Shown here: one piece after another, positions 1-64,000 of the stretch
Layout of the letters: every line of letters begins with the position of its first letter
How positions within the stretch are numbered: position 1 is the stretch's first letter
Assembly (NCBI RefSeq): GCF_902506345.1
Contig: NZ_LR733413.1
Coordinates: 1 to 64,000, forward strand
Direction of reading: 5' to 3'
Source: Flavobacterium sp. 9R
GTDB lineage: Bacteria; Bacteroidota; Bacteroidia; Flavobacteriales; Flavobacteriaceae
DNA length: 64,000 nucleotides
Notes under the pieces: model-generated
Databases searched by the model: none
What the model was told of the DNA's origin: nothing
What the model saw: the letters and a program-made list of their open reading frames with translations, nothing else
Program-made: the position numbers and the translations under genes

Positions 1-1382
1 TGAGTATTGATGCAAATGGTAATTTAACCGTTGCTCCAAACACTCCAAGTGGCACGTATACTATCACGTATGAATTATGTGAAGTAGGTGCAACCCCAGC
101 GAATTGTGATACAGCAATAGCTACGGTTGTAATAAACACTATCGACGCTGTAGACGATGGCTTACAACAGGTAGTAAGTTTGTTTGGAAAAACAATCAAT
201 AGTGTTTTATTGAATGATATTTTTAATGGAGTATTATTAACCCCAGCTACATACAACACAGTTAGTTTAAGTGGAGTAACAGTTCCAACAGGGTTTACCT
301 TAAATTCAGACGGTTCTATTGATGTTGCAGCAGGAACACCAATAGGTACTTACACAATTGTGTATCAAATTTGTACTAAGAGTACTCCGGTTTTGTGTGA
401 TCAAGCAACAGTTATCGTTGAGATACAGAATTTACCAGCCCCAGCTCCACCAGTGGTTTTTGCGGATGATGATACTGTTGGATCGATTGATGGAATTAAT
501 GGTGCTACAAATGTTATTTCAATATTGTCTAATGATTTTATTGGTCTAGCTGCGGCAACAGCAAATAACGTAAACATAAGTATCATCACTGCTGATGCTA
601 CTGGTAGTTTAATACTAAATCCTGACGGCTCAGTGGATGTGAAAGCAGGAACACCAGCAGGTACGTATACTTTTGTTTATGAGATATGCACTAAAAACAC
701 TCCTGTAGTTTGTGATCAAGCCACAGTAACAGTAACAGTTGTTGCACCAGTTATTGTTGCGACCAATGATGATTACAGCAACCAACCTATTGATTCTTCA
801 AAAGGAACTGTATTGGATATTTTAGCCAATGATAGGCTGAATAACGGAACGGTAAGTGCTCCTCAAGTAGTGATTACTATTGTTGATACTAATGGGATAG
901 CAGGGGTTACGGTAGACGCACAAGGAAAAATAACTATTCCAGTTGGAACCCCAGTTGGTACCTATGTATTGACCTATAGAATTTGTGATGTGGTTAATCC
1001 TAACAATTGTGCCACGGCTACGATTACTATAGTTGTAAAAGACCCTTGTGATTTTGATGATAGTGCCTCTTCTTGTGATATTTTAATACACAATGCTTTT
1101 TCTCCGAATAATGACGGAAGAAACGAAGAGTTTCTAATAGAAAGAATAGAAAACTATCCAGAGAACACCGTTGAAATCTATAACCGTTGGGGAGTACTAG
1201 TTTTTGAAGTGTCGGGTTATGATAATGCTTCAAAAGTGTTTGTTGGATTGTCAGAAGGCCGTGTAACAGTAAACAAAGCCGATGCTCTACCTAATGGAAC
1301 CTACTACTATGTGGTTAAATATAAAAAACCAATTAGTGGAGTAGTAAATCAAAAAGCAGGATTCTTATACTTATCAAGATAA
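1..1382 (+). CDS. Repeat adhesin with gliding-motility-type C-terminal domain (3' part only)
   Basis: The frame is open from the first bases of the window, so this is the C-terminal 459 residues of a longer protein; the TTG at 180 is not a true start. It contains three full and one partial repeat of about 85-95 residues, each ending in a motif like AGTPAGTYTFVYEICTK followed by a CDxATVTV strand. These resemble the bacterial Ig-like/cadherin-like repeats of large surface adhesins. The last 100 or so residues (NAFSPNNDGRNE, VEIYNRWGVLVFE, GTYYYVVKY) match the gliding-motility-associated C-terminal domain, a type B T9SS sorting signal. It sits directly before a PorP/SprF gene and an OmpA-like gene, the usual arrangement for SprB-like adhesins. 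It is probably exported to the cell surface by T9SS; the ligand is unknown. Confidence 0.9.
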   Translation, partial: SIDANGNLTVAPNTPSGTYTITYELCEVGATPANCDTAIATVVINTIDAVDDGLQQVVSLFGKTINSVLLNDIFNGVLLTPATYNTVSLSGVTVPTGFTLNSDGSIDVAAGTPIGTYTIVYQICTKSTPVLCDQATVIVEIQNLPAPAPPVVFADDDTVGSIDGINGATNVISILSNDFIGLAAATANNVNISIITADATGSLILNPDGSVDVKAGTPAGTYTFVYEICTKNTPVVCDQATVTVTVVAPVIVATNDDYSNQPIDSSKGTVLDILANDRLNNGTVSAPQVVITIVDTNGIAGVTVDAQGKITIPVGTPVGTYVLTYRICDVVNPNNCATATITIVVKDPCDFDDSASSCDILIHNAFSPNNDGRNEEFLIERIENYPENTVEIYNRWGVLVFEVSGYDNASKVFVGLSEGRVTVNKADALPNGTYYYVVKYKKPISGVVNQKAGFLYLSR

Positions 1383-1395
1383 ACTAAACAAAGAA

Positions 1396-1423
1396 TAGCC
1401 TGAGCTATACAAAACTCAGGCTA
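1396..1423 (+). other. Intercistronic hairpin between adhesin and PorP/SprF gene
   Basis: A perfect 9-bp stem (TAGCCTGAG / CTCAGGCTA) with a 10-nt loop lies between the two genes. No T-run follows, so it is more likely an mRNA-processing or stability hairpin, or a weak terminator, than a strong terminator. Confidence 0.5.
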
Positions 1424-1437
1424 AAATAAAATATACA

Positions 1438-2349
1438 ATGAAAACAAGAATAGTTACTTTCATTACAATGTTACTTGCTATAGTGAGTTATGGTCAACAA
1501 GATGCACAATTCACTCAGTATATGTACAACACCATCAATATCAACCCAGCTTATGCAGGGAGCCGAGGCGCTATGAGTATCTTTGCTTTGCACCGTACGC
1601 AATGGGTAGGTTTGGATGGAGCACCTACTACTAATGCAGCATCGATTAATACTCCTATAAATAGCAGTAATTTAGGGTTAGGAGTTTCATTTGTAAATGA
1701 CAAAATTGGGCCCACAAATGAAAACACTATTTCTGCTGACTTATCTTATACCATTCCAACCTCAGAGAATTTCAAACTTTCTTTTGGAATGAAAGCCACA
1801 GCAAATTTATTTAATTTGAATGTTGATAAACTGAATCCCGCAGATCAAGGTGATCCACAATTTCAAAATTTAAGAAACGTATTTACCCCTAATGTTGGTG
1901 CAGGAATCTACTATCACTCAGATAAAGCTTATCTAGGACTATCAGTGCCAAATTTTATTCAAACTAATCGATACGATGATAATCAAGTGGCAATTTTCAA
2001 AGAGAAAATAAACTACTATTTAATTGGAGGTTATGTGTTTGATTTGTCAAATGATATCAAATTCAAACCCGCATTTTTAACCAAATTAGTCGAAGGTTCT
2101 CCGTTACAAGTTGATGTTTCTGCCAACTTTATGTTCATAGAAAAAGTAGTCGTTGGAGTAGCCTATCGTTGGAGCGCAGCAATGAGCGCGATGGTTGGGT
2201 TTCAAGTTACAGATGGAATGTATATTGGGTATGGATACGATTTAGAAACCACCAATTTAGAGAACTATAATTCAGGTACGCACGAAATTTTCTTGCGATA
2301 TGAAATCTTCAAAAACAACGAAAAAGTAATAACCCCAAGGTTTTTCTAA
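1438..2349 (+). CDS. PorP/SprF family type IX secretion membrane protein
   Basis: A 303-residue outer-membrane protein with a cleavable signal (ending near SYG-QQ at about residue 20) and the family N-terminus DAQFTQYMYNTININPAYAGSRG. The rest alternates polar and hydrophobic residues as in a beta-barrel. PorP/SprF proteins are paired with T9SS substrates carrying type B C-terminal domains and help export or anchor them at the cell surface. The gene starts 55 bp after the adhesin stop, so this copy most likely serves that adhesin, as SprF serves SprB. The family assignment is strong; the partnership is inferred from position. Confidence 0.92.
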   Translation: MKTRIVTFITMLLAIVSYGQQDAQFTQYMYNTININPAYAGSRGAMSIFALHRTQWVGLDGAPTTNAASINTPINSSNLGLGVSFVNDKIGPTNENTISADLSYTIPTSENFKLSFGMKATANLFNLNVDKLNPADQGDPQFQNLRNVFTPNVGAGIYYHSDKAYLGLSVPNFIQTNRYDDNQVAIFKEKINYYLIGGYVFDLSNDIKFKPAFLTKLVEGSPLQVDVSANFMFIEKVVVGVAYRWSAAMSAMVGFQVTDGMYIGYGYDLETTNLENYNSGTHEIFLRYEIFKNNEKVITPRFF

Positions 2350-2361
2350 AAAAAATAAACG

Positions 2362-4305
2362 ATGAAAAGACAGTTACTTCTTTGTCTTGCTATAACCTCT
2401 TTTTTGAGTAATTCTGGTTTTGCTCAAAAAGCCAAGATAGCATCCGCTGATAAGAAATACAATAGTTATGCGTACATTGATGCGATACAGACCTACGAGC
2501 GACTTGCTGCAAAAGGTTATCAATCGGGAGAAATGTTTGAGAAATTGGGTAATGCCTATTATTTTAATTCTGATTTTGAAAAAGCAGCTCAATCTTATGA
2601 AAAGCTATATCAATTGCAGTCAGAATTAGCACCAGAGTATTATTACCGTTATGCTCAATCATTAAAAGCTTCAGGAAAAGAAAAAGAAGCGGCAAGTGTA
2701 TTGGCTAAATTCGAAAGCAAATCTGCAAACGATAGTCGAAGCAGACGCTTGAGAAACAATAGCGATTATTTAGAAGATATTAAAGCTAATGTTGGCATCT
2801 ATACCATTGAAAATGCTGGAATCAATTCTAAATATTCTGATTATGGAAGTGCTATTGTTGATAATAAATTGATTTTTACTTCTGCAAGAGATACTGGAGG
2901 AGTAGGTCAGCGTAAACACGCTTGGACAGGTGAACATTTTACGAATTTGTATGCCGCTGGTGTTAACGGAGAACTTATTCCGAGTAATCCCGTTCGTTAT
3001 GATGCAAATGTTAATTCTAAATTCCATGAAGCTACACCAGTGTTTACCAAAGATGGTAACACTATGTATTTTACCAGAAACAACTATTTGGACGGTAAAA
3101 AAGGAAAAGATGCCAACAAAGTTACGTTGCTTAAAATCTATAAAGCCACTTTGGTAAACAATAGATGGACAAATGTAACCGAGTTGCCATTCAATAGCAA
3201 TAACTTCAGTACTGCACATCCTGCCTTGAGTCCCGATGAACAAACGTTGTATTTTGCCTCAGATAGACCAGGAACTATTGGGCAGTCTGATTTGTATAAA
3301 GTAGTCATCAATAGCAACGGAACTTATGGGGAACCCATCAATTTAGGAGCAGAAATTAATACTGAAGGAAGAGAAACTTTTCCATTTGTAACCAAAGACA
3401 ATCAATTGTATTTTGCTTCAGACGGTCACCCTGGACTAGGAGGATTGGATATTTTTACTTCCAAAATCAACAACGATGGTAGTTTTGGCGAAGTTGAAAA
3501 TGATGGGGCAGAAGTGAACTCTCCCAAAGATGATTTTGGATACTACAGAGATAGCGAAATCAATAAGGGATTCTTCTCTTCCAATCGTGAAGGAGGATTG
3601 GGTTCCGATGATATTTATCGATTTACAAGTAGAGACAAGTGCAAACAAATCTTAAAAGGAATAGTGACAGATAGTGCTACTGGTGTTGCTTTGGCAGGTG
3701 TACAGCTGATTCTTTTGAATAAGCAATACAAAGTGATTGCAGAGACCACATCTGATGCTTCAGGATATTATGCTTTTGATGTAAATTGCAGAAAAACTTA
3801 CCATATAAGAGCTAACAAAAAAGACTATACTTCAAAAGAGACAAAGCTTAGAACTCCTGAAGTAACTGGAGAGACAAAGCTTGATATTCAGTTAGAAAGT
3901 ACTATTTGTAGAGTTGCAGTTGGTGATGATTTGGGTAAATGTTTTGGCATCAAAATGATTTATTTTGACTTAGATAAGTCTACTATTCGTAAAGAAGCCG
4001 CTTTGGATTTAGCCAAAATATTAGATGTTTTGATGCAAAATCCAACTATGAAATTGGACATTCGTTCTCATACCGATTGCAGACAAACAGCAAAATACAA
4101 TTTATTATTATCAGACAGAAGAGCAAAAGCAACAATTGCTTGGTTGGTATCAAAAGGAATCGATTCCTCTAGGCTTACCGGACGAGGTTATGGAGAATCA
4201 CAACTCATTAACGATTGCGGATGCGAACCTACAAATGCCTCAAACTGCACTGAAGAACAACATCAAATGAACCGCAGAAGTGAATTTATTATAACAGCAC
4301 TCTAA
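2362..4305 (+). CDS. OmpA-family envelope protein with TPR, PD40-type repeats and a carboxypeptidase-regulatory-like domain
   Basis: A 647-residue protein with a signal peptide (about 1-21, ending SGFAQ). Domains in order: TPR-like helices (about 25-130), PD40/WD40-like beta-propeller repeats (LIFTSARD, LYFASDRPGTIGQSDLY, FFSSNREGGLGSDDIYRF; about 145-425), a carboxypeptidase-D regulatory-like sandwich (about 428-510), and a C-terminal OmpA peptidoglycan-binding domain (IYFDLDKSTIRKEA, SHTDCR, LSDRRAKATIAWLVSKGI, NRRSEF). This architecture is standard for the third gene of adhesin-SprF-OmpA clusters and for PorE-like T9SS components. It starts 12 bp after the previous stop, so the three genes probably form one operon. 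It likely links the outer-membrane machinery to peptidoglycan. Confidence 0.9.
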   Translation: MKRQLLLCLAITSFLSNSGFAQKAKIASADKKYNSYAYIDAIQTYERLAAKGYQSGEMFEKLGNAYYFNSDFEKAAQSYEKLYQLQSELAPEYYYRYAQSLKASGKEKEAASVLAKFESKSANDSRSRRLRNNSDYLEDIKANVGIYTIENAGINSKYSDYGSAIVDNKLIFTSARDTGGVGQRKHAWTGEHFTNLYAAGVNGELIPSNPVRYDANVNSKFHEATPVFTKDGNTMYFTRNNYLDGKKGKDANKVTLLKIYKATLVNNRWTNVTELPFNSNNFSTAHPALSPDEQTLYFASDRPGTIGQSDLYKVVINSNGTYGEPINLGAEINTEGRETFPFVTKDNQLYFASDGHPGLGGLDIFTSKINNDGSFGEVENDGAEVNSPKDDFGYYRDSEINKGFFSSNREGGLGSDDIYRFTSRDKCKQILKGIVTDSATGVALAGVQLILLNKQYKVIAETTSDASGYYAFDVNCRKTYHIRANKKDYTSKETKLRTPEVTGETKLDIQLESTICRVAVGDDLGKCFGIKMIYFDLDKSTIRKEAALDLAKILDVLMQNPTMKLDIRSHTDCRQTAKYNLLLSDRRAKATIAWLVSKGIDSSRLTGRGYGESQLINDCGCEPTNASNCTEEQHQMNRRSEFIITAL

Positions 4306-4321
4306 TTATTTTTTCAAAACT

Positions 4322-4351
4322 AAAAAGCTACTTAATCAAGTAGCTTTTTTT
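4322..4351 (+). terminator. Intrinsic terminator after the adhesin-SprF-OmpA operon
   Basis: Stem AAAGCTACTT / AAGTAGCTTT with a 4-nt loop followed by a T-run, located between convergent genes. Confidence 0.8.
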
Positions 4352-4357
4352 ATGGAG

Positions 4358-5506
4358 TTATTTAAATGGATTTCGTTCTTGCCAAATTGTTTTTGGTTCA
4401 AGATAATGAAAGAAGCGGGGTAAAAAATAATTAATTATTGGGTTTTTATGCTCCATTAATCCATACATAGTTTCTGGTTTCGCTCCAACAGAACTTTTGA
4501 TTTCTAATGCTGTTCTGGCAAAAATTATGGTTTTGAATTCTTTTTTTATTGAATAAGCAATCATATCATAAAGCATGTTCAAATACAACATTTTTTCTCG
4601 TTGAATGGTCTCATCATAACCTAAAAAATAGGTGTCCATAGTGTCGCCATTTTTGATTAATGTATTGAAGCCAATTAATTTTTCATTCAGAAAGTAACCA
4701 TAAAATAAGAAATGGTCTTTCCATATTTTTTTTAAGTTACTGAAATGATTCTGAGATAGAAAAAAAGAGTTAAATGGAGCATTTTTGGCAACGTGATGAT
4801 AGAGTTCATAAATCAATGCCTCATTTTGTTCTATTTCATCCAGAGCTAATTTTCGTTTAATTATGCCTTCGGCTTTTTTTCTAGCTCTTTTATATTGGTC
4901 TCTATATTTCTTGGATAAAGCGTCTATATAATCTTGTTCGTTGTTCCAATGTTCAGGAATTGAGAAAATCATATTGGGTTGCGTAGTGAATTGAAAAACA
5001 GATCCAAATGGCGTTTGATTGATTTTGTCTTTTTCGGCTTTAGAGAAATCTTTACTGGTTCTTAAATGAATTTGAATTTCTTCCTTTTTTAACATTCTTT
5101 CGATGCTATTTCGGGCCTCAAAAAGCACTTTTATTTGTTCATCGAAAGGGATAAAGTCCAAAAAAGTATAAGCATTTTCACCAGTTAACATACAGTTGCC
5201 AAGAAATAAAACGTGGGAAGAAAAACGTTTAAAAGCAAAATTTCTAATAATTGTTTTTAAACATTTATCGCGTTCTCCAAACGATTCTAATTTGTTTAAA
5301 TCTAAAAACTGACTTAAGGCAACACCCACTAATTGGTTATTTTGAAACACACCTATGAAAAAACATCGCATATTCTCAGGACACGATTGTTCAAGTATTT
5401 CAAAGTATTCTCTTTGTAAAAAAATAGTAGAGTTGGCAATTGTATTCCAATTTTCAGGAAGTTCATTTGCTGATTGATAAATTGTAAATGAGAGAGATGT
5501 ATTCAA
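4358..5506 (-). CDS. GNAT/FemAB-like acyltransferase family protein
   Basis: A 382-residue soluble protein. The central part (YIDALSKKYRDQYKRARKKAEG, then YGYFLNEKLIGFNTLI, DTMDTYFLGYD, LYLNMLYDMIAYSIKKEFKTIIFARTALEIKSSVGAKP) resembles the acetyltransferase-like (BioF2/FemAB-type, GNAT) fold. Substrate is not known. The start is TTG: the in-frame codon just upstream is TAA, and the first in-frame ATG is near residue 46, so TTG at 5506 is the only sensible start. A TAAATTTG box lies about 25 bp upstream. It is convergent with the OmpA gene. Confidence 0.7.
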   Translation of the reverse strand: MNTSLSFTIYQSANELPENWNTIANSTIFLQREYFEILEQSCPENMRCFFIGVFQNNQLVGVALSQFLDLNKLESFGERDKCLKTIIRNFAFKRFSSHVLFLGNCMLTGENAYTFLDFIPFDEQIKVLFEARNSIERMLKKEEIQIHLRTSKDFSKAEKDKINQTPFGSVFQFTTQPNMIFSIPEHWNNEQDYIDALSKKYRDQYKRARKKAEGIIKRKLALDEIEQNEALIYELYHHVAKNAPFNSFFLSQNHFSNLKKIWKDHFLFYGYFLNEKLIGFNTLIKNGDTMDTYFLGYDETIQREKMLYLNMLYDMIAYSIKKEFKTIIFARTALEIKSSVGAKPETMYGLMEHKNPIINYFLPRFFHYLEPKTIWQERNPFK

Positions 5507-5530
5507 TTAGATTAAAGTTGGTATAAATGA

Positions 5531-5538
5531 CAAATTTA
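5531..5538 (-). promoter_or_regulatory. Candidate -7 promoter box (TAAATTTG) for the acyltransferase-like gene
   Basis: Matches the Bacteroidota -7 consensus TAnnTTTG on the minus strand, about 25 bp before the TTG start. No clear -33 TTG was seen. Confidence 0.45.
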
Positions 5539-5635
5539 ATCTAAAAAGTCATATATGGTTGGGTATTGCAAAAAGAACTCAAATTAAGGCTTTGAATAGT
5601 AAAAAAAGCAGTAGTAGAGTAATAATGTATTAGTA

Positions 5636-5672
5636 TAAAAAAAATGCGTTTCTACAGATTTGAAACGCATTT
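5636..5672 (-). terminator. Intrinsic terminator after the DUF1761 gene
   Basis: Read on the minus strand, a 10-bp stem (AATGCGTTTC / GAAACGCATT) is followed by a run of T, a few bases past the DUF1761 stop. Confidence 0.8.
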
Positions 5673-5678
5673 TTAATT

Positions 5679-6167
5679 TTATGTCCAGCCACAAATAATG
5701 GCGCCCATAATAGTTAGTGTGACTATCCAATATCCAGAATGAATAAAGATGTATTTCCAAGATTTTCTCTCAAATAAGCCATTAATGGCAATCATAGGAA
5801 AAGCAAAAAACAAACCGCTAATAAAACCGTGCAATGCGCCGTGTTTAAAAGTTCTGAAGGCGGTTCCATAATCAGCCATAAAGGCCGTGAAAGAGGGGAG
5901 AACCTCGTTTACTTTTGCCGGACCACCAACCATTCCAAGTGCTCCCATTTGATGAATAGTTAATGTCATTTCAATAGAAGCAATAAATAAAGAAAAGAGG
6001 TAAGTGAAGCCGAAAATTTTTAACATATTTCCTGTTTTTAGCTGGTCTTCAGTTAATCCTGCTTCTTTCATCCAAATGGTTCCAAATACTTTCGGATGAT
6101 ACCAAACAAATCCGACAAAAAGTGTAATAATAGCCGCTACAAATAGTGCTACAAAATTCATTTCCAT
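5679..6167 (-). CDS. DUF1761 family membrane protein
   Basis: About 162 residues with four predicted membrane segments. The N-terminus NFVALFVAAIITLFVGFVWYHPKVFG, with the WYHPxxFGxxWM motif, is typical of DUF1761; KHGALHGFISGLFFAFPMIAINGLFERKSWKYIFIHSGYW closes the domain. Function is unknown. The longest frame begins with TTG at 6173; ATG at 6167 or 6161 is preferred. It has its own upstream -7 box and downstream terminator, so it is probably monocistronic. Confidence 0.82.
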   Translation of the reverse strand: MEMNFVALFVAAIITLFVGFVWYHPKVFGTIWMKEAGLTEDQLKTGNMLKIFGFTYLFSLFIASIEMTLTIHQMGALGMVGGPAKVNEVLPSFTAFMADYGTAFRTFKHGALHGFISGLFFAFPMIAINGLFERKSWKYIFIHSGYWIVTLTIMGAIICGWT

Positions 6168-6193
6168 AATCAACTGGTTTTAAGGTTATTATT

Positions 6194-6201
6194 CAAATAT
6201 A
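6194..6201 (-). promoter_or_regulatory. Candidate -7 promoter box (TATATTTG) for the DUF1761 gene
   Basis: TAnnTTTG match on the minus strand 27 bp before the ATG at 6167. Confidence 0.45.
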
Positions 6202-6347
6202 CAAAAAAGGTTCAAGTTTGGTTGGTAATTTTTTTTGTAGGATTTGAAGGCTTCTTTTTTTTATTGATGTATTTTGTCGATTTTATTTGCATTTCACCTT
6301 TAAGTATTCTATTTTTAAAAAGTTTATTTAAGAATATTTTAACAGCT

Positions 6348-7166
6348 ATGAAAAAGGTAATTTGTCTACTGTTTTTGTCTTTAACTGCAAGTTCATTTGC
6401 TGCGGTTCCAGCCCTAGAACGCGAGGTTTTGTTAGAATTATATCATTCTACAAATGGCTATCATTGGAAAAACAAATGGAATTTAGCCGCTCCAGTTGCT
6501 ACTTGGTATGGTGTTACTGTTCTAGAGGATAAAGTAGTAGGTCTCGATTTGTCTGATAATAATTTGTCAGGTTTATTGCCAGAATCTATAGGTAATTTAT
6601 CATCCTTAAAGAAAATAAATTTTTGCAATAATCGAATTGAGGGTGCTATTCCAAAAACAATAGGTAATCTAACGGCTCTTACGCAGCTAAATTTATCACA
6701 TAACCAACTTTCAGGAGTGATACCATCATCAATTGGAAATTTATTGAATTTGGTGCAAATAGAGTTGTTTATGAATAAATTAAAAGGGAGCTTGCCATTT
6801 GAGTTAGGTAAGTTAAGTAAACTCGAAGTTTTATCTATTTACAATAATGAAATTGAAGGCAAAATTCCAGTTTCCTTATACACTATACAATCTTTAAAAG
6901 TGATGTTATTAAGTGGAAATCGCTTAAATGGAGAATTGCTCTCTGATATTGTTAAGCTGAAAGATTTAGAAACATTGAGTTTGTTTGATAATGAGTTGAA
7001 AGGTTTGATTCCTAAAGAATTAGAAGCATTAAAAAAATTAAGAGAATTGAACATTTCTTATAATCAGTTCAATGGACCTGTATCCAAGAATTTAGTTGAT
7101 AAAGATGCTTTGAATATGACGATGTTGACCTCTAACGGAAAAATTGTTTTGCTAGAAACAATATAA
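6348..7166 (+). CDS. Secreted leucine-rich-repeat protein (plant-type LRR)
   Basis: 272 residues from ATG 6348, which begins a clear signal peptide (MKKVICLLFLSLTASSFA). The frame extends upstream to 6222, but that part is a non-signal hydrophobic stretch and is rejected. After an LRR cap region (LLELYHSTNGYHWKNKWNL, then WYGVTV) come about eight repeats of 23-24 residues of the form LxxLxxLxLxxNxLxGxIPxxIGNL, the plant-specific LRR class. No C-terminal T9SS sorting domain is visible and the protein ends soon after the last repeat. It is probably exported to the periplasm or outside; its binding partner is unknown. Confidence 0.85.
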   Translation: MKKVICLLFLSLTASSFAAVPALEREVLLELYHSTNGYHWKNKWNLAAPVATWYGVTVLEDKVVGLDLSDNNLSGLLPESIGNLSSLKKINFCNNRIEGAIPKTIGNLTALTQLNLSHNQLSGVIPSSIGNLLNLVQIELFMNKLKGSLPFELGKLSKLEVLSIYNNEIEGKIPVSLYTIQSLKVMLLSGNRLNGELLSDIVKLKDLETLSLFDNELKGLIPKELEALKKLRELNISYNQFNGPVSKNLVDKDALNMTMLTSNGKIVLLETI

Positions 7167-7201
7167 TTTGTATCAATACGCTTTTAGATTTAGTTAATAA
7201 A

Positions 7202-7226
7202 AAACCTGCTTTTAGCAGGTTTTTTT
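7202..7226 (+). terminator. Intrinsic terminator after the LRR gene
   Basis: Stem AAACCTGCT / AGCAGGTTT with a 3-nt loop, then a T-run. Confidence 0.85.
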
Positions 7227-7263
7227 GTGGAGTATCATAAGAATTGACTAAAGTTTTGGGTAT

Positions 7264-7296
7264 AAAAAAACACCAGCTTTTTCAAGTGGTGTTTTC
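7264..7296 (-). terminator. Terminator for the tandem tRNA genes
   Basis: On the minus strand, AAACACCA pairs with TGGTGTTT and is followed by Ts, directly downstream of the last tRNA. Confidence 0.65.
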
Positions 7297-7299
7297 TAG

Positions 7300-7372
7300 T
7301 AGCGGGAACTGGACTCGAACCAGTGACCTTCGGGTTATGAGCCCGACGAGCTGCCTACTGCTCTATCCCGCG
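7300..7372 (-). tRNA. tRNA-fMet (CAT), downstream copy
   Basis: A complete 73-nt cloverleaf can be drawn without CCA. The anticodon loop is CTCATAA. The anticodon stem has three consecutive G-C pairs (TCGGG / CCCGA) and position 1 C faces T at 72, leaving the end unpaired. Both are hallmarks of initiator tRNA. The T arm is ACTGG-TTCGAGT-CCAGT. The CCA end is not encoded. Confidence 0.93.
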
Positions 7373-7407
7373 ATGTGCGTTTTGTAATCTCAGTAAAATT
7401 AACTTAG

Positions 7408-7480
7408 TAGCGGGAACAGGACTCGAACCTGTGACCTTCGGGTTATGAGCCCGACGAGCTGCCTACTGCTCTATCCCGCG
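7408..7480 (-). tRNA. tRNA-fMet (CAT), upstream copy
   Basis: Same 73-nt structure as its neighbour 35 bp away, with the C1/T72 mismatch and three G-C pairs in the anticodon stem. It differs in the T stem, which is ACAGG / CCTGT here: two compensating changes that keep the pair. The two genes are probably co-transcribed on the minus strand. Confidence 0.93.
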
Positions 7481-7569
7481 ATGTTTCGGGTGCAAATGTA
7501 CGACGTTTTTCTAGAAATACAACCAAAATTTAAAAAAATGTTTTATTTCGTCTATTGAGTTGATATGGC

Positions 7570-7577
7570 TACCTTTG
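7570..7577 (+). promoter_or_regulatory. Candidate -7 promoter box (TACCTTTG) for era
   Basis: TAnnTTTG match followed by CAGCC, about 53 bp before the era ATG at 7631. It lies inside the longest open frame, which supports the downstream ATG as the true start. Confidence 0.5.
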
Positions 7578-7630
7578 CAGCCTATATCTTTTACATCGAA
7601 TTTTGCGAAGTAAAATTAAATGAATTAAAA

Positions 7631-8512
7631 ATGACACATAAAGCCGGTTTTGTAAATATAATTGGAAATCCAAACGTTGGAAAATCAACACTAATGAATG
7701 CTTTTGTTGGGGAACGATTATCTATTATTACCTCTAAAGCACAAACTACCAGACATAGAATTTTAGGAATTGTAAATGGAGACGATTTTCAATTGATTTT
7801 GTCCGATACTCCAGGAATTATTAAACCCGCTTATGAAATGCAAGAAGCAATGATGGGTTTTGTAAAGTCGGCTTTTGAAGATGCCGATGTTTTGATTTAT
7901 ATGGTGGAGATTGGCGAACAAGAATTGAAAGACGATGCTTTTTTTAATAAAATTATCCATTCTAAAATTCCTGTTTTGTTGTTGTTGAACAAAATTGATA
8001 ATTCGAATCAAGAGCAATTGGAAGAGCAAGTAGCTTTTTGGACGGCCAAAGTTCCAAATGCCGAGATTTATCCGATATCTGCCTTGCAAAATTTTAATGT
8101 TCCTGAAGTGTTTCAAAGAATCATTGCTTTGTTACCTGAATCTCCAGCCTATTATCCTAAAGATCAATTAACGGATAAACCGGAACGTTTTTTTGTAAAC
8201 GAAACGATTCGCGAAAAAATATTGTTGAATTACAGTAAGGAGATTCCATATGCTGTAGAAATTGTTACCGAAGAATTTTTGGAAACAGATACTATTATTC
8301 GTATTCGCTCTTTGATTATGGTAGAGCGTGATACACAAAAAGGAATTATCATTGGTCATAAAGGTGCCGCTTTGAAAAAAGTAGGAATGGATGCCCGTGT
8401 TGATTTGGAAAAATTCTTTGGCAAACAAATTCATATTGAATTGTATGTAAAAGTGAACAAAAATTGGAGAAGCAACGCCAATATGTTGAAGCGTTTCGGG
8501 TATAATCAGTAG
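7631..8512 (+). CDS. era: GTPase Era
   Basis: 293 residues from ATG 7631. The frame opens at 7565, but the family N-terminus ([25 protein letters not shown]) begins right after this ATG. G motifs: GNPNVGKST (P-loop, about 12-20), the QTTRHR switch, DTPGI (G3), NKID (G4) and SAL (G5). The C-terminal KH domain carries GHKGAALKKVGMDARVDLEKFFGKQIHIELYVKV. Era binds the 3' end of 16S rRNA and acts in 30S assembly. The stop codon lies within a dispersed palindrome. It is close to der, a second ribosome-assembly GTPase. Confidence 0.97.
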   Translation: MTHKAGFVNIIGNPNVGKSTLMNAFVGERLSIITSKAQTTRHRILGIVNGDDFQLILSDTPGIIKPAYEMQEAMMGFVKSAFEDADVLIYMVEIGEQELKDDAFFNKIIHSKIPVLLLLNKIDNSNQEQLEEQVAFWTAKVPNAEIYPISALQNFNVPEVFQRIIALLPESPAYYPKDQLTDKPERFFVNETIREKILLNYSKEIPYAVEIVTEEFLETDTIIRIRSLIMVERDTQKGIIIGHKGAALKKVGMDARVDLEKFFGKQIHIELYVKVNKNWRSNANMLKRFGYNQ

Positions 8513-8536
8513 GGACAGGTCGTGACCTGTCCGTAC
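8509..8536. repeat. 28-bp near-palindrome, first copy, containing the era stop codon
   Basis: A 9-bp arm GGACAGGTC and its complement GACCTGTCC around a GT centre, bounded by GTA and TAC. The TAG in the first arm is the stop codon of era. It is a variant of the palindrome 26 bp downstream and shares the preceding TAATCAGTAG context. Confidence 0.75.
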
Positions 8537-8562
8537 GGATGTTTGGGAAAATAGTTTAATCA

Positions 8563-8590
8563 GTAGAGACAAGTCGCGACTTGTCTCTAC
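8563..8590. repeat. 28-bp perfect palindrome, second copy, with T-run
   Basis: A perfect self-complementary 28-mer centred on CGCG (arm GTAGAGACAAGTCG), followed by nine T. In RNA it would form a long hairpin with a U-tail and so may also terminate era transcription. The sequence resembles REP-like palindromes found dispersed in many genomes. Confidence 0.8.
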
Positions 8591-8598
8591 TTTTTTTT

Positions 8599-8746
8599 TA
8601 GCCCAGATCGTAATGGAAACCCCGTAGTACCAAAAACTAGTGGTTCTTGTGCTGGCAGAGCGACCAACGGAAGCTCCTGCAAGCGCATTAGAACCGCAGT
8701 TTTTTGGAACGAGGAGTTGTAATGGAGAGCTGGATTAGCTCCTAAT
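8599..8746 (+). repeat. Dispersed structured element, copy A (possible flavo-1-type RNA)
   Basis: The left arm AGCCCAGATCGTAATGGAAA and right arm TTGTAATGGAGAGCTGGAT match the arms of four other elements in this window. Between them is an enlarged apical region with nested stems (GGTTCT / AGAACC; CAGAGC / GCTCCTG). The inner GC-rich module CAGAGCGACC...GGAAGCTCCTG is shared with copy D. The flavo-1 name is from memory of a Bacteroidota RNA motif and was not verified. Confidence 0.6.
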
Positions 8747-8754
8747 AGGTAGGG

Positions 8755-9249
8755 TTATTCAATAATTTTTAAAAAGACTTTTTCTAAGTCGTTCATTTGT
8801 TTTTCGCCGTTGGATCGGATTTGTCGGGCGATGACATAGAGCAGAAACCAAGCAAAAATCATCATAGAAAGTACGATTAAATCCCATTGTGTGGATTCTT
8901 TCAGGACATAATGTGTGTAGGCAATACCGCAAAACACGATGAAAGTACCTGCAATCATAAAATGGAGAAACATAAATAAGGTCCACAAAGTTGGGTCTGG
9001 CCCGAAGAGTCCACGGATATGGGTTTCGTTTTCGGATTTTTTTTCTAATTCGAGATGCAAATGGGGAGACCAATATCTTTTTTTATCACCTTTGATGTTG
9101 AGCCAAATGTGATAGCCTCTGATTTTGGCATAATAATCTGGCGATTTTTCATAGATGAATTTTTCGAATTTGGAACGTAAAATATCCGCGTTTTCGTTGA
9201 TGTCTTTGTAAAATCGTAGGCGTAATCTAATTTCGTTATCTGGGGTCAT
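8755..9249 (-). CDS. Conserved small membrane protein between era and der
   Basis: 164 residues from ATG 9249 (MTPDNEIRLRLRFYKDINENADIL). The frame runs on to 9351, but that would cross the der promoter region and adds no conserved-looking sequence. An N-terminal soluble part of about 95 residues (RGYHIWLNIKGDKKRYWSPHL, LHLELE) is followed by two membrane helices (about 97-121 and 128-148) and a short charged tail. I do not recognise the family. It is divergent from der. Function unknown. Confidence 0.75.
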   Translation of the reverse strand: MTPDNEIRLRLRFYKDINENADILRSKFEKFIYEKSPDYYAKIRGYHIWLNIKGDKKRYWSPHLHLELEKKSENETHIRGLFGPDPTLWTLFMFLHFMIAGTFIVFCGIAYTHYVLKESTQWDLIVLSMMIFAWFLLYVIARQIRSNGEKQMNDLEKVFLKIIE

Positions 9250-9327
9250 AGCTTTTGGGGAATTGGGTTTGGTATAGTTTAGTTGTGCTAATATATCAAA
9301 AAAATTGATTCTCATCGTTTTAAACAC

Positions 9328-9335
9328 TACCTTTG
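9328..9335 (+). promoter_or_regulatory. Candidate promoter for der (TTG-20-TACCTTTG)
   Basis: TACCTTTG matches the -7 consensus, with a TTG at 9305-9307 giving a 20-nt spacer, within the range known for Bacteroidota sigma-70 promoters. The der ATG at 9390 lies about 55 bp downstream. Confidence 0.6.
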
Positions 9336-9389
9336 CACGCCTTAACCGCAAAAGTGTGCGCTAAGGATAACTATTTGAATACGAATAAA

Positions 9390-10700
9390 ATGAATAATAT
9401 TGTTGCGATAGTAGGAAGACCTAATGTAGGGAAGTCAACCCTTTTTAATAGGCTGATACAAAGAAGAGAAGCTATTGTAGATTCAGTTTCTGGGGTAACC
9501 AGAGATAGAAACTATGGTAAAAGCGAGTGGAACGGAAAAGAGTTTTCTGTGATAGATACAGGTGGATATGTCCGCGGATCTGATGATGTTTTTGAGGGAG
9601 AAATCCGCAAACAAGTTGAATTGGCAATAGATGAAGCCGATGTGATTGTTTTTGTGGTAGATGTAGAAGAGGGAATTACACCGATGGATGAAACGGTGGC
9701 TAAGTTGTTGCGTAAAGTGACAAAACCTGTTTTATTGGCCGTAAATAAAGTAGATAATGCGATGCGTGAGAAAGACGCAGTGGAGTTTTATAATTTAGGA
9801 TTAGGAGAGTACTTTACTTTTGCGAGTATTTCTGGAAGTGGAACGGGAGATTTGTTGGATGCTTTGATCGAAGCTTTCCCAGTGAAACCAGAGCCTGTAA
9901 AAGAAGAAGTGGTTTTGCCACGTTTTGCTGTAGTAGGACGTCCTAATGCTGGAAAGTCAAGTTTTATCAATGCTTTGATTGGTCAAGATCGTTTTATGGT
10001 TACGGATATTGCGGGTACTACTCGTGATGCTATTGATACTAAATTTGATCGTTTTGGATTTGAATTTAATTTAGTAGATACAGCTGGAATTCGTCGTAAG
10101 GCCAAAGTAAAAGAAGACTTAGAGTTTTATTCTGTAATGCGTTCCGTTCGTGCTATTGAACACGCTGACGTTTGTATTTTGGTGATTGATGCTACTCGTG
10201 GTTTTGAAGGTCAGGACCAAAGTATTTTTTGGTTGGCAGAGAAAAATAGAAAAGGGGTAATCATTTTGGTTAACAAATGGGATTTGGTAGAAAAAGATAC
10301 GATGTCTACTCGTGATTACGAAGAGAAAATTAAAAAGGAATTGATGCCATTTACAGATGTGCCTATTCTTTTTGTTTCGGCTTTGACTAAACAACGTTTG
10401 TTGAAAGCGCTTGAAGCGACTGTAAAAGTATATGAGGATAGACAACAAAGAATACCTACTTCTAAGTTTAACGAATTTATGTTGAAGGTTATCGAGGCCT
10501 ATCCACCACCAGCTACTAAGGGGAAATATGTGAAGATTAAATATTGTATGCAGTTGCCAACAGCTACACCGCAATTTGTGTTTTTCGCGAATTTACCACA
10601 ATACGTAAAAGAACCTTACAAACGCTATTTAGAAAATAAAATTAGAGAACAATGGGATTTTTCTGGTGTTCCGATTGATATTTATATTAGAGAGAAGTAA
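9390..10700 (+). CDS. der: Ribosome-associated GTPase Der (EngA)
   Basis: 436 residues from ATG 9390 ([20 protein letters not shown]); the upstream extension to 9333 overlaps the promoter and is rejected. Two tandem G domains are visible: [17 protein letters not shown] in the first, and [24 protein letters not shown] in the second, followed by the KH-like C-terminal domain ([17 protein letters not shown] ... [21 protein letters not shown]). Der is essential for 50S subunit maturation. The length is normal. A terminator follows directly. Confidence 0.97.
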
Positions 10701-10717
10701 AAGAAAAGTGAACATAA

Positions 10718-10756
10718 AAAAGCCTCCAAAATTTTGATTTTGGAGGCTTTTCTTTT
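10718..10756 (+). terminator. Bidirectional terminator between der and a secreted-protein gene
   Basis: Long stem AAGCCTCCAAAAT / ATTTTGGAGGCTT with A-rich and T-rich flanks, between convergent genes. Confidence 0.85.
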
Positions 10757-10765
10757 GGATTAGAT

Positions 10766-11788
10766 TTACTCAATTCCTACACAAAACAGTTTCAATTTGA
10801 GCTTGTAATCAGGGTTTAGCGGTTCATTGGTTTGTGCTAAACGTTGCGATCCTACATTCGCTGGACAAGCAATATCATTGGTAGCGTCGTAAATGATTCT
10901 TTTACCGTTTGAGTTTAGGAGTAATTCTTTGGGAACATAGATTTGTACTTTGGTAATCGAATAGCCTGAAGGAAAATAGCGGACATAATATCCGTCAGGA
11001 TGTAAGGTCCAAATGCCACTTGGTACATCGGTTCTTGGTGGTGCAAAACCAGCAATGATAGCATATTTTTCCATCTCAGCATAGCTGTAGTTTCCTGAGG
11101 CAACCAATTTTCGGATTTGATTTTCGGCTTCAAAAATAGTTTGAATTCCTTCTGGTAATTTGCTTTTTGCTTTTTCCATTATATTACCAGGTAATATGCC
11201 TAGCGCGCCACCTTCTAATTTCAATAAGTCTTGCGGTGAAAGTAAAGTGATAGCTGTCAACTTTATTTGGCCACTATAATCGGCGAATTTAGTTCGAGCA
11301 ATAATTGCCCATAACAACATTTGGATATCGTGTTGGTGTACTTCTGGATGTTTTTCAGCATTTTTTAAAATCGTAGTTACAATTTCCTCCTTTGGACCCA
11401 AAGTCGGGGCATACATATAACCATCGCCACTAGAAGGAGCAAAAGTTCCTGCCATCAAACAATAACTTTTGGTAGTCATTTCATAAAATCCCTCACAAAG
11501 GACATAGCCACCATCAGGAGCTTTGGGAAGTAAATAAAGCGGTTGCGCTTTTTCGTTAGCTTTAAAATCAGGAAGTTTAGATCCAGTTTTGTCTACATCT
11601 TCGAATGAAGTGGTTATGGCAGCAGGTTGTTTCAGGATTTTGTCAACCCCTAATGCTTTTGACGCGACAGCCGATCCCGCACTTAACACTTTGTCTTTAA
11701 GTCCGCCAAATTGGGCATAAGCGGTAAAAGTCAAAGAGGTTTGTAGTAAGATAATGAAGTAGCTTGTTTTTAATAGGTTCATTTTCAT
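10766..11788 (-). CDS. Exported protein of unknown function
   Basis: 340 residues with a signal peptide (LLKTSYFIILLQTSLTFTAYAQ, cleavage near 25). The mature part has no motif I recognise. Features include GFYEMTTKSYCLMAGTFAPSSGDGYMYAPTLGPKEE, a helical middle (HQHDIQMLLWAIIARTKF) and a C-terminal part with NSNGKRIIYDATNDIACPANVGSQRLAQTNEP. No lipobox, T9SS C-terminal domain or membrane segment after the signal was seen, so it is probably periplasmic. Start ATG 11788 (MKMNLL) or 11782. It reads in the same direction as the next gene but is separated from it by 93 bp. Confidence 0.65.
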   Translation of the reverse strand: MKMNLLKTSYFIILLQTSLTFTAYAQFGGLKDKVLSAGSAVASKALGVDKILKQPAAITTSFEDVDKTGSKLPDFKANEKAQPLYLLPKAPDGGYVLCEGFYEMTTKSYCLMAGTFAPSSGDGYMYAPTLGPKEEIVTTILKNAEKHPEVHQHDIQMLLWAIIARTKFADYSGQIKLTAITLLSPQDLLKLEGGALGILPGNIMEKAKSKLPEGIQTIFEAENQIRKLVASGNYSYAEMEKYAIIAGFAPPRTDVPSGIWTLHPDGYYVRYFPSGYSITKVQIYVPKELLLNSNGKRIIYDATNDIACPANVGSQRLAQTNEPLNPDYKLKLKLFCVGIE

Positions 11789-11881
11789 AAATATAGGGCG
11801 TTTAAAATCAGCCCAAATATAAAGGAATAAATATTTTCGTACTACTTTATTTATGAAAAAAAGTAAAACTTAATAAATTCT

Positions 11882-12649
11882 TTACCAATGCATTTTATGA
11901 AAAATACTCAGTCTTATGATGTCTCTATTGAAATAGTCGACCCCGCTAGGACGTTGTTGAAAGCTCTTTAGATACCCAAGTTCCACAGAGATATTTTTGT
12001 TGATGCCATATTGTAAGGCAGCATAGATTCTATTTTGGTCGAAGGTGTTGTAGAAGATACTTTTTCCAGCATTTAGCATAATCTCATCATATACAATTGC
12101 TTTGAGATATTGTTTTTCTTTTTCCCAAAACTGAAATTCTGTCTGCAATCGGTAACGAAATCGCCAACTGAAGGTAGTGCCATCTATAAGTCCTGTTTTA
12201 GAAGCGTTGTGTATGAACCGTTCTTCAACCTGTAGTCTTTGGTTGAGGGTTATCTTTTTTAGATTGAACTTATACGTTACATCCTGCTGTCCTCTATATT
12301 CAGGAATTTCAAAATCAAAGTCCTGTTTTGGGTCTTGTGTATAAACTGAAAAGTAAGTGAAACCAGCTCCAGTTTCTATATTTGAATTCCATTTGTATCT
12401 ACCTTGGATTCTAAAAACAAATAGATTTTCGGCAATTGGTTTCAAGAAAACGCGATTGTCAAATTCTGTATGAATGGACCAATTGTCGTTTACCGTCAGT
12501 AAATTATAATAGCGAATCCATAGAATATTCTGATGATCAACTTTTTTTTCATTTTGTGCCGAGCTAAGTGTACAAAGGAATAGTAGTATAGGATTCAAAA
12601 GACTGTTGTATCTACCTATTTTTTTGTTTGTATAAAAATGTGTTTTCAA
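11882..12649 (-). CDS. DUF2490 family outer-membrane protein
   Basis: 255 residues: signal peptide (about 1-31, LLNPILLFLCTLSSAQ) then a beta-strand pattern rich in aromatic residues (ILWIRYYNLLTVNDNWSIHTEFDNRVF, FRIQGRYKWNSNIETGAGFTYFS, FSWRFRYRLQTEF, ISVELGYLKSFQ) typical of DUF2490 barrels. Function is unknown. The start is TTG: no ATG occurs in frame between the upstream stop and the signal peptide. The downstream terminus ends in an aromatic-rich strand (IIRLSIFHKMHW), as in many outer-membrane proteins. Confidence 0.8.
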   Translation of the reverse strand: MKTHFYTNKKIGRYNSLLNPILLFLCTLSSAQNEKKVDHQNILWIRYYNLLTVNDNWSIHTEFDNRVFLKPIAENLFVFRIQGRYKWNSNIETGAGFTYFSVYTQDPKQDFDFEIPEYRGQQDVTYKFNLKKITLNQRLQVEERFIHNASKTGLIDGTTFSWRFRYRLQTEFQFWEKEKQYLKAIVYDEIMLNAGKSIFYNTFDQNRIYAALQYGINKNISVELGYLKSFQQRPSGVDYFNRDIIRLSIFHKMHW

Positions 12650-12775
12650 TAGAAAAAATAAATTTGACGCAAATATATATTATTAATTCTATAAAATTAG
12701 TAGAATTATTAAAATATTTTTTATCTAAAAGCAAAGCGCTGATTAACAAGGTTTTTTTGGTTTGGTTTTAAAATA

Positions 12776-12811
12776 AAAACAGCGCAATGAACTATCATTG
12801 CGCTGTTTTTT
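12776..12811 (-). terminator. Terminator after the TPM-domain operon
   Basis: A 13-bp stem AACAGCGCAATGA / TCATTGCGCTGTT with T-rich sequence on both sides; most likely it ends the minus-strand operon whose last stop is at 12855. Confidence 0.8.
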
Positions 12812-12854
12812 ATGCTTTTGTGAATGTGTTTTTACACTAAAGTAGAAGTTTTAC

Positions 12855-13667
12855 TTACCAACTTCCACTCGAACCTCCACCAGAGAATCCGCCACCGCCG
12901 AATCCGCCTCCGAATCCGCCACCGCCAAAACCTCCGCCAGATGAACCACCAAATCCGCCTCCGCCGCCACGGCCAAGGTTACTTAAAATGATAACATCTA
13001 GTAGGCTAGGGCCTCCGCCTCCTCGGTTTCCTGAATTGCCACCGCCTTTGTTTTTAGAGAAAATAATAATCAGCACGACAACAATAAAAATCAAAGGTAA
13101 AATGGGAAAGCTTTTTCCTGAAGCTTTTTTTCGTTCTCCTTTGTATTTACCTTTGAAAACATCAAAAAGCGCATCGGTTCCTTTATCTATTCCTTTATAA
13201 TAACTTCCTGCCTTGAATTCTGGTGTAATGATATTTCGGATGATTTCTCCTCCAATTCCAGCAGTTAGTCGGTCTTCGAGTCCGTAACCAGGATTAATGG
13301 CTATTTTTCTATCATTTTTAGCAATCAAAATGATGACACCATTATCTTCCTTGGCTTGTCCTATTCCCCAAGTATGCGCCCAATTGGTCGCCAGTTGATT
13401 GACGTTTTCATTCTTCAGACTTTCAATAGAAATTACTACAATCTGAGTGGTAGTCGAATCCGAATAGCGAACTAATTTTTCTTCTAGTTGCGCTTTTTCT
13501 TCAGCACTAAATAAATTCGCATAATCGTAGACCGAAGTTTGAAAACTAGGTTTTTCTGGAATAGTAAATTGTGCAAAGGTGTACTGAAACGTTAAGAATG
13601 CTATAAGCAAAAGAGGTAATCGAAAAATCCCGTTGGAATTTGAAGCATTTAATTTGGAATTTTTCAT
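12855..13667 (-). CDS. TPM-domain membrane protein with glycine-rich tail
   Basis: 270 residues: signal peptide (about 12-32), TPM domain (about 40-175: VYDYANLFSAEEKAQLEEKLVRYSDSTTTQIVVISI, WGIGQAKEDNGVIILIAKNDRKIAINPGYGLEDRLTAG), one membrane helix (FPILPLIFIVVVLIIIF), then a strongly Gly/Ser-rich C-terminus ending SGGGSSGSW. TPM proteins (YgcG-like) have been linked to photosystem repair in plants and to weak phosphatase activity; the bacterial role is unclear. It is the last gene of the LemA/TPM operon, 3 bp after the previous stop. LemA and TPM genes are commonly adjacent. Confidence 0.9.
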   Translation of the reverse strand: MKNSKLNASNSNGIFRLPLLLIAFLTFQYTFAQFTIPEKPSFQTSVYDYANLFSAEEKAQLEEKLVRYSDSTTTQIVVISIESLKNENVNQLATNWAHTWGIGQAKEDNGVIILIAKNDRKIAINPGYGLEDRLTAGIGGEIIRNIITPEFKAGSYYKGIDKGTDALFDVFKGKYKGERKKASGKSFPILPLIFIVVVLIIIFSKNKGGGNSGNRGGGGPSLLDVIILSNLGRGGGGGFGGSSGGGFGGGGFGGGFGGGGFSGGGSSGSW

Positions 13668-13670
13668 AGA

Positions 13671-14108
13671 TTATCCTTTAGAAATTTCGTTTGACAATTC
13701 ATTAGTATCACCTTCTTGCCAAGGGAAATATTTTTTAAGTTGTTCTCCAGCATTTAAAATACCATCAATCAAACCTTGTTTGTAATTTCCTAATTTGAAT
13801 TGGCTCACCATAGCATCGCGAGTGCAGTCCCAAAAATCAGGAGCTACTACATCGTTTATGCCTTTATCGCCACAAATCACAAAGGTTTTGTCATTCACTG
13901 CAAGATAAATGAGTACACCATTTTGTAATTCGGTAGCATCCATATTGAGTTCGTGAAAAACCTCCATAGCACGGTCATAAGCATCAAGAGAAGTGGTAGC
14001 TTCTATATGAACTCTAATCTCGCCCGAAGTATTCTTTTCTGCCACACGAATGGCTTCTACTATGGCACTTTCCTCTTCTTTAGTTAAAAAGTCTTCTACT
14101 TTTGACAT
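13671..14108 (-). CDS. Cytoplasmic TPM-domain protein
   Basis: 145 residues from ATG 14108 (MSKVEDFLTKEEESAIVEAIRVAEKNT). The longer frame would read through the hairpin at 14130-14158, so it is rejected. It is a TPM domain (SGEIRVHIEATTSLDAYDRAMEVFHELNM, NGVLIYLAVNDKTFVICGDKGINDVV, FWDCTRDAM, KQGLIDGILNAGEQLKKYFPW) without signal peptide or membrane helix. It is paralogous to the membrane TPM gene that follows. The two paralogues after LemA form a conserved Bacteroidota arrangement. Function is not established. Confidence 0.88.
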   Translation of the reverse strand: MSKVEDFLTKEEESAIVEAIRVAEKNTSGEIRVHIEATTSLDAYDRAMEVFHELNMDATELQNGVLIYLAVNDKTFVICGDKGINDVVAPDFWDCTRDAMVSQFKLGNYKQGLIDGILNAGEQLKKYFPWQEGDTNELSNEISKG

Positions 14109-14129
14109 TTGTTTAGTTTTTTTATTGGT

Positions 14130-14158
14130 ATAAAAAAAGCCCCTCCTTCGGAGGGGTT
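14130..14158 (-). terminator. Terminator-like hairpin inside the LemA-TPM operon
   Basis: On the minus strand, AACCCCTCC pairs with GGAGGGGCT around a GAA loop and is followed by seven T, 9 nt after the lemA stop and 22 nt before the TPM start. It could lower expression of the TPM genes relative to lemA. The CCCCTCC-type hairpin is also a frequent dispersed repeat in this group. Confidence 0.7.
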
Positions 14159-14166
14159 GGGGAGGT

Positions 14167-14754
14167 TTAGAATTTAACTTCCACAGGTTTTTCTGCACCT
14201 TCAACAGCTTGGAAATAAGCTTTTTCTTTGAAACCAAACATTCCAGCAAAAATAGAGTTAGGGAAGGTTTTTATGTGCGTATTGTAAGGTTTAACCGCTT
14301 CGTTGAAACGAGTTCTGGCAGTCAAAATTTGATTTTCAGTGCTAGCTAGTTCGTCTTGTAATTTCAAGAAATTTTCGTTTGCTTTTAAATCAGGGTACTT
14401 TTCAACAGAAACTAATAATTTCGATAATGAAGAGGAAACACCTGATTGTGCAGAGTTGAATGCGGTTAATTGTTCTGGGGTAATGTTGGTTGGGTCAACA
14501 GTAACCGAAGTAGCTTTTGCACGGGCTTCAATAACTGCAGTCAATGTGCTTTTTTCAAAGTCAGCAGCACCTTTAACAGTATTTACTAAGTTTCCAATCA
14601 AGTCATTTCTTCTTTGGTAAGAAGTATTGACATTACCCCATGCTTCGTTGATGGTTTGTTCGTAACCAACAGCAGTGTTGTTAATTCCTTTCACCCAGCT
14701 ATAAATTCCAAATATCACTACAGCTGCAATAATCCAAGGCAAAAATCTTCTCAT
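14167..14754 (-). CDS. lemA: LemA family protein
   Basis: 195 residues: one N-terminal membrane helix (MRRFLPWIIAAVVIFGIYSWV) followed by the LemA helical domain (NEAWGNVNTSYQRRNDLIGNLVNTVKGAADFEKSTLTAVIEARAKA, LLVSVEKYPDLKANENFLKLQDELASTENQILTARTRFNEAVKPYNTHIKTFPNSIFAGMFGFKEKAYF). Both match the family closely over full length. The protein is anchored with the domain outside the cytoplasm or in the periplasm. The molecular function is unknown. It sits between the MerR gene (31 bp upstream) and the TPM genes. Confidence 0.93.
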   Translation of the reverse strand: MRRFLPWIIAAVVIFGIYSWVKGINNTAVGYEQTINEAWGNVNTSYQRRNDLIGNLVNTVKGAADFEKSTLTAVIEARAKATSVTVDPTNITPEQLTAFNSAQSGVSSSLSKLLVSVEKYPDLKANENFLKLQDELASTENQILTARTRFNEAVKPYNTHIKTFPNSIFAGMFGFKEKAYFQAVEGAEKPVEVKF

Positions 14755-14785
14755 GTTTATTTAATTTAGTTGTTAATTTTAATTT

Positions 14786-15118
14786 TTAAAGTTCTGTTTT
14801 TATTTGTATTAATTGTGTTTTTATGGCTTCTAATTTTCGAATAATTTCAAATTTATCCAAGGTTTTCTTTTGACCTTCTTTCAAATGGGTTTTAGCGCCT
14901 TCTAAAGTAAAGCCTCTTTCTTTGACCAAATGATAGATTAATTGTAAATTTTTGACATCTTCGGGAGTAAACATTCGGTTCCCCTTGGCATTTTTTTTTG
15001 GTTTTAAAATATCAAATTCACTATCCCAGAATCGAATTAAAGAGGCGTTAACGCCAAAAGCTTTGGCCACTTCGCCAATGCTGTAATATCTTTTATCTGG
15101 TGCTAATTCTATATGCAT
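14786..15118 (-). CDS. MerR family transcriptional regulator
   Basis: 110 residues. The N-terminal winged-helix MerR domain is clear: RYYSIGEVAKAFGVNASLIRFWDSEFDILKPKKNAKGNRMFTPEDVKNLQLIYHLVKERGFTLEGAKTHLKE, followed by a short helix (KTLDKFEIIRKLEAIKTQL) likely to dimerise. There is no effector domain and no metal-binding cysteines, so it belongs to the short minimal MerR class. It is inside the operon M23-MerR-LemA-TPM-TPM and may regulate it; the target is not shown by the sequence. Confidence 0.9.
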   Translation of the reverse strand: MHIELAPDKRYYSIGEVAKAFGVNASLIRFWDSEFDILKPKKNAKGNRMFTPEDVKNLQLIYHLVKERGFTLEGAKTHLKEGQKKTLDKFEIIRKLEAIKTQLIQIKTEL

Positions 15119-15178
15119 TTTCTCTTGTTTTTTTAACGCTCTTTTTATAATTATACGAACCGATTACTGTTTAAAATA

Positions 15179-16150
15179 TTAATCTAGTGACTGGTTTTCT
15201 TGGTTGGCAGCATTAGAAATAGCAACATATTCTACCGCTGAAATTGAACCGTAATAAAAATTCAACGGATTCACTACTTTACCATTTTTATGCACTTCAT
15301 AATGCAAATGCGGAGCTTCCGAACGTCCTGTGCTTCCTACATAACCAATGATGTCTCCTCTTTTAACACGCTGTCCCGCTCTGCATTTGTATTTACTCAA
15401 ATGTGCATAGAGTGATTCGTAACCATAACCATGCCGAATTACAATATGATTCCCAAATCCAGAAGCTGAGTTGTCTGCTCTAGCTACAATTCCGTCGCCA
15501 CTAGCAAAAATTGGTGTTCCCGTTTTTGCCGTAAAATCCATTCCCTCATGCATTTTACGTGCTTTAGTAAACGGATCGGTACGATAACCAAAACCAGAAG
15601 CAACATGTCTTAATTTTTCATTTTGCACTGGCTGAATGGCAGGAATACTGGCCAAAAAGTCCTGTTTGGCTTCTGCCAATTTCAAAATAGCATCTAAAGA
15701 TTTTGATTGAATCGCCAATTCTTTACTCAAAACATCTACTTTCTTCGTAGTTCTAATCACCAATTCAGAATTGTTATAACCTTGCAAAGCAACATAACTT
15801 TTTTTGTAGCCCGATTTACGCTCTTCTTCAGTTATGGGAGCCGTATTAAAATAGGTTCTGTACAAATTATTGTCTCTCTCAGCCATTTGGTCAGCAACTA
15901 CTTGCAATTGCTCCAGTTTTTTATTTAAAATCGAATAATTTAGCCTCAAATTTTCAATCTCTCTTTGCTGAGCTCTATCATTTGGAGTCTTAAAATAAGG
16001 CACATTCAATAGAATCACAAACGACAAAAAACCAAACAAAGCCGAAGCAACAATAAATAAGGCAGCAAAACCAAACTTTTTTCTCTTCTTGGGCGTAATT
16101 TTTCGGTACGCTAATTTTTCGGAATCGTAATAATATTTTACTTTCGCCAT
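15179..16150 (-). CDS. M23 family metallopeptidase (peptidoglycan endopeptidase)
   Basis: 323 residues: short basic cytoplasmic N-terminus, one membrane helix (about 28-50), a coiled-coil region (about 60-100, LRLNYSILNKKLEQLQVVADQMAERD), and a C-terminal LytM domain with the zinc ligands of M23 peptidases: H and D in HEGMDFTAKTG, and the HxH motif in APHLHYEVHKNGKVVNP. GYGYESLYAHLSK and QRVKRGDIIGYVGSTGRS complete the fold, so it looks catalytically active. It is likely a periplasmic cell-wall hydrolase. It is first in the minus-strand operon and divergent from alaS. Confidence 0.93.
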   Translation of the reverse strand: MAKVKYYYDSEKLAYRKITPKKRKKFGFAALFIVASALFGFLSFVILLNVPYFKTPNDRAQQREIENLRLNYSILNKKLEQLQVVADQMAERDNNLYRTYFNTAPITEEERKSGYKKSYVALQGYNNSELVIRTTKKVDVLSKELAIQSKSLDAILKLAEAKQDFLASIPAIQPVQNEKLRHVASGFGYRTDPFTKARKMHEGMDFTAKTGTPIFASGDGIVARADNSASGFGNHIVIRHGYGYESLYAHLSKYKCRAGQRVKRGDIIGYVGSTGRSEAPHLHYEVHKNGKVVNPLNFYYGSISAVEYVAISNAANQENQSLD

Positions 16151-16246
16151 AGTTTAAAATACCCTATTTTTGCAACCTGTAAAGAGTTAGTCGAACAAAT
16201 TTAATAAATGTTTCAAATCTTCTTTCTTTTTACATAAATAAAATAA

Positions 16247-16389
16247 GGGCCTAATCCAGCTATTCGTTGCAAGTTCTCGGTTACAAGCCTTTTTTTTCTA
16301 GCTACGTCAGGAGCTTCCTCCGGTCGCTCTGCCCCAGCAAGAAAAAAATAGTCTTCTAATCCTCAAAGCTTTCCACTACTATCTGGGGC
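16247..16389 (-). repeat. Dispersed structured element, copy D (possible flavo-1-type RNA)
   Basis: On the minus strand, the left arm CCCCAGATAGTAGTGGAAAG and the right arm GCAACGAATAGCTGGATTAGG match the other copies. The inner module CAGAGCGACCGGAGGAAGCTCCTG is nearly the same as in copy A. It fills most of the 321-bp gap between the M23 gene and alaS. A TATTTTTG box at 16165-16172 on the plus strand could start an alaS transcript that includes the complement of this element. Confidence 0.6.
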
Positions 16390-16471
16390 AAAAGTTGAGC
16401 GGTTACATTCCCGTTTCGTCATTTCGAGACACTCAAGAACCCATCAACAAATAACCGATTAAAAAATAGAA

Positions 16472-19102
16472 ATGAAATCACAAGACGTACGTAAGCAATT
16501 TTTAGATTTTTTTGAAAGCAAAGGACATTTAATCGTTCCATCGGCTCCCATAGTGCTAAAAGATGACCCAACGCTGATGTTCAATAACTCAGGAATGGCG
16601 CAATTCAAAGAGTATTTTTTGGGTCTAGGAACGCCAAAGAGCCAACGTATAGCCGATACTCAAAAATGTTTGCGTGTTTCAGGAAAGCATAATGATTTAG
16701 AGGAAGTAGGTATTGATACCTACCACCACACGATGTTTGAGATGTTGGGGAACTGGTCTTTTGGAGATTATTTCAAAAAAGAAGCCATTCATTGGGCTTG
16801 GGAATTACTGACAGAAGTCTATAAAATTGACAAAGACATATTGTATGTAACTGTTTTTGAAGGAAGCGTTGAGGAAAATGTTCCTTTCGACCAAGAAGCC
16901 TATGACATTTGGAAAACTTTAATCGCTGAAGACCGAATTTTATTAGGAAATAAAAAAGACAATTTCTGGGAAATGGGAGACCAAGGTCCTTGTGGTCCTT
17001 GTTCCGAAATTCACGTAGATATTCGTTCAGCCGAAGAAAAAGCAGTAATTGATGGTAAAGAATTAGTGAATGCTGATCATCCTCAAGTGGTGGAGATTTG
17101 GAATAATGTATTTATGGAATTCAACCGTAAAGCGGATGGTTCTCTTGAAAAATTGCCAGCACAACACGTTGATACGGGTATGGGATTCGAACGTCTTTGT
17201 ATGGTTTTACAAGGGGTTCAATCGAATTATGATACGGATGTGTTTACCCCAATTATCAGAGAAATCGAGACGATTACTGGTACAACCTATACCATCAAAG
17301 CTTCCAATGAAGAAGAAGAAAAAATAAATATTGCGATTCGTGTTATTGCAGATCACGTTCGTGCAGTTGCTTTTGCCATCGCCGACGGGCAATTGCCATC
17401 CAACACAGGCGCAGGATATGTAATTCGAAGAATTTTACGTCGCGCTATTCGTTACGGCTTTACTTTCTTGAATACCAAAGAACCTTTTATCTATAAATTA
17501 GTAGATACGTTAAGTGCACAAATGAGTGCCTCTTTTCCTGAAATTCGTTCTCAAAAAGCCCTTTGTTCTAACGTAATTCGTGAAGAAGAGAGTTCGTTCT
17601 TGCGTACGCTAGATCAAGGTTTGGTTTTACTAGATGCCGTGATTACAAACAATCAAAGCAAGGTGATTGATGGTAAAAAAGCTTTTGAATTGTACGATAC
17701 GTATGGTTTTCCAATTGATTTAACAGCTTTGATTTTATCTGAAAAAGGATTGCAACTAGACGAAAAAGTTTTTGAAGAACAATTACAATTGCAAAAAGAA
17801 CGTTCACGTGCGGCTTCAAAAGTTACTGCGGGTGATTGGAATGTAATTGTAGAAGATGATATTCAGGAGTTTGTAGGATACGACCGTTTGCAGCACCAAG
17901 TAAAAATCACAAAATACCGTAGAGTAGAGAGTGTAAAAGACGGAGAAATTTTTCAATTGGTTTTTAACGCGACTCCTTTTTATGGGGAAAGTGGTGGACA
18001 AACAGGTGATAAAGGGTATCTAGAAGCTAGTAATGGCGACATTACTTACATCATTGATACCAAAAAAGAGAACAATCAAACGATTCACTTGGCAAAATCA
18101 TTGCCTGATAATTTAACCGATACTTTCCAAGCGATTGTAGATGTGAAGCAAAGAGCAAGAACTTCTTCTAATCATACTGCAACCCACTTGTTGCATCAAG
18201 GTTTGAGAAAAGTGTTAGGAACACATATTGAACAAAAAGGTTCTATGGTGCGTTCGGCTTCTTTACGTTTTGACTTTTCGCACTTCTCTAAAGTGTCAGA
18301 CGAAGAATTGAAAGAAGTAGAAAACTTTGTAAACGCTCGTATTCGTCAAAGTTTACCATTGATAGAGAAACGTGGTATCCCAAAAGAACAAGCATTAGAA
18401 GAAGGTGCTATCGCTTTGTTTGGAGAAAAATATGGCGACTTGGTGCGTATGATTAAGTTTGGAGATTCAGTAGAGCTTTGTGGAGGAACACACGTGGCGA
18501 ATACTTCTGAGATTTGGCATTTCAAAATTGTTTCAGAAGGTGCTGTTGCTGCAGGAATTCGCCGAATTGAAGCGATTACAAGTGAAGCGGCTAAGGATTT
18601 CTTTGAAACACAATTGATTACTTTTGGAGAAATGAAAGAGGTGTTGAAAAATCCAAAAGACCCAATCAAAGCCATTTATGGATTGCAAGACGAAAATGCT
18701 CAGTTGAAAAAGCAAATAGAAGCGTTGCTAAAAGACAAAGCCAAGAATATGAAAGGCGAATTAGCAGCTGCTTTTCAAGAAATAAACGGAGTGAAATTCT
18801 TAGCGCAACAAGTAGATTTAACTGCTGAAGGCGCCAAAGATTTGGTGTATGAATTAGGTAATTTAGGAAACAATATTTTCATTGTTTTGGCTACTGTAAA
18901 TGAAGACAAGCCAATGTTGACCTGCTATATTTCTAAAGAATTAGTAGCTGATAAAAATCTAAATGCGGGACAAGTAGTTCGCGAATTAGGGAAATACATC
19001 CAAGGAGGCGGAGGTGGACAACCTTTCTTTGCTACAGCTGGAGGTAAGAATGCAACAGGTGTTTCTGAAGCTTTAGAAAAGGCTATTGATTTTGTGAAAT
19101 AA
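16472..19102 (+). CDS. alaS: Alanine-tRNA ligase
   Basis: 876 residues, full length for AlaRS. The class II aminoacylation core is at the N-terminus ([62 protein letters not shown]). The editing domain has the zinc-binding pairs HTATH and CGGTH, and the C-terminal C-Ala domain ends in [18 protein letters not shown], with the glycine-rich motif of this domain. All active-site and editing motifs are present. It charges tRNA-Ala. It is probably monocistronic, with a terminator at 19120-19156. Start ATG 16472 follows an A-rich stretch typical of this group. Confidence 0.98.
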
Positions 19103-19119
19103 AATTCTAATAATAAATA

Positions 19120-19156
19120 GAGCCCTATCGTTTTTATGAAATGATAGGGCTTCTTT
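19120..19156 (+). terminator. Terminator after alaS
   Basis: Stem AGCCCTATC / GATAGGGCT followed by a T-rich stretch, between convergent alaS and CPBP genes. Confidence 0.7.
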
Positions 19157-19163
19157 GTTGGTA

Positions 19164-19940
19164 TCAGTTAGAAAGTTGCTGTTTCATAAAGGCTTCTGCG
19201 GTATCTTTTTTTCTGCATTCAATAATTCCTAAAATTCCAAAAACTATTGGGGTAATTCCAAATAGCAAGGAAACACCAATAAGTAGAGGTTCCGATTTTA
19301 CTTCTTTTGGGATAAAAGTGATAAAGATAAAAACCACAAAATCCCAAAGCCAATGCACAATCATTGCAGGAATGATGTTGATGGATTTAATTCGCATCGC
19401 CAAGAATAAGATTCCCGAAAAAGTAGCCATAAAAGCTTGTAAAGTACTGCTAGCAAAGTCACCTGTAACAAACCCGTTAAGTACGTGAACGGAACCAAAA
19501 AGCAAACTAACCACAAGTATTGATTGTAAATAAGAGTATTTTTGAACAAAACTATTCAATAAAATCCCTCTAAACATAAGTTCTTCGGAAACCCCAACTA
19601 CAAAAGTGTTGCCTAAAACCAGTAATAAAGTACCTGCATCAACATTTCCTTTCCACAGTACAACAACTAGTAAAAGAGAAATCATAACCATTGGATAGAT
19701 ATAAATCCTGTGTTTTGCATTGAGAGTGCTATTGAAACCAACATCTGTTGTTAGTTTTCTTGTAAACATATAAACTAACAGAATGAAACAGGCTAAGAAA
19801 ATACTGTAGGAAGGCTGGGAGCTTACCATTTCGTCTAGTTTAACTTCTTTGCCTCCAGCTAGAAAAATGGAGCCGTACAAAGTGATAGTTGCCCAGATTA
19901 CAAGCAGTATCAAAGCAAATGGGATGGGATTTTTTTTCAT
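19164..19940 (-). CDS. CPBP family intramembrane metalloprotease
   Basis: 258 residues with about seven or eight membrane helices. The three conserved CPBP (Abi/CAAX protease-like) motifs are present: EELMFRG (motif 1, about 142-148), FGSVHVLNG (motif 2), and HWLWDFVVF (motif 3), supplying the Glu and His residues expected for the active site. These proteins cut or modify membrane substrates. In bacteria they are associated with bacteriocin self-immunity or unknown targets. No neighbouring toxin gene suggests a specific role. Probably monocistronic, convergent with alaS and divergent from the GSCFA gene. Confidence 0.88.
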   Translation of the reverse strand: MKKNPIPFALILLVIWATITLYGSIFLAGGKEVKLDEMVSSQPSYSIFLACFILLVYMFTRKLTTDVGFNSTLNAKHRIYIYPMVMISLLLVVVLWKGNVDAGTLLLVLGNTFVVGVSEELMFRGILLNSFVQKYSYLQSILVVSLLFGSVHVLNGFVTGDFASSTLQAFMATFSGILFLAMRIKSINIIPAMIVHWLWDFVVFIFITFIPKEVKSEPLLIGVSLLFGITPIVFGILGIIECRKKDTAEAFMKQQLSN

Positions 19941-20070
19941 AAATAATTGGTTTTGGTTTGTAGTTAATTTTAATTAAATTAAACTTACAAAAAAAAAAGG
20001 AATACCTTATTTAAATATATGTGTTTAATTTTGAGTAAATTAACTGGAATTGCCTTTATATCAATGTACT

Positions 20071-21021
20071 ATGGATTTTAAAACTACTGTTTCTATTCCA
20101 ATAACGAATACGCCGATAGTTTATTCGTCACAAATACTACTCTTAGGTTCTTGTTTTGCTGAAAATATGGGGGATAAATTGTGCTATTATAAATTTCAAA
20201 CCCAAGTGAATCCTTTTGGTATTATTTTTAACCCATTTTCTATTGAAAAACTTATAGAGAGAGTGGTGTTACAACGCTATTTCACCAAAGATGATATTTT
20301 TTTCTTCAATGAAAGATGGCATTGTTATGAAGTGCATTCTGAGTTGAGTGATGCTGATGCCGAAGTAGTGTTGAGTAAACTGAACCGAATTCTTTTAGAC
20401 ACCCAAAAGCAATTACAGCAAGCGACCCATATTATTTTTACCTATGGTACTTCGTGGGTATATCGGCATATTGAAACCAATGCAATTGTAGCGAACTGCC
20501 ACAAAGTGCCACAAAAGCAATTTACCAAAGAGTTGTTATCGATTGATAGCATCCAAAAATCGATTCAAAATACGGTCTCTTTGATTGAAACCATAAATCC
20601 AAAATGTAATTTCATTTTTACTGTTTCGCCCGTTCGCCATCTCAAAGACGGTTTTGTCGAAAATCAGGTAAGTAAAGCGCATTTGATTGCTGCAATATAT
20701 GCAATAACAAACACTAAACAACAAACATTAAACTATTTTTCCAGCTACGAAGTTATGATGGACGAGCTTAGAGATTATCGTTTTTATGCCGATGATATGA
20801 TGCATCCTAGTTCAATGGCGATTGATTATATTTGGGAACGATTTGCTGCCACTCAGATTGACGCCAATGCAATAGCTACAATGGAATTGGTACAAACCAT
20901 ACGAAAAGGGTTGGCGCACCGTCCTTTTAATCCTTATTCAGAAAGCCATCAGAAGTTTGAGGCGAATCTGAAAGAAAAAATAGCTACATTAGAGGCACAG
21001 TATTCATTTATGAAATTTTAG
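20071..21021 (+). CDS. GSCFA-domain protein
   Basis: 316 residues from ATG 20071; the frame opens at a TTG 21 bp earlier, but ATG gives the conserved start (MDFKTTVSIPITNTPI). The family signature is exact: LLGSCFAENMG, followed by NPFGIIFNPFSIEKLIERV, TYGTSWVYRH, NCHKVPQKQF, FIFTVSPVRHLKDGF, YFSSYEVMMDELRDYRFYADDMMHPSSMAIDYIWERF. The family is related to SGNH/GDSL esterases, with Ser in GSC and a later DDxxHP motif that fits the catalytic Asp/His pair. The substrate is unknown. It ends 2 bp before the DUF4230 gene, so they are co-transcribed. Confidence 0.9.
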   Translation: MDFKTTVSIPITNTPIVYSSQILLLGSCFAENMGDKLCYYKFQTQVNPFGIIFNPFSIEKLIERVVLQRYFTKDDIFFFNERWHCYEVHSELSDADAEVVLSKLNRILLDTQKQLQQATHIIFTYGTSWVYRHIETNAIVANCHKVPQKQFTKELLSIDSIQKSIQNTVSLIETINPKCNFIFTVSPVRHLKDGFVENQVSKAHLIAAIYAITNTKQQTLNYFSSYEVMMDELRDYRFYADDMMHPSSMAIDYIWERFAATQIDANAIATMELVQTIRKGLAHRPFNPYSESHQKFEANLKEKIATLEAQYSFMKF

Positions 21022-21023
21022 TT

Positions 21024-21644
21024 ATGTTGAAACGCATTTTAATTGGAGTTGGAGTAGTAGTTATTGGCTTGTTGTTGTTTAAATACTGCGATTTTAAAAA
21101 AGAAAAAGAAGACGAGTTCGATTACAATACGAATCTCATTCAGCAACAAATCCTAAATGTGGGGAAATTGGTGGTGACCGAAGGCCATTTCTCGGAAGTC
21201 ATCACGTATAAGAATTCGAATAAGTACTTTTTGGATATGATTTCTTTTGAAAAGAAGGCGATTGTGATTGTGAATGCCAAAGTAACAGTAGCTTATGATT
21301 TGCATCAAATGAAATACGATATCGATGAAAAGAACAAAACCATAACGATTCTTTCCATTCCAAAAGAAGAGATTTCGATTTATCCCGACATCCAATATTA
21401 TGATGTGGAGCAAAGCAAGCTCAATGAATTCACAGGAGCGGATTACAACAAAATCAATAAAACTGTACGAGCAAATTTGGCCAAGAAAGTAGATAAATCG
21501 ACACTGAAGTCCAATGCTAAAAATCGTTTGGTAAGCGAAATCTCCAAAATGCTCATTTTAACGAATTCTTTAGGCTGGAAACTACAGTACAATGGTGAAG
21601 TCATCGAAACCGAAAGCCAGCTAAAACAGGATTTGAAGTTATAA
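21024..21644 (+). CDS. DUF4230 family membrane-anchored protein
   Basis: 206 residues: one N-terminal membrane helix (MLKRILIGVGVVVIGLLLFKY), then a DUF4230 domain (QQQILNVGKLVVTEGHFSEVITYKN, KKAIVIVNAKVTVAYDLHQMKYDIDEKNKTITILSIPKEEISIYPDIQYYDVEQSKLNEFTGADYNKINKTVRANLAKKV). Function is unknown; the domain is probably extracytoplasmic. It lies 2 bp after the GSCFA gene. Confidence 0.85.
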   Translation: MLKRILIGVGVVVIGLLLFKYCDFKKEKEDEFDYNTNLIQQQILNVGKLVVTEGHFSEVITYKNSNKYFLDMISFEKKAIVIVNAKVTVAYDLHQMKYDIDEKNKTITILSIPKEEISIYPDIQYYDVEQSKLNEFTGADYNKINKTVRANLAKKVDKSTLKSNAKNRLVSEISKMLILTNSLGWKLQYNGEVIETESQLKQDLKL

Positions 21645-21723
21645 AGCAAAAGTAAATTACAAAAAATAAATTCCAAATTCCATAAAAAAAACGGTTTACA
21701 TCGAAAGGTGTTTTTAAAAATTA

Positions 21724-21777
21724 AACCGCCAATTCGCAAATTTTTATTTCATATTAAAAATTTGCGAATTTGCGGTT
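21724..21777. repeat. Long inverted repeat (AACCGC...TTCGCAAA type), likely terminator
   Basis: Two 23-nt arms with a single mismatch form a hairpin with an 8-nt loop, followed by TATTTTTT. The arm sequence (AACCGC, ATTCGCAAA) resembles the longer inverted repeat at 30430-30512. It lies between the convergent DUF4230 and hydroxylase genes and may terminate both. Confidence 0.8.
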
Positions 21778-21843
21778 ATTTTTTGCTATTTGATTGATAA
21801 GTAGCAGTTAAACGGGAATCTACACAATCTGTGTTTGTAAATT

Positions 21844-23607
21844 TTAGTGAACAGTTTCCTCTTTTTCAAAAATCAATTCTAAACCATTTGAAATTAATTG
21901 GGCAACCTCAGGACGCTGTTTTTTAAGATTTTCTAAATGAGAAAGAATCTCGGTAAGTAATTGCGTTTCGTTTCTTTCTTTTAAAAGTTCTGCCAATTCT
22001 ACAGAAAGCAACCAATCATTAGGATGTTCTTGTTTTAATTTTTCAAAAATGGGAGCCAATGAGGTCGTCGTGTCTTTTGTCTCACGGATATTTCGAACGG
22101 TATGATACAATACTTCTAAGGCATCTCTTTCTTCTGAGGTTGAAGCTTTGATGGTTTTGCTGCTCGGTACGTGAGCAATCAAATCAAAACTATTCACATC
22201 TGCAGGTCCAGAAAAAGCCGAAACTAATTTCTTACCCACCGCCATATCATAAGTTCCCCATTCTGGTTGAAAAAGAACTGTTTCACCGTGGGTAACCGTA
22301 CAGTTTTTGAAAGAAATTAGGATGATTTCGCCGTGGAGATTTCGTTTCCCAGTTATGATTTCGCCAACTACTTTGATGTTACCTTCAAACTCCAAAGTGG
22401 CGGTTTCGCCTTCGTAAATGTCGTATGCTTTTAAGTCACGTGGACTCATATCTTCAATAGCGAGGTTGATGCCTTTGAGTTTGCCAATGGGGCTACCAAA
22501 ACCTTCTAAGTGAGCAGCAGTTCCATGTCCTACTAATTCTTTTTCACGATTAGCCAAGGCTGTTTTTCCAGTGGTTTGTAGGTAAATCGGTTTACCTTCA
22601 TATTCAATCACGTTGGTAAAAACACCCGAGATTTGTAAACCAGTACTCAATTCCACAGTTCCCAAAGCTTTGGAATCGATGAGTTTTTTAATGCCAGATA
22701 AACCACCTGTTCTCAAAGCCATCGTGTTGGCAAATTCTTCTAGAATTAAGCTCAAGTAAGCGAAATCAGGAGTTACATAGAGTTGCGGTTGCACTTTGGT
22801 AATATCAAAACTTTGTTGTGCTGCGCTAAACGTGTAGGGTATTTTTTTGACGTTATCGGTCATGCACCAAGCGCTTTCTCCAATGGAGGAAAGTAAGCCG
22901 GCGCCGTATATTTTTGGATTTTCTAATGTGCCAATTAAACCGTACTCCACGGTCCACCAATGTAAGTTTCGGATTTGTGCCATTTCTGATAGCTCACCCA
23001 TATTGTTTTGCAAATCTTCTACTGCTTTTTCTGCGGCTTCTATTTCGCTTTGTGGGGTTCCCTCGGCTTCTTTTAGAATCGAAAGCAAACGAATGGCTTC
23101 ATACATTTCGTAATCCTTATGCGAAGAGATGGCTTTGCAACCAATTTCACCAAAACGACGCAAGTATTCGGCATATTCTGGATTGGCAATAATAGGAGCG
23201 TGTCCAGCACCTTCGTGAATGATATCTGGAGCAGGAGTGTATTCGATATGTTCTAATTGACGAATATCTGAGGCAATCACCAACACATTATAGGCTTGGA
23301 ATTCCATAAAAGCGTTGGGTGGAATAAAACCATCTACGGCAACGGCAGCCCATCCAATTTCGGACAATATGCGATTCATACCGTACATACTCGGAATGGA
23401 GTCTATTTCTATGCCTGTTTTCTTTAACCCTTCAAGGTAGGAACTGTGGGCGACCTTGGATAGGTAGTCCACGTTTTTACGCATCACATAGCGCCAAACG
23501 GCTTGGTTGATGGGCGTGTAGTCTTCGTAATCTTGAGGTTTGATAAACTGTTTCAAATGTTTCGGTAATCGCTCGATTAGGGGATTACTTTCTATTTTTG
23601 CATTCAT
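21844..23607 (-). CDS. Aromatic amino acid hydroxylase (phenylalanine 4-monooxygenase-like) with long C-terminal extension
   Basis: 587 residues, about twice the length of typical bacterial phenylalanine hydroxylases (about 260-300). The iron ligands are recognisable: HEGAGH (two His, about 132-137) and the Glu in WWTVEYGLIG (about 220). ILSEIGWAAVAVDGFIPPNAFMEF and YTPAPDIIHE fit the pterin-dependent fold. The last 280 or so residues are an added region: a middle part (VTHGETVLFQPEWGTYDMAVGKKLVSAFSGPADVNSFD) and a helical end. Presumably it converts Phe to Tyr with a pterin cofactor. It is monocistronic by spacing. The extension's role is unknown. Confidence 0.85.
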   Translation of the reverse strand: MNAKIESNPLIERLPKHLKQFIKPQDYEDYTPINQAVWRYVMRKNVDYLSKVAHSSYLEGLKKTGIEIDSIPSMYGMNRILSEIGWAAVAVDGFIPPNAFMEFQAYNVLVIASDIRQLEHIEYTPAPDIIHEGAGHAPIIANPEYAEYLRRFGEIGCKAISSHKDYEMYEAIRLLSILKEAEGTPQSEIEAAEKAVEDLQNNMGELSEMAQIRNLHWWTVEYGLIGTLENPKIYGAGLLSSIGESAWCMTDNVKKIPYTFSAAQQSFDITKVQPQLYVTPDFAYLSLILEEFANTMALRTGGLSGIKKLIDSKALGTVELSTGLQISGVFTNVIEYEGKPIYLQTTGKTALANREKELVGHGTAAHLEGFGSPIGKLKGINLAIEDMSPRDLKAYDIYEGETATLEFEGNIKVVGEIITGKRNLHGEIILISFKNCTVTHGETVLFQPEWGTYDMAVGKKLVSAFSGPADVNSFDLIAHVPSSKTIKASTSEERDALEVLYHTVRNIRETKDTTTSLAPIFEKLKQEHPNDWLLSVELAELLKERNETQLLTEILSHLENLKKQRPEVAQLISNGLELIFEKEETVH

Positions 23608-23751
23608 ATCGAAATCGGTATAGTTTTTTGTAAAAATACAATTTCGAATGATTATTTTCAGGTTTTTATTGGGTATTTTTAGTAAACCAAGTGTTTTTAT
23701 AGGATTTTAACAATGGTTTACTTTTTAAAAATAGTCCCAATGAAAGTCCTT

Positions 23752-23822
23752 TAGCCCCGACAGTAGCGGAAATCCTTTGGTGCCGGGGTTCGGTACCAAA
23801 GATTGTAGCGGATGGCGGGAAC
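23752..23822 (+). repeat. Dispersed structured element, copy B (possible flavo-1-type RNA)
   Basis: Left arm TAGCCCCGACAGTAGCGGAA and right arm GATTGTAGCGGATGGCGGGA match the other copies. The apical stem is CTTTGGT / ACCAAAG, different in sequence from the other copies but still paired. It lies in the 379-bp gap between the hydroxylase and the truncated haemoglobin genes. Confidence 0.65.
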
Positions 23823-23912
23823 CCATACTGGCTGATACTGCCTTTTGTTTCGCTCCTGATTGTAGGGCTAATTTTATGTATTGGCTATACTCCTTTTGAA
23901 AATGGCACGCGG

Positions 23913-23969
23913 ATGACACAGATTTAAACGGATTTTTTGCTGTTAGAATCCGTTTTGTCCGTTTGTCAT
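23913..23969. repeat. Imperfect inverted repeat (ATGACA...TGTCAT type)
   Basis: AAACGGATT pairs with AATCCGTTT around a 12-nt loop, with outer TGACA / TGTCA-like ends. It lies just downstream of the haemoglobin gene stop and may act as its terminator or be another dispersed repeat. Confidence 0.5.
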
Positions 23970-23986
23970 TGTTGGATAGTTATCTT

Positions 23987-24382
23987 TTATTTCAATTGCT
24001 CTCTTTCGGCTTTCCTAAAATACTCAATCTTATAGTTGAACATTTCGGCCATATTTTTGGCTCTCAGTTTCGCTTCATCGGCTAGTGGGCCTGCAAACAA
24101 ACCGTCGATTGTGGTGGTGAAAATCGCCATCCAGCGGTCGAAATGGGTTTTGTCTACGGGCAATTGTTTGTGTGGCGGAAACGGACTTCCCGAATAGGTG
24201 TGAACTTCGAGTAAAATCGTTTGCCAAAAGCGGTACATTTTCTCGAGATGTTCTGGCCAGCGTTCGCCTATTTTTTCGTTGAAAACGGGGCCAATGGCCT
24301 CGTCTTGGCGCACATTGGTATAGAAGGTATCGACCATTTTTTTGATGTCGTTTAGGTCTTGTATGTCTTGAGTAGGAGTCAT
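23987..24382 (-). CDS. Group III truncated haemoglobin
   Basis: 131 residues, the usual size of a 2-over-2 globin. VDTFYTNVRQDEAIGPVFNEKIGERWPEHLEKMYRFWQTILLEVHTYSGSPFPPHKQLPVDKTHFDRWMAIFTTTIDGLFAG matches group III (trHbP): the DxxIGPVF and FW segments, and the His in KTHFDRW as the probable proximal haem ligand. It may bind O2 or handle NO or peroxide; the role of group III proteins is not settled. It is 68 bp downstream of ilvA on the same strand and may be read from the same transcript. Confidence 0.88.
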   Translation of the reverse strand: MTPTQDIQDLNDIKKMVDTFYTNVRQDEAIGPVFNEKIGERWPEHLEKMYRFWQTILLEVHTYSGSPFPPHKQLPVDKTHFDRWMAIFTTTIDGLFAGPLADEAKLRAKNMAEMFNYKIEYFRKAEREQLK

Positions 24383-24450
24383 AACTGTTTAAAAATTTGG
24401 TTTCAAAGGTACTTTTTTACTGGAAAAGGAGCTTGTTTTTTTAGTTTCTT

Positions 24451-25695
24451 TTAACCAATGAGTTGGGTGAATAAATCCTGTTTTTCGTTGAGGTATTGGT
24501 ACACAAATCCCATTTTTTTCATATTGTCTTTGATGGCTACAATGTCGTTTGGATTTTTCACTTCTAAACCTACTACCACAGAGCCTACTTCTCGACTGTT
24601 CTTTTTAGCAAATTGGAAATAGGTGATGTCATCGTCTGGTCCTAAAATGGTATTGACAAATTCTTTCAATGCTCCAGGACGCTGCGGAAATTGTATCATA
24701 AAATAATGCATTAATCCTTCGTAAAGTAATGAGCGTTCTTTGATTTCGGCGGTGCGTTCAATATCGTTATTGCTGCCGCTTACCACGCAAACCACAGTTT
24801 TACCTTTGATTTGGTCTTTATAAAAATCCAACGCTGCAATGGTCAAAGCGCCTGCGGGTTCTACGACCATCGCTTCTTCGTTGTACAAACGCAAGATAGT
24901 GGTGCACACTTTTCCTTCGGGAACAAGGACGATATCGTCTAGGTTTTTTTGACAAATGGCGAAGGTTTGGTCGCCCACTTGTTTTACGGCGGCTCCATCT
25001 ACAAATTTGTCTATAGTGTCTAAAGGTGTATTGGCTTGATTGGCAATCGATGTTTTCATCGAAGGGGCACCTTGCGGTTCAACACCAATGATTTTGGTAT
25101 TTGGGCTAAGGTGTTTAAAAACGGTGGATAGGCCAGAAGCTAAACCGCCACCTCCTATGGGAACAAAAACATAATCGATGGGTTGTTGGTATTGTTCAAC
25201 AATTTCGAGTCCTACGGTACCTTGTCCTGCAATGACTTTCTCGTCGTCAAAGGGATGGATAAATGCTTTTTGGTTGTCCTTGGCGTCGGCAACAGCTTTG
25301 GCATAGGCATCATCAAAGGTGTCACCTGTTAAAACAATTTCGACCCATTTTTTGCCAAAGAGTTGTACTTGTTTTACCTTTTGATTGGGCGTGGTTTTGG
25401 GCATATAGATTTTGCCTTGTATTTGCAAAAGATGGCAAGAGTACGCCACCCCTTGTGCGTGATTGCCAGCGCTGGCGCACACAATGCCATTTGTTTTTTC
25501 GCTTTCGTTTAAGGATTTTATTTTGTTGTATGCGCCTCTAATTTTATAAGAACGCACCACTTGAAGGTCTTCTCTTTTAAGTAAAATAGTAGCTCCAAAT
25601 TCTTCTGAAAGATTGAAGTTTTCAGTTAAAGGAGTAGTTGGAACTACGTTGGCTAATTCTTGTTGTGCTTGTTGTATGGATTGAAATAAGTTCAT
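24451..25695 (-). CDS. ilvA: Threonine ammonia-lyase (threonine deaminase)
   Basis: 414 residues. The PLP domain carries the lysine motif RSYKIRGAYNKI, the SAGNHAQGVAY motif and the glycine-rich phosphate loop VPIGGGGLASGL. A single ACT-like regulatory domain follows (about 325-414: MIQFPQRPGALKEFVN, VGSVVVGLEVKN), as in Bacillus-type enzymes. It converts threonine to 2-oxobutanoate, the first committed step to isoleucine. It follows an ACT-domain gene by 11 bp and both lie behind two Ile-rich leader peptides, which supports the biosynthetic rather than the catabolic role. Confidence 0.95.
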   Translation of the reverse strand: MNLFQSIQQAQQELANVVPTTPLTENFNLSEEFGATILLKREDLQVVRSYKIRGAYNKIKSLNESEKTNGIVCASAGNHAQGVAYSCHLLQIQGKIYMPKTTPNQKVKQVQLFGKKWVEIVLTGDTFDDAYAKAVADAKDNQKAFIHPFDDEKVIAGQGTVGLEIVEQYQQPIDYVFVPIGGGGLASGLSTVFKHLSPNTKIIGVEPQGAPSMKTSIANQANTPLDTIDKFVDGAAVKQVGDQTFAICQKNLDDIVLVPEGKVCTTILRLYNEEAMVVEPAGALTIAALDFYKDQIKGKTVVCVVSGSNNDIERTAEIKERSLLYEGLMHYFMIQFPQRPGALKEFVNTILGPDDDITYFQFAKKNSREVGSVVVGLEVKNPNDIVAIKDNMKKMGFVYQYLNEKQDLFTQLIG

Positions 25696-25706
25696 TTTAT
25701 TTGTTT

Positions 25707-26135
25707 TTAATTGAATTGTAATGTTGATTTTTTGAGGGTGCTTTGTAGCGCGTAAAAGTGCTCATTGATAATTTTACCACAACAAATCCAATGCTCTTTT
25801 TCTTGAAATAAAAAGGAAATAGGATAGTGTGTGATTTGTTCTCTGTCTATGGTTGGAATTTTGAAAAGTATAATTTGATGGGTTTCTAGTTCATTTTCAT
25901 TTTGGGTGTAACAACAAAAAACCTCGATGATTCGTTCCAAAATAGCCACTATGGTTTTGCTATTCGTTTCGTCATTCCAATAGTCAATCCTGATTTTGTA
26001 TAGTGAAGTGTGCTCACAAATGTCAACCCAAAAATGGTCGATTTGTAGCTTTTTCCGAGTGAATATCAAGACAATTTTACTGATTAGCGTGGCTTCTTTT
26101 TCGCAAAACAGCGTAAGGGTTATTTTTTCTTTCAT
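25707..26135 (-). CDS. Small ACT-domain protein, divergent acetolactate synthase small-subunit-like
   Basis: 142 residues. The first 70 (ITLTLFCEKEATLISKIVLIFTRKKLQIDHFWVDICEHTSLYKIRIDYW) follow the pattern of IlvN/IlvH (start with x-L-x-V, then GLxxRIxxxFxRRxxNIxSLxV) with the glycine replaced, so it appears degenerate. The second half (QIILFKIPTIDREQITHYPISFLFQEKEHWICCGKIINEHFYALQSTLKK) is weaker. No catalytic subunit (IlvB) is in the window. It could be a regulatory subunit supplied in trans or an independent Ile-sensing protein. It is placed directly after the tandem attenuators and 11 bp before ilvA, so it is probably part of isoleucine synthesis control. Confidence 0.6.
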   Translation of the reverse strand: MKEKITLTLFCEKEATLISKIVLIFTRKKLQIDHFWVDICEHTSLYKIRIDYWNDETNSKTIVAILERIIEVFCCYTQNENELETHQIILFKIPTIDREQITHYPISFLFQEKEHWICCGKIINEHFYALQSTLKKSTLQFN

Positions 26136-26159
26136 TGTTATTGTGGTTCATTTTTATTC

Positions 26160-26193
26160 AAAAAAAAACCTTTCTCAAGTGACGAGAAAGGTT
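26160..26193 (-). terminator. Attenuator terminator 2, upstream of the ACT-ilvA genes
   Basis: On the minus strand AACCTTTCTC pairs with GAGAAAGGTT (7-nt loop) and is followed by a run of nine or more T, 25 bp before the ACT-gene ATG. The loop sequence CTCGTC is complementary to GACGAG just after the stop of leader 2, which offers a competing antiterminator pairing. Confidence 0.85.
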
Positions 26194-26221
26194 TCATACT
26201 TATGCATAACATCCTAACTCG

Positions 26222-26272
26222 TCAACAAAGACGAATAATAATGATGTTAATAATATTAGTGTTTTGTGTCAT
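26222..26272 (-). CDS. Ile-rich leader peptide 2
   Basis: ATG to TGA, 16 residues: MTQNTNIINIIIIRLC. Six of 16 residues are Ile, four in a row. The stop codon lies just before GACGAG, the candidate antiterminator strand, and 28 nt before terminator 2. It has the structure of an amino-acid-biosynthesis leader peptide: stalling at Ile codons when isoleucyl-tRNA is scarce would favour antitermination. It is not in annotated-ORF length range, and no ribosome-binding site is expected in this group. It closely parallels leader 1. Confidence 0.8.
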   Translation of the reverse strand: MTQNTNIINIIIIRLC

Positions 26273-26277
26273 AATCT

Positions 26278-26304
26278 AAAAAAAAACCTCCCAATTGGGA
26301 GGTT
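26278..26304 (-). terminator. Attenuator terminator 1
   Basis: On the minus strand AACCTCCC pairs with GGGAGGTT around AATT, and nine T follow. It lies between leader 1 and leader 2. Confidence 0.85.
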
Positions 26305-26344
26305 CTATATTGTTATTGTTAATACTATACAGCGCCTCACATTC

Positions 26345-26395
26345 TCATCGAATGATAATTAAAATGCTGCTAATAATTGTGTTATTGTTTTTCAT
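26345..26395 (-). CDS. Ile-rich leader peptide 1
   Basis: ATG to TGA, 16 residues: MKNNNTIISSILIIIR. Six Ile and one Leu. It begins about 18 bp after a TATATTTG promoter box and ends 40 nt before terminator 1. Its position, length and composition are those of an Ile-responsive attenuation peptide. A GTGAGG sequence just after its stop could pair with CCTC of the terminator stem as antiterminator, though this pairing is short. Confidence 0.8.
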   Translation of the reverse strand: MKNNNTIISSILIIIR

Positions 26396-26412
26396 ATAAA
26401 AATGGGATACCG

Positions 26413-26420
26413 CAAATATA
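26413..26420 (-). promoter_or_regulatory. Candidate promoter (TATATTTG) for the leader-ACT-ilvA transcript
   Basis: Exact match to TAnnTTTG on the minus strand, followed by CGG, 17 bp before the leader 1 ATG. No clear -33 TTG at the expected distance was seen. Confidence 0.6.
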
Positions 26421-26444
26421 AACAATTATGGTGTTCACCACTAT

Positions 26445-26981
26445 TTATTTTTTCACTGGAGGATATTGTGCTAAAATTTTCCCCACAAATTCAGCAACTA
26501 CTTCGTCTTTTTTGTCCGTGTTTTTAGTTAAGGTTCCAATACCTTCACCTTGCCAAATCATTTCTTTCTTTTTAGCATCGATGAGGTCGATAAACAAGGT
26601 GCCTTCGGTAGAGGTGGAAACGGTGGTTTGGTTGCCACCCATCATCCAAGGATTCCAGCCCCAACCCCAGCCGTAACCCCAACCAGCGTTGAATTGGTTT
26701 ACGCTAACTTGCTCTCTGGATTTGGTAAAAATATTGATTAACAAATCAGGTGTTTCGCTTTTGGTAAATCCTTTGGCAGTCATTTGTTGGTCAATGGCTC
26801 TCAAAATACGTTTTTTGTCCAAATCAGAAATCTCTACTTTGTCAATACCCGCTTTATAATACGCATAGGTTTTGTAAGGAGAAAAATCTACATTTTTGTC
26901 GTAATCCGAATATACTCTAACGGAACTACAAGAACTAAAAAAAACAACTAGCACTAAGGCAAATAATGATATAGGTTTCAT
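26445..26981 (-). CDS. DUF4136 family lipoprotein
   Basis: 178 residues with a lipobox signal (LFALVLVVFFSSC, Cys at about 18), so an inner- or outer-membrane lipoprotein. The DUF4136 domain has the pattern VRVYSDYDKNVDFSPYKTYAYY ... LDKKRILRAIDQQMTAKGFTKSETPDLLINIFTKSREQ ... GTLFIDLIDAKKKEMIWQGEGIGTL. A Trp/Gly-rich insert (GWGYGWGWGWNPWMMGG) is typical. Function is unknown. It lies just upstream of the ilv leader on the same strand, with no obvious terminator between. Confidence 0.85.
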   Translation of the reverse strand: MKPISLFALVLVVFFSSCSSVRVYSDYDKNVDFSPYKTYAYYKAGIDKVEISDLDKKRILRAIDQQMTAKGFTKSETPDLLINIFTKSREQVSVNQFNAGWGYGWGWGWNPWMMGGNQTTVSTSTEGTLFIDLIDAKKKEMIWQGEGIGTLTKNTDKKDEVVAEFVGKILAQYPPVKK

Positions 26982-27159
26982 ATGGATATTGTTTAAGTTA
27001 TTATCTATTATGATTCTCGCTTTCTACTGCAAAATAATCTATTTTCAGTTCAAGATAGTTTTTTTAACATTAGATTATAACTATCAAAATGTTAGTTTAA
27101 AACCACCAGTATCTTTCAAAAAACGGATTTGTTATGAAGATTTCAAAGGAAATCCTGTA

Positions 27160-29145
27160 TTATAGCAAATGGTCTTCAACAGCATTCGGAAGCGTCACTT
27201 TTAGTAAAGGTTCTACTTCCATAGCGCGTTTGATGGCAAAAATCGCTCCTTCGTTACGCGCCCAGCTTCTGCGAGAAATTCCGTTGTTGACATCCCAAAA
27301 CAACATTGATGCCAAACGTTTAGAAGCTTCTTTGGAACCATCAAGAACCATACCAAAGCCGCCATTGATAACTTCTCCCCAGCCAACACCGCCGCCGTTG
27401 TGAATAGACACCCAAGTAGCGCCGCGGAAACTATCACCAATCACATTATGAATGGCCATATCAGCGGTAAATCTTGAACCGTCATAAATATTCGAAGTTT
27501 CTCGGTAAGGCGAATCGGTTCCTGAAACATCGTGGTGGTCACGACCTAAAACCACATAACCTATTTCGCCTTTGGCAATGGCTTGGTTGAATGCTTCGGC
27601 GATTTTAGTACGTCCTTCGGCATCGGCGTATAAAATTCGCGCTTGTGAACCTACCACTAATTTATTTTCTTGAGCACCTTTAATCCACTGAATGTTATCC
27701 TGCATTTGTTGCTGGATTTCTATAGGGGAGGTTTCAATCATTTTCTCTAAAACGGCACAAGCAATAGCATCTGTTTTGGCCAAGTCTTCTGGTTTTCCTG
27801 AGGTACATACCCAACGGAAAGGACCAAAACCATAATCAAAACACATCGGTCCCATAATATCTTGTACGTAAGAAGGGTATTTGAATTCTCTACCAAGCGT
27901 TGGATTTTCAGCCATAACATCGGCTCCCGCTCTTGAGGCTTCTAGTAAAAAGGCGTTGCCGTAATCAAAGAAATACGTGCCTTTTGCGGTATGTTTGTTG
28001 ATAGCCGCTGAGTGACGACGTAATGTTTCTTGCACTTTTTCTTTAAAAAGTTCCGGTTGGTTGGCCATCATTTCATTGGCTTCCTCAAACGAAATGCCCG
28101 CTGGATAATACCCGCCAGCCCACGGATTATGCAAAGAAGTTTGGTCAGAGCCCAAATCGATATGCATATTTTCTTGGTCAAAACGCTCCCAAACGTCTAC
28201 AATATTGCCTAAATACGCAATAGAAACGGTTTCGTTGTTGGTTTTTGCTAAGGCGACACGTTGCACTAAAGCATCTAAATCTTCAATCACTTCATTAATC
28301 CAACCTTGGCTGTGACGAATATGGGTGATTTTTGGATTCACTTCGGCGCAAACGGTGATACAACCCGCAATATTTCCCGCTTTGGGTTGCGCGCCACTCA
28401 TTCCTCCCAATCCAGAAGTCACAAATAAACCGCCTTTTGGATTCTTTTTAATTTTTCTAAAACCATTCAAAACCGTGATGGTCGTGCCGTGCACAATACC
28501 TTGTGGACCAATGTACATATAACTTCCAGCCGTCATTTGTCCGTATTGCGAAACGCCCAAGGCATTCATTTTTTCCCAATCGTCTGGTGCAGAATAATTC
28601 GGAATCACCATCCCATTGGTCACCACCACTCTCGGCGCCTCTTTATGCGACGGAAACAATCCCATCGGGTGCCCAGAATACATCGTCAACGTTTGCTCAT
28701 CGGTCATTTCCGATAAGTATTGCATCGTCAAAAGGAATTGTGCCCAATTTTGAAACACCGCGCCATTTCCGCCATAGGTAATCAACTCGTGCGGATGCTG
28801 CGCTACGGCATAATCCAAATTGTTTTGAATCATCAACATAATGGCTTTCGCTTGCTCGCTTTTCCCGGGATATTCGTCAATCGGACGTGCGTACATTTTA
28901 TAATCAGGACGAAAACGGTACATATAAATACGACCGTATTGCTCTAATTCTTCCGAGAATTCAGGCACTAATTCCGAATGATGTTTCGGGTCAAAATAAC
29001 GCAACGCATTGCGCAACGCCAACTTTTTTTCTTCTGCCGTCAAAATTTCTTTACGTTTCGGCGCGTGATTTATGGCCGCATCATAAGGCTTAGGTTGTGG
29101 TAATATATCAGGAATTCCTTGTTGGATTTGTTCTTTAAATGTCAT
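27160..29145 (-). CDS. hutU: Urocanate hydratase
   Basis: 661 residues from ATG 29145 (MTFKEQIQQGIPDILPQP); the 24 codons upstream of it are not conserved-looking and start with an unlikely sequence. Motifs of the family: YGGNGAVFQNW, MYSGHPMGLFPS, GVSQYGQMTAGSYMYIGPQGIVHGTTIT, VTSGLGGMSGAQPKAGNIAG (NAD-binding), DQTSLHNPWAGGYYP and CFDYGFGPFRWVCTSG with the conserved Cys. The length is that of the longer Bacteroidota form. It converts urocanate to imidazolonepropionate in histidine breakdown, but no other hut gene is nearby. Confidence 0.94.
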   Translation of the reverse strand: MTFKEQIQQGIPDILPQPKPYDAAINHAPKRKEILTAEEKKLALRNALRYFDPKHHSELVPEFSEELEQYGRIYMYRFRPDYKMYARPIDEYPGKSEQAKAIMLMIQNNLDYAVAQHPHELITYGGNGAVFQNWAQFLLTMQYLSEMTDEQTLTMYSGHPMGLFPSHKEAPRVVVTNGMVIPNYSAPDDWEKMNALGVSQYGQMTAGSYMYIGPQGIVHGTTITVLNGFRKIKKNPKGGLFVTSGLGGMSGAQPKAGNIAGCITVCAEVNPKITHIRHSQGWINEVIEDLDALVQRVALAKTNNETVSIAYLGNIVDVWERFDQENMHIDLGSDQTSLHNPWAGGYYPAGISFEEANEMMANQPELFKEKVQETLRRHSAAINKHTAKGTYFFDYGNAFLLEASRAGADVMAENPTLGREFKYPSYVQDIMGPMCFDYGFGPFRWVCTSGKPEDLAKTDAIACAVLEKMIETSPIEIQQQMQDNIQWIKGAQENKLVVGSQARILYADAEGRTKIAEAFNQAIAKGEIGYVVLGRDHHDVSGTDSPYRETSNIYDGSRFTADMAIHNVIGDSFRGATWVSIHNGGGVGWGEVINGGFGMVLDGSKEASKRLASMLFWDVNNGISRRSWARNEGAIFAIKRAMEVEPLLKVTLPNAVEDHLL

Positions 29146-29210
29146 CTTTTTTTTGTTTTTACAATCGAAAATAAAATAATAGCGATACTTTTTAGTAAGA
29201 TTTGGGCGAG

Positions 29211-29273
29211 ACCCCAATACCCCAAGTGGCCTATGCAGCGTTGTCGTGATGCGGCCACTTGTGGTATTGCGGT
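29211..29273 (-). repeat. Structured inverted repeat in the 641-bp gap upstream of hutU
   Basis: Two 16-nt arms (AATACCCCAAGTGGCC and GGCCACTTGTGGTATT) pair with a single mismatch around a 21-nt loop. The adjacent minus-strand sequence AGCGTGGATAGCCCGACCGC is reminiscent of the right arm of the dispersed elements elsewhere (TAGCGGATGGCGGGA), so this may be a related but different family. GC content is higher than in the surroundings. Confidence 0.6.
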
Positions 29274-29786
29274 CGGGCTATCCACGCTACTTCGGTAGCC
29301 AGTTCCTATCCCTCTCGCGACCCGTAGACCAAGGACTTTTTGCTTCCAAAACTTCTTGGGCAGTATATCGTCACCCTCTAGTTGGTTAAAAACCGACTAA
29401 GGATACCTAATGTCCGACCGGTGGTAGGACTTGTATATTTTGATTCTGTATTGTAAAGAAAGGACATCCATTTCTTAGCGTTTTTTTATATTTTGAGTTC
29501 AATCATTTCATCGAGACTTGTGAACTTTGGTAAGTCTAATATAATTTGCTTTCTTCTTTCATCACCAAAGAAACACACCCCCGACCCCTATAACTCCCTT
29601 TTTTATTTTTTTGGAGTCGTTGAATCTTCGATTTCGAGAAGGGAGTAGTAGCTGCATTGAAATCGCGAATCTTTTGTTTTTTGTGCTTTCTGCTTTTACC
29701 GCCCTAAATCTGAACACTAAAAACTGAGCACTGACCACTAATTTCTGCCTTCTTCAATCTGCCTTCTATTTTCTATTCTCTATATT
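29274..29786. other. Gene-free stretch between the hutU-side inverted repeat and the DUF5522 gene
   Basis: No convincing ORF was seen. The first 200 bp are GC-richer than usual and include phrases such as GGTAGCCAGTTCCTATCCCTC and GACCCGTAGACCAAGGAC that look like non-coding repeat sequence. The remainder is T-rich. Confidence 0.5.
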
Positions 29787-29978
29787 CTATTTCCCTACCT
29801 CTGTCTTCTTAAATTCTCCCGTTTTCTTATCATAGCCATACGGACAATGACGGCAACCGCTTTTGCAGCAATAACCTCTTTTTAGGTGATGCTTTTCGGT
29901 AAAACATTTATAGCCTTCGGGAGTAAAGTAAAAATCTTCACCCTCGATTAATTTATTTTCATTACTTTGCTCTAACAT
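29787..29978 (-). CDS. DUF5522 small cysteine-rich protein
   Basis: 63 residues: EGEDFYFTPEGYKCFTEKHHLKRGYCCKSGCRHCPYGYDKK. The YCCxxGCRHCPYGY core is the signature of DUF5522. Five cysteines and two histidines in a short span suggest metal or iron-sulfur binding, but the function is unknown. Start ATG 29978. Confidence 0.85.
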   Translation of the reverse strand: MLEQSNENKLIEGEDFYFTPEGYKCFTEKHHLKRGYCCKSGCRHCPYGYDKKTGEFKKTEVGK

Positions 29979-30079
29979 AAGCGACTTGTTTTTTGGGGAT
30001 GTTCGTGCTACTAGAACGAATGGTGTTTTCCTTAAATAAAAGGCTGCAACAGTTGCAAATCTATAAATTTTAAAGCGAA

Positions 30080-30421
30080 ATGATTCTTATTGTTGCTAAA
30101 TATTTAATTCCAAAAGGATATAGCGGCCTCGCTGCTTTTCCGTTTGTGCTAGTTAAAAAAGAAGGCTACAAAGAAAATCGCATTTTCATCAATCACGAAA
30201 AAATACATTTGCGTCAACAACTCGAATTGCTGATTGTCCCTTTTTTTATTTGGTACAGCCTAGAGTTTTTGCTGAGATGGTATCAATACAAAGATAAAAA
30301 TTTGGCGTATCGGAACCTGAGTTTTGAACGCGAAGCTTATGCGAACGAATCCAATTTGAGTTACCTTGAAACGAGGAAATATTTTAGTTTTTTAAACTAT
30401 TTGCACACAAAAAGAAATTAA
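30080..30421 (+). CDS. Small membrane protein with an HExxH motif
   Basis: 113 residues. HEKIH at 39-43 is followed by a membrane helix (about 50-67) and by SFEREAYANE (81-90), where the Glu spacing fits the third ligand of gluzincin zinc peptidases. The arrangement is like a cut-down M48/M56-type peptidase. There is no signal peptide or larger domain. I do not recognise a named family, and activity is not shown. It is followed by a long inverted repeat, then the ACC-deaminase-like gene. Confidence 0.6.
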   Translation: MILIVAKYLIPKGYSGLAAFPFVLVKKEGYKENRIFINHEKIHLRQQLELLIVPFFIWYSLEFLLRWYQYKDKNLAYRNLSFEREAYANESNLSYLETRKYFSFLNYLHTKRN

Positions 30422-30429
30422 AAGCCTAT

Positions 30430-30512
30430 TTAACCGCAAGGTTCGCAAAGAAAGCGCAATGACCGCAAAGCTTAGTGAACTTTGCGTAAATCTTTGCGAA
30501 CCTTGCGGTTAA
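30430..30512. repeat. 22-bp perfect inverted repeat with nested hairpin (AACCGCAAGGTTCGCAAAG type)
   Basis: The outer arms (30430-30451 and 30491-30512) are perfectly complementary over 22 bp; the centre contains an inner pair CGCAAAG / CTTTGCG. The arm resembles the inverted repeat at 21724-21777, and a fragment (TTAACCGCAAA) occurs at 9343 upstream of der. It separates the small HExxH gene from the next gene by position and could act as a terminator although no long T-run follows. Confidence 0.85.
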
Positions 30513-30532
30513 TTTTATAAAATCTATACACT

Positions 30533-31423
30533 TTGAATCAAGAAATAACATACGAATTGCCCAATGGAATTACTCTTGAGATAAAAAGGGAGGATTTACT
30601 TCATCCTTTTGTCTCAGGCAATAAATTCCGAAAACTAAAATACAATGTACTCCAAGCCAAAGCCGAAAATCAGTCGGTTTTGCTCACTTTTGGAGGCGCT
30701 TTTTCCAATCATATTGCTGCTGTGGCGTATGCCGGAAAAGAGCAAGGTTTTGAAACTATTGGTATAATTCGAGGGGATGAATTACGTTATAAAATTTCGG
30801 AGAATCCTACCTTGTCTTTTGCTCAAGAATGCGGAATGCGTTTTGAATTTGTCACCCGTGAAGCCTATCGTCATAAAACAGACGCTGCTTTTATTGAAGA
30901 ACTTAAAGCACAATTCGGGTCTTTTTATTTGGTTCCCGAAGGTGGTACCAACGATTTGGCAGTCAAAGGATGTGAAGAAATCCTAACCGAGCTAGATGCC
31001 GATTTTGATTTTGTTTGTAGCGCTGTTGGAACGGGAGGCACCATTTCGGGACTCATTAACAGTGCTTTGCCGCATCAAAAAGTTTTGGGATTTCCAGCGT
31101 TAAAAGGGGATTTTTTACAAGATGAAATTCGTAATTTTGTCCAAAATAAAAATTGGGAGCTCCAAATCGACTATCATTTTGGAGGTTATGGTAAAGTAAC
31201 CACCGAATTTATCGAATGGATGAATTGGTTTTATGCACAAACGGGTATTCCGTTAGACCCAATTTATACTGGAAAAATGGTTTTTGGCGTTATGGATTTA
31301 ATCCAGCGCAACTATTTTCCACCAAAATCCAAAATTCTGATGATTCACACCGGTGGACTCCAAGGAATTGCGGGTATGAATGCCAAATTAAGAAACCAAA
31401 ACAAACCGATTTTAGTACTATGA
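30533..31423 (+). CDS. 1-aminocyclopropane-1-carboxylate deaminase/D-cysteine desulfhydrase family PLP enzyme
   Basis: 296 residues. The PLP-binding Lys is in LLHPFVSGNKFRKLKY, the LTFGGAFSNHIAAVAYAGKEQGFETIGIIRGDE motif follows, and AVGTGGTISGL binds the phosphate. The family includes ACC deaminases and D-cysteine desulfhydrases; the substrate cannot be decided by eye. The start is TTG: the in-frame stop is at 30518 and there is no ATG in between. The stop (TGA) overlaps the next gene's ATG. Confidence 0.85.
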   Translation: MNQEITYELPNGITLEIKREDLLHPFVSGNKFRKLKYNVLQAKAENQSVLLTFGGAFSNHIAAVAYAGKEQGFETIGIIRGDELRYKISENPTLSFAQECGMRFEFVTREAYRHKTDAAFIEELKAQFGSFYLVPEGGTNDLAVKGCEEILTELDADFDFVCSAVGTGGTISGLINSALPHQKVLGFPALKGDFLQDEIRNFVQNKNWELQIDYHFGGYGKVTTEFIEWMNWFYAQTGIPLDPIYTGKMVFGVMDLIQRNYFPPKSKILMIHTGGLQGIAGMNAKLRNQNKPILVL

Positions 31424-32229
31424 TGAAACAAATTTTCTGCCTGATGGTATTGCTGTTTTTGGTAAGCTGTAACAGTACTAAACCGGTTACTCAAACCCAT
31501 AAAAAAAACACAACTCCCGCTAAGAAAACAGTCGTTTATACTAAGACGCCATCTGCTAATGGTGTTGCCACTAAAAGATTAGAGGTGGTCAATCAGTACA
31601 TAGAACAATACAAAGGAATTGCAATGAGCAATATGAAAAATTTTGGCATTCCTGCGAGTATAATATTGGCACAAGGAATTTTAGAATCGGGTGCTGGGAA
31701 AAGTAGTCTAGCAGTCAATTCCAACAATCATTTTGGTATCAAATGTCATAATGATTGGGAAGGAGAATTTGTACACCAAGATGATGATTCAGAAAAAGAA
31801 TGTTTCCGAAAATATGAAGACCCTGCGGGTTCTTATAAAGACCACTCTAAATTTTTGACAACCAAAAAACGATATGCCTCTCTTTTTTCGTTGGCGAAAG
31901 GAGATTATGTGGCTTGGGCTATGGGATTGCGAGCCGCTGGATACGCCACCGACCCGCTGTATCCTGAAAAACTGATAGCCTATATTGAACGCTATGATTT
32001 ACATCAGTACGATAGTCAGGTTTTGGGAAAAAGTGGGGTAAATTATCCCGTTTCGAGTCGAGTAGACAACCAAGGGGTAAACGGTGATGGAACGTTGTAT
32101 GAAGTCCAAAAGGGCGATACGTTGTATTCCATTTCCAAAAAATTCAATGTTTTGGTCGAAGATTTACAACGTAAAAACAACTTAACAGACAACGCCATTT
32201 CAATTGGGCAAAAATTGATTGTTAAGTAA
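31420..32229 (+). CDS. Glucosaminidase lipoprotein with C-terminal LysM
   Basis: 269 residues from ATG 31420 (or the next codon, also ATG), overlapping the previous stop by 4 bp (ATGA). Lipobox signal: FLVSC at about residues 14-18. The mannosyl-glycoprotein endo-beta-N-acetylglucosaminidase-like domain (FlgJ-type) follows: NMKNFGIPASIILAQGILESGAGKSSLAVNSNNHFGIKCH, with the catalytic Glu in LESG, and KERYASLF-like and YATDPLYPEKLIAYIERY motifs. A C-terminal LysM (YEVQKGDTLYSISKKFNVLVEDLQRKNNL) binds peptidoglycan. A cell-wall hydrolase anchored to a membrane. The coupling to a PLP enzyme gene is unexplained. Confidence 0.9.
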   Translation: MMKQIFCLMVLLFLVSCNSTKPVTQTHKKNTTPAKKTVVYTKTPSANGVATKRLEVVNQYIEQYKGIAMSNMKNFGIPASIILAQGILESGAGKSSLAVNSNNHFGIKCHNDWEGEFVHQDDDSEKECFRKYEDPAGSYKDHSKFLTTKKRYASLFSLAKGDYVAWAMGLRAAGYATDPLYPEKLIAYIERYDLHQYDSQVLGKSGVNYPVSSRVDNQGVNGDGTLYEVQKGDTLYSISKKFNVLVEDLQRKNNLTDNAISIGQKLIVK

Positions 32230-32289
32230 AATAGCCGTTGGTTAAAGCTGATATTTTAGAATTAAAAATACTTTATAAATAGTAAAAAT

Positions 32290-33576
32290 ATGATATACCA
32301 AAGAAGCAGTCAGCTTTTTGCTGAAGCGGAAAAAGTAATTCCAGGAGGCGTAAATTCGCCAGTACGAGCTTTTAAAGCCGTGGGTGGTACTCCAATTTTT
32401 GTAAAAAGAGCGCAAGGAGCGTATTTATATGATGAAGATGGTAACCGATTGATTGATTACATTAATTCTTGGGGACCTATGATTTTGGGTCACGCTTACG
32501 AACCCGTTGTGGATGCGCTAACGGAACGTGCCAAATTAGGAACCTCTTTTGGAATGCCTACGGAATTGGAAACTAAAATTGCTGCTTTGGCAGTTGCTAT
32601 GGTGCCGAATATCGATAAAATTCGTTTTGTGAATTCGGGGACAGAAGCTTGTATGAGTGCCATTCGTTTGGCGCGTGGCTTTACCAAAAGAGATAAAATC
32701 ATCAAGTTTGCAGGTTGCTATCACGGTCATTCCGATTCGTTTTTGATTGCAGCGGGTAGTGGCTTAAGTACTTTTGGAGTACCTAATAGTCCTGGAGTAA
32801 CAGAAGGAACGGCTAAAGATACTTTGTTGGCTCGTTACAACGATTTAGAAAATGTTAGCGCTTTGATTGCTGCCAATCCCAATGAAATTGCAGCCATTAT
32901 TGTAGAACCCGTTGCGGGAAATATGGGTTGTGTACCACCACTCAACGGATTCTTAGAAGGCTTACGTGAGTTGTGTTATGCTAACGGAATATTATTGATT
33001 TTTGATGAGGTAATGACTGGCTTCCGTTTGGCAGCAGGTGGAGTTCAAGAATTATACGGCATTCAAGCGGATATCGTTTGTTTTGGAAAAGTAATTGGTG
33101 GCGGATTGCCAGTAGGGGCTTTTGCTGCTCGTGAAGAAATTATGAATTACTTGGCGCCACTAGGTCCCGTGTATCAAGCTGGAACATTATCTGGGAATCC
33201 GTTAGCGATGGCGGCTGGATTGGCGATGTTAGAAGCCTTAAATAACGACAGAGCAGTATTTCAACGATTGGAAGATAAAACTTCTTATTTAGAAGCAGGA
33301 ATTCGTAAAGTACTTACCGCAAATGGTGTGGTTTTTACCATCAATAGAGTAGGTTCTATGATTTCGGTTCATTTTGATGCGGCGCCTGTTGTCGATTTTC
33401 AATCGGCTGCTAAAGGAGACAATGCCACCTTTAAAAAATTCTTCCACGGTTTGCTGCAAGAAGGAATTTACATTGCACCATCGGCTTATGAAACGTGGTT
33501 TATTACCGATGCGTTAACTTATGAAGATTTAGATTTCACCATACAAGCTATTGATAAAGTATCGAAGACTTTTTAA
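32290..33576 (+). CDS. hemL: Glutamate-1-semialdehyde 2,1-aminomutase
   Basis: 428 residues, normal length. Class III aminotransferase fold with [26 protein letters not shown] at the N-terminus (the GSAM signature), [40 protein letters not shown] and the PLP Lys motif [15 protein letters not shown]. It makes 5-aminolevulinate for haem synthesis by the C5 route. It is 60 bp after the glucosaminidase gene and ends at a bidirectional terminator. Confidence 0.96.
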
Positions 33577-33592
33577 GAAATAGTAGCACAAC

Positions 33593-33631
33593 AAAAAAGG
33601 GAGTTTCTTGCTGTAGAAACTCCCTTTTTTT
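33593..33631 (+). terminator. Bidirectional terminator between hemL and the Spy-like gene
   Basis: Stem GGGAGTTTC / GAAACTCCC with A-run and T-run flanks, between convergent genes. Confidence 0.88.
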
Positions 33632-33632
33632 A

Positions 33633-34079
33633 TTAATAATCACCTTTATGTCTTCGTCTTTCTTCTCTTTTCTCGAGCATTTTTTCTTTTCTAATTTCAC
33701 GGTCGTTTTCCCATTTGGTGTATTGTTCAGGGGTTAAAATCGACTTCATTTTGGCATCATTTGCTTCTTTTTCGGCTTTCATTTTTTTAGCCATTTCTTT
33801 TCTTTCTTTAGCAGAAGCTAGTAATTGCTCGTCTTTTTTGGCTTCTCTTTTGGCTTTAAAATCAGCTGCTTTTGCGCTTTGCTCTGCCAATAATTTTTTT
33901 ACTTCTTCTTGTTGTTTGGCATTTAGATTTAAATCCGTAGTCAATTTGTTTAAATGTTTCTCCTGACGTTGTTCTGGAGTCAATTTTTCCATTTCGTCAC
34001 GATTTGGTCTTTCTCTTCTTTGCTGTGCGACACTGCTTAAACTTACTACCAATAAGGCAGCCATAATTACTTTTTTCAT
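33633..34079 (-). CDS. Spy/LTXXQ-like periplasmic protein
   Basis: 148 residues with a signal peptide (MKKVIMAALLVVSLSSVAQQ). The rest is highly charged, helical and rich in Lys/Glu: PNRDEMEKLTPEQRQEKHLNKLTTDLNLNAKQQEEVKKLLAEQSAKAADFKAKRE and a second LTPEQYTKWENDREIRKEKMLEKREERR. Two LTPEQ motifs are as in Spy/CpxP-type proteins and DUF4890. A periplasmic chaperone-like role is possible but unproven. Monocistronic. Confidence 0.75.
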   Translation of the reverse strand: MKKVIMAALLVVSLSSVAQQRRERPNRDEMEKLTPEQRQEKHLNKLTTDLNLNAKQQEEVKKLLAEQSAKAADFKAKREAKKDEQLLASAKERKEMAKKMKAEKEANDAKMKSILTPEQYTKWENDREIRKEKMLEKREERRRHKGDY

Positions 34080-34150
34080 CTTACTTTCGTTTTTTTGATT
34101 TATACTGATAAGATGAAGTTTAAAGAAAAAGGTTTAATGTTAACAAAAAA

Positions 34151-35686
34151 TTAGCGTCTTAAGTATTTGATTTTGAAAAAGCCACCGCGATTTTCCTCTC
34201 GTAACATAGAATGCTGTACAATGAGGATTCCTATGGTAATCAGATTTTTTAATTCATAAAAAGCGGTATTCCCTTGATAATTTTGTTCGAGTTCTAGGAG
34301 TTCTTTTAGCCAATGTTTTAACTGTTTTTTGGCTTTCTTCAAATCGTGATTGTTTCTCACGATTCCCGCGTGGCTTCGCATCAAAAGTTGTAATTCACTT
34401 TTTATTTGACTCAAAATAGAATTGGTAATCAAAGGCAAGCGGTCTTTATAGATTTTGGAGTAAACGGGTGTTTTGCTTACTTTTGGGTCAGGGTTTTCAG
34501 AAAGGTAATCATAAATTGCATTGGAATAAACCAACGCCTCTAGTAGGGAGTTAGAAGCTAGTCTATTGGCTCCGTGCAAACCCGTTCTAGAGCATTCACC
34601 GCAAGCAAAAAGGCGCTCTACGGAAGTCTTACCATTAGCATCGACTACAATTCCGCCACAAAGATAATGTTGAGCAGGTACGACAGGAATCCAGTCTTTT
34701 GTGATGTCGATACCAATGCTTTTGCAATGTTTATAAATCATTGGGAAATGAGCGATAAACGCTTCCAAATCCAAGTGGGTACAATCTAGGTACACACAAG
34801 CATCTCCTGATTTTTTCAATTCAAAATCGATACTCTGCGAAATAATATCTCTCGAAGCCAATTCTTTTCTTTCGTCATAATCTTCCATAAAACGACGGCC
34901 GCTTTTGGTACGTAGATAGGCACCAAAACCGCGTACAGCTTCAGAAATCAAAAATTGAGTTCCTGATGCATTATGAAATAAAGCTGTGGGATGAAATTGA
35001 ATAAACTCCATTTCGGTGATAGTGGCGTGAATACGGTTTGCCATTGCGATTCCGTCACCAGTTGCAATAATGGGATTGGTGGTATGTCCGTATACACTTC
35101 CTATACCGCCAGTGGCCAGCAAGGTATAATCAGCAAAACAAGGAAAAATAGTTTTGTCTTTTTGATTCAAAACTTGGACGCCCAAACAACAATTATCTTC
35201 TGCAATCAAATCGATAGCAAAGTGATGGTCAAGAACCGTGATGTTTTCTTTTAAATAAACTTGTTGCAAGATAGCGCGTTCAATTTCAAAACCCGTTTGG
35301 TCTTTATGATGTACCACTCGACTTTGTGAATGACCACCTTCTTTTCCCAAATCAAAATTGCCTTGTGCGTTTTTATCAAATTGTGCTCCCCAATTGATTA
35401 ATTCTTGCAATCGTTTTGGACCTTCAGTGATGACTTTTCGAACCACGGTTTCGTCGCACAAGCCATCGCCACAAATTAGGGTATCCTGAATGTGTTTTTC
35501 GTACGAATCTTCTATTTTGTTAGTTACAATAGCGATGCCTCCTTGAGCATATTTTGTGTTCGATTCTTCAGCATTGGCTTTGGTAACGATTGTAATATTT
35601 TTTTCTGGAAAGCGAATGGCCATTTTTAGGGCAAAAGTTAGTCCTGCCACACCAGAACCGATAATTAAATAGTTGGTTTGTGTCAT
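34151..35686 (-). CDS. nadB: L-aspartate oxidase
   Basis: 511 residues. FAD-binding Rossmann motif IIGSGVAGLTFALKMA at the N-terminus, then NTKYAQGGIAIV, HSQSRVVHHKDQTGFEIERAI, TGGIGSVYGHTTNPIIATGDGIAMA, FIQFHPTALF, RFMEDYDERKELASRDI, YLCGGIVVDANGKTSV, GLHGANRLASNSLLEALVYS, all conserved in the succinate dehydrogenase/L-aspartate oxidase family. It oxidises aspartate to iminoaspartate for NAD synthesis. It overlaps nadA by one base (TAATG). Confidence 0.96.
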   Translation of the reverse strand: MTQTNYLIIGSGVAGLTFALKMAIRFPEKNITIVTKANAEESNTKYAQGGIAIVTNKIEDSYEKHIQDTLICGDGLCDETVVRKVITEGPKRLQELINWGAQFDKNAQGNFDLGKEGGHSQSRVVHHKDQTGFEIERAILQQVYLKENITVLDHHFAIDLIAEDNCCLGVQVLNQKDKTIFPCFADYTLLATGGIGSVYGHTTNPIIATGDGIAMANRIHATITEMEFIQFHPTALFHNASGTQFLISEAVRGFGAYLRTKSGRRFMEDYDERKELASRDIISQSIDFELKKSGDACVYLDCTHLDLEAFIAHFPMIYKHCKSIGIDITKDWIPVVPAQHYLCGGIVVDANGKTSVERLFACGECSRTGLHGANRLASNSLLEALVYSNAIYDYLSENPDPKVSKTPVYSKIYKDRLPLITNSILSQIKSELQLLMRSHAGIVRNNHDLKKAKKQLKHWLKELLELEQNYQGNTAFYELKNLITIGILIVQHSMLREENRGGFFKIKYLRR

Positions 35687-36615
35687 TATTTGGAGAGTTC
35701 AAGCATACGTTCTATAGGTACTAAAGCGCGTTCTCTGATGTCTTCAGGAACGATGATTTCGGGGGTTTCGTTGAGCAAACAATCGTGCACTTTTTGGAGT
35801 GTATTGACTTTCATATAGGCACATTCACTGCAAGCACAAGTATTGTCCTCTTCTGATGGAGCTGGAATCAAGATTTTATGCGGTACTTCTTGTTGCATTT
35901 TATGCAAAATACCTGCTTCGGTGGCAACAATAAACTTATTGTTTGGACTGTTTTTTACATAAGTAATCATTCCAGCAGTGGAACCAATGTAATGGGCTGT
36001 TTTTAGGATATGTGTTTCTGATTCTGGATGCGCAATGATTTCGGCATCTGGATTTTGTTTGTATAATGCTACTAACTTGTCTAGCGAAAAAGCTTCGTGA
36101 ACCGCACAGGAGCCGTCCCAAAGCAATAATTTTCTGCCGGTTTCATTGCTAATGTATTTGCCTAAGTTTTTATCAGGCGCAAAAATAATTGGAGTGTCTT
36201 TGGGTACCGAATTTACAATTTTTAATGCATTGGCTGAAGTACACACAATGTCTGTGAGCGCTTTGACTTCGGCAGAGCAATTGACATAAGTAATGACCAA
36301 GTGATCTGGATGTGCTTCTTTGAATTTTTTGAATTCATCCGGCGGACAAGAATCGGCTAAGGAGCATCCTGCATTGAGGTCGGGCAGAATTACTTTCTTG
36401 TTTGGATTGAGAATTTTGGCTGTTTCGGCCATAAAATGAACACCTGCAAAAAGAATAATAGGTGCATCAACTTTGGTCGCTTCTTGTGACAAACCCAAGC
36501 TATCGCCAACATAATCAGCAATATCTTGTATGTCTGGTTCTTGATAATAATGCGCCAAAATGACTGCATTTTTTTCTTTCTTTAGGGCAACAATTTTTGC
36601 TTTGAGTTCTTTCAT
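35686..36615 (-). CDS. nadA: Quinolinate synthase
   Basis: 309 residues. The conserved cysteines are in [26 protein letters not shown] and [16 protein letters not shown], which hold the [4Fe-4S] cluster. [25 protein letters not shown] and [16 protein letters not shown] are also typical. It condenses iminoaspartate with dihydroxyacetone phosphate to make quinolinate. It is first in an operon with nadB; nadC is not in the window. Confidence 0.96.
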
Positions 36616-36862
36616 TTTACCTTTTTTGTTATGTCATTTTATAAAGGGCGTGTAAAAGTATTTTAATCCTATTGGACTGCCAATGATAAATGTCAGGTTT
36701 AGAAGGTGTTCGTTTTTTATGATTTAAGTTATTCTTGCTTTTTTTTAGCGAATGTTTATTTAAATGAAATTTTGATAATCTTATTGGTTTGAATGCTGTC
36801 TTGAATTACTAGTAAGTTTGAATATGCTGTAACTATGTGAATTACTAGAACCTATATGCTAT
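36616..36862. other. Gene-free stretch upstream of nadA
   Basis: AT-rich; no ORF, repeat or clear operator was seen. It must contain the nadA promoter; a TACTTTTA box occurs near 36655 on the minus strand but is not a full consensus match. Confidence 0.4.
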
Positions 36863-36894
36863 AAAAAAATACCTCCAAGATTTTGGAGGTATTT
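36863..36894 (-). terminator. Terminator after the beta-barrel protein gene
   Basis: On the minus strand AATACCTCC pairs with GGAGGTATT and is followed by seven T. Confidence 0.8.
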
Positions 36895-36916
36895 ACTATT
36901 AGTTATTTTATATATT

Positions 36917-37438
36917 TTAAAGATGCAATGCGAATCCAATATTGAATTGAAAACTATCGTCAAAATATTGATTGTATAAGGCTTTGTTATATCGAACACC
37001 GGGTTCTATACTGATGTTCTTTCCTATAAAAATAGCATACCCGGCTTGTAAACCTATTGATCTTGGGTTAGCGTCAGTGTCGCCAATTCCAATCCCATTA
37101 TAAGATAGTTCAATAGGGATCATTTTTTTGAAATAATATTTTACACCAATTTTATAAGCTATTGGATCGTTGGAAGCACTACCACTAGTTTCACCGAATC
37201 CTAACCCAAGTTTGAGCGCTAAATTATCTTTAATGAAATAACCACCTTCAAGTCCAACATTGTAAGATGTTTTTCCGTCTTTAGATGAAAAATATAAAGA
37301 AGTATTTCCAACATTATCTCCAAAGCCTGTATTGGCTTCAATTAACCATTTTTTCTTAGAAAGTTGGCCCTCTTTTGCTTGTCCAATAGCAAAGTTTGTG
37401 GCAAATAAGGCAACTAGTGCCAATGTAATTTTTTTCAT
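36917..37438 (-). CDS. Outer-membrane beta-barrel protein
   Basis: 173 residues: signal peptide (about 1-19, ending NFAIGQ), then alternating strands (WLIEANTGFGDNVGNTSLYFSS, YNVGLEGGYFIKDNLALKLGLGFGET, AYKIGVKYYFKKMIPIELSYNGIGIGD, RSIGLQAGYAIFIGKNISIEPGVRYNKAL) ending in an aromatic/hydrophobic strand (FQFNIGFALHL), as in small OmpW/OprF-type barrels. Role is unknown. Monocistronic with its own terminator. Confidence 0.8.
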   Translation of the reverse strand: MKKITLALVALFATNFAIGQAKEGQLSKKKWLIEANTGFGDNVGNTSLYFSSKDGKTSYNVGLEGGYFIKDNLALKLGLGFGETSGSASNDPIAYKIGVKYYFKKMIPIELSYNGIGIGDTDANPRSIGLQAGYAIFIGKNISIEPGVRYNKALYNQYFDDSFQFNIGFALHL

Positions 37439-37630
37439 AATTCGTTTTTTTGTTTCTCAAACTTAATTATAAATAAAATACTACTTATTTATTTTATGAA
37501 AGAATTAACTTAGTTTTATTTGGTTGTTTTTTTGTTGATAGAAAATAAAGCTATGATTATAAAGCTTGAGAAATCAGTGAAACGCAAGAGAAGGCAATCA
37601 TTATACATTATTACACTTTGCATTGTTTAT

Positions 37631-38320
37631 TTAATTCCGAATTACTATTTTGATGTTGGCTGTCGAAAGGGATTCCGAATTTATTTCGCGGTGGGAATAG
37701 CCCATTTTTTCTAGAGTTGGAGCTTCATTTACGAAATACTGAATATAGTATTGGCCTTGATAGCCTTTTTGTTCCAAAAAGTGAATCATTGCTGTAAGGT
37801 CTTCTTTGGAAATTAAGTCGGAGTGGATGGTGGTGCGCACTTCAAAAGGGACAGAATTGGAAAGCAATAATTCGAGGGATTGCTCAAAAGAAACAAACAA
37901 ATTGGATTGGGTGATTTTTTCGAAAGTGTTTGGTAGTGATTTAAAATCCAAGGCAACATAATCGATAGTTTGTTGATGGAGTAGGGTATGAAGTACTTTG
38001 GGTTTAGAACCATTGGTGTCTATTTTTACTAGAAAGCCCATTTTCTTGACGGTTGCAATGAATTCAAGGCAGTTTTTATGCAATAAGCATTCGCCACCGC
38101 TGAAAACAACCGCATCTAGGAGGTTTTTTCGGGTGTGGAGAAAATCCAAGACGTCTTGGAAGGTGAGTTTTCCTTTTCCTAAAACTATTTCGGGATTGTA
38201 GCAATATAAACACCGCATATTGCAGCCCGCAAACCAAAGAATGCAGGCCGACTGATGCGGATAATCTAGTAAGGTAAAAGGTGTTATGCTGTAAATGGGC
38301 GTGCTAGCACTTGCATTCAT
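37631..38320 (-). CDS. nrdG: Anaerobic ribonucleotide reductase-activating radical-SAM protein
   Basis: 229 residues from ATG 38320; a longer frame begins at TTG 38359. The radical-SAM cluster motif is CNMRCLYC (CxxxCxxC), inside FTLLDYPHQSACILWFAGCNMRCLYCYNPEIV, with VVFSGGECLLH next and ATVKKMGFLVKIDTNGSKP. It makes the glycyl radical on NrdD. The ATG overlaps the end of the small glycyl-radical ORF by 17 bp, so the two are probably translationally coupled. Confidence 0.92.
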   Translation of the reverse strand: MNASASTPIYSITPFTLLDYPHQSACILWFAGCNMRCLYCYNPEIVLGKGKLTFQDVLDFLHTRKNLLDAVVFSGGECLLHKNCLEFIATVKKMGFLVKIDTNGSKPKVLHTLLHQQTIDYVALDFKSLPNTFEKITQSNLFVSFEQSLELLLSNSVPFEVRTTIHSDLISKEDLTAMIHFLEQKGYQGQYYIQYFVNEAPTLEKMGYSHREINSESLSTANIKIVIRN

Positions 38321-38462
38321 TAAAATGGGTGCGTTGTTTGTGTTCTCCTTTTTTGCCAATGTTGAAACTTTCTACGGGACGATGATAGCCCATCACACGG
38401 GTGTAGACTAAACATTTGGTTCTGCGTTCTGGATGTTGTTCTAGAATGGGATGTGTTTTCAT
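38304..38462 (-). CDS. Split glycyl-radical segment of anaerobic ribonucleotide reductase
   Basis: 52 residues, too short for usual ORF cut-offs. It contains RRTKC LVYTRVMGY HRPVESFN IGKKGEHKQR THF, which aligns with the C-terminal end of class III NrdD, where the sequence R-V-x-G-Y-(x)n-FN-x-GK-x-x-E-x-K-x-R carries the radical glycine (E. coli Gly681). Here the radical glycine would be Gly25. The main NrdD ORF ends before this motif. The ORF lies between it and nrdG and overlaps nrdG by 17 bp. A frameshift or stop that breaks one ancestral gene is excluded as a simple error, since 186 bp separate the two ORFs. Confidence 0.85.
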   Translation of the reverse strand: MKTHPILEQHPERRTKCLVYTRVMGYHRPVESFNIGKKGEHKQRTHFNECKC

Positions 38463-38542
38463 TATTTAAGGGTTTTAGATTGTTTAAAGCTTAAGGTTGT
38501 TTAAAGTTTTTTTGGATGTTTCCAAAAGGGTAATTTGTGGCT

Positions 38543-38648
38543 CTTTAGCCCCGATCGCAGTGAAAATCCCCCGCTTTTTCTGCGGGGAATTGTAGCGGAG
38601 AGCGGGACGGTGTTTCCTGAAAAAGCCTTTGTTTGCTGCTCCTAAAAT
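38543..38648 (+). repeat. Dispersed structured element, copy C (possible flavo-1-type RNA), inside the nrdD-nrdG region
   Basis: Left arm TAGCCCCGATCGCAGTGAAA and right arm GAATTGTAGCGGAGAGCGGG. Apical stem CCCCGC / GCGGGG, again different in sequence from other copies. It is on the plus strand, opposite to the nrd genes, and lies in the gap between the main NrdD ORF and the glycyl-radical ORF. Confidence 0.65.
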
Positions 38649-40757
38649 TTATGAGGCTAGTGCTTCTTTTTCTTTTTCGAGAATTAGGGCTTCGTCGCAT
38701 TTTGGGCAGTATTCGTGTTCGCCGTTTAGGTAGCCGTGTACGGGGCAAACGCTGAAAACGGGAGTCACGGTGACATAAGGCAATTTGAAATTTGAAATTA
38801 CTTTTTTGACAAATTGTTTGCAGGCTTCGGATGAGCTGATTTTTTCACTCATATAGAGATGCAATACGGTGCCGCCGGTGTATTTGCATTGCAATTCGTC
38901 TTGCAGGCAAAGCGCTTCGAAAGGGTCTTCGGTGAAATCGGCTGGGATTTGTGAGCTATTCGTGTAATAAATATTGTCTCCTTCGCCCGCTTGATAGATG
39001 TTGGCAAAGCGTTTTTTGTCTTCTTTGGCAAAGCGATAGGTGGTTCCTTCGGCTGGTGTGGCTTCGAGATTATAAAGGTTTCCGGTGCTTTCTTGGAATT
39101 CTTTCATACGGTTTCGAATGTGTTCCAAAATTTCGGCGGCTAATTCGATTCCGGTTCTAGAGGTGATTTGGTCTTGATTTTGAGTGAAATTGACAATCAT
39201 TTCGTTGATTCCGTTGACACCAATGGTAGAAAAATGATTTCTGAAATGCGACAAATAGCGTTTGGTGTAAGGATACAAACCGCGCTCGTACATTTCTTGA
39301 ATAAAGACTCTTTTTTTCTCTAAAGTTGATTTGGAAAGGTATAAAAGATGGTCTAATTGTTCTAGCAAAGCGGTCTTATTTCCTTGATACAAATAGCCCA
39401 ATCGCGCCATATTGATGGTCACAACTCCAATGCTTCCGGTCATTTCGGCACTTCCAAAAAGACCATTACCGCGTTTTAGCAATTCGCGTAAATCGAGTTG
39501 GAGGCGACAACACATACTGCGAACGGCGTTGGGTTTGTAGGCATTGGGGTTTTCTTCTTTGTTGCCGTTTTCGTCAAGAATGTATTGGCTTCCAATGAAG
39601 TTTTGAAAGTACGACGACCCAATTTTAGCGGTATTTTCGAATAGCAAATCGGTGTTTTCTCCATTCCAGTCAAATTCCTCGGTGATGTTTACGGTTGGAA
39701 TTGGAAAAGTGAAAGGTTGTCCGTTGGCATCGCCCTCGGTCATTACCGTATAATAGGCTTTATTGATGAGGTTCATTTCGGGTTGGAAATGTTCATAGCG
39801 CAACTCGGTTAACGTTTTTACTCCACGCGCTTGCGCACGAAGTAACAGGTCTTCGTTAGTTATTTTGTCAAAAAAATGAATGTCTTTTCGGGTTGGGATT
39901 TGAGTTTTCAAATCTTCGGGAACGACCCAGTCCAAGGTAATATTGGTAAAAGGCGATTGTCCCCAACGCGCGGGTACATTTAAGTTGTAGACAAAACTGC
40001 GAACAGCTTTCAGTACATCATCAAAGGATAAATTGTCTTTGAACACATAAGGAGCTAAATAGGTATCGAAGGAGCTGAAGGCTTGTGCGCCTGCCCATTC
40101 GCTTTGAAGAATTCCTAGAAAATTAGCCATTTGTCCCAGAGCTTCTCTAAAATGCGAGGGTGGTCTGCTTTCTACACGCCCACGAACGCCATTGAATCCT
40201 TCGTTGAGTAGGACTCTCAAACTCCAACCTGCGCAATAGCCCGTAAGGCAATCCAAATCGTGTATATGAATATCCCCATTTCGGTGCGCATATCCTTCTT
40301 GTTTGCTGTAGACTTTGTCTAGCCAATAGTTGGCAATTATTTTTCCAGCTACGTTGTTTACCAAGCCAGCATTGGAGTAGGAGGTATTGGCATTGGCATT
40401 GATTCTCCAATCGGTTTGTTCAATGTATTCTTCAATAGTTTGTGTACTGTCTACATAGGTGGTGTCTTCGTTGAGTCCGTTGATGTGTTCGCGTTGTAAC
40501 TTTCGAGTATGTCGAAAGAGCATAAACGAACGCATCACATCAAAATACTGTTTTTCAAAAAGGGTTTTTTCTATGCAATCCTGAATTTCTTCTACGGCCC
40601 AAGTAGTTTTGGAAAGAAGTTGTTCGAAAACACTGCTTACTACTTTCTCGTCTATTGCCAATTGAACACTTTTAAAACTCTTTTCAATGGCATCTTTGAT
40701 TTTGAATTCCTCAAAAGGTCGGTATTCTCCGTTTCGTTTGATTACATATTTTTCCAT
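38649..40757 (-). CDS. nrdD: Anaerobic ribonucleoside-triphosphate reductase, main part (without radical segment)
   Basis: 702 residues. N-terminal ATP-cone (MEKYVIKRNGEYRPFEEFKIKDAIEKSFKSV), then the class III NrdD barrel (NGDIHIHDLDCLTGYCAGWSLRVLLNEGF, SAEMTGSIGVVTINMARLGYLY, YKPNAVRSMCCRLQLDLRELLKRGNGLFGSAEMTGS, AEGTTYRFAKEDKKRF, CKYTGGTVLHLYMSEKI). The C-terminus carries the zinc cysteines of class III enzymes (CPVHG at about 671 and CPKC at 684-687) and then ends EKEKEALAS. No R-V-x-G-Y glycyl-radical motif is present in this ORF; it is on the small ORF at 38304-38462. It makes deoxynucleotides without oxygen. Confidence 0.93.
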   Translation of the reverse strand: MEKYVIKRNGEYRPFEEFKIKDAIEKSFKSVQLAIDEKVVSSVFEQLLSKTTWAVEEIQDCIEKTLFEKQYFDVMRSFMLFRHTRKLQREHINGLNEDTTYVDSTQTIEEYIEQTDWRINANANTSYSNAGLVNNVAGKIIANYWLDKVYSKQEGYAHRNGDIHIHDLDCLTGYCAGWSLRVLLNEGFNGVRGRVESRPPSHFREALGQMANFLGILQSEWAGAQAFSSFDTYLAPYVFKDNLSFDDVLKAVRSFVYNLNVPARWGQSPFTNITLDWVVPEDLKTQIPTRKDIHFFDKITNEDLLLRAQARGVKTLTELRYEHFQPEMNLINKAYYTVMTEGDANGQPFTFPIPTVNITEEFDWNGENTDLLFENTAKIGSSYFQNFIGSQYILDENGNKEENPNAYKPNAVRSMCCRLQLDLRELLKRGNGLFGSAEMTGSIGVVTINMARLGYLYQGNKTALLEQLDHLLYLSKSTLEKKRVFIQEMYERGLYPYTKRYLSHFRNHFSTIGVNGINEMIVNFTQNQDQITSRTGIELAAEILEHIRNRMKEFQESTGNLYNLEATPAEGTTYRFAKEDKKRFANIYQAGEGDNIYYTNSSQIPADFTEDPFEALCLQDELQCKYTGGTVLHLYMSEKISSSEACKQFVKKVISNFKLPYVTVTPVFSVCPVHGYLNGEHEYCPKCDEALILEKEKEALAS

Positions 40758-41149
40758 AGTATTTGAAAGTTTAAGTTTGCGTTTGTTGTTATAAATGAAT
40801 ATGTGTTTTTAATAAACAGTTAGATTTCAGAAGTTTAATTCTGAGATAGCGAACCAATTTTATTTTTATTGTAAATAAATTAAAATCAGTGGTTTATGTG
40901 TGTTGTGGAATTTGTGTTTGGTACTACTATTTTACGTCTAAATGCAAAATACCGACCTGATATTTATCATATTTGGAGTTTTTTTATGCTCTTTTATTAA
41001 CCGTCCTGAAGCCTTGTTTTGCTGTATTTTTAGATGTTTTTTGAGGTAGATTGTTGATAAGTTACTTTGTTATTCTTTCATTAAGTTTAAAAAAAAGAGC
41101 CGTGACAACGAATAAGAATAGGTATTTTTGTCAGCTCAAAATCTATACA
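40758..41149. other. Divergent intergenic region between nrdD and the glycerophosphodiesterase gene
   Basis: No gene. A TATTTTTG box (41123-41130) fits a plus-strand promoter for the next gene. A partly symmetrical TGATATTTATCA sequence lies at 40958-40969 and could be a CRP/FNR-type half-site pair, but I cannot support it strongly. Confidence 0.45.
41123..41130 (+). promoter_or_regulatory. Candidate -7 promoter box (TATTTTTG) for the glycerophosphodiesterase gene
   Basis: TAnnTTTG match 20 bp before ATG 41150, inside the longest open frame; supports the ATG at 41150 over an earlier start. Confidence 0.5.
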
Positions 41150-42076
41150 ATGAAGAAGAATGTTATACTAGTTTTTTTGTTTTTGCTATCCTTAAATGGA
41201 ATTTTTGCCCAAACTAAGGAATACCGAATAGAATTTAAAAGTGGAAAGGAATTGCAAAAGTTCTTGACGTATTCAAAAAAATCCTACCCTTTGGTAAGCG
41301 CGCATAGAGGTGGGCCAACAGTTGGTTTTCCAGAAAACTGCACCCCAACATTTGCTAATACCATTCAGTATAATCCAGCAATAATCGAAACTGATATTGC
41401 ATTATCCAAAGATTCGGTTTTAGTGATGATGCACGATGATAAGTTAGATAGAACCACGACAGGAACTGGATTGATTGGTAATTACACGTACAAAGAATTA
41501 CAAGATTTTTATCTAGAAGATACTCAAGGCAACCCAACTCCTTACAAAATAGAAACCTTGGATGAGGTATTGCAATGGGGGAAAGGAAAAGTAATTTACA
41601 CCTTGGATGTAAAGCGAGGAGTTCCTATGCAAAAAGTAATCGATGCAGTGCGTCGCAATAAGGCAGAAGCCTATTCTGTAATTATAACCTACAATGCCAA
41701 TCAAGCAGCAGAAGTAGCTCGTTTGGCTCCCGATTTGATGATTTCTGTTTCAGCAAGAGGAAAAGAGGACGTAGAACGTATGGAAGCTTTGGGCGTAAAA
41801 GCAGAAAAAATGGTCGCTTTTGTGGGGACTTCGGATCCTAAACCAGAAGTATATGCTTATTTACATAGTCGTTCAATCGCTTGTATTTTAGGGACTATGG
41901 GCAATATTGATAAAAGCGCTGCTGCAAATGGCGATGGGTTGTATTACCAATTAATTGCGAAAGGAGCTACTGTTTTATCTTCGGATAGAAGTAAAGAAGC
42001 GGGAGCACAATTGGCAAAATATGCGAAAGACAACAAGCTACACTCAAAGCATATTAAAGAAGTAGTAAAAAAGTAA
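41150..42076 (+). CDS. Glycerophosphodiester phosphodiesterase family protein
   Basis: 308 residues from ATG 41150, which begins a signal peptide (MKKNVILVFLFLLSLNGIFAQ). The GDPD catalytic motifs follow: SAHRGGPTVGFPENCTPTFAN (His and Arg), IIETDIALSKDSVLVMMHDDKLDRTTTGTG (Glu/Asp and His), then YTLDVKRGVPMQK. The exported domain probably hydrolyses glycerophosphodiesters from lipid breakdown to glycerol 3-phosphate plus an alcohol. The extension upstream to 41051 is rejected. Ends at a bidirectional terminator. Confidence 0.92.
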   Translation: MKKNVILVFLFLLSLNGIFAQTKEYRIEFKSGKELQKFLTYSKKSYPLVSAHRGGPTVGFPENCTPTFANTIQYNPAIIETDIALSKDSVLVMMHDDKLDRTTTGTGLIGNYTYKELQDFYLEDTQGNPTPYKIETLDEVLQWGKGKVIYTLDVKRGVPMQKVIDAVRRNKAEAYSVIITYNANQAAEVARLAPDLMISVSARGKEDVERMEALGVKAEKMVAFVGTSDPKPEVYAYLHSRSIACILGTMGNIDKSAAANGDGLYYQLIAKGATVLSSDRSKEAGAQLAKYAKDNKLHSKHIKEVVKK

Positions 42077-42090
42077 TTTGTATAGAAACA

Positions 42091-42129
42091 ACAAACCCGA
42101 TAATAGGTCATATTATCGGGTTTGTTTTT
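42091..42129 (+). terminator. Bidirectional terminator between the glycerophosphodiesterase and lysS genes
   Basis: Stem ACAAACCCGATAATA / TATTATCGGGTTTGT (15 bp) with T-rich end, between convergent genes. Confidence 0.85.
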
Positions 42130-42144
42130 ATGATTAAGAAAATA

Positions 42145-43848
42145 TTACTCCTTCAATCGACAAGCTTTTACATCGCCATCAACCACAACTTCGGTCATTC
42201 CAAGAGCAGAAAGGTTTTTCATTGCTTTGTCCCATTTTTTACCACTCAATTCGGATTTGATTTTTAGTAAACTAAATTCCATTTGATTGTCATTGGCTTG
42301 TAAAATGGCAACAATTACTTTTTCATCAGCTTCTAATTCTACGGTTGCTTTTTTCTTTTCTGGTCGCATTTGTGGGAACAAAAGCACTTCCTGAATAGAC
42401 GCGTTATTGGTCAAGAACATCATCAAGCGGTCCATTCCAATCCCTAATCCTGAAGTAGGAGGCATTCCGTATTCTAATGCTCTCAAGAAATCTTCGTCAA
42501 TAGTTCCGTTGGCTTCGTCATCACCTTTTTCAGCCAAACGCATTTGGTCTTCAAAACGCTCTCTTTGGTCAATTGGGTCGTTCAATTCTGAGTAGGCATT
42601 AGCGATTTCTTTTCCGCAAACCATCAATTCGAAACGCTCTGTTAATTCTGGATTATCGCGGTGTTCTTTACACAATGGCGACATTTCTTTTGGATAATCA
42701 GTAATGAATGTTGGCTGAATATAATTTCCTTCGCATTTTGCTCCAAAAATTTCGTCAATCAATTTTCCTTTACCCATAGTTTCATCCACTTCAATTCCCA
42801 TACCTTTAGCAGCTTCAAACAATTCGGCTTCGCTTTTTCCAGAAATATCAAAACCTGTGAAGTGTTTAATAGCATCGGTCATTGTTACACGAGCATAAGG
42901 CGCTTTGAAATTGATAGTGTGCTCGCCAAAAGTCACTTCGCTTGTTCCGTTTACAGCTGTTGCGCAATATTCTAATAATTGCTCTGTAAATTCCATCATC
43001 CAGTTGTAGTCTTTGTAGGCTACATAAATTTCCATAGCGGTAAATTCAGGATTATGGGTTCTGTCCATTCCTTCGTTACGGAAATTTTTTGAGAATTCGT
43101 ACACACCATCAAAGCCACCAACGATTAGTCTTTTCAAATACAATTCATTGGCAATTCGCATATACAATGGAATATCCAAAGAGTTGTGATGCGTTATAAA
43201 TGGTCTCGCCGCTGCACCACCAGGAATGGATTGCAACACAGGAGTTTCTACTTCTAAGTACCCAGCTTCGTTAAAGAAAGTTCGCATCGCAGTGAACAAT
43301 TTCGTTCTTTTGATGAACGTTTCTTTTACGTGTTGGTTAACGGTCAAATCTACATAACGCATTCTGTAACGCAATTCAGCATCGTTGAACGCATCGTGAA
43401 TTTTTCCGTCTTCGTCGATTTTTGGTAAGGGTAAAGGACGTAAGGTTTTGCTTAAAAACGTAAATTCATCCACACGGATACATTGTGCACCCACTTTGGT
43501 TGTAAACAATTCTCCTTCAATACCAATAAAATCACCTAAATCGGTTAATTTTTTAAAAACTTGATTGTATAACGTTTTGTCTTCTTCTGGACATAAAACA
43601 TCGCGATTTACGTACAATTGTATACGTCCTTCACTATCTTGTAATTCAGCAAAACAAGCTTTTCCTTGGTCTCTAACGCTCATTAAACGTCCTGCCACAA
43701 TAACTTTCTTGCCTTCTTCAAAACTTTCTTTTACTTGCTTTGAGGTATGATTTACAGGAAAAAGTTGTGCAGGGTAAGGGTTAATTCCTAAATTACGTAG
43801 GCTTTGTAGTTTTTCTCTTCGGATTATTTCTTGTTCTGATAAGGCCAT
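42145..43848 (-). CDS. lysS: Lysine-tRNA ligase (class II)
   Basis: 567 residues, about 60 more than E. coli LysS. OB-fold tRNA-anticodon domain (VIVAGRLMSVRDQGKACFAELQDSEGRIQLYV), then class II motifs: FEVETPVLQSIPGGAAARPFITHHNSLD, ELYLKRLIVGGFDGVYEFSKNFRNEGMDRTHNPEFTAMEIYVAYKDY, and GLGIGMDRLMMFLTN. The C-terminal extra region (VIVAILQANDNQMEFSLLKIKSELSGKKWDKAMKNLSALGMTEVVVDGD) is helical and beyond the canonical end. It charges tRNA-Lys. Its promoter box is at 43871-43878. Confidence 0.96.
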   Translation of the reverse strand: MALSEQEIIRREKLQSLRNLGINPYPAQLFPVNHTSKQVKESFEEGKKVIVAGRLMSVRDQGKACFAELQDSEGRIQLYVNRDVLCPEEDKTLYNQVFKKLTDLGDFIGIEGELFTTKVGAQCIRVDEFTFLSKTLRPLPLPKIDEDGKIHDAFNDAELRYRMRYVDLTVNQHVKETFIKRTKLFTAMRTFFNEAGYLEVETPVLQSIPGGAAARPFITHHNSLDIPLYMRIANELYLKRLIVGGFDGVYEFSKNFRNEGMDRTHNPEFTAMEIYVAYKDYNWMMEFTEQLLEYCATAVNGTSEVTFGEHTINFKAPYARVTMTDAIKHFTGFDISGKSEAELFEAAKGMGIEVDETMGKGKLIDEIFGAKCEGNYIQPTFITDYPKEMSPLCKEHRDNPELTERFELMVCGKEIANAYSELNDPIDQRERFEDQMRLAEKGDDEANGTIDEDFLRALEYGMPPTSGLGIGMDRLMMFLTNNASIQEVLLFPQMRPEKKKATVELEADEKVIVAILQANDNQMEFSLLKIKSELSGKKWDKAMKNLSALGMTEVVVDGDVKACRLKE

Positions 43849-43870
43849 TATGTTCTGAATTTTAAGTCCG

Positions 43871-43878
43871 CAAAGATA
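43871..43878 (-). promoter_or_regulatory. Candidate -7 promoter box (TATCTTTG) for lysS
   Basis: TAnnTTTG match on the minus strand, 22 bp before the lysS ATG, followed by CGGAC. Confidence 0.55.
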
Positions 43879-43998
43879 AGAAAAGAATGCAGACTTCAGA
43901 TTTTAGATTTTAGATTTTTTGGAACAGCTATTTGTCTTTCTGTTATTTTAAAACGAAGAGTTTTTATAAATAAAACATATTGAAAAAATCAAGACATT

Positions 43999-45006
43999 TT
44001 ATTTTTGTTCCGCAATAGTTACTTTATTTAATTTTAAAACTCTTATCACTTGATTGGTGTTGTCAGCCACAAACAAACGATCTTTTAGCAAAGCACAATT
44101 GGTAATAGCGTTAAACGCATTTTCTCCCATAATATCAGAATTGTTGATGGTTGGCGTGTAATTTTGATCTAAAAAAACGTTTTTTGGATACAAACGAATA
44201 TAGTTCGTCCCTTTTATTTTTTCAGTTGTTATAGCCCATTCATCGCTAAAAACCACAGACGACGGAAGGTTGTCCGTTAATGTTTTAGTATTAGGTAAAA
44301 TAGGAATAATCAACGAGCTGGTAGCGTTTTTCTCAATGTCTTTTAGATTGTAATGCAAAAATCCGTTGGCATTTTGTCCAGCAACGATTAAATTTCCATT
44401 GGCGATATCCATCGAATATATTTCTGTGTAGCCTTTTAGGGTGTTTAATTTAGCCATTGGAGCTAAGTTCCAATTACTAGTTTCTGTAATTTGTGCTGTT
44501 TGGAATACCTTAATTGAATTTTCTTTTTCTTTAACAAAAAGAAAACCATCTTTTGCTTTTAGTCCAAATACGTGAACAAAAGTTTGCCACCATTGTCCAT
44601 TTCCAATCGTGTTGATTCCTGATAATGTTTTTTCGTCCAAAACAAAAACTCTAGAATCAATGCTGCCAAGGTAAATGCGGTCATTGTCAATAGAAATCGA
44701 GGATAATTTTGTAAACGGAATCGTGGTAGTTCCTTTTGTATAGCTTTTGAGACTTGAAAGATAAGATAAAGTTGTGGCGTCAAATATTTCAAGAACATCA
44801 CCGTTGCAAATGTATAATTTGTTGTTTGCGATGGTGATGGCGTTAGCTTCTAAAGTACCTTTTCCTCCGATAATTTGATTGGCTTTGATCGTGGTTTCGT
44901 TACTTAAGTAATAATATTGATAATTGGTTGGCTCGTAAACAGCGTCAGAATCTTTACTGCAACAAGCAAAAACAAATACGATGGCTATATATAAAATTTT
45001 TTTCAT
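43999..45006 (-). CDS. Lipoprotein with propeller-like repeats, unknown function
   Basis: 335 residues from ATG 45006, which gives a lipobox signal (LYIAIVFVFACCSKDSD). A start at 45030 overlapping the previous gene is less likely. The mature part has repeats with short beta-strand blocks around I-x-(N/D)-x-x-x-Y/L-(I/L)-C/G-x-G/S (ITIANNKLYICNGDVLEIFDATTLS, SISIDNDRIYLGSIDSRVFVLDEKTLSG, DIANGNLIVAGQNANGF), consistent with a seven-bladed beta-propeller. It probably pairs with the metzincin-like gene upstream, as they are 14 bp apart. Confidence 0.7.
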   Translation of the reverse strand: MKKILYIAIVFVFACCSKDSDAVYEPTNYQYYYLSNETTIKANQIIGGKGTLEANAITIANNKLYICNGDVLEIFDATTLSYLSSLKSYTKGTTTIPFTKLSSISIDNDRIYLGSIDSRVFVLDEKTLSGINTIGNGQWWQTFVHVFGLKAKDGFLFVKEKENSIKVFQTAQITETSNWNLAPMAKLNTLKGYTEIYSMDIANGNLIVAGQNANGFLHYNLKDIEKNATSSLIIPILPNTKTLTDNLPSSVVFSDEWAITTEKIKGTNYIRLYPKNVFLDQNYTPTINNSDIMGENAFNAITNCALLKDRLFVADNTNQVIRVLKLNKVTIAEQK

Positions 45007-45020
45007 AGTAGTAAGTGGTA

Positions 45021-46256
45021 TTAATTCCATTTTCCTTCTCCTTTGTATTTAAGTAAGAAAGGGTTGTTAGCGCTGATTTTGAAAACAGGTTTTTTGTAGT
45101 CTTTTTTGTTTAAATAGGCTGTTTTTGTCCATCCTTTTAGTATTTCAGGGTCAATAAAGGGAAGATCATTTAGGTAAATCAGATATTTATAAAAGAGAGT
45201 GAGCATTTCTTGTTGTCCTCCACCTTCACCACTATTGGCTAAATTGCTACTATGGCTAAATCCAATATGATGTGAATATTCGTGAGACCAAACAGACATT
45301 TCACCTAACCAATGACCTGAGATATACCCAGATTCCCATTGAGAAGCCAAAGGTCCTCCTCCCCAAGCACTTCCGCCTCCTACCATTGCTAGGTAAACGG
45401 TCCTAGAATCTAAGTAATTCCAGTAAATTTTTTCTATTTCTTCCTTGGTGTAATAATCATAAACTCCATTCACATCATCAGTGTTGCCGTGCCAATTTAA
45501 AGCGCCATTTATAGGAGTTCCTGCTAAAGTGGCTTGGTCTTGTTTGTATTTATCAAAATTGGAAAAGGTTTGATAATACAGTGGGTGACTTAAAGCATAG
45601 GAATAATTTATGATCATTGTTATGGCTTCTTTGGCTAAAACGGGGTTCATTGGAAGAAATTTTCCATATTCGTTGATGTGGTAACCATCGTGAAATTGTA
45701 CTAAATGATTGGATTTTATTTTCTTGAATTTGGCAAATAAAGGATCAGTTGAAGTGACAGAAAATTCAATAGATCCGGATGAAAATCCTTCTATTTTATC
45801 GATAGTTACCGTTTTTCCATTTTCTAATAAGTAATCATTTTTGCTAACTACTAAAGGGATTTGATGTACTGAGCGATGAAACGCAGGAATCTTGCTAAAG
45901 TGAAAGAGTACGAATTTGTTTTCGTAATTTGGGAGCTTAGCATAGATATTTACGTCTGTCAAAGCAACTGGCGAATACAATGAAACTTGTACAGAATCCT
46001 TTCCTTTTAGTATGACTTGAAGGGGTTCGTTAACTCGAAACCAACGGTCTTTTTTGTTGTACATTAGGGTTGGGTCTTCATTGTCTTCAAATAGGGTCAT
46101 AGGTTTGTTACCAGCGGGTAAATTGGTAGCGTCAATACTTGATAAATAATTGGGTTGGTAGTTTTTGTAGTTTACTTCGGTTTCGCAATTAGTGAATAAT
46201 GACAAAACAACCAGTAGTAAAAAACAATGCATTGCATTTTTTAGAACTTGATTCAT
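45021..46256 (-). CDS. Putative secreted metzincin-type zinc metallopeptidase lipoprotein
   Basis: 411 residues. Lipobox-like signal (LLLVVLSLFTNC). HEYSHHIGFSH at 325-335 matches HExxHxxGxxH exactly, the zinc-binding site of metzincins, preceded by SGHWLGEMSVWS. After it come GEGGGQQEMLTLFYKYLIY and a C-terminal tail. The N-terminal part (VSLYSPVALTDVNIYAKL, KKIKSNHLVQFHDGYHINEYGKFLPMNPVLAKEAITMIINYSYALSHPLYYQTF) is unfamiliar. I cannot name the family. A downstream lipoprotein gene starts 14 bp after its stop. Confidence 0.7.
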   Translation of the reverse strand: MNQVLKNAMHCFLLLVVLSLFTNCETEVNYKNYQPNYLSSIDATNLPAGNKPMTLFEDNEDPTLMYNKKDRWFRVNEPLQVILKGKDSVQVSLYSPVALTDVNIYAKLPNYENKFVLFHFSKIPAFHRSVHQIPLVVSKNDYLLENGKTVTIDKIEGFSSGSIEFSVTSTDPLFAKFKKIKSNHLVQFHDGYHINEYGKFLPMNPVLAKEAITMIINYSYALSHPLYYQTFSNFDKYKQDQATLAGTPINGALNWHGNTDDVNGVYDYYTKEEIEKIYWNYLDSRTVYLAMVGGGSAWGGGPLASQWESGYISGHWLGEMSVWSHEYSHHIGFSHSSNLANSGEGGGQQEMLTLFYKYLIYLNDLPFIDPEILKGWTKTAYLNKKDYKKPVFKISANNPFLLKYKGEGKWN

Positions 46257-46411
46257 AGGTTAGGTTTAAGATTAAGGGTTTACAAATTTATTTTTTCTTT
46301 TATCATTTGCTCCATCAAAAAGTTTTTTAATTAATGAATTTTATGCTTATTGGACTTGTTAATTAACTATAATTTTGAATGAATGATTACGTTACCTATA
46401 TAAGGTTTTTC

Positions 46412-46419
46412 TTTATATT
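46412..46419 (+). promoter_or_regulatory. Candidate -7 promoter box (TATATTTG) for the first paralogous lipoprotein gene
   Basis: TAnnTTTG match ending only 6 bp before ATG 46426, which would make the transcript nearly leaderless. This spacing is tight and should be treated with caution. Confidence 0.35.
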
Positions 46420-46425
46420 TGAGAT

Positions 46426-47163
46426 ATGAAACGAGTAAGAATTTTTTTGTTGTTTATTTTCGCGTTGCTTTTTTTTAGTTGTCAAGTAACAGAAACCATT
46501 CATTTTAATGAAAACGGTAGTGGAACAATAACTGTAGAAATGCTTCGAATAGAGCAGAGTTATCAGCAATTGGCTGGTGAAGAATACAATAAAGACGAAG
46601 TTTTTGTAGATACCACTTATGTTTTTGATGATTATATTTCGAAATATTCCGAAACTTTTTCTAAGCTTACGCCTGAAGATAAAGCGGTTTTTAATGCATA
46701 CAAAGGCGTGAAAGTGCACACTAAGAAGAATTCTTTTGAAAAGGAATTCCGTACCACCTTTACGCAAAATTTTCTTCAAGCAAATCAAATCGCCGATTTA
46801 TATAAAACACAAGAATATGTTAGTGATATTGTTCATAATTATGCGTTAAGTGCCGAAGAGCATTATTATAAAGTTGCTTTTCAATTATCTTCAAATGAGT
46901 TCAAAAGAATGGTAACCATAATCGATGAAGAGCATTTGAAAAGAGAACAAGCCACAATCAACAACTACAAGAAGCAGCTTGGTGACAAGAAAATGCATCA
47001 AAGAATAACGCTTAGTTATCATTTTACGAAAAACATAAAATCCGTTTCAATTCCTAATGCCAAAGTCAGTCCTGATAAGAAATCAGTTGAAATAACTTTT
47101 GGTTTGCTGGAAAGTTTATTTGACCCCATTAGCACATCAGTTGTAATCGTTTTTGAAGAATAA
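46426..47163 (+). CDS. Lipoprotein, paralogue 1
   Basis: 245 residues, lipobox signal (IFALLFFSC, then QVTETIHFNENGSGTITVEMLRIEQSYQ). The start of the mature part, C-x-VTE-x-I-x-x-x-x-x-GSG-x-x-x-V, is shared with the next gene. Long helical middle and an end with VSPDKKSVEITFGLLESLF. No known family is recognised. Ends with strands like YHFTKNIKSVSIPNA that are also seen in the paralogue (YHFAKPVKKVSNTAA). Confidence 0.7.
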   Translation: MKRVRIFLLFIFALLFFSCQVTETIHFNENGSGTITVEMLRIEQSYQQLAGEEYNKDEVFVDTTYVFDDYISKYSETFSKLTPEDKAVFNAYKGVKVHTKKNSFEKEFRTTFTQNFLQANQIADLYKTQEYVSDIVHNYALSAEEHYYKVAFQLSSNEFKRMVTIIDEEHLKREQATINNYKKQLGDKKMHQRITLSYHFTKNIKSVSIPNAKVSPDKKSVEITFGLLESLFDPISTSVVIVFEE

Positions 47164-47308
47164 TTGTATAGATGAATAAAGATTTTTTCTTCTATGAAGT
47201 ATGGTTTGGGTTTTAGTATCTTTGGCACAGATAAAAAGATTGGTAGGAAATACATACCTATATATTAAAGTAGCTACTTTTTACCACTTTCACATAAAAA
47301 TAGTACAT

Positions 47309-48052
47309 ATGAAATCGATAATGTTTTTAATCTTGGGTGTGACGTTGCTATTAACGAGTTGTACAGTTACAGAAAATATTTATGTAGAAGCTGATGGCTC
47401 GGGAAACTTTAATGTTGATTTAGATGGTTCAAGTTTAATGGCAATGATGCCAAAAGATTCTTTGAAAAACGAGAAGAGCATTGACTCTACTTTTACTTTT
47501 AAACAACTTTTAGCGGATAATAAGGACAGTATTGCAAAATTGCCAATTTCGGAGCAACAGCAACTGAAAAAATTAGAAAATTTCAATATGCGTATGCAAA
47601 TGAATCAAGAGCAAAAGCAGTTTTTGTTTTCGTTGCAAACTAATTTCAAGAACGTCTCAGAATTACAAGATGCAATGGTTGCTATTAATGCAATGAGTTC
47701 ACTTCAAAACAAAGTCAATAAAACTAATGAGTTTGGTGCTGGTGTTCCTGCTGATGGTTTTGCGAATAACAATGCAGTTGTATCTTATAGTTTTAAAGGA
47801 AATAAATTTAAACGAACTGCAGCTTTGAATACCTCTAAAAGAGTAGTGCCAAATGAGGAAACTGCCGAAATGAATAAAATGATTTTTGCTTCTTCAAATT
47901 ATATAGTAAAATATCATTTTGCAAAACCTGTTAAGAAAGTTTCTAATACTGCTGCAATGTTTAGCGAAGACAGAAAAACCATTACCATTCAATACCCCTT
48001 TTCAGAATATATGGATGCTCCTGAAAAAATGAATATTGAAGTAGAATTTTAG
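47309..48052 (+). CDS. Lipoprotein, paralogue 2
   Basis: 247 residues from ATG 47309 (MKSIMFLILGVTLLLTSC); the longer frame opens at 47201 but lacks a signal-like start. The mature N-terminus, TVTENIYVEADGSGNFNVDLDGSS, matches the previous gene's pattern, as does YHFAKPVKKVSNTAAMFSEDRKTITIQYPFSEYM near the end. The pair probably arose by tandem duplication. Function unknown. It ends 10 bp before lipB. Confidence 0.7.
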   Translation: MKSIMFLILGVTLLLTSCTVTENIYVEADGSGNFNVDLDGSSLMAMMPKDSLKNEKSIDSTFTFKQLLADNKDSIAKLPISEQQQLKKLENFNMRMQMNQEQKQFLFSLQTNFKNVSELQDAMVAINAMSSLQNKVNKTNEFGAGVPADGFANNNAVVSYSFKGNKFKRTAALNTSKRVVPNEETAEMNKMIFASSNYIVKYHFAKPVKKVSNTAAMFSEDRKTITIQYPFSEYMDAPEKMNIEVEF

Positions 48053-48062
48053 AAAATAGAAA

Positions 48063-48770
48063 ATGAATAAAAATATCCAACTTCAAGATTTAGGCAGTAA
48101 AGATTATAAGGCAACTTGGGAATACCAAGAAGAATTGTTTAAAGGAATTGTCGATTTAAAAATTCAAAATAGGAGAGAGGAAACAAATTATCCTACACCT
48201 AATTATTTGCTCTTTGTAGAACATCCTCATGTCTATACTTTAGGTAAAAGTGGTGATATGACTAATTTGCTTTTAAATCAAGAACAATTAGAAGCAAAAG
48301 GGGCTACTTTTTATAAAATCAATCGTGGTGGAGATATTACATATCATGGACCAGGGCAAATTGTGGGATATCCTATTTTAGATTTAGAAAACTTTTTTTC
48401 GGATATTCATAAATATTTACGTTTTCTCGAAGAAGCTATTATTCTTACCTTACAAGAGTATGGTTTAGAATGCGGTAGAAGCGAGGGTGAAACCGGTGTT
48501 TGGTTAGGAGTTGGTACTCCTTTTGCGAGAAAAATTTGTGCAATGGGTGTTCGTGCTTCCCGTTGGGTGACTATGCATGGTTTTGCTTTAAATGTAAATG
48601 TTGATTTAGGCTATTTTGATAATATCATTCCATGTGGCATTCGAGGAAAGGCTGTTACTTCTTTGAATGTAGAACTTGGAGTAGAAGTTGTAGATGAGAA
48701 TGAAGTGAAAGCAAAAATCCTAAAGCACTTTGCTGCGTTATTCGAATGTGAGTTTTCGGAACAGCACTAA
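48063..48770 (+). CDS. lipB: Octanoyltransferase (lipoate biosynthesis)
   Basis: 235 residues, usual length. YLLFVEHPHVYTLGKSGDMTNLLL, FYKINRGGDITYHGPGQIVGYPILDL, CAMGVRASRWVTMHGFALNVN and the catalytic Cys in IIPCGIRGKAVTSL. The active-site Lys of LipB is not placed in the usual GRGGGxTyHGPGQ context by eye, but ARKICAMGVR fits the family. It transfers octanoyl from ACP to lipoyl domains. It is 10 bp after the lipoprotein gene, and may be co-transcribed. Confidence 0.94.
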   Translation: MNKNIQLQDLGSKDYKATWEYQEELFKGIVDLKIQNRREETNYPTPNYLLFVEHPHVYTLGKSGDMTNLLLNQEQLEAKGATFYKINRGGDITYHGPGQIVGYPILDLENFFSDIHKYLRFLEEAIILTLQEYGLECGRSEGETGVWLGVGTPFARKICAMGVRASRWVTMHGFALNVNVDLGYFDNIIPCGIRGKAVTSLNVELGVEVVDENEVKAKILKHFAALFECEFSEQH

Positions 48771-48797
48771 TAAATAGAAAGAAGCATCATTCTAAGT

Positions 48798-49457
48798 TTA
48801 TAAATCCAAGCTGAGTTGTTCAGGCAATAATCTGAAACTCATTCTGTGGTATTTGGTTACACCATATTTTTTTATGGCTTCTCGATGTTCTTGAGTAGGG
48901 TAGCCCTTATTCTTTTTCCAATTATACATAGGAAACTCTTCATGAATCCGATTCATATATTCGTCCCTATATGTTTTAGCCAAAACGGATGCAGCAGCTA
49001 TACTTAGGTATTTTCCATCTCCTTTTATTATACTCGCATTGGGTAGTGTGCTTAAAAAACGAATTTCTTCATCAGTAAATATTTTAATCCCTTTTTTGAT
49101 AATTCCTCTTTTGGGTATAAAAGGAGCATTGCCATCTATTATAACTGCTGATGGTTTTGGGTTCAATTTTACCACGCATTCTTGCATTGCTTTTATGGAT
49201 GCATTCAGGATATTGATTTCATCAATTTCAAGTGGCTCAATGTGTGTCACACTATACGTTATAGCCTCATTTTCTATTACAACTCTAAGTTTTTCTCGCG
49301 TTTTCTCTGTTAATTGTTTGCTATCATTAAGTAAAGAATTGTTAAAATGTAAGGGAAGTATTACGGAAGAAGCAGTTACAGGCCCCGCTAAACAGCCTCT
49401 ACCAGCCTCGTCACTGCCCGACTCTAAATTTCCCGTTAAAAAAAAAGGTTTTAGCAT
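48798..49457 (-). CDS. rnhB: Ribonuclease HII
   Basis: 219 residues. The catalytic acidic residues are in [25 protein letters not shown], then [52 protein letters not shown] and [34 protein letters not shown], all typical of RNase HII. It removes ribonucleotides from DNA. Convergent with lipB; the gap is 27 bp. No clear hairpin was seen between them. Confidence 0.95.
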
Positions 49458-49655
49458 TAAATTTTTTTTGGCAAAAATATTGTTTTATTCGCTATTATTT
49501 TTCGTTTATAAACTTTTTTGTTGAGAATTATTTAAAATTTTCACAATTAGATATTGTTTTCTAAACATTTCTTAATGGATTTATTTTGCTATTTGTTTGG
49601 TATATTAAGATTTTATTGTGATTTTTGTTGCATAACTAATTCAAACAATAATAAT

Positions 49656-52619
49656 ATGAGATCAAAATTCAAATGGATTTTTTCTTTGCTATTGGCACTG
49701 TCAATGCAATTTGTCTTCGCACAAGAGAAGACTGTTTCTGGTACTGTTACTGATGAAACTGGTGCTTTACCAGGAGTAAACGTAGTAGTAAGTGGTACTA
49801 AAAGTGGTACACAAACTGGTTTTGATGGGAAGTATTCCATTAAAGCAAAACAAGGCGATGTTTTGGTGTTTTCATTTTTAGGAATGGATACTATGAGAAT
49901 GACTGTTGGAGCTTCATCAGTAGTTGATTTAAAAATGACAGGTACTGTGAAGTTACAAGAAGTTGTGGTTACTGTTGCTTATGGTACACAATCGAAGAAA
50001 AAACTTGTGCAAGCAAATAAAATTGTTACAGCTGAGTCAATTGAAAATGTTGTGGCTTTATCTCCTCAAGAATTACTTCAAGGTCAAGCCGCGGGGGTAC
50101 AAGTTGTTAACTCTTCTGGAGTTCTAGGTTCTGCTACTCAGGTTAAAATTAGAGGAAATGCTTCTATTTCAGGTGGTGGTAGACCCTTGTTTGTTATTGA
50201 TGGTGTTCCAATGAATGACCTTCAATTAACTACTGCTCAAGGTGGACAGGCACTTAATCCGTTGTTGGAGATTAATCCAAACGATATTGAGTCTATGACA
50301 GTATTAAAAGATGCTTCTGCAACTGCTATTTATGGCTCTAGGGGATCTAATGGTGTTGTTTTGATTACTACTAAAAAGGGTAAAAAAGGTCAATCAACTA
50401 AAGTTACTGTTGATCAAGCTTTGTCTATTACAAAGTCTACTGATGTATTACGTTTAATGAATGCAGATCAATACAGAGAATTTAAGACCTTAAGAGGTGA
50501 AGATCCAGCAAGTTTTTTACCAGGGTCTTATGATTGGTTAGATGCTGTTTCAAGAACAGGTACTTCAAAAGATACTAATATTGGTGTTTCTGGTGGAAGT
50601 GAAAAGACATCTTTTTATGTTGGTTTTGGTCGTTCTGATCAAGAAGGATTTATCTTAGGTAATAATTTTCAAATTACTTCTGGTAGAGTATCCTTAGATC
50701 ACGAAGCAAATGATTACATCAAAGTTGGTGCAAATATGTCTTATGCTGAGACAAAAAATGACCGTGTTGGTTCTGAGAATTCAACTTTTGCTCCTTTTAC
50801 TGGTGCAGCATTAATTGCTCCTTGGACACCAATATATAATCCTGATGGTAGTCTTACTCCGCCTTCTGGTTTTATTCCAAATATTGTTGCAATTGAGACT
50901 TACGATATAAATAATGCTACTACATCAAGGTTAACGGGTAATGTATTTGCTGAAGTTAAATTATTCAAAAATTTAAAGTACAAAGTTGATTTCGGTGTTG
51001 ATAGATTGTTCTTAGAGCAACAAGAGCGTTCATTTGAAATTAATAGCCCTGGTGGATACGGATACAATGATATCTCAACGCAAAATAAATATGTTGTAAC
51101 AAATACTTTGTCTTATGATAAGACGTTTTTTGAAAAGCATAATTTCAATGCTCTAGTTGGTTCAACTTATGAGCAAACAGATATCAGAGTGGCAAGATTA
51201 GAAGCTACAGATTATGCTTCAGATTTGTTATTGAATATTACTTCAGGAGCAACGAAAACATTAACAACAACACTTACTCAAAATGCAAGATTGAATGGTT
51301 ATTTTGCAAGAGTAAACTATGATTATGACAAGAAGTATTTATTAGAACTTACAGGTAGAAGAGATGGTTCTAGTAGATTTGCTCAAGACAAAAAGTATGG
51401 TCTTTTCTGGGCTGCTGGTTTCGCTTGGAATGCAAAACAAGAAGCATTTTTACAAGATAGTCGTGTGATTTCTGATCTTAAGCTGAGAGCTTCTATTGGA
51501 ACTGCAGGTAATGATCGAGTTGGAGATTTTGCATTCTTCCCATTGTACGCTGGTGGTGCTGGCGGTGCTTATAATAATTCACCAGGGTTTTCATATTCTC
51601 AACCAGCTAATAATGAATATCGTTGGGAACAATCTAAAACTATAAACTTAGGTACTGATGTTAGTTTATTTAATAGTAGAGTAAATGTTTCTGTAGATGT
51701 ATACAGTAAAAAAACTACAGATTTAATTTTGAGCCCACCAATTCCTGCAACAAATGGATTTAATACAATTACAGGAAATTTTGGTAGTATGGAGAATAAA
51801 GGTATTGAAGTTGATATTAATACTTTGAATGTTAAAACGGAAAATTTCGAATGGAGAACTAGTTTTAATATAGCTCATAATAATAACAAAGTTTTGTCTC
51901 TTCCAGGTGCTGCAGTTGATTTAGACGGTAATAGGTTTGTAACTGGTAGTGCTTCTCAAAGAGCGATTGAAGGATATTCTATTAACACATTCTTCTTGAT
52001 TAGATACAAAGGAATTAATCCTCAAACTGGTAATGCTGAGTGGTTAGATAAAGCTGGTAATGTTACAACAACACCAACTGCTAATGATAGAGTTATAGTT
52101 GGTGATGCGAATCCTGATTTCGTTGGTGGAATAACAAATACATTCAAGTACAAGAATTTTGATTTAAATATTTTTGCTAACTTTAGTTATGGTAATAACA
52201 TTTTCGTTGACGGACAAAGATTCACGGATAATTTGGTTAATGACTTTAATAAAGATCCTAAAGTCTTAGATTATTGGACAGCACCAGGTCAAAATGCCTA
52301 TGCGCCTTCTTTGACTAGTGCTACTCGTGGTACTTTCGCACAACGTTCTACTAACCAACTTAAAGATGGTTCATTCATAAGAATCAAGAATATTACTTTA
52401 GGTTATAATTTACCATCATCAATTTTTGAAAGAATTGGATTTATTAGTGGTGTGAGATTATATGGAACTATTACTAATTTATATACTTTCAAAAAAGACG
52501 AATTGAAAGGTATCGATCCTGAGACTACTAGTACTTTAGCAAATTTAGGTGCAGGCGAGACTTTTTTCACACCTCCTCAATTCAAAAGTTATTTGTTAGG
52601 TGCTAAATTGACTTTTTAA
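49656..52619 (+). CDS. SusC/RagA-type TonB-linked outer-membrane protein
   Basis: 987 residues from ATG 49656, which begins a signal peptide (SKFKWIFSLLLALSMQFVFAQ); the earlier in-frame start is rejected. N-terminal carboxypeptidase-regulatory-like domain (TVSGTVTDETGALPGVNVVVSGTKSGTQTGFDGKYSIKAKQGDVLVFSFLG), then the plug with RPLFVIDGVPM and SATAIYGSRGSNGVVLITTKKGKKG, then a TonB-dependent barrel ending YLLGAKLTF. It imports a large substrate with a SusD-like lipoprotein encoded next. The substrate cannot be told; a subtilase gene follows, which suggests peptides. Confidence 0.95.
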   Translation: MRSKFKWIFSLLLALSMQFVFAQEKTVSGTVTDETGALPGVNVVVSGTKSGTQTGFDGKYSIKAKQGDVLVFSFLGMDTMRMTVGASSVVDLKMTGTVKLQEVVVTVAYGTQSKKKLVQANKIVTAESIENVVALSPQELLQGQAAGVQVVNSSGVLGSATQVKIRGNASISGGGRPLFVIDGVPMNDLQLTTAQGGQALNPLLEINPNDIESMTVLKDASATAIYGSRGSNGVVLITTKKGKKGQSTKVTVDQALSITKSTDVLRLMNADQYREFKTLRGEDPASFLPGSYDWLDAVSRTGTSKDTNIGVSGGSEKTSFYVGFGRSDQEGFILGNNFQITSGRVSLDHEANDYIKVGANMSYAETKNDRVGSENSTFAPFTGAALIAPWTPIYNPDGSLTPPSGFIPNIVAIETYDINNATTSRLTGNVFAEVKLFKNLKYKVDFGVDRLFLEQQERSFEINSPGGYGYNDISTQNKYVVTNTLSYDKTFFEKHNFNALVGSTYEQTDIRVARLEATDYASDLLLNITSGATKTLTTTLTQNARLNGYFARVNYDYDKKYLLELTGRRDGSSRFAQDKKYGLFWAAGFAWNAKQEAFLQDSRVISDLKLRASIGTAGNDRVGDFAFFPLYAGGAGGAYNNSPGFSYSQPANNEYRWEQSKTINLGTDVSLFNSRVNVSVDVYSKKTTDLILSPPIPATNGFNTITGNFGSMENKGIEVDINTLNVKTENFEWRTSFNIAHNNNKVLSLPGAAVDLDGNRFVTGSASQRAIEGYSINTFFLIRYKGINPQTGNAEWLDKAGNVTTTPTANDRVIVGDANPDFVGGITNTFKYKNFDLNIFANFSYGNNIFVDGQRFTDNLVNDFNKDPKVLDYWTAPGQNAYAPSLTSATRGTFAQRSTNQLKDGSFIRIKNITLGYNLPSSIFERIGFISGVRLYGTITNLYTFKKDELKGIDPETTSTLANLGAGETFFTPPQFKSYLLGAKLTF

Positions 52620-52637
52620 TAAAATATTTATACTAAG

Positions 52638-54050
52638 ATGAAAAATAAAAATATACTGTTAATATTTATGTCTTCTTTGTTGTTTTTATCTTGTGATAAT
52701 ACACTTGATTTAAGCCCTGAAGATTCACTAACGCCAGACGTAGTTTTCTCAAACGAATCTTTGACTAATGGAGCTGTGAATGGAATGTATAGTTCTGCAC
52801 AATCTTCTAATGTTTTATCTGGTACTTATGATGCTATTACAGAATGGCAGTCTGATAACGTTAAGTTTGTTGGTTCATTTCCAACTTTTAATGATATAAA
52901 CAATTACACAACATTGTCAGATAATGGTTCTATCGCGACAATTTGGGCAGCACATTTTGCAACAATTAATCAAGCAAATATGTTGATTAAGTTTACTCCA
53001 AATGTTCCTTCTACTGCTACAGATGAATTTACAGCCGCTGAGAAAGCTAATATTGTAGGTCAGGCTAAATTTATGAGAGCATTAATGAATTTGCGTTTGT
53101 CTGCTTGTTTTGGGCATCAATTGCAACAAAATGATAAAGGGGCTAATTTATCGATTCCATTATTAATAGAACCTTTTACAGGTACAGTTACTTTTCCTAA
53201 GAGAAGTACTTTATCTGAGGTTCACGCACAAATTGAAGCTGATTTGTTAGATGCGGTAGCATCAATAAATTCTTCATCTACAGACAGAACACGTGCAACC
53301 GTTGCAGGAGCTAAAGCACTTTTAGCTAGATTGTATTTGTATCAAGAAAAATGGGGTAAAGCAGCAGATTATGCAAATCAAGTAATTAATACAACTGGTT
53401 TTACTTTAGCAACTAACTTTGCTTTTTACAACACCTTAAATCCTGAGTTGATTTTTACTTTACAAAACGTTGCTGGTGATGCTGCTGGAGCAGAATCTTA
53501 CTCAAAAATGTTTAATGGAGTTAATGCGAATGGAAGAGGAGATTGTCCATTTTCTCAAAATTTGAAAGATCTTTTCACTGCTGAAACAGGAGATTTAAGA
53601 TTTGGAACTGCTTTAACAAGAAATGGGATTAATGCTATTTCTGCTACTGATTTATTTACCAGCAAATATCCTAATGGGACATCAAATACTGATGACCCAC
53701 CAGTTATTAGAATTTCTGAAATGTATTTGATTAGAGCAGAAGCTAACTTAAGAGGAGCTTTAACAGTAGGTGGTTCAACACCTGTTCAAGATGTTAACAG
53801 GATCAGAACAAGAGCTGGTTTAGCAAATTTATCAACTGTAGATTTGACTTCTATTCTAAATGAAAGAAGAAAAGAATTCTGTTTTGAAGGTTTAAGAAGA
53901 ATGGATTTGTTACGTAATAATTTGCCATTACGTAGTGCTGGTTTGGCAAACAGTGCTCAATCACAACCAGGTGCAGATAAAACTATTTTCCCAATACCAC
54001 AAAGAGAAATGGATATCAACCCGAACTTAGTTCAAAATAAAGGATACTAA
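52638..54050 (+). CDS. RagB/SusD family nutrient-uptake lipoprotein
   Basis: 470 residues with a lipobox (SSLLFLSC, mature start CDNTLDLSPEDSLTPDVVFSN). TPR-like helices and the C-terminal SusD features (RISEMYLIRAEANLRGALT, VNRIRTRAGLANL, ILNERRKEFCFEGLRRMDLLRNN, IFPIPQREMDINPNLVQNKGY). It covers the SusC barrel as the substrate-binding lid. It starts 18 bp after SusC and ends at a terminator. Confidence 0.95.
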   Translation: MKNKNILLIFMSSLLFLSCDNTLDLSPEDSLTPDVVFSNESLTNGAVNGMYSSAQSSNVLSGTYDAITEWQSDNVKFVGSFPTFNDINNYTTLSDNGSIATIWAAHFATINQANMLIKFTPNVPSTATDEFTAAEKANIVGQAKFMRALMNLRLSACFGHQLQQNDKGANLSIPLLIEPFTGTVTFPKRSTLSEVHAQIEADLLDAVASINSSSTDRTRATVAGAKALLARLYLYQEKWGKAADYANQVINTTGFTLATNFAFYNTLNPELIFTLQNVAGDAAGAESYSKMFNGVNANGRGDCPFSQNLKDLFTAETGDLRFGTALTRNGINAISATDLFTSKYPNGTSNTDDPPVIRISEMYLIRAEANLRGALTVGGSTPVQDVNRIRTRAGLANLSTVDLTSILNERRKEFCFEGLRRMDLLRNNLPLRSAGLANSAQSQPGADKTIFPIPQREMDINPNLVQNKGY

Positions 54051-54054
54051 ATTT

Positions 54055-54080
54055 AAAACCCTCTTAGGAGGGTTTTTTTA
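54055..54080 (+). terminator. Intrinsic terminator after the SusC/SusD genes
   Basis: Stem AAACCCTC / GAGGGTTT, short loop, then a T-run, 4 bp past the SusD stop. Confidence 0.85.
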
Positions 54081-54091
54081 ATTATCATAAT

Positions 54092-55948
54092 ATGAAATAT
54101 TTTTTATTTTTATTGATGCCTTTTACACTTTTTTCACAAAGTGAATTGGAAAGATCATTTATTTTAAATTCATATAACAAGGCAAAAGTTCAAAAGCTTC
54201 TGAGTGATAACCATAGTAAAAATCTGGTTCAATCCAAGTTAATTAATGAGTTTAAGAAAAGAAATAGAATTGTTGATTCTGACAAGATGTCTTTAGTCCG
54301 AATTAGAAAAGGGGTTCCTTTTTATTATAAAGTTTATAATGATTTATCTGCTAAAACAATAGGAGCAAATGAATTGTATGTAGGAGGAAGTTTAGGCTTG
54401 AGTTTGTCTGGTGAGAATATTTTTGCAGGGGTTTGGGATGGAGGAAAAGTTAGAGATACTCATATTGAATTTTCAGGTAGAGTTACCATTAATGATGGAG
54501 GAGGTGCGTTAAGTGAACATGCTACACACGTAACAGGTACTATAATTGCGTCAGGAGTATCTGCTTCTAGAAAAGGTATTGCATTTAATGCCAAAGCTTA
54601 TACAAATGATTGGAATTCAGATATTGATGAAATGACAATTTTTGCTAGTCAAGGTTATTTAGTTTCTAATCATTCTTACGGGTATGCTTTAACTCCTTCT
54701 TCACCAAAATCAATTTTTGGTAGTTATGATGAATCCTCAATTGAAATTGATGACATATCTAATGTTTTTCCTTATTATCAAGTAGTCTATGCTGCTGGTA
54801 ATGATAGGAATGATTTTGCTTTGCCTCAGATTCAAGATAAGCTAGGTTATGATATGTTATCAGGAGCTACGTGTTCTAAAAACAGTATTGTTGTTGCTGC
54901 AGTCAATAAAGTTGAAAACTATTCTGATAATACTAGTGTTTCAATGAGTAATTTTAGTAATTACGGTCCTACTGATGATGGTAGAATTAAGCCTGATATC
55001 TCTGCAGCAGGTGTTGGAATAAGCTCAACAATTTCGACAAGCAACACGGCTTATGGTGTTAATAATGGAACCTCAATGGCAGCTCCGGCTATCACAGGTT
55101 TGATTGTATTACTTCAGAATCATTTTAATAATCTTAATCCATCAAAGTATATGAAAGCTTCAATGGTTAGAGGTTTATTAATTCATTCTGCAAAAGAAGC
55201 AGGAAGTGGTCTTGGTCCTGACTATGAGTTTGGTTGGGGGCTGGCTGACGGGAAGAAAGCTGCACAAATTATTTCTAATGCCAACAAAAGTTCGGTAATT
55301 GAGCAAGTAGTTTTAAGTAATAATGGTGTGTATTCAAAAACAATTGTTTTGAATTCAAGACAGCCTTTAGGTGTTACTATTTGTTGGACAGATCCGACAG
55401 GAGCCCTAAACACGGCTGATGTCATAGATGAAAAAGCTCCTAGATTAGTAAATAACTTGGATTTGAAGATAATGAAAGACGGTGTTGTTTATTTTCCTTG
55501 GAAATTAGATGTTAGTAGTCCTCAAAGTCCTGCAACACAAAATTCTGATAATGACGTTGACAATGTTGAAAAAGTTTATATTGAGAATGCTGAACCTGGA
55601 ACCTATACAATAGAAGTTAAGCACAAAGGTGTTTTGAAAGATGGTAGTCAAGAATTCTCTTTAATTGCTGATGCAGCCAGTGGTTTGACATTATCAAGTA
55701 AAGATTTCTCTATTGAAAAATCTATACAGATTTATCCAAATCCTGCACAAGATTTTGTTTCGTTTTCTTTGCCTTCAGAATTTAATCTTAAATCTATTAA
55801 AGTGTATGATGTTTTGGGTAAGGAGGTTTTGTCTACTAATGAATTTAGCAATAATCAATTGAGAATTGGTAGTCTTAACAAAGGACTTTATTTGATATCT
55901 TTTGTGGGTGATAATACTTCAGTAACTTCAAAATTTATTAAAGAATAG
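54092..55948 (+). CDS. S8 family subtilisin-like serine peptidase with T9SS type A sorting domain
   Basis: 618 residues. Signal peptide (about 1-16), a short prodomain-like region (to about 105), then the S8 domain with Asp116 (GVWDGGKV), His143 (SEHATHVTGTI) and Ser328 (NNGTSMAAPAITG) in the expected order, and an Asn in AAGNDRND for the oxyanion hole. A proprotein-convertase-like or sandwich region lies at about 400-530. The C-terminal 75 residues (IYPNPAQDFVSFSLPSEFNLKSIKVYDVLGKEVLS ... LNKGLYLISFVGDNTSVTSKFIKE) are a type A T9SS sorting domain. It is therefore secreted to the surface, next to the SusC/D genes. Confidence 0.95.
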   Translation: MKYFLFLLMPFTLFSQSELERSFILNSYNKAKVQKLLSDNHSKNLVQSKLINEFKKRNRIVDSDKMSLVRIRKGVPFYYKVYNDLSAKTIGANELYVGGSLGLSLSGENIFAGVWDGGKVRDTHIEFSGRVTINDGGGALSEHATHVTGTIIASGVSASRKGIAFNAKAYTNDWNSDIDEMTIFASQGYLVSNHSYGYALTPSSPKSIFGSYDESSIEIDDISNVFPYYQVVYAAGNDRNDFALPQIQDKLGYDMLSGATCSKNSIVVAAVNKVENYSDNTSVSMSNFSNYGPTDDGRIKPDISAAGVGISSTISTSNTAYGVNNGTSMAAPAITGLIVLLQNHFNNLNPSKYMKASMVRGLLIHSAKEAGSGLGPDYEFGWGLADGKKAAQIISNANKSSVIEQVVLSNNGVYSKTIVLNSRQPLGVTICWTDPTGALNTADVIDEKAPRLVNNLDLKIMKDGVVYFPWKLDVSSPQSPATQNSDNDVDNVEKVYIENAEPGTYTIEVKHKGVLKDGSQEFSLIADAASGLTLSSKDFSIEKSIQIYPNPAQDFVSFSLPSEFNLKSIKVYDVLGKEVLSTNEFSNNQLRIGSLNKGLYLISFVGDNTSVTSKFIKE

Positions 55949-55970
55949 TATATTTTGTATTTATTTTGTA

Positions 55971-56006
55971 GGGATTAAAAGCTTTTAAGTTTTTAATCCC
56001 TTTTTT
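55971..56006 (+). terminator. Intrinsic terminator after the subtilase gene
   Basis: Stem GGGATTAAAA / TTTTAATCCC followed by six T. Confidence 0.85.
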
Positions 56007-56054
56007 GTGATTTAAATCTTTATGATTTGTAGGCAAAAAAGACATTATATAAAT

Positions 56055-56062
56055 TATCTTTG
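56055..56062 (+). promoter_or_regulatory. Candidate -7 promoter box (TATCTTTG) for the putative porin gene
   Basis: TAnnTTTG match 41 bp before ATG 56104; a TTG at 56027-56029 gives a 25-nt spacer, slightly long. Confidence 0.45.
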
Positions 56063-56103
56063 CTGACTAAAATTGTGAACAAGTTTAAAATTTAATTTTT
56101 ACG

Positions 56104-58050
56104 ATGCGAATATACTTATATGTCCTCTTCTTGTTAATCTCTTGTATAGCTTACCCCCAAGCTCCAAAAAGGATGAACTCTCAAAGAGATAGTTCTAAGT
56201 CTGTAGATACAACCAAAGTAAAAGTTGCCCCAATAGATTTGTATCGTATCATTACTTTGGATAGAGATACTACTTATATTGATACCTCTTTGACAATCAG
56301 AAAAGAGTACTCGCATAATTATTTAAGAAAAGATAATTTTGGTCTTTTGGCTTTTCCGAATGAGGGGCAAACTTATAATATACTTAATTACGGTTTAGTC
56401 AAAAATGATATTTTTCCTGAAATGGGATTTAAAGCAAAGCATTTCAATTTTATGGAGGCCAATCAAATTAGATATGCATCTGTTGCTACTCCTGTTACAG
56501 AGATTTACTTTAAGACGACTATTCAGCAAGGGCAATCTTTAGATTCCTACTTTGCAGTTAATGTGAATGAAAATTTGAATTTTTCTATTGCTTATCGTGG
56601 ATTGCGATCTTTAGGAAGATACATCAACCAATTATCGAGTTCAGGAAATTTCAGGTTTACTACCAGTTATCATACTAAGGATTTTAGATATATTGCCGAC
56701 GGTCATTTTACCTATCAAGATATTCTAAATGGCGAAAATGGAGGCATTACAACGGTTTCTGATTTTGAAGGGGAGGATCCAAACTATGATAATCGAGCAC
56801 GTTTGGAGGTTTTTTTAACCGATGCAAAATCTTTTTTGAAAGGAAGGCGTTTGTTTTTGGATCACGAATTTAGGATTAACAAAAAAAAGGGAGCTAATAA
56901 CTTATTGTTGAACCATCAATTCAATTACGAAAATAAATTCTTTGAATACAATCAAGCCACTGTAGCATCGACAGTAGGAAACTCCTCTGTTATGAGATTT
57001 GGAGATTCTTATTCTTCGAGCGATATTAACGACCAAACGCATTTCAATAAAATGTATAATCGAGTTGGAGTTGCGTATGAGAACACGACACTAGGTAAGT
57101 TTAATTTTTTCATTGATGATTTTAGAAGCAACTATTATTACAACCAAATTTTAATTTTAGCTTCAGACGTAATTCCAAGTGTGATAAGTGAAAAGATTAA
57201 TAGTTTTGGTGCTCAATACAATTATTCAAAAGGAAAATGGAACGGTAAATTTTTGTATTCCCGATCTATTACTAATCAATCGTTGTCTAATCTTGAGGCT
57301 AAAATGGTTTTTGACTTAGACGAGGATAATCAGTTTTCTTTTGAATACCAAAATAAAAATAAATTAGTCAATAATAATTATAATTTGTACCAATCTAGTT
57401 TCGTTAGCTACAATTGGTCGAACAATTTTAAGAATGAAAAAATTAATAATATTTTAGCTAATGCTACGACTAAATGGGTGAATTTTTCTGCTCAATACAC
57501 CATTTTAAAAGATTTTTTATTTTTTGAAGATATAACGACTACAGCTCAAAAGTTAGATAGACAACAGATTGTTGCGCCTAATCAGTATGATAAAACAATC
57601 AATTATTTATCGGTAAAAGCAAGTCGTGAATTCAATTTTGGAAAATTTGGTTTCGATAATACCTTTTTATATCAAAAAGTAACCCAATCTGACGCAATTT
57701 TGAACGTACCCGATTTTACTCTGAGAAGTGCTTTTTATTTTTCAGATGCTTATTTTAAGAATAAAGCGTTGTACTTGCAAACGGGTATAGTACTGAACTA
57801 TTTTTCGTCATATTATGCTAATGACTACAATCCAGTTGTTGGGGAATTTTTTGTACAAAACGACAAGAAAATCGGAAACTTTCCGTTGTTTGATTTTTTT
57901 ATTAATGCTAAAGTTCAGCGAACTCGTATCTATTTAAAAGCAGAGCATTTTAATGCCCTTTTTTCTTCAAATAATTTTTTTTCAGCTCCCAATACGCCAT
58001 ATAGAGATTTTACGGTTCGTTTTGGTTTGGTATGGAATTTCTTTAATTAA
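56104..58050 (+). CDS. Putative porin (Bacteroidota PF14121-type)
   Basis: 648 residues. Signal peptide (about 1-19, ending CIAYPQ), a short Pro/Ser-rich linker, then a long alternating beta-strand region with aromatic residues at regular spacing (FNFFIDDFRSNYYYNQILILASD, NGKFLYSRSITNQSLSN, FSFEYQNKNKL, FGKFGFDNTFLYQKVTQSDAILNVPDFTLRSAFYFS), ending RDFTVRFGLVWNFFN. This fits the putative porin family of Bacteroidota. The terminal aromatic residue is consistent with barrel assembly. It starts 155 bp after the subtilase and has its own promoter box. Confidence 0.82.
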   Translation: MRIYLYVLFLLISCIAYPQAPKRMNSQRDSSKSVDTTKVKVAPIDLYRIITLDRDTTYIDTSLTIRKEYSHNYLRKDNFGLLAFPNEGQTYNILNYGLVKNDIFPEMGFKAKHFNFMEANQIRYASVATPVTEIYFKTTIQQGQSLDSYFAVNVNENLNFSIAYRGLRSLGRYINQLSSSGNFRFTTSYHTKDFRYIADGHFTYQDILNGENGGITTVSDFEGEDPNYDNRARLEVFLTDAKSFLKGRRLFLDHEFRINKKKGANNLLLNHQFNYENKFFEYNQATVASTVGNSSVMRFGDSYSSSDINDQTHFNKMYNRVGVAYENTTLGKFNFFIDDFRSNYYYNQILILASDVIPSVISEKINSFGAQYNYSKGKWNGKFLYSRSITNQSLSNLEAKMVFDLDEDNQFSFEYQNKNKLVNNNYNLYQSSFVSYNWSNNFKNEKINNILANATTKWVNFSAQYTILKDFLFFEDITTTAQKLDRQQIVAPNQYDKTINYLSVKASREFNFGKFGFDNTFLYQKVTQSDAILNVPDFTLRSAFYFSDAYFKNKALYLQTGIVLNYFSSYYANDYNPVVGEFFVQNDKKIGNFPLFDFFINAKVQRTRIYLKAEHFNALFSSNNFFSAPNTPYRDFTVRFGLVWNFFN

Positions 58051-58061
58051 TTTTTTTACAA

Positions 58062-59423
58062 ATGAATTTTTCACAAAATATATTAGGCACTATTGGTAAT
58101 ACACCATTAGTGAAATTGAACAAGATTGTTAATGGTGTTGATGCTTTGGTTTTGGCCAAAGTAGAAACTTTCAATCCTGGAAATTCTGTTAAAGACAGAA
58201 TGGCTATAAAAATGATTGAAGATGCCGAGGCAGATGGTCGTTTGCAACCTGGGGGTACAATCATTGAAGGGACATCTGGAAATACAGGTATGGGATTAGC
58301 CTTAGTGGCCATTGTAAAAGGCTACAAGCTAATTTGTGTAATTTCAGACAAACAGTCCAAAGAGAAGATGGATATTCTTCGTGCCGTTGGTGCCAAAGTG
58401 GTCGTGTGTCCTACAGATGTAGAACCAACAGATCCACGTTCTTATTATTCCGTTTCCAAACGTTTAGCTGAAGAAACACCAAATTCTTGGTATGTGAATC
58501 AATATGATAATCCATCGAATGCTATAGCTCATTATGAGCAAACCGGCCCTGAAATTTGGGAACAAACCGATGGGAAAATTACGCATTTTGTGGTTGGAGT
58601 TGGTACAGGAGGCACTATTTCTGGTGTTGCCAAATATTTGAAAGAAAAAAATCCAAATATCAAAATTTGGGGTATTGATACGTATGGTTCTGTATTTAAA
58701 AAATACCACGAAACGGGTATTTTTGATGAAAACGAAATCTATTCTTATATCACAGAAGGAATAGGAGAAGACATTTTACCAAAAAATGTTGACTTTTCTC
58801 TAATTGATGGTTTTACAAAAGTAACTGACAAAGATGCGGCAGTTTATACAAGAAAAATTGCACTTGAGGAAGGGATTTTTGTTGGGAATTCAGCTGGAGC
58901 TGCTATTAAGGGATTATTGCAACTTAAAGAACACTTTAAACCAGAAGATGTTGTTGTCGTATTGTTTCATGATTCTGGAAGTAGGTATGTTGGTAAAATG
59001 TTCAATGATGATTGGATGCGTGAAAGAGGATTTTTGGAAGATGAAATTACAAAAGCTGAGGATGTAATTAAAGATCATATTGATAAGCCTTTGGTTATTG
59101 CAAGAACAGAAGAGCTAGTATCGCATGCAATTGAGCGTATGCGTAAATATAAAATCTCTCAAATTCCAGTGGTTGATGTTACTGGATTTGTTGGGTCTGT
59201 AGACGAGTCGTTATTGTTTCAAAGTTATATTACTGATAAAAATACTGCCGATCGTCCTTTGAGAGAAATTATGGGAGCACCATTTCCAATTGTACCAATG
59301 GGAACCCCTATTGAAGAAGTGTCAAAATTATTCACTCGTGAAAATGCGGCTGTTTTGATTGATCTTGGGAATGGAAATCATCATATTATTACCAAATACG
59401 ATATTATCGGATCAATAAAATAA
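58062..59423 (+). CDS. Cystathionine beta-synthase-type PLP enzyme with CBS pair
   Basis: 453 residues. N-terminal PLP fold of the cysteine synthase/cystathionine beta-synthase family: IGNTPLVKLNKIV, NPGNSVKDRMAIKMIEDAEADG with the PLP Lys, EGTSGNTGMGLALVA, GVGTGGTISGVAKYL. A pair of CBS domains follows at about 335-453 (MRKYKISQIPVVDVTGFVGSVDES, ENAAVLIDLGNGNHHIITKYDIIGSIK). The fused CBS pair favours cystathionine beta-synthase over cysteine synthase, but the exact reaction is not fixed by sequence. It is 11 bp after the porin and 1 bp before the exonuclease gene. Confidence 0.9.
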   Translation: MNFSQNILGTIGNTPLVKLNKIVNGVDALVLAKVETFNPGNSVKDRMAIKMIEDAEADGRLQPGGTIIEGTSGNTGMGLALVAIVKGYKLICVISDKQSKEKMDILRAVGAKVVVCPTDVEPTDPRSYYSVSKRLAEETPNSWYVNQYDNPSNAIAHYEQTGPEIWEQTDGKITHFVVGVGTGGTISGVAKYLKEKNPNIKIWGIDTYGSVFKKYHETGIFDENEIYSYITEGIGEDILPKNVDFSLIDGFTKVTDKDAAVYTRKIALEEGIFVGNSAGAAIKGLLQLKEHFKPEDVVVVLFHDSGSRYVGKMFNDDWMRERGFLEDEITKAEDVIKDHIDKPLVIARTEELVSHAIERMRKYKISQIPVVDVTGFVGSVDESLLFQSYITDKNTADRPLREIMGAPFPIVPMGTPIEEVSKLFTRENAAVLIDLGNGNHHIITKYDIIGSIK

Positions 59424-59424
59424 T

Positions 59425-59910
59425 ATGAGCACTTTCACTGCAATAGATTTTGAAACGGCGACGGCCTATCATCCCTGCTCGGTTGGAATTGTTACGGTCG
59501 AGAAGGGAATTATTGTAGATGAGTTTGTTACTTTGATTCAACCGCCAAATAATTTTTATAATCCATTCAACATTCAAGTACACGGGATTTATCCCAGAGA
59601 TACAGCAAATGCTAAAACGTTTGTAGAGGTTTTTCCAGAAATTGAAAAGCGCCTTAAAAATAGAGTTGTTGTAGCTCATAACGAAAGTTTTGACCGAAAT
59701 GTTTTGTCCAAAACGATGGCATTGCACGGTTTGAATTATGAGGATTTAAATATTGGTTCCCGATGGGAATGTACCGTAAAAATTTATAAAGCCAAAGGAT
59801 TTAAACCTGCAAAATTGAGTGACTGTTGCAGGATTATGAACATTGCATTAGATCATCATGAAGCGTTATCCGATGCAAGAGCTTGTGCTAAATTGTATCT
59901 ATTGAAATAA
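59425..59910 (+). CDS. DnaQ-like 3'-5' exonuclease
   Basis: 161 residues. The DEDDh motifs are visible: TAIDFETA (D/E, exo I), VVVAHNESFDRNVL (exo II, Asp), and HHEALSDARACAKL (exo III, His and Asp). It is the size of the catalytic exonuclease domain alone. It may act in repair or RNA turnover; the substrate is not known. It begins 1 bp after the PLP enzyme stop, so it is co-transcribed. Confidence 0.88.
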   Translation: MSTFTAIDFETATAYHPCSVGIVTVEKGIIVDEFVTLIQPPNNFYNPFNIQVHGIYPRDTANAKTFVEVFPEIEKRLKNRVVVAHNESFDRNVLSKTMALHGLNYEDLNIGSRWECTVKIYKAKGFKPAKLSDCCRIMNIALDHHEALSDARACAKLYLLK

Positions 59911-59972
59911 TTTTCTTTCATTTAGGTTTTTTTAATACATTAGTAGTCAATTCATTTGAATCGTCTACCAAT

Positions 59973-61241
59973 ATGAAAGAAGATTTTTTGCATTATGTCT
60001 GGAAATACCAAAAGTTAACATCACTTGAGTTACAAACTGTCAAAGGAGAAGCTATTTCGATACTGCATCCTGGATATTATTTAGAAACTGCAGGTCCTGA
60101 TTTTTTCAATGCTCAAATCATAATTGCTAGTCAGAAATGGGCAGGCAATATCGAAATCCATGTCAAATCTTCCGATTGGTATTTGCATAATCATGAACGT
60201 GATATAGCTTACAATAATGTTATTTTGCATGTAGTTTGGGAACACGATTCCGATGTTTTTGCCCCCAATAATCAAGAAATTCCAGTAGTGGAGCTTCGAA
60301 ATTATGTTAATAAAGAGCTGTTGTTTTCATATAAAAATTTAATAGCTCAAAAATCTTGGATTTATTGTGAAAACCAAATACAAGAAGTCAATTCATTTGT
60401 TGTTTCCAATTGGCAAGAACGCTTATTTTTTGAACGCTTAGAACGAAAATCTCAGTATGTTTTTGATAATTTAGTTGTTACCCAAAATGATTGGGAATCA
60501 GTTTTATTCCTCTTGTTAGCTAAGAATTTCGGTCTCAATACAAATGGTGTTTCTTTTTTTAAAATTGCGCAATCCATACCTTTTTCGGTGATTCGAAAAG
60601 AAGCCTCGGATTTGCAAAATCTAGAAGCGCTATTTTTCGGAATGGCAGGTTTGTTAGATTACGATAAAGAAGATACGTATTTTAAGAACTTACAATTTCG
60701 ATTCTATTACTTACTTCAAAAGTATGCTATTGAGAAGGTCAATATAGAGCCACTTCAATTTTTCAAGCACAGACCTGATAATTTTCCAACTATTCGATTG
60801 GCTCAATTGGCGAGTTTGTACCATCAAGAAAAACATCTTTTTTCCAAAATCACAAACGAGTTTTCGTTGCCTTTATTGTATGAACGCTTTGCTGTAGCAA
60901 CTTCAGAGTATTGGCAAACCCATTATCAATTCGATAAAATCAGCCCTAAAAAGAGTAAGAAACTCACTAAATCCTTTATTGATTTATTGTTAATCAATAC
61001 CATAATTCCAATTCAATTTGCGTATGCAAAAAATCAGGGAAAAGAAATAACAGAGGAATTAATCGCTTTGATGCAATCTCTAGATTCAGAAAAGAATGCA
61101 ATTTTAGACAAGTTTAAATCAATTGGAATTTCCACCAAAAATGCTTTTGAAGCTCAAACATTACTTCAATTAAAATCAGAATATTGTAATAAAAGTAGAT
61201 GTCTCGATTGTGCTATTGGTTCAGAATTACTTAAGCAATAG
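59973..61241 (+). CDS. DUF2851 family protein
   Basis: 422 residues. Family features: MKEDFLHYVWKYQKLTSLELQTVKGEAISILHPGYYLETAGPDFFNAQIIIASQKWAGNIEIHVKSSDWYLHNHERDIAYNNVILHVVWEHD, then KHRPDNFPTIRLAQLASLYH and a C-terminal Cys-containing motif (YCNKSRCLDCAIGSELLK). The first part looks like a nuclease- or helicase-like fold with the HxDxAYxNVxLHVVWEHD core, but the function is not known. Same direction as the exonuclease gene, 62 bp after it. Confidence 0.9.
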   Translation: MKEDFLHYVWKYQKLTSLELQTVKGEAISILHPGYYLETAGPDFFNAQIIIASQKWAGNIEIHVKSSDWYLHNHERDIAYNNVILHVVWEHDSDVFAPNNQEIPVVELRNYVNKELLFSYKNLIAQKSWIYCENQIQEVNSFVVSNWQERLFFERLERKSQYVFDNLVVTQNDWESVLFLLLAKNFGLNTNGVSFFKIAQSIPFSVIRKEASDLQNLEALFFGMAGLLDYDKEDTYFKNLQFRFYYLLQKYAIEKVNIEPLQFFKHRPDNFPTIRLAQLASLYHQEKHLFSKITNEFSLPLLYERFAVATSEYWQTHYQFDKISPKKSKKLTKSFIDLLLINTIIPIQFAYAKNQGKEITEELIALMQSLDSEKNAILDKFKSIGISTKNAFEAQTLLQLKSEYCNKSRCLDCAIGSELLKQ

Positions 61242-61282
61242 TCTTTTTTGGAGCATAAACAATCTGAATTCTTGGATTCATT

Positions 61283-61353
61283 GTTCCCGCTGTCCGTTAT
61301 ATCTTTGCCTTTTTAAAGGAAAAAGGCAAAGGATGCCACTCCCATCGGGGCTA
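61283..61353 (-). repeat. Dispersed structured element, copy E (possible flavo-1-type RNA)
   Basis: On the minus strand, left arm TAGCCCCGATGGGAGTGGCA and right arm ATATAACGGACAGCGGGAA. Apical stem TTTGCCTTTT / AAAAGGCAAA, unlike the other copies in sequence. It lies between DUF2851 and PspC on the opposite strand. Confidence 0.65.
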
Positions 61354-61458
61354 GTAGTTGGTAATTGGTTTTTTTACAATCATTTTGTATCCACTTCTAA
61401 ATACTGAAGATAAAAATGTAATTTTGTCTCACTATTTCATTAATTCAATTGCAAAGTA

Positions 61459-61686
61459 ATGTCAGCAATTATCAAACTTAAATTTTTCTTTGAAAAACAC
61501 GGTTTTCATGTGTCTTCACGTTTAGCCGATAAATTAGGAATGCGTGTTACAAATGTTCGTTTGTTCTTTATTTATCTATCCTTTGTAACTGCTGGGTTAT
61601 GGTTTGCAGTATACTTAACTTTAGCTTTTTGGATTCGTTTGAAAGATTTAGTCCGCGCAAAAAGATCTTCCGTATTTGATTTATAA
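61459..61686 (+). CDS. PspC-domain small membrane protein
   Basis: 75 residues. FFEKHGFHVSSRLADKLGMRVTNVRLFFIYLSFVTAGLWFAVYLTLAFWIRLKDLVR matches the PspC domain with an amphipathic N-terminal part and one long membrane helix. PspC is linked to envelope stress. No other psp gene is near. It ends at a terminator shared with the permease. Confidence 0.85.
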   Translation: MSAIIKLKFFFEKHGFHVSSRLADKLGMRVTNVRLFFIYLSFVTAGLWFAVYLTLAFWIRLKDLVRAKRSSVFDL

Positions 61687-61690
61687 AAAA

Positions 61691-61727
61691 AAGAAGCCGT
61701 TTCAATACTGAAACGGCTTCTTTTTTA
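61691..61727 (+). terminator. Bidirectional terminator between PspC and permease genes
   Basis: Stem AGAAGCCGTTTCA / TGAAACGGCTTCT with A- and T-runs, between convergent genes. Confidence 0.88.
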
Positions 61728-61741
61728 AATATATAAATTGA

Positions 61742-63211
61742 CTATTGTTCAGTCTCTTCGTTGTTTAATTTTGATCTTGTTTTACTATATCCAAAATATA
61801 CAACAAAACCGATAAGTAACCACCCCAATGAGAAAAGTTGTGCTTTTAAACTTAAGTTAATCATTAAGTAAGTATTGATTAAAATTCCGCAAACCGCAAT
61901 AACTGGTAAAGCAGGTACTTTAAAAGTTCTTGTTAAATTTGGTTGTCTTACTCTCAAAATCCAAACCGCAATACAAACCATAGTGAAGGCAAACAAGGTT
62001 CCAAAACTAGTCATATCTGCAAGTTCATTGATTGGAGTAAATGCAGCAACGATTGCTATAATACCACCTAAAATCATCAAGTTAGTTTTTGGAGTTCCAG
62101 AAATTGGATTAACTTTTGCAAAAACTTGAGGAATCAAACCATCTTTAGACATTCCCAAGAAAATTCTAGATTGTCCCATAATCATAACCATCAATACTGA
62201 AATCAAACCTACAGTTGCAGCAATTGTGATAATAAGACCTGCCCATCCTTGACCAGCAATATCAAAAGCATAAGCAACAGGAGCTTTAATTGCATCTGGA
62301 TATTTTCCTAGTGGGTTAAAGTCTTGGTAATTCATCATTCCAGTCAAAACTAGAGACACCAGAATGTAAAGGAAAGTACAAATCAATAGCGAGGCGATAA
62401 TAGCAAATGGTACATCTTTTTTAGGATTAATCGCTTCCCCAGCTTGTGTTGAAACAGCGTCGAAACCAACATATGCGAAGAAAATAGCAGCAGCACCAGA
62501 AACAATTCCTGTTAACCCGTATGCGTTATGAGTGGATTCTTTCTCAATAATTTGAGTAGCCTCAGGAATAAATGGATGCCAATTATCTGTATTAATGAAA
62601 AATGCTCCAGCAATAATCACAAACAAAACAGCAGATACTTTAAGAAGTACAATCATATTGTTTGCTTTTGCAGCACTTTTTGTACCTTTTATCAAAATAG
62701 AAATTACAAATAATACAATCAAAAATGCTGGCAAATTCATTGAAAAACCTTCTCCAGTGTAGCTAGCAGGATCTGTTGTCAGATATTCTGGTAGTTCTAT
62801 ATGAAACATCTTTAGTAATTTATTGAAATAGCCTGACCAAGAAACGGCGACCGTCATCGATCCCATAGCATATTCTAGAATAAGCCCCCAGCCTATAATC
62901 CAAGCGAAAATTTCTCCAATTGTTCCATAAGCATAAGCATATGCAGATCCTTCAACAGGTAAAATAGAAGCAAACTCTGAGTAACATAGAGCAGCAAAAA
63001 CACAGGCAATACCTGCAATTATAAATGAAATTGCTAAAGCAGGGCCAGCATGATAATATGCTCCTGTTCCTGTAAGAACGAAAATACCACCACCAATAAT
63101 GGCTCCAACGCCAATAGCAGTAAGGCTCCATTTTCCAAGAACCCTTTTCAAATTACTTTTTTTCATATCGGCTTCAAAAGCTGATATTGGTTTAACTCTC
63201 CAAATTGACAT
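61742..63211 (-). CDS. Amino-acid permease (APC family)
   Basis: 489 residues, about 12-14 helices. The N-terminal helix 1 motif IGVGAIIGGGIFVLTGTGAYYHAGPALAISFIIAGIACVFAALCYSEFASILPVEGSAYAYAYGTIGE is typical of cationic amino-acid transporters, with FAYVGFDAVSTQAGEAINPKKDVPFAIIAS in helix 6. It imports an amino acid, likely a basic one, but specificity cannot be told. The C-terminus ends RSKLNNEETEQ. Divergent from the helix-hairpin-helix gene. Confidence 0.92.
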   Translation of the reverse strand: MSIWRVKPISAFEADMKKSNLKRVLGKWSLTAIGVGAIIGGGIFVLTGTGAYYHAGPALAISFIIAGIACVFAALCYSEFASILPVEGSAYAYAYGTIGEIFAWIIGWGLILEYAMGSMTVAVSWSGYFNKLLKMFHIELPEYLTTDPASYTGEGFSMNLPAFLIVLFVISILIKGTKSAAKANNMIVLLKVSAVLFVIIAGAFFINTDNWHPFIPEATQIIEKESTHNAYGLTGIVSGAAAIFFAYVGFDAVSTQAGEAINPKKDVPFAIIASLLICTFLYILVSLVLTGMMNYQDFNPLGKYPDAIKAPVAYAFDIAGQGWAGLIITIAATVGLISVLMVMIMGQSRIFLGMSKDGLIPQVFAKVNPISGTPKTNLMILGGIIAIVAAFTPINELADMTSFGTLFAFTMVCIAVWILRVRQPNLTRTFKVPALPVIAVCGILINTYLMINLSLKAQLFSLGWLLIGFVVYFGYSKTRSKLNNEETEQ

Positions 63212-63240
63212 GGTTATTTGTTGTTTTAGTTATTAAGTTC

Positions 63241-63248
63241 CAAATGTA
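63241..63248 (-). promoter_or_regulatory. Candidate -7 promoter box (TACATTTG) for the permease gene
   Basis: TAnnTTTG match on the minus strand 30 bp before the permease ATG, followed by GAACTT. Confidence 0.45.
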
Positions 63249-63434
63249 TTGTTTTTTATAAAAAATAAAAAAAATTATCTCTTTTAAGCTTACTTTTTTT
63301 CATATTTCTATCTATAAAATGATAACACTTGAGATTATGAATTAGTTATATTTTTTTTATAGTTTAAATCTCGTGTATTTTTCTTGTTAAGATATTGTGT
63401 TTTTTTTATTTTTAGCTGGAATATTAATTGCTTT

Positions 63435-64000
63435 ATGATGTTGAATAGGTTTTTATTTTATTTAAAGTTTACCAATAGTCAAAGAAAAGGGCTTTTGGTT
63501 TTGTTTGGAGTTATAATCGTTTTGCAACTGTTGTATTGGTTTGTTGGAGCAAATTCTATAAATAGTATTCCACTAGCTGCCAAAGATTGGCTTTCGCTAC
63601 AAGTAAAGATTGATGAGCTAAAAAACAACAAACAGACAAGGAGTACTCTTTACCCGTTCAATCCTAATTTTATAACAGACTATAAAGGGTATAAATTAGG
63701 AATGTCGGTAGAAGAAATAGATCGACTTCATGCATTTCGAAAAACAAATCGTTATGTAAATTCTGCAGAAGAATTTCAGAAGGTAACTGGTGTTTCGGAT
63801 ATGCTCTTGAGCAAAATTGCTCCTTTTTTTAAATTTCCTGATTGGGTGAATGCAAGAAAGAGGAATGATATGAAAACAATTACTTTTTATTCTACAAAAG
63901 ATAAAAAGAAGCTAGTTAAGATTGATATTAATTTTGCGACAAAAGAAGATTTAATTAAAGTTTATGGTATTGGTGAAGTCATAGCGAATCGAATAATTGC
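63435..64000 (+). CDS. Helix-hairpin-helix DNA-binding protein, ComEA-like (5' part only)
   Basis: The frame is open from ATG 63435 (or 63438) to the window end, giving at least 188 residues. One membrane helix follows a short basic start (MMLNRFLFYLKFTNSQRKGLLVLFGVIIVLQLLYWFV), then two or more helix-hairpin-helix motifs (TNRYVNSAEEFQKVTGVSDMLLSKIAPFF, and KIDINFATKEDLIKVYGIGEVIANRII at the end). This suggests a membrane-anchored DNA-binding protein of the ComEA type, possibly used in DNA uptake. The C-terminus is beyond the window. Confidence 0.8.
   Translation, partial: MMLNRFLFYLKFTNSQRKGLLVLFGVIIVLQLLYWFVGANSINSIPLAAKDWLSLQVKIDELKNNKQTRSTLYPFNPNFITDYKGYKLGMSVEEIDRLHAFRKTNRYVNSAEEFQKVTGVSDMLLSKIAPFFKFPDWVNARKRNDMKTITFYSTKDKKKLVKIDINFATKEDLIKVYGIGEVIANRII

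Follow-up and report, generated by a model that had tools for sequence, protein, structure and literature searches.

The operon considered here lies on the minus strand of the window, by which is meant the whole stretch of 64,000 nucleotides that was analysed, and it comprises two genes preceded by a leader region. The distal gene, ilvA, is recognised as encoding a threonine ammonia-lyase, its NCBIfam match reaching 630 bits against a cut-off of 421; the proximal gene, referred to here as N2, encodes an ACT protein whose match to the acetolactate synthase small subunit family NF008864 (E=1.3e-5) amounts to 24.9 bits where the cut-off is 119, and which matches no Pfam family at E<=0.001, while the small subunit of a related locus (L064) matches it at E=1.7e-11. 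As the same genome carries a separate ilvD-ilvB-ilvN-ilvC run (L149; ilvD and ilvN identified by search, ilvB and ilvC by eye), N2, which has no ilvB beside it, looks like an extra, shortened and diverged small subunit; its role could be to regulate acetolactate synthase as a second such subunit, or else to act on IlvA.

Upstream of N2, the elements that a first-pass annotation of this DNA had listed, namely a promoter, a leader ORF and a terminator, followed by a second leader ORF and a second terminator ahead of the ACT gene and ilvA, are all present in the sequence and in that order (Table 1). Both predicted leader ORFs are short and carry a run of codons for isoleucine, the presumably regulated amino acid, and intrinsic terminators, recognised from sequence and fold, stand between the ORFs and the genes. 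The two peptides had been described as having six Ile residues in equal positions: the number is correct, the positions (7, 8, 11, 13, 14, 15 and 7, 8, 10, 11, 12, 13) coincide in four cases out of six. The short pairings then proposed, GACGAG with CTCGTC and GAGG with CCTC, do exist, as parts of larger predicted antiterminator hairpins. The idea that leader 2 might be a recent copy of leader 1 finds no support in a comparison by eye, in which the terminators and linkers of the two units differ.

Table 1. Features of the leader region and of the genes behind it, in the order of the predicted transcript (positions refer to the window)
Feature	Position	Strand	Basis or remark
Putative promoter -7 box, TATATTTG (TAnnTTTG)	26413-26420	minus	start of transcription expected a few bases downstream
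Leader ORF 1, MKNNNTIISSILIIIR + stop, 6 Ile	26345-26395	minus	ORF reading
Predicted antiterminator 1, 5' strand GTGAGGCGCTGTATA, directly after stop 1	26326-26340	minus	fold
Intrinsic terminator 1, AGAACCTCCCAATTGGGAGGTTTTTTTTT	26278-26306	minus	hairpin and T-run; conserved in alignment A2
Leader ORF 2, MTQNTNIINIIIIRLC + stop, 6 Ile	26222-26272	minus	ORF reading
Predicted antiterminator 2, 5' strand GACGAGTTAGG, overlaps stop 2	26213-26223	minus	pairs with CCTTTCTCGTC, 26181-26191
Intrinsic terminator 2, AAACCTTTCTCGTCACTTGAGAAAGGTTTTTTTTT	26160-26194	minus	hairpin and T-run, fold
ACT gene N2 (diverged IlvN-like acetolactate synthase small subunit), 142 aa	25707-26135	minus	weak NCBIfam match
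ilvA, threonine ammonia-lyase, 414 aa	24451-25695	minus	NF006390, PF00291, PF00585

An array of this kind is not a product of chance, as may be judged from a scripted search for Ile-rich ORFs of 10-35 codons with a terminator behind them. Applied to 1.88 million strand-bases, made up of loci that are partly redundant and enriched for ilv loci, it returned 123 distinct chains. Two or three units occur in 34 of these, each of which, as we read the loci, belongs to an ilv locus, and the single chains found outside ilv leaders are three (L025, L033 and L161, all on the minus strand). Within the 64-kb window, the script found no further Ile-rich ORF with a terminator beyond the array itself, which figures in the scan as L001.

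Among ilvA loci of Flavobacterium, leader 2 accompanies N2. The window is itself Flavobacterium DNA, and the IlvA proteins of locus L031 and of F. succinicans LMG 10402 (L032) are respectively 98% and 96% identical to its own; in a sample of 80 ilvA loci of named genomes, two leaders are present in all 12 loci in which N2 lies between leader and ilvA. In 65 further loci the operon contains ilvA only, and the script reports one leader in 61 of them; in L076 and L110 the single leader is accompanied by a spurious ORF with Ile codons, which runs across the terminator stem and is not counted, in L108 the single leader is found farther upstream and in L059 there is none, so that the script found no genuine second leader in any of the 65 ilvA loci devoid of N2. 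The remaining loci are L064 and L096, with the order ilvB-N2-ilvA and the leader pair before ilvB, and L045, truncated by the end of its contig. A protein search with N2 in 199 Flavobacterium genomes gave 48 genomes with a match, that of the window included and several being the same as the named genomes, and 40 were examined. The first-pass annotation had made conservation of both Ile-rich ORFs and their hairpins in relatives a touchstone of its proposal, and such conservation is indeed observed: in the 24 loci where N2 heads the operon, with or without ilvA behind it, both leaders are present in 24 out of 24, and the pair is kept across differing gene neighbourhoods, including those in which the upstream gene is another one. 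Strain CI04 of F. johnsoniae also has a tandem ahead of N2 (L136/L146).

N2 follows ilvB in the other 16 loci, where the picture is more varied; in the 12 whose leader region was read (all of the 16 but L016, L018, L021 and L027), there are three leaders in L158 and L159, two in L153, L154 and L165, one in L150, L151, L152, L156, L157 and L160, and none in L155. In L158 (about 2866-3299, genome G009) and L159 (about 2859-3429, genome G193) the three leaders precede an ilv operon, and the second and third are nearly identical, as though one had been duplicated on the spot. Arrays of two or three leaders are also seen in other Flavobacterium ahead of ilv(E)DBN operons, and the ilvD loci of the kind found in the window's genome (22, two of which come from one genome) have one leader each, rich in both Ile and Val. 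In all these counts the names ilvB, ilvC and ilvE were assigned by eye, and the script thresholds dropped leader 1 of L002, L009, L032, L033 and L035 and leader 2 of L165, which are otherwise visible. The layouts are consistent with an ancestral order leader 1 - leader 2 - ilvB - N2 - ilvA, from which losses of blocks would have given leader 1 - ilvA.

The composition of the peptides indicates which amino acid they would sense. Over 28 tandem loci, leader 1 contains on average 8.3 and leader 2 7.5 Ile residues, with 0.6 Val each, whereas the leaders of ilvD operons (n=17) contain 5.8 Ile and 4.5 Val; this agrees with the needs of the pathway, ilvA being required for isoleucine only and the ilvD operon for valine too. 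The residue is conserved rather than the codon, which varies in 9 of the 17 columns where every sequence of a given length class has Ile. Both leader ORFs are presumably translated.

The box TAnnTTTG, which we take to be the Bacteroidetes-type -7 promoter consensus, is found ahead of leader 1 in each of the 28 tandem loci tested, at a distance of 24-28 nt except for one case of 39 nt, and a single locus of the 28 has it between the leaders; before single ilvA leaders it occurs within 70 nt upstream in 63 cases out of 63, against a background of 5.7% for random 70-nt stretches of the window. Since the box is constant before leader 1 and almost never present between the leaders, the second unit in Flavobacterium is most likely devoid of a promoter of its own, and both units most likely stand in series on one transcript.

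To model the switch, the transcript was folded at a setting of 25 C up to, but excluding, the 3' arm of the terminator, and a ribosome at the stop codon was mimicked by masking 15 nt from the stop codon onward. In the window, the predicted antiterminators 1 and 2 have energies of -16.1 and -23.3 kcal/mol when the strand is free and of -5.4 and -5.1 when it is masked, and the terminators with which they compete have -18.0 and -19.2 kcal/mol, respectively; over 34 loci, the means go from -14.6 to -3.7 kcal/mol for antiterminator 1 and from about -14.7 (-14.65) to -1.1 for antiterminator 2. The minimum-energy fold contains an antiterminator of at least six pairs in 32 of 34 loci for leader 1, in 34 of 34 for leader 2 and in all 55 distinct single leaders, and each strand mostly prefers the terminator arm of its own unit to that of the other (28 of 34 loci for the leader 1 strand, 33 of 34 for the leader 2 strand). 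In silico, each unit has a predicted antiterminator that would exclude its terminator; a ribosome at the stop codon would block it, in leader 1 only in part, and one stalled at the Ile codons would leave it free. The helix of leader 2 is formed by GAC-GAG-AGG with CCT-CTC-GTC, mostly with one unpaired base before GTC. With the untranslated ORF included in the folding, 32 of 56 cases retain the antiterminator as the structure of lowest energy. On the whole, the folds suggest a two-hairpin switch with no clear protector hairpin.

Compared with shuffled linkers, the energies of the tandem antiterminators are moderately low (mean z -2.1 for leader 1 and -2.0 for leader 2), with 9 and 7 of the 34 loci, respectively, lower than every one of the 60 shuffles; the signal of the single leaders is stronger, with a mean z of -4.1 and 45 of 55 below all 60 shuffles. 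In the alignment of terminator 2, 96.4% of the cells are paired; one of its pairs is G-C in 18, A-U in 12 and G-U in 3 of the 33 distinct rows. Its covariation is thin, that pair being the only one changed on both sides, a count that 374 of 500 shuffles reach, while the covariation score is reached by none of the 500. A deviating case is L013 (oriented coordinates about 1190-1332), where leader 1 runs past its usual stop (MKNNSNISIIISVAIIKCLQRGVI) and the antiterminator is lost, so that in this lineage one stage may have changed or died.

A further regularity concerns the spacing between the last Ile codon and the antiterminator, counted between their first bases: its median is 12 nt in all three classes of leader, with exactly 12 nt in 19 of 33 leaders 1, 15 of 34 leaders 2 and 46 of 55 single leaders; nine more leaders 2 read 6 or 7 nt, which is ascribed to nine peptides with an Ile after Arg. 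The offset of the antiterminator from the stop codon differs among the three classes, being mostly 6 nt in leader 1, 0 in leader 2 and 3 in single leaders. A constant distance from the Ile codons is what is expected if stalling at these codons is the event sensed. The proportion of antiterminator 5' pairs lying no more than 12 nt from the stop has a median of 0.55 in leader 1, 0.82 in leader 2 and 0.89 in single leaders; a ribosome at stop 1 would therefore block its antiterminator only in part.

Serial arrays extend beyond the genus. In a family sample of 199 genomes, ilvD was found at E<=1e-50 in 154, and the region before the ilvD operon was read in 60 other genera (60 of 80 computed, the first 28 by E-value and then by selection). 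The script, which does not distinguish true absence of leaders from their divergence, counted two leaders in 7, one in 17 and none in 36; genome G311, scored 0 at L196 probably because of a misplaced gene start, has three leaders (L168, about 172-620), the second and third almost identical, so that at least one of the 36 is a miss and serial arrays occur in at least 8 of the 60. In these eight arrays every scored leader folds with an antiterminator of at least five pairs, one ORF in L215 having been wrongly picked. Among the serial loci that were folded, for which the ORF chosen for one leader was wrong in L215 and over-long in L159, the simple test found no antiterminator in 4 of 27 leaders, namely the first leaders of L158 and L165 and both trp leaders of L327. 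The TAnnTTTG box precedes the first leader only in L158, L159 and L165 (3 of 12 loci) and was not found upstream of the serial leaders in the eight arrays of other genera.

Leaders of other specificity were also scanned. A His-rich leader (e.g. MFAIQLHHHHLHYCTQAMC) with a terminator, always single, precedes hisG in 21 of 21 Flavobacterium loci (L256-L276), and all 23 loci scanned for trp (L307-L329) have, upstream of the trpE-type gene, a leader that contains Trp codons and is followed by a terminator, the 23 being drawn from 30 returned and the seven omitted being mostly weaker matches; in L327 (genome G020, minus strand, oriented about 1071-1438) two trp leaders with similar terminator stems stand in series. 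For the thr operons (26 of 30 returned loci) the empty scan is uninformative, since flanks of 1.5 kb around a homoserine dehydrogenase domain, deep within its gene, stop short of the leader. A search of a plasmid collection gave no match. Taken by amino acid, the Flavobacterium loci examined have leaders for Ile, His and Trp, with terminators, ahead of the matching genes.

The reading that we hold to be highly probable is that the region contains two ribosome-mediated transcription attenuators in series on one transcript, both sensing isoleucine. The tandem attenuation put forward by the first-pass annotation is supported by the conserved leaders and hairpins, by the switch obtained in silico with its near-constant geometry and by the position of the box before leader 1. 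RNA polymerase would begin upstream of leader 1. With ample Ile-tRNA, the ribosome on leader 1 would reach the stop and cover the strand behind it, so that terminator 1 would form and transcription would end; with scarce Ile-tRNA, it would stall in the run of Ile codons, leaving that strand free to pair with the 5' arm of terminator 1, and the polymerase would continue. At leader 2, a new ribosome would likewise have to stall for the polymerase to pass terminator 2, and expression of N2 and ilvA would be approximately the product of two read-through chances. The expected effect of the series is a smaller leak in the presence of isoleucine and a steeper rise under its shortage; if an untranslated leader is open by default, two stages would square the leak. 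Of the two outcomes originally envisaged, a steeper response would thus follow from the logic of the series, and a two-threshold response has no particular support, both leaders being rich in the same amino acid and similar in geometry.

Three other explanations have been weighed. It is unlikely, in our view, that only one attenuator is active and that the other is the remnant of a gene fusion in which leader 1 came with ilvA and leader 2 with an ilvB/ilvN-like unit: such an origin would account for leader 2 accompanying N2 and being unseen in ilvA-only loci, as well as for the loss of the antiterminator from leader 1 of L013, but none of the 24 N2-headed loci examined has lost either leader, and N2 loci with no ilvA behind them have both. 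The near-identical second and third leaders of the triplets in L158, L159 and L168 suggest that copies have been gained and kept. Since a DUF4136 gene with the same orientation stands upstream of terminator 1, leader 1 and its terminator might simply be the 3' end of that gene's transcript, the real leader beginning at leader 2; this is very improbable given that the box stands at a nearly fixed distance ahead of leader 1 in all 28 loci, one of which has it between the leaders, and given the persistence of leader 1 where the upstream gene differs.

Least probable of all, and hardly credible, is that the hairpins form a T-box or another ligand-binding RNA to which the Ile-rich ORFs are incidental. 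The linkers from stop to terminator are strongly conserved, and a PyrR binding site is matched below threshold (26.9 bits, cut-off 54); against this, an Rfam scan of positions 25600-27000 gave eight matches at E<=1, all below their cut-offs, the best being Phe_leader (E=0.00079) over leader 1, with no T-box or metabolite riboswitch among them. In addition, the Ile residues persist while their codons change, and the position of the antiterminator tracks the Ile codons.

Leader-peptide attenuation of amino-acid operons is classically exemplified by trp, his and ilvGMEDA of E. coli, and the units described here share with these a short ORF with many codons for the end product, an intrinsic terminator and a competing hairpin, all before genes of the same pathway. 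To our knowledge, textbook amino-acid attenuation has one attenuator per transcript or operon; here, unlike in the classical cases, two or three units stand in series. A close parallel is offered by mgtCBR of Salmonella, whose leader RNA, according to Lee and Groisman (2012; PMC3641672), contains two short ORFs, mgtM and mgtP, each within an attenuator. As in that operon, a single leader RNA would here carry two short ORFs, each part of a predicted attenuator; unlike there, where the two are described as sensing different signals, ATP and proline, and the stem-loops are said not to resemble intrinsic terminators (PMC3641672), each unit has an intrinsic terminator and isoleucine is the key amino acid of both, as judged from the codons of the two leaders.

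Tandem T-boxes and riboswitches likewise place similar sensors one behind the other ahead of an operon (PMC7583486, PMC12452182); a "more-digital" regulation has been noted for a tandem arrangement (PMC2864571), and the modes of action of tandem T-boxes are stated in a 2020 review among these sources to remain unknown. T-boxes and riboswitches bind tRNA or a metabolite directly, whereas here the translating ribosome would be the sensor. Within the genus, strong clues for leader-peptide attenuation before amino-acid operons have been presented for Flavobacterium psychrophilum (PMC9723704), in a paper whose main text contains neither "ilv" nor "isoleucine" and in five passages of which no serial arrangement is mentioned; in Bacteroides, small ORFs reminiscent of leader peptides have been mentioned (PMC7366714). 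Searches of open-licence papers yielded no description of serial leader-peptide attenuators for one amino acid. The array would represent a known type of switch, leader-peptide attenuation, in a serial form of which no description was found in these papers.

As to the family as a whole, we lean towards the view that Flavobacteriaceae repeat whole attenuators, with one to three stages for the same amino acid before ilv and sometimes trp operons, that the copies arise by local duplication and are kept by selection, and that their number tunes gain and leak. Such a natural series, in which homologous genes of related species stand behind one, two or three similar sensors, would allow the effect of the number of stages on leak, steepness and induction to be measured directly, and the serial arrays raise the question of why the control of isoleucine in particular needs stages.
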